Source: Comamonadaceae bacterium (GTDB lineage: Bacteria > Pseudomonadota > Gammaproteobacteria > Burkholderiales > Burkholderiaceae). From it: 5,826 bases of DNA. Shown here piece after piece: positions 1-5,826 of this stretch. The notes beneath the pieces are model-generated. The model was given only the letters and a program-made list of their open reading frames with translations. It did not search any database and was not told where the DNA came from. Location of the stretch: the NCBI GenBank assembly GCA_947505915.1, contig CANNNH010000105.1, forward strand, positions 1-5,826. Direction: 5' to 3'. Numbering within the stretch: position 1 is the stretch's first letter; every line of letters begins with the position of its first letter. Made by a program: the position numbers and the translations under genes.

Positions 1-781
1 CATGGCGCTGGGCGGCCAAGAACCAGGCCGCGCGCATGCTTCCTTGGGCATAGGTGGCGCGGCTGGAGGATTTGTGGGTGATCTCGATGCGCTCGCCGGT
101 GCCGGCAAACAACACCGTGTGGTCACCGACGATGTCGCCACCTCGGATGGTGGCGAAACCAATGCTAGAGGGGTCACGCTCACCGGTATGCCCCTCGCGG
201 GCATACACCGCGCAGTCTTTCAGCTCACGCCCCAAAGCCTGGGCCACCACCTCGCCCATTTTGAGGGCCGTGCCTGAAGGGGCATCGACTTTGTGGCGGT
301 GGTGGGCCTCGATGATTTCAATGTCGTAGCCGGTGGCCATGGCCTGGGCCGCCATGGCCAGCAACTTGAGGGTCACGTTCACGCCCACGCTCATGTTGGG
401 GGCCATGACCACCGCGATGCGCTGGGCAGCTTGGGCGATCAGCTCTTTTTGCTCGTCGCTCAAGCCCGTGGTGCCAATGACCATGTGCACGCCCATCTCG
501 GCGCAGGCCGTCGCGTGGACCAAGGTGCCCTCGGGGCGGGTGAAGTCAATCAGCACCTGCGCCTGGGCCAGGCCTTGGCGCACATCGGCGGTGATGGTCA
601 CCCCGCTGCTGTGGCCCAAAAAAGCCGTGGCATCGGAGCCAATGGCCGGGCTGCTGGTGAGATCCAAGGCACCCACCAATTGCGCATGGGGGTCGTTTTG
701 AACGGCTTCGATCAGCATGTGGCCCATGCGGCCGCTGGCGCCAGCGACGGCAATGCGCAAAGGGGTTTGGGGTGTGGTCAC
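1..781 (-). CDS. dapB: 4-hydroxy-tetrahydrodipicolinate reductase DapB, 3' end cut off
   Basis: DapB is the cytoplasmic enzyme that reduces 4-hydroxy-tetrahydrodipicolinate with NAD(P)H in the diaminopimelate pathway to lysine and peptidoglycan. Reading from a GTG at 781 gives 260 residues before the window edge. The E. coli protein has 273, so only about 10 to 15 residues are missing. Visible motifs are the nucleotide-binding glycine pattern GASGRMG at residues 14-20, DFT at 79-81, GTTG at 103-106, and the family signature [15 protein letters not shown] with His160, His161 and Lys164. These match catalytic His159 and Lys163 of E. coli. The GTG start is chosen because the Rossmann strand begins right after it; I see no good Shine-Dalgarno. 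It lies 19 bases downstream of bamE on the same strand, so the two are probably co-transcribed. The assignment is secure; the exact start is less so. Confidence 0.96.
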
Positions 782-800
782 GGGGGCAAGGCGGCGCAGC

Positions 801-1373
801 TCAACGCTGGGCGGGCTCCAGGGGCGGGTAGCTCATGCTCACAGGCGGTTCGTTGCTGGTGGCCGGTGCCACAGGCCCTTTGGGTTTGAATTTGCTCAAC
901 TCGGCCTCGCTGGCTTCGAGCTTGGGCACTTTGATGTCGATGCGGCGGTTGTCGATGCGGGCGGCAAATTCGGCCTCGGTGGGCATTTCGTCGGCCTCAA
1001 AGCGCACCATGGCGTCGCCTTCAAAAAACACGCTGATTTTGCGCTGCTGTGGCTCAGCCCCTTGGCGGCGCAGGGTGAAGGCGTAATCCCAGCGGTTGGC
1101 ATGGAACACACTGGCCACCAAAGGGGTGCCCAAGACGTCGCGCACTTGTCGGCGCGACATGCCTTTTTGCAACATCTGGACTTGCTCTTTGGAAACAAAG
1201 TTGCCTTGCACCACATCAAAGCGATAGGGGGAGAGCGCGGTGATGGTGCGGCTGGCGGTACGACTGGCGGTTTCGCAACCCGACAACAAAACACACAAGC
1301 CAGCACACACCCACAGGGCCCAGGTCGTGGTGCGCTGGGTGGCTTTGGTGGGGGTGAATGCAAAGGCTATCAT
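801..1373 (-). CDS. bamE: outer membrane protein assembly factor BamE (SmpA/OmlA lipoprotein)
   Basis: BamE is a small outer-membrane lipoprotein of the BAM complex, which folds beta-barrel proteins into the outer membrane. The 190-residue product has a lipoprotein signal peptide with a hydrophobic stretch at about residues 18-30 and lipobox LSGC, giving Cys33 as the lipidated residue. The SmpA/OmlA domain follows: YRFDVVQGN (50-58), GMSRRQV with the LGTP turn (71-84), and NRWDYAF (93-99), all hallmarks of the family. A proline- and alanine-rich tail of about 40 residues extends past the domain. The protein is longer than E. coli BamE (113 residues), which seems common in this bacterial group. 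A short repeat, TASRTASRT, follows the lipidated cysteine. The ATG at 1373 is the only plausible in-frame start before the lipobox. The gene is divergent from fur, an arrangement known from other proteobacteria where the gene is called omlA. Confidence 0.93.
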
Positions 1374-1407
1374 GCGCTGATTCTAGCGTCTGGGCCTGTT
1401 CGCACAA
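1368..1407. promoter_or_regulatory. divergent overlapping candidate promoters for bamE and fur
   Basis: On the minus strand, TTGTGC (1402-1407) and TAGAAT (1380-1385) are separated by 16 bases and point at bamE. Transcription would begin within a few bases of its ATG, so the bamE mRNA could be nearly leaderless. On the plus strand, TATCAT (1368-1373), with a TTGGTG 17 bases further upstream at 1345-1350 inside bamE, points at fur and predicts a leader of roughly 55 bases. The two -10 elements are only about 7 bases apart, so the polymerases would compete. Both are sigma-70-like by eye with imperfect -35 boxes. Overlapping divergent promoters are known for fur and omlA in Pseudomonas. No convincing Fur box is visible. 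Confidence 0.4.
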
Positions 1408-1433
1408 GCTTCAGGCCGCACTGCAAAACCGCC

Positions 1434-1868
1434 ATGGCCCACATTGACGACCTCAAAAACACCGGCCTCAAAGCCACCTCACCCAGATTGAAAATCTTGG
1501 CGTATTTCCATGCGGGCAAGCAACGCCACATGTCAGCCGAAGATGTTTACCGCTTGGTGGTGCAAGAACGCGCAGACATTGGCCTGGCCACCATTTACCG
1601 GGTGTTGACCCAGTTTGAGCAAGCCGGCTTGCTTCGGCGCAGCCAATTTGAGTCGGGCAAGGCAGTGTTTGAACTCAACGAAGGCGACCACCACGATCAC
1701 CTGGTGTGCCTGGACTGTGGCCGGGTCGAGGAGTTTTTTGACGCTCAAATAGAGTCGTTGCAAAACGATGTGGCTGCGGCCAAGGGCTTTCGCATCGCCG
1801 ATCACGCCTTGAGCTTGTATGCGCACTGCACCCGCAGTGCCTGCCCCCATCGCCATGCCATGGGGTGA
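1434..1868 (+). CDS. fur: ferric uptake regulator Fur
   Basis: Fur is an iron-sensing transcription factor that, loaded with Fe2+, represses iron uptake genes as a dimer. The 144-residue product aligns with E. coli Fur (148 residues) over its full length. The winged-helix DNA-binding domain covers about residues 1-82, with the recognition segment [13 protein letters not shown] (49-61). The metal and dimerization domain holds HHDH (86-89), the CLDC zinc knuckle (Cys92, Cys95) and a second cysteine pair (Cys132, Cys137). The His-rich tail is shorter than in E. coli. ATG at 1434 is chosen because the preceding reading frame overlaps bamE antisense and the protein then starts like other Fur proteins; no strong Shine-Dalgarno is visible. 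The stop codon lies 3 bases from that of convergent hprK. The family includes Zur and PerR paralogues, but sequence and location favour Fur. Confidence 0.94.
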
Positions 1869-1871
1869 GCC

Positions 1872-2816
1872 TCAGGCCTGCATGGCCTTGCGTTGACGAT
1901 CGGCGAACTCTTCGTAAGTGTTGATGCCGCGCAACTGCAAAATGGTGTTGCGCACCGCGGCTTCGACCAGCACGGCGATGTTGCGCCCAGCCACCACCTG
2001 GATGACCACTTTGCGCACCGGCACATCCAAAATATCCTGGGTCAATGGCTCATGGGGCAGCCGGTCGTAATCGCGCTCCAAGGTTTCGCGCCGCACCAAG
2101 TGAACGATGAGTTTGAGGCGCATTTTGCGGCGCACAGCAGTCTCGCCAAAAATGGCACGGATGTCGAGCAAACCAATGCCACGCACCTCGAGCAGGTTTT
2201 GCAACAAATCGGGGCAGCGCCCCTCCAAGGTGGTTTGGTTGATGCGGTAAATGTCCACCGCATCGTCAGCCACCAAGCCGTTGCCGCGCGAAATCAGCTC
2301 CAAACCCAGCTCGCTTTTGCCCAGGCCCGATTCACCGGTGATCATCACCCCCAGGCCCAAAATGTCCATGAAAACCCCGTGCATCGAAGCCCGGTCGGCA
2401 AAGTGCTTGGACAAATAAGCACGCAAGATATCGATCACAAAGGCCGAGGACTCGCGGGTGGCAAACATCGGGATTTGGGCCCGCTCGCACATCGACTCCA
2501 AGGCCTCAGGTGCGACTTGCCCATCGGCCAGAATCAGCACCGGCGGCTCCAGGGTGACGATGCGCGCCACCCGGCGGGCACAGTCCTCGGGGCTGGAGTT
2601 GCTCAAATAGCTGACTTCGCGGTGCCCCAGCAACTGGATGCGATAGGGGTGGATGTAGTTCAGATAGCCGACCAGGTCGGCACCCGAGCTGGCCGCGCGC
2701 ACCGCGACCTCGTCAAAACGCCGCTCGGACGCGCCGGTGCCTGCCACCCAATGCCAGCCCAGCTTTTCGCGGAAAGCCTCGAACAACACATCGGCGCTGA
2801 CAACGGTGGGTCTCAC
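1872..2816 (-). CDS. hprK: HPr kinase/phosphorylase HprK
   Basis: HprK is a bifunctional enzyme that phosphorylates and dephosphorylates a serine on the phosphocarrier HPr. In proteobacteria it usually sits with PTS-Ntr genes and regulates rather than drives sugar uptake. The 314-residue product has the N-terminal HprK domain (about 1-130) and the C-terminal kinase domain. The latter contains conserved His146 in MHGVFMDI, the Walker A loop GESGLGKS (161-168), the acidic pair Asp184-Asp185, the family signature [15 protein letters not shown] (210-224), and the [14 protein letters not shown] block near residue 280. The start is GTG at 2816, supported by a family-typical N-terminus ([14 protein letters not shown]), though without an obvious Shine-Dalgarno. 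It lies 54 bases downstream of ptsN and is probably co-transcribed with it. All key residues I can check are present, so it should be active. Confidence 0.95.
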
Positions 2817-2870
2817 AAGGTGCGCCCACGTTGGTTGCTGCGCTGCGGGTTCTTCATGGTTGGGTGCGGT

Positions 2871-3338
2871 TCAGGCAGCCTGGGTTGATTTCCAAGTGGA
2901 CAAAATTTGGTGCAACTCGTGCGCATCTTGGCTGGACTTGAGGCGGTCGCGCACCCGGCTGTCGCTGAGCAACTCGGCGATTTCGGACAGGATTTCAAGG
3001 TGCTTTTGGGTCGATGCCTCGGGCACCAGTAAAAAAATCAGCAAGGAGACGGGTTGCTCATCGGGTGCATCAAACCCAATCGGCGCGGCCAACTGAAACA
3101 CCGCTGCCATGGGGTTCTTCAAACCCTTGATGCGGCCGTGGGGAATGGCCACCCCATAGCCCAAACCGGTAGAACCCAAGCGCTCGCGGGCAAACAAGCT
3201 GTCGGCCACCAAGGCGCGGTTCATGCCATGGCGGTCTTCAAACAACAAGCCCGCCTCTTCGAAAGCACGTTTTTTACTGGTCACGTCCACGCACACCAAG
3301 ACTTGCTCGGGCGGAAGGATGGCTGAGAGTCGGTTCAT
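2871..3338 (-). CDS. ptsN: PTS-Ntr EIIA component PtsN (EIIA-Ntr)
   Basis: PtsN is the terminal phosphoacceptor of the nitrogen-related phosphotransferase chain (PtsP, NPr/HPr, PtsN). It does not carry sugar; its phosphorylation state regulates potassium transport, nitrogen and stress responses in studied species. The product has 155 residues (E. coli 163) and is a single PTS EIIA type-2 domain. The phosphorylated histidine is His67 in GYGVAIPHGR (60-69), preceded by the conserved FARERLGSTG run (49-58) and followed by the LLIFLLVPE core strand. I chose ATG at 3338 because related proteins begin MNRL. A GTG 33 bases upstream would add 11 residues read through an inverted repeat and is less likely. 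No clear Shine-Dalgarno precedes the ATG. It sits between hpf and hprK, as in many betaproteobacteria. An unusual set of inverted repeats lies just upstream. Confidence 0.95.
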   Translation of the reverse strand: MNRLSAILPPEQVLVCVDVTSKKRAFEEAGLLFEDRHGMNRALVADSLFARERLGSTGLGYGVAIPHGRIKGLKNPMAAVFQLAAPIGFDAPDEQPVSLLIFLLVPEASTQKHLEILSEIAELLSDSRVRDRLKSSQDAHELHQILSTWKSTQAA

Positions 3339-3340
3339 GA

Positions 3341-3413
3341 AGGTGTCACAAAAGAGTGACAGATTATGCACCTGTGATTAGCACAAACCCAAATACTTTG
3401 TGACACCTGTGTC
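3341..3413 (-). promoter_or_regulatory. ptsN upstream region with nested inverted repeats and candidate promoter
   Basis: The sequence AGGTGTCACAAA (3341-3352) recurs as its exact reverse complement TTTGTGACACCT at 3397-3408, a perfect 12-base inverted repeat 56 bases apart. Within it lie TGTCAC-N6-GTGACA (3344-3361), TGTG-N5-CACA (3373-3385) and GACAC-N2-GTGTC (3402-3413). A weak sigma-70-like promoter on the minus strand, TTGGGT (3387-3392) and CATAAT (3363-3368) with an 18-base spacer, lies between the two long arms and would start ptsN mRNA about 20 bases before its ATG. Dyads flanking and overlapping a promoter suggest an operator. The regulator is unknown. The half-sites resemble the TGTGA-type sites of the CRP/FNR family, but the spacing does not match that consensus. 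Confidence 0.4.
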
Positions 3414-3479
3414 TGCCCAGAACCACACTCAGCACGCCATTTGTCCAGTACAAAATTCTTGAACAATGCGAGTCCCAAG

Positions 3480-3546
3480 CCAACCCCTCGGAGGAGGGTT
3501 GGGTGGGGTCGTGGGTGTGTCAGCGCCCAGCCAGCCAGGGCTGGCT
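3480..3546 (-). other. two hairpins and a G-quadruplex motif in the hpf-ptsN gap
   Basis: Downstream of the hpf stop codon the transcript would form two stable hairpins: one with perfect 8-base arms at 3529-3536 and 3539-3546, and one with CCAACC arms plus a CTC/GAG extension at 3480-3502. Neither is followed on the minus strand by a proper run of T residues, so they are poor intrinsic terminators. They may still cause pausing, partial termination or mRNA end protection. On the plus strand, which is the template here, four G runs at 3496-3515 with loops of 2, 1 and 4 bases fit the G-quadruplex pattern. The rest of the 217-base gap shows no gene. Confidence 0.35.
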
Positions 3547-3555
3547 CAGCACGGT

Positions 3556-3891
3556 TCAGGACACCATCACGCGTTTGACGGTGGTGTGCTGATGGTCTTG
3601 CAACTTGTCTTTGTGGCGCACCACTTGGCGATCGAGTTTGTCCACCAAGTCGTCGACGGCTGCATACAAGTCGGCGTGGGCGCTCTGCGCAAACATATCG
3701 CTGCCCTTGACATGGATGTTGCACTCGGCCCTTTGGCGGCCTTGCTTCTCCTTTTGCTTCTCCACGGTCAACAAGACTTTGACATCCACCACCTGATCAA
3801 AGTGTCGGGTGATGCGGTCTAGCTTGTGGGTCACATAACTGCGCAGGGCCGGGGTCACTTCCAAATGGTGACCGCTGATCGTCAAGTTCAT
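3556..3891 (-). CDS. hpf: ribosome hibernation-promoting factor Hpf (short type)
   Basis: Hpf binds the 30S subunit near the decoding site and promotes formation of inactive 100S ribosome dimers in stationary phase. The product has 111 residues, so it is a short-type HPF (E. coli 95), without the extra C-terminal dimerization domain of long HPF. It shows the family's beta-alpha-beta-beta-beta-alpha pattern: ISGHHLEVTPALRSYV at 5-20, basic residues in the second strand region, AECNIHVKG at 55-63, and the conserved helix DLYAAVDDLVDKLDRQV at 74-90 followed by RHKDKLQDH. The ATG at 3891 is supported by a strong Shine-Dalgarno AGGAGG at 3896-3901, only 4 bases upstream. In many proteobacteria hpf follows rpoN; here its upstream neighbour is the divergent corA instead. 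It is the first gene of the hpf-ptsN-hprK cluster. Confidence 0.94.
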   Translation of the reverse strand: MNLTISGHHLEVTPALRSYVTHKLDRITRHFDQVVDVKVLLTVEKQKEKQGRQRAECNIHVKGSDMFAQSAHADLYAAVDDLVDKLDRQVVRHKDKLQDHQHTTVKRVMVS

Positions 3892-3917
3892 GGAGCCTCC
3901 TGGTTACAAGTTGATGG

Positions 3918-3960
3918 GTCTGAAGCCCCAGAAGCGAAGGGCTTCCATGGGCGCTCAGAC
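3918..3960 (-). other. hairpin at the predicted 5' end of the hpf mRNA
   Basis: GTCTGA (3918-3923) pairs with TCAGAC (3955-3960), and AGCCC (3924-3928) pairs with GGGCT (3939-3943). In an alternative register, GAAGCCC and GGGCTTC form a perfect 7-base stem. The outer arm begins at the predicted transcription start, so the hpf mRNA would carry a stem-loop at its very 5' end, ending about 17 bases before the Shine-Dalgarno. Such hairpins can protect mRNA from 5'-end-dependent decay. The pairing is visible; the function is inferred. Confidence 0.4.
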
Positions 3961-3966
3961 AACCTC

Positions 3967-3995
3967 ACTATGCACCGGCCGAAACGGTTTGGCAA
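3967..3995 (-). promoter_or_regulatory. candidate sigma-70 promoter for hpf-ptsN-hprK
   Basis: On the minus strand, TTGCCA (3990-3995) and CATAGT (3967-3972) are separated by exactly 17 bases. They match the sigma-70 consensus at 5 of 6 and 4 of 6 positions. Transcription would start near 3960, leaving a leader of about 69 bases before the hpf ATG. The predicted start coincides with the outer arm of a leader hairpin, which adds some support. This is a match by eye only. Confidence 0.5.
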
Positions 3996-4105
3996 CCTCC
4001 CAGGCCCAAAAAACCCTATTTAAATGGACCCATTGGACAGACCTTGCGGCGCGACAAAACGAGCCGTGAAATGGCCCTGCGAAACCAAAAAATTTCACAC
4101 TTCGA

Positions 4106-4114
4106 TGCCATAAT
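4106..4114 (+). promoter_or_regulatory. candidate extended -10 promoter upstream of corA
   Basis: The plus strand has TGC followed by CATAAT (4109-4114), an extended -10 element matching TATAAT at 5 of 6 positions, with an A/T-rich tract just upstream (4087-4096). There is no recognisable -35 box, as is common for extended -10 promoters. Transcription would begin near 4121 and produce a leader of about 160 bases before corA, or a separate small RNA. Confidence 0.35.
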
Positions 4115-4120
4115 GGAAAG

Positions 4121-4282
4121 CTGTACAAATACGGAGCGAACTCCTTGGAAACCTGCCCCAGTTGGTAGCTTTCGGATTTCTTCGCGCAACGGGTTGGCCT
4201 GCACAGGCCGCGCTGCCAGAGGTTCGAAAGCGGCCATTCCCTCCATGCCTTCGAAACCTGGTGTCTGACGCCACCCTTTGTC
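4121..4282 (+). other. structured non-coding leader or small RNA region upstream of corA
   Basis: No convincing protein gene lies in the 391 bases between hpf and corA, although several open frames cross it. From the candidate transcription start onward the plus strand can form a GGAG(CGAA)CTCC hairpin (4133-4144), a 12-base helix with one mismatch between 4163-4174 and 4225-4236, and inside that a GGCCTG/CAGGCC hairpin (4196-4209). The octamer GAAACCTG occurs twice in the same direction (4148-4155 and 4253-4260), and TTCGAAA occurs twice (4223-4229 and 4250-4256). This could be a regulatory leader of corA or an independent small RNA. I could not match it to a known family. Positions 3996-4105 show nothing I can assign. 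Confidence 0.35.
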
Positions 4283-5269
4283 ATGCTCAACATCTTTACC
4301 CTTGCCAACGGGCGCTTGTTCCAAGAAGAAATCGAGTCCTTGGAAGAGTTGTCGCGGTTTCAACCCATTTGGGTTGACCTCGAGTCCCCCACCCTGGAAG
4401 AAAAACGCTGGATCAACCAGCACTTTGGCGTGCTCATCCCCGAAGACGCGATGGACGAAGACATCGAAGAATCGGCGCGTTTTTATGAAGAAGACAACGG
4501 CGAACTCCACATCCGAAGCGACTTTTTGATCGCCCACGAGGACGAACCCCGCACCGTGCGGGTGGCTTTCATCATCAACCAACAAAACGAGTCGCTCAAG
4601 AGTCGTGGCGTTTTGTTCTCCATCCACGATGAAGACGTGCCGGTGTTTCGCCTGCTGCGCATGCGCGCGCGCCGGGCACCGGGCTTGATCGAAGACGACA
4701 AAGACGTGTTGCTCAAACTGTTTGACGCCGATGCCGAGTACTCTGCTGACACGCTGGAGGGCATTTACGACGAACTGGAAAAGGCCAGCAAATTGGTGCT
4801 CTCAGAGGTCGTCACCGACGCTTTGGCCGGCGAGGTGCTGGGCGCCATTGCTCGCCAGGAAGACTTGAACGGGCGCATCCGGCGCAATGTGATGGACACC
4901 CGCCGCGCCGTCAGCTTCATGATGCGCGCCAAGATGCTCAATGCCGAGCAATTTGAAGAAGCGCGCCAAATTCTGCGCGACATCGAGTCGCTGGACAGCC
5001 ACACCGCTTTTTTGTTTGACAAGATCAACTTTTTGATGGACGCCACCGTGGGCTTCATCAATATCAATCAAAACAAGATCATCAAAATTTTCTCGGTGGC
5101 CAGCGTGGCCTTGTTGCCACCCACATTGATCGCCAGCATTTACGGCATGAACTTTCAATTCATGCCTGAACTCAATTTCGATTGGGGCTACCCCTATGCC
5201 CTGGTGTTGATGCTGGCCAGCGCCATCGTGCCCATGTGGTATTTTCGAAAGCGCGGTTGGTTGCAATGA
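4283..5269 (+). CDS. corA: CorA-family divalent cation (magnesium/cobalt) transporter
   Basis: CorA proteins are homopentameric inner-membrane channels for Mg2+ and, in many species, Co2+. The product has 328 residues (E. coli 316). Residues 1 to about 260 form the cytoplasmic domain, rich in acidic residues (for example PEDAMDEDIEE), ending in the long stalk helix that leads into the pore. The first membrane segment, about 266-286, is followed directly by the diagnostic YGMN filter motif with GMN at 288-290 and FQFMPEL after it. The second segment is at about 303-321 and ends in a basic cytoplasmic tail (FRKRGWLQ). The ATG at 4283 gives a family-typical N-terminus (MLNIFTLANGRL), but no Shine-Dalgarno is visible, which is odd beside a long structured leader. 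The gene is divergent from hpf and followed by a manganese-riboswitch-controlled gene. Substrate is inferred from family, not shown. Confidence 0.93.
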   Translation: MLNIFTLANGRLFQEEIESLEELSRFQPIWVDLESPTLEEKRWINQHFGVLIPEDAMDEDIEESARFYEEDNGELHIRSDFLIAHEDEPRTVRVAFIINQQNESLKSRGVLFSIHDEDVPVFRLLRMRARRAPGLIEDDKDVLLKLFDADAEYSADTLEGIYDELEKASKLVLSEVVTDALAGEVLGAIARQEDLNGRIRRNVMDTRRAVSFMMRAKMLNAEQFEEARQILRDIESLDSHTAFLFDKINFLMDATVGFININQNKIIKIFSVASVALLPPTLIASIYGMNFQFMPELNFDWGYPYALVLMLASAIVPMWYFRKRGWLQ

Positions 5270-5313
5270 CTCACGATAAGCCTGCACCGACGAACCAGGT
5301 CGATAAATCCCAC

Positions 5314-5344
5314 AAAAAAACCGGGGATTTTCAATACCGGGTTT
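5314..5344. terminator. terminator-like hairpin downstream of corA
   Basis: AAACCGG (5318-5324) pairs with CCGG-G-TTT (5337-5344) with one bulged base and a loop of about 12 bases. On the plus strand it lies 45 bases after the corA stop and is followed by a weak tract, TTTAAT. On the minus strand it is followed by seven T residues (5320 down to 5314), so it is a better terminator in that direction, although no minus-strand gene is seen there. It may act in both directions, ending corA transcription and blocking antisense entry into corA. Confidence 0.5.
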
Positions 5345-5355
5345 AATCCGCCCAC

Positions 5356-5490
5356 TCGATGGGGAGTAGCTCTATTCTGCTGCCAGCCAGATGGCTTGGT
5401 CAGCGGGATCAACAAATCGTCAATACGAAGCTTTGCTTCCGGTTTGTTGGGCACATAACAGCATCATTACAAGCTGAGCAAGACCTTCGA
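5356..5490 (+). promoter_or_regulatory. yybP-ykoY manganese riboswitch aptamer
   Basis: This RNA senses Mn2+ and controls manganese export or homeostasis genes. The two arms of the metal-binding L1 loop are present almost letter for letter: GGGGAGTAGC (5361-5370) and GAGCAAGACC (5476-5485). The L3 loop signature CGTCAATACG (5418-5427) is also present. Closing helix P1 is formed by 5356-5362 and 5484-5490 with one T-T mismatch. P2 starts with GCTC (5369-5372) against GAGC (5476-5479). One internal hairpin has GCTG/CAGC and AGCC/GGCT pairing (about 5379-5404). The arm carrying L3 pairs CAACAAATCG (5410-5419) with CGGTTTGTTG (5440-5449) and is capped by GAAGC-TTT-GCTTC (5427-5439). The next gene encodes a TerC-family protein, a known partner of this riboswitch class. 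A TTTAAT at 5342-5347 could be the -10 element, but no -35 box is visible. Confidence 0.93.
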
Positions 5491-5496
5491 TCCGTC

Positions 5497-5591
5497 ACCC
5501 GTGGGGTGCGGCGAAGCGTCGATCGGGTTCCCACTCGTCTCGTTTTTCTGCGCCACAACGGGTAGTGATTGACTGTTCTTGTGGAGCGTCT
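5497..5591 (+). promoter_or_regulatory. candidate riboswitch expression platform hiding the Shine-Dalgarno
   Basis: The Shine-Dalgarno GGAG (5583-5586) lies 5 bases before the GTG start at 5592. It can be buried in a helix between 5549-5558 and 5579-5588, ten positions with one G-A mismatch and one G-T wobble, across a 20-base loop. A competing helix pairs ACCCGT (5497-5502) with ACGGGT (5558-5563) and GTGCG (5506-5510) with 5551-5556, which would free the Shine-Dalgarno. In addition, TTCGATC (5486-5492), which includes the 3' strand of P1, can pair with GATCGGG (5521-5527). Five T residues at 5543-5547 are not directly preceded by a good hairpin, so translational control looks likelier than termination. 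The pairings are seen; the mechanism is inferred. Confidence 0.5.
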
Positions 5592-5826
5592 GTGGAACTT
5601 TTTTCTGCCCCCTGGTGGTCGGCATTGCTGGCGATCATCTTGATCGACCTGGTTTTGGCCGGCGACAACGCCATCTTGATCGCGTTGGCCGCGCGCAACC
5701 TCCCGCCTGCACTCCAACGCAAAGCCATCATCTGGGGCACGGTGGGTGCCATTGTTGTTCGCAGCGTCATGACCTTGTGCGTGGTTTGGCTGCTGCAAAT
5801 ACCGGGCTTGATGTTGGTCGGCGGCC
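5592..5826 (+). CDS. TerC-family integral membrane protein, 3' end cut off
   Basis: TerC-family proteins are multi-pass inner-membrane proteins. Members such as Alx and YkoY are tied to manganese homeostasis, probably export, and others to tellurite resistance. Only the first 78 residues are in the window, roughly a third of a typical member. They contain a membrane segment at about 8-29 that includes the family motif DLVLAGDNAI (19-28, with Asp19, Asp25 and Asn26), a short basic loop AARNLPPALQRK (33-44), and a second segment at about 45-69. The sequence resembles the YjbE-type subgroup. The start is GTG at 5592, supported by GGAG five bases upstream; a GTG at 5581 is in another frame. The upstream manganese riboswitch implies expression responsive to Mn2+ and a role in removing or handling excess manganese. 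Substrate is inferred from the riboswitch and family. Confidence 0.9.
   Translation, partial: MELFSAPWWSALLAIILIDLVLAGDNAILIALAARNLPPALQRKAIIWGTVGAIVVRSVMTLCVVWLLQIPGLMLVGG

What the first reader, a model, noticed from the sequence alone, without database searches (positions are those of the whole stretch)
5356..5490. yybP-ykoY Mn2+ riboswitch controls a TerC-family gene next to corA
Both L1 arms, the L3 signature and a consistent P1/P2/P3 fold are visible, followed 101 bases later by a TerC-family start codon. Riboswitch and product together predict a manganese response unit. Its position directly after a CorA-type cation channel gene puts two divalent-metal transport functions side by side. 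The class is known; this instance in this genomic setting may not have been examined.
Basis: partly seen in the sequence, partly recalled or inferred. Interest (0 to 1): 0.72.

Follow-up and report, generated by a model that had tools for sequence, protein, structure and literature searches.

The report
Manganese riboswitch before a terC gene
This looks like a genuine RNA switch of the known manganese-sensing class in front of a TerC-type metal-handling gene; it falls below the standard RNA database threshold, and the neighbouring corA gene appears to be incidental.

Summary
The riboswitch is real. That test is too strict: none of 38 betaproteobacterial and none of nine Firmicute terC loci searched reached 45 bits, though one other terC leader did. 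A model built from 71 relatives without the window scores it 112.7 bits, E 4e-33. Seventeen of 24 pairs show changes on both sides, and the L3 core CGUCA, not used for selection, is invariant.

The 3' strand of switch helix P1.1 can instead join a competing hairpin (5482-5520), so by analogy with studied members Mn2+ should stabilise P1.1 and turn terC on. In six of seven relatives with 53-55-base leaders that strand covers the Shine-Dalgarno. The window's longer leader shows no such effect and only a weak terminator-like site; its read-out (Rho or translation) stays open.

corA lies within about 3 kb of terC in 3 of 80 loci, never directly upstream on the same strand. Verdict: new member of a known kind.

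The parts
4283..5269 (+). corA, CorA-type Mg2+/Co2+ transporter gene; neighbour, not part of the switch
   Evidence: Pfam PF01544, NCBIfam TIGR00383 above cut-off; no same-strand upstream corA at 80 terC loci
5342..5347 (+). TTTAAT, candidate -10 element just upstream of P1.1 (inferred)
   Evidence: TAAT in the 14 bases at this place in 43 of 71 relatives, background 6 of 213; no sigma-70-type pair found by the consensus scan, so the -35 is weak or absent
5356..5362 (+). P1.1 5' strand (UCGAUGG)
   Evidence: pairs with 5484-5490 with one U.U opposition (5360/5486)
5361..5370 (+). L1 5' arm GGGGAGUAGC
   Evidence: GGGGAGUA is the pattern by which relatives were picked, so its invariance is by construction
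5369..5372 (+). P1.2 5' strand, pairs with 5476-5479
   Evidence: changes on both sides at 3 of 4 pairs, incl. 9 sequences with A-U in place of G-C
5374..5409 (+). P2 hairpin; the stretch between the L1 arms is longer than in the Firmicute relatives (119 against 76-88 bases from arm to arm)
   Evidence: minimum-energy fold; variable in relatives; not tested for covariation
5410..5449 (+). P3.1 (5410-5417/5442-5449), L3 (CGUCA 5418-5422, CGG 5440-5442), P3.2 (5427-5431/5435-5439)
   Evidence: P3.1 6 of 8 pairs and P3.2 4 of 5 pairs with changes on both sides; CGUCA and CGG invariant in 71, neither used for selection
5422..5422 (+). adenosine equivalent to the Mn2+-contacting A41 of L. lactis / A48 of X. 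oryzae
   Evidence: same UCAAU context as given for L. lactis in PMC6754395 passages; equivalence by sequence only
5480..5490 (+). L1 3' arm AAGACC and P1.1 3' strand CCUUCGA
5482..5520 (+). competing (anti-P1.1) hairpin GACCUUCG.../...CGAAGCGUC that takes the P1.1 3' strand and part of L1
   Evidence: -21.6 kcal/mol, z -3.40, 0 of 200 shuffles as good when 5482-5521 is folded; z -1.37 for 5482-5530 and -0.3 for 5483-5527, where part of the strand takes another downstream partner; the strand is paired downstream in 44 of 50 long leaders, window included
5553..5584 (+). hairpin CCACAA...UUGUGG covering the first two bases of the ribosome-binding site
   Evidence: fold of 5520-5600 and of the last 50 bases before the start, z -1.94; weak in relatives (mean z -0.59 over 50)
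5583..5586 (+). GGAG, likely Shine-Dalgarno sequence, 5 bases before GTG
   Evidence: read from sequence
5592..5826 (+). terC (YjbE-type) start, first 78 codons; gene runs off the window
   Evidence: Pfam PF03741; best NCBIfam TIGR03717 R_switched_YjbE 83.9 bits, below its full-length cut-off of 134.8, the gene being cut

Best explanation
A yybP-ykoY (Mn2+-sensing) riboswitch acting as an ON switch for a TerC-family gene. Shown by comparison: the aptamer (L1, L3, P1.1, P1.2, P3.1, P3.2) and, in most long-leader relatives, a competing hairpin that uses the P1.1 3' strand. Inferred from the studied members: Mn2+ bound at the equivalent of A5422 docks the two arms, stabilises P1.1 and prevents the 5482-5520 hairpin; without Mn2+ that hairpin wins and terC output falls. 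Inferred and open: how the hairpin lowers output in this long leader. My guess is premature, Rho-assisted termination together with poor translation (about 50%), translation alone about 35%, an intrinsic terminator about 15%. TerC would then serve Mn2+ export or the loading of exported enzymes with Mn2+. The confidence given is for class and ON logic, not for the read-out.
For: Left-out model score 112.7 bits, E 4.2e-33, against a best of 8.1 bits in 33 corA loci. Alignment of 71 relatives: 90.8% of cells paired (shuffles 77.9%), 229 cells with changes on both sides (shuffles 60.6), 17 pairs with such changes (shuffles 13.6; 3 of 500 as high), slid controls 25.8-45.6% paired. CGUCA in 61 of 61 leaders chosen by the L1 arms only. 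The same model scores the eight Firmicute loci given to it 58.1-69.8 bits. Competing helix in 50 long leaders: 94.8% of cells paired (shuffles 90.4), 9 cells with changes on both sides (shuffles 1.1). In seven leaders of 53-55 bases, six have the Shine-Dalgarno as partner of the P1.1 3' strand, its opening cost 5.3-8.3 kcal/mol higher in the OFF model. Mechanism in studied members: PMC6754395 and PMC11087558, passages. Mn2+ induction of a yybP-ykoY-led gene in a betaproteobacterium: PMC8546581, passages.
Against: RF00080 below gathering. P1.1 carries a U.U opposition. For the window the Shine-Dalgarno opening cost is not higher in the OFF model (3.4 against 4.3 kcal/mol; a crude model that only blocks the P1.1 3' strand), and pairing of the P1.1 3' strand with the downstream leader is not unusual (21 of 100 shuffles as good). 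The competing hairpin loses significance when the folded stretch is longer or shifted, and the number of pairs with double changes is not above shuffles (98 of 500). C over G in the window's leader is slight (27.6% against 25.9%), so no clear Rho-site signal. No Mn2+ binding or expression data.
Confidence: 0.9

Rival explanations
1. Same class, but purely translational: the 5553-5584 hairpin hides the ribosome-binding site without Mn2+ and is opened when P1.1 formation frees the 5512-5520 strand.
For: Short-leader relatives look directly translational; the hairpin overlaps the site and has z -1.94 in the window; E. coli mntP is described as translational (PMC11647493 passages).
Against: Computed opening cost in the window is not higher in the OFF model; structure in the last 50 bases before the start is weak over 50 long leaders (mean z -0.59).
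Confidence: 0.35
2. Same class, but an intrinsic terminator (stem 5524-5537, then TCTCGTTTTT) gives the OFF state.
For: Terminator-like site in the scan; two sites found in 401 bases against 0.6 in shuffles, the other being P3.2. In B. pertussis the BP3410 transcript is reported to stop within the riboswitch without Mn (PMC8546581 passages).
Against: Stem of 5 pairs with 3 G-C only; 22 bases lie between the competing hairpin and the U-run, and in the other long leaders that hairpin is by eye not followed by a U-run within the 45 bases shown.
Confidence: 0.15
3. A chance resemblance: no aptamer, only GGGGAGTAGC and related words in a structured intergenic region.
For: RF00080 fails its gathering score.
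Against: Left-out score 112.7 bits, covariation, and presence upstream of terC in 61 of 80 and 52 of 55 loci.
Confidence: 0.01
4. corA and terC form one metal-response transcription unit under joint control.
For: Same strand, 86 bases between the corA stop and P1.1 in the window; corA lies within about 3 kb of terC in 3 of 80 loci against 0, 0, 0, 0, 1 and 2 of 80 for six other window genes.
Against: No other locus of 80 has corA upstream of terC on the same strand; in L. radicicola the genes are about 200 kb apart; -10-like TAAT directly before P1.1 in 43 of 71 relatives.
Confidence: 0.08

Closest known systems
yybP-ykoY (Manganese, RF00080) riboswitch
   Same: L1 and L3 cores, P1.1, P1.2, P3.1, P3.2, position before a TerC-family gene, P1.1 3' strand shared with a competing hairpin
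   Different: Longer stretch between the L1 arms, U.U opposition in P1.1, competing hairpin without an adjacent U-run, score below the Rfam gathering cut-off
Lactococcus lactis and Xanthomonas oryzae Mn2+ riboswitches (PMC6754395, PMC11087558; passages)
   Same: L3 core with the sensing adenosine; P1.1 as switch helix
   Different: In the L. lactis member the competing hairpin is an intrinsic terminator; only a weak, separate terminator-like site here
Escherichia coli mntP leader (PMC11647493; passages)
   Same: Mn2+ ON switch in a Gram-negative, with translation and Rho involved there
   Different: Other gene (mntP); expression platforms were not compared here
Bordetella pertussis BP3410 leader (PMC8546581; passages)
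   Same: Betaproteobacterial yybP-ykoY leader, Mn2+-induced
   Different: Controls a gene annotated as calcium:cation antiporter, not terC
RF00080-positive leaders upstream of GDT1 genes in the genus of L. radicicola (L181-L187)
   Same: Same class, related bacteria
   Different: 77.9-105.2 bits with RF00080 but only 22.9-36.8 bits with the terC-leader model

Membership tests
yybP-ykoY Mn2+ riboswitch | L1 arms GGGGAGUAGC and (A/G)AGACC (motif recalled and as in the RF00080 consensus) | tested here: met
   5361-5370 and 5480-5485
yybP-ykoY Mn2+ riboswitch | L3 core with invariable Mn2+-contacting adenosine | tested here: met
   CGUCA 5418-5422, UCAAU context as in L. lactis
yybP-ykoY Mn2+ riboswitch | P1.1, P1.2, P3.1, P3.2 helices supported by covariation | tested here: met
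   17 of 24 pairs with changes on both sides in 71 relatives; window fits with one U.U opposition
yybP-ykoY Mn2+ riboswitch | RF00080 gathering score (45 bits) | tested here: not met
   22.6 bits. A curators' cut-off, not a property of the RNA: 0 of 9 Firmicute terC loci reach it, 7 of them scoring 28.9-43.1 bits
yybP-ykoY Mn2+ riboswitch | four-way junction with P2 and P4 | tested here: inconclusive
   P2 in fold; P4 short; neither tested for covariation
yybP-ykoY Mn2+ riboswitch | precedes a Mn2+-related membrane protein gene | tested here: met
   TerC domain, best subfamily R_switched_YjbE
yybP-ykoY Mn2+ riboswitch | Mn2+-dependent folding and gene expression | not testable with these tools
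   needs in-line probing or a reporter

The most novel reading that the evidence does not exclude
The terC leaders of Comamonadaceae and related Burkholderiales are a lineage-wide yybP-ykoY subclass that Rfam's cut-off mostly overlooks. Within one genus the same aptamer is wired to at least two outputs: capture of the Shine-Dalgarno by the P1.1 3' strand (short leaders) and a separate competing hairpin without U-run far from the start (long leaders, as in the window). This would be a natural series for watching an expression platform change its mechanism while the sensor stays fixed.
Probability: 0.55. Interest if true: 0.45.

Novelty: new member of a known kind. Interest (0 to 1): 0.28.

Why it matters
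It adds a well-supported instance of a known metal-sensing RNA and shows that 'no RF00080 hit above gathering' is weak evidence of absence for this class: 0 of 38 betaproteobacterial terC loci and 0 of 9 Firmicute terC loci pass, while one terC leader of another genome does (49.3 bits). The short- and long-leader relatives allow a direct test of how one aptamer is coupled to different read-outs. The corA adjacency looks incidental.

Tried and rejected
Rfam at gathering gave nothing in the window; I lowered the threshold and built a model of my own. Direct Shine-Dalgarno sequestration by the P1.1 3' strand was tested for the window and not supported. Results there are uneven: 54 leaders of 80 bases or more, mean OFF-ON difference 0.6 kcal/mol (16 above +1, 2 below -1); 18 under 80 bases, 2.7 (10 above +1, 1 below -1). 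Among these the eight of 73-79 bases whose P1.1 3' strand can pair with GAAGGUC-like sites show only 0.4-2.0. Pairing of the P1.1 3' strand with the downstream leader beats 95 of 100 shuffles in half of 72 leaders, not in the window (21 of 100 as good). C over G as a Rho hint was not clear (C>G in 42 of 50 leaders, but also in 42 of 50 aptamer interiors, where L124 was run with a wrongly picked L1 3' arm). Structure just before the start is weak. A paper search with corA and terC was swamped by unrelated words; one with lineage names listed 10 of 1,175 papers, none of them holding yybP-ykoY. Dambach 2015 and Price 2015 are not held; I know them only from citing papers and recall.

Rows dropped: 114 leaders with both L1 arms, window included (62, 52), less five re-fetched copies, seven Firmicutes and two longer than 175 bases (L035, L058) leave 100; near-duplicates reduce these to 72, of which 71 without the window built the model. 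Leaders were picked by L1-arm patterns, so variants outside the patterns are missed: the model later found two more leaders before terC among the 19 loci left out (L054, L079) and none at all in eleven of them.

Full report
Observation. Between them lie the L1 arms (GGGGAGUAGC 5361-5370; AAGACC 5480-5485), P1.2 (5369-5372/5476-5479), a P2 hairpin (5374-5409), P3.1 (5410-5417/5442-5449), the L3 core (CGUCA 5418-5422; CGG 5440-5442) and P3.2 (5427-5431/5435-5439). The TerC start codon GTG at 5592 follows 101 bases after 5490, with GGAG at 5583-5586. The visible 78 residues match Pfam TerC and best fit NCBIfam TIGR03717, whose name records riboswitch control. CorA upstream passes the CorA cut-off.

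Rfam. At the gathering score the window has no match to any family. With relaxed thresholds RF00080 matches 5348-5570 at 22.6 bits, E 2.1e-4, cut-off 45. So 0 of 38 betaproteobacterial relatives pass (L011 and L121 are the same place, so 37 distinct); of nine Firmicute terC loci none passes; seven score 28.9-43.1, two give no match. Against this, in the genus of L. radicicola RF00080 passes its cut-off in 8 of 90 genomes: seven of these loci precede a GDT1 gene (7 of 7) and one (G079, 49.3 bits) is a terC leader. H. seropedicae, a betaproteobacterium, has a reported RF00080 hit of 47.7 bits before mntP (PMC7011215 passages). So the cut-off is strict, not blind.

Relatives. A search with the TerC fragment returned 80 loci. 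Both L1 arms lie upstream in 61 of 80 (54 not Firmicute, 7 Firmicute), all 61 with CGUCA between them. The other 19 fail my patterns; four Polynucleobacter loci are among them. From the genus of L. radicicola and four further handles I fetched 60 stretches: 55 hold terC, 52 of these have the L1 arm, and the other three hold 51, 132 and 196 upstream bases. Five of the 52 are copies of loci already among the 80. In L124, L126 and L171 the script first picked a wrong L1 3' arm; I corrected this later.

Covariation and left-out test. Seventy-one distinct aptamers without the window were aligned. They were picked by L1-arm patterns, so the invariance of those arms is by construction; CGUCA and CGG were not criteria and are invariant. 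Of 24 pairs 17 have changes on both sides (shuffle mean 13.6, 3 of 500 as high); 90.8% of cells pair (shuffles 77.9, none as high); slid controls give 25.8-45.6%. P1.2 shows G-C replaced by A-U in nine sequences; eight others have A opposite C. A model from this alignment scores the window 112.7 bits, E 4.2e-33. In 33 corA loci, 128 kb, the best score is 8.1 bits. The model scores the eight Firmicute loci given to it 58.1-69.8 bits and the seven GDT1 leaders 22.9-36.8, which ties this group to the known class. In the genus it matches 52 of 90 genomes at E up to 0.01; two of these (G035, G073) only by GDT1 leaders, leaving 50; 38 have none, and I did not establish whether those lack terC or are incomplete.

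Mechanism. In the studied members Mn2+ held by an invariable L3 adenosine stabilises P1.1 and keeps its 3' strand out of a terminator (PMC6754395 and PMC11087558, passages only). The window has the same UCAAU context, placing that adenosine at 5422. Its P1.1 3' strand can enter a competing hairpin at 5482-5520, -21.6 kcal/mol, z -3.40; the z-score falls to -1.37 and -0.3 with longer or shifted stretches. In 50 leaders of 92 bases or more (window included) the fold of 45 bases pairs at least four of five bases of that strand downstream in 44, mean z -2.63. Six outer pairs hold in 94.8% of cells with nine double changes, though the number of pairs with double changes is not above shuffles (98 of 500). 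In seven short leaders (53-55 bases) six have the Shine-Dalgarno itself as the partner, its opening cost raised by 5.3-8.3 kcal/mol; the seventh shows 0.1. The window's long leader shows no such effect (OFF 3.4, ON 4.3 kcal/mol). Only a weak terminator-like site is present after the hairpin. The read-out is therefore open; Rho-assisted termination is my leading guess, by analogy with E. coli mntP (PMC11647493 passages) and the B. pertussis BP3410 leader, whose transcript is reported to end early without Mn (PMC8546581 passages).

corA. As far as the loci are held, none of 80 has corA upstream of terC on the same strand; L024 and L027 have it convergent and L046 downstream. Six other genes of the window give 0, 0, 0, 0, 1 and 2 of 80, so a mild tendency to neighbourhood is not excluded, but L024 and L027 account for most of it. 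In L. radicicola the two genes lie about 200 kb apart. TAAT stands in the 14 bases before P1.1 in 43 of 71 relatives against 6 of 213 stretches further upstream, which points to a promoter of terC's own. I regard the adjacency as lineage-specific.

Novelty. The class, its link with TerC genes and its ON logic are published (listings; TerC and metalation from abstract starts of PMC10550928 and PMC12096827). No paper listed (40 of 91 shown), 19, 59, 60 and 61 concerns this leader in Comamonadaceae by title and abstract start; these cover only open-licence PubMed Central. It is a new member of a known kind, with a possibly informative variety of expression platforms.

Noticed in passing
L061:2696-2806 (-), L056:2712-2827 (-), L079:2455-2588 (-): Aptamers of the same type (48.8-61.6 bits with model R1) lie on the opposite strand between terC and a divergent LysR-type regulator gene, upstream of the regulator; RF00080 does not report them at E up to 0.1. 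A Mn2+ riboswitch in front of a transcription regulator would be unusual, as far as I recall.
   Followed up: partly
L079:2815-2935 (+) and 4599-4701 (+): One locus with three such aptamers: before a YjbE-type terC, before a longer TerC-domain gene (4777-5745), and before the LysR gene.
   Followed up: partly
L181-L187: In 7 of 90 genomes of the relatives' genus a canonical RF00080 riboswitch precedes a GDT1 gene, a second leader type beside the terC leaders.
   Followed up: partly
L125, L129, L133, L139, L140, L144: Leaders of 53-55 bases where the CUCGAAGGA stretch is at once the Shine-Dalgarno and the complement of the P1.1 3' strand: a very compact translational design.
   Followed up: partly
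L006, L016, L018, L020, L024, L026, L027, L031: L1 variant GGGGAGUAAC with GAGCCAGACC, which breaks one P1.2 pair (A opposite C) in eight sequences; possible altered geometry or metal preference.
   Followed up: no
window 5314-5346: AAAAAAACCGG...CCGGGTTTAA: imperfect inverted repeat between corA and the aptamer, perhaps the corA terminator, read by eye; the scan did not list it.
   Followed up: no
window 1-3891: dapB, bamE, fur, hprK, ptsN and hpf genes; hpf and ptsN also lie beside corA in L. radicicola, by eye.
   Followed up: no
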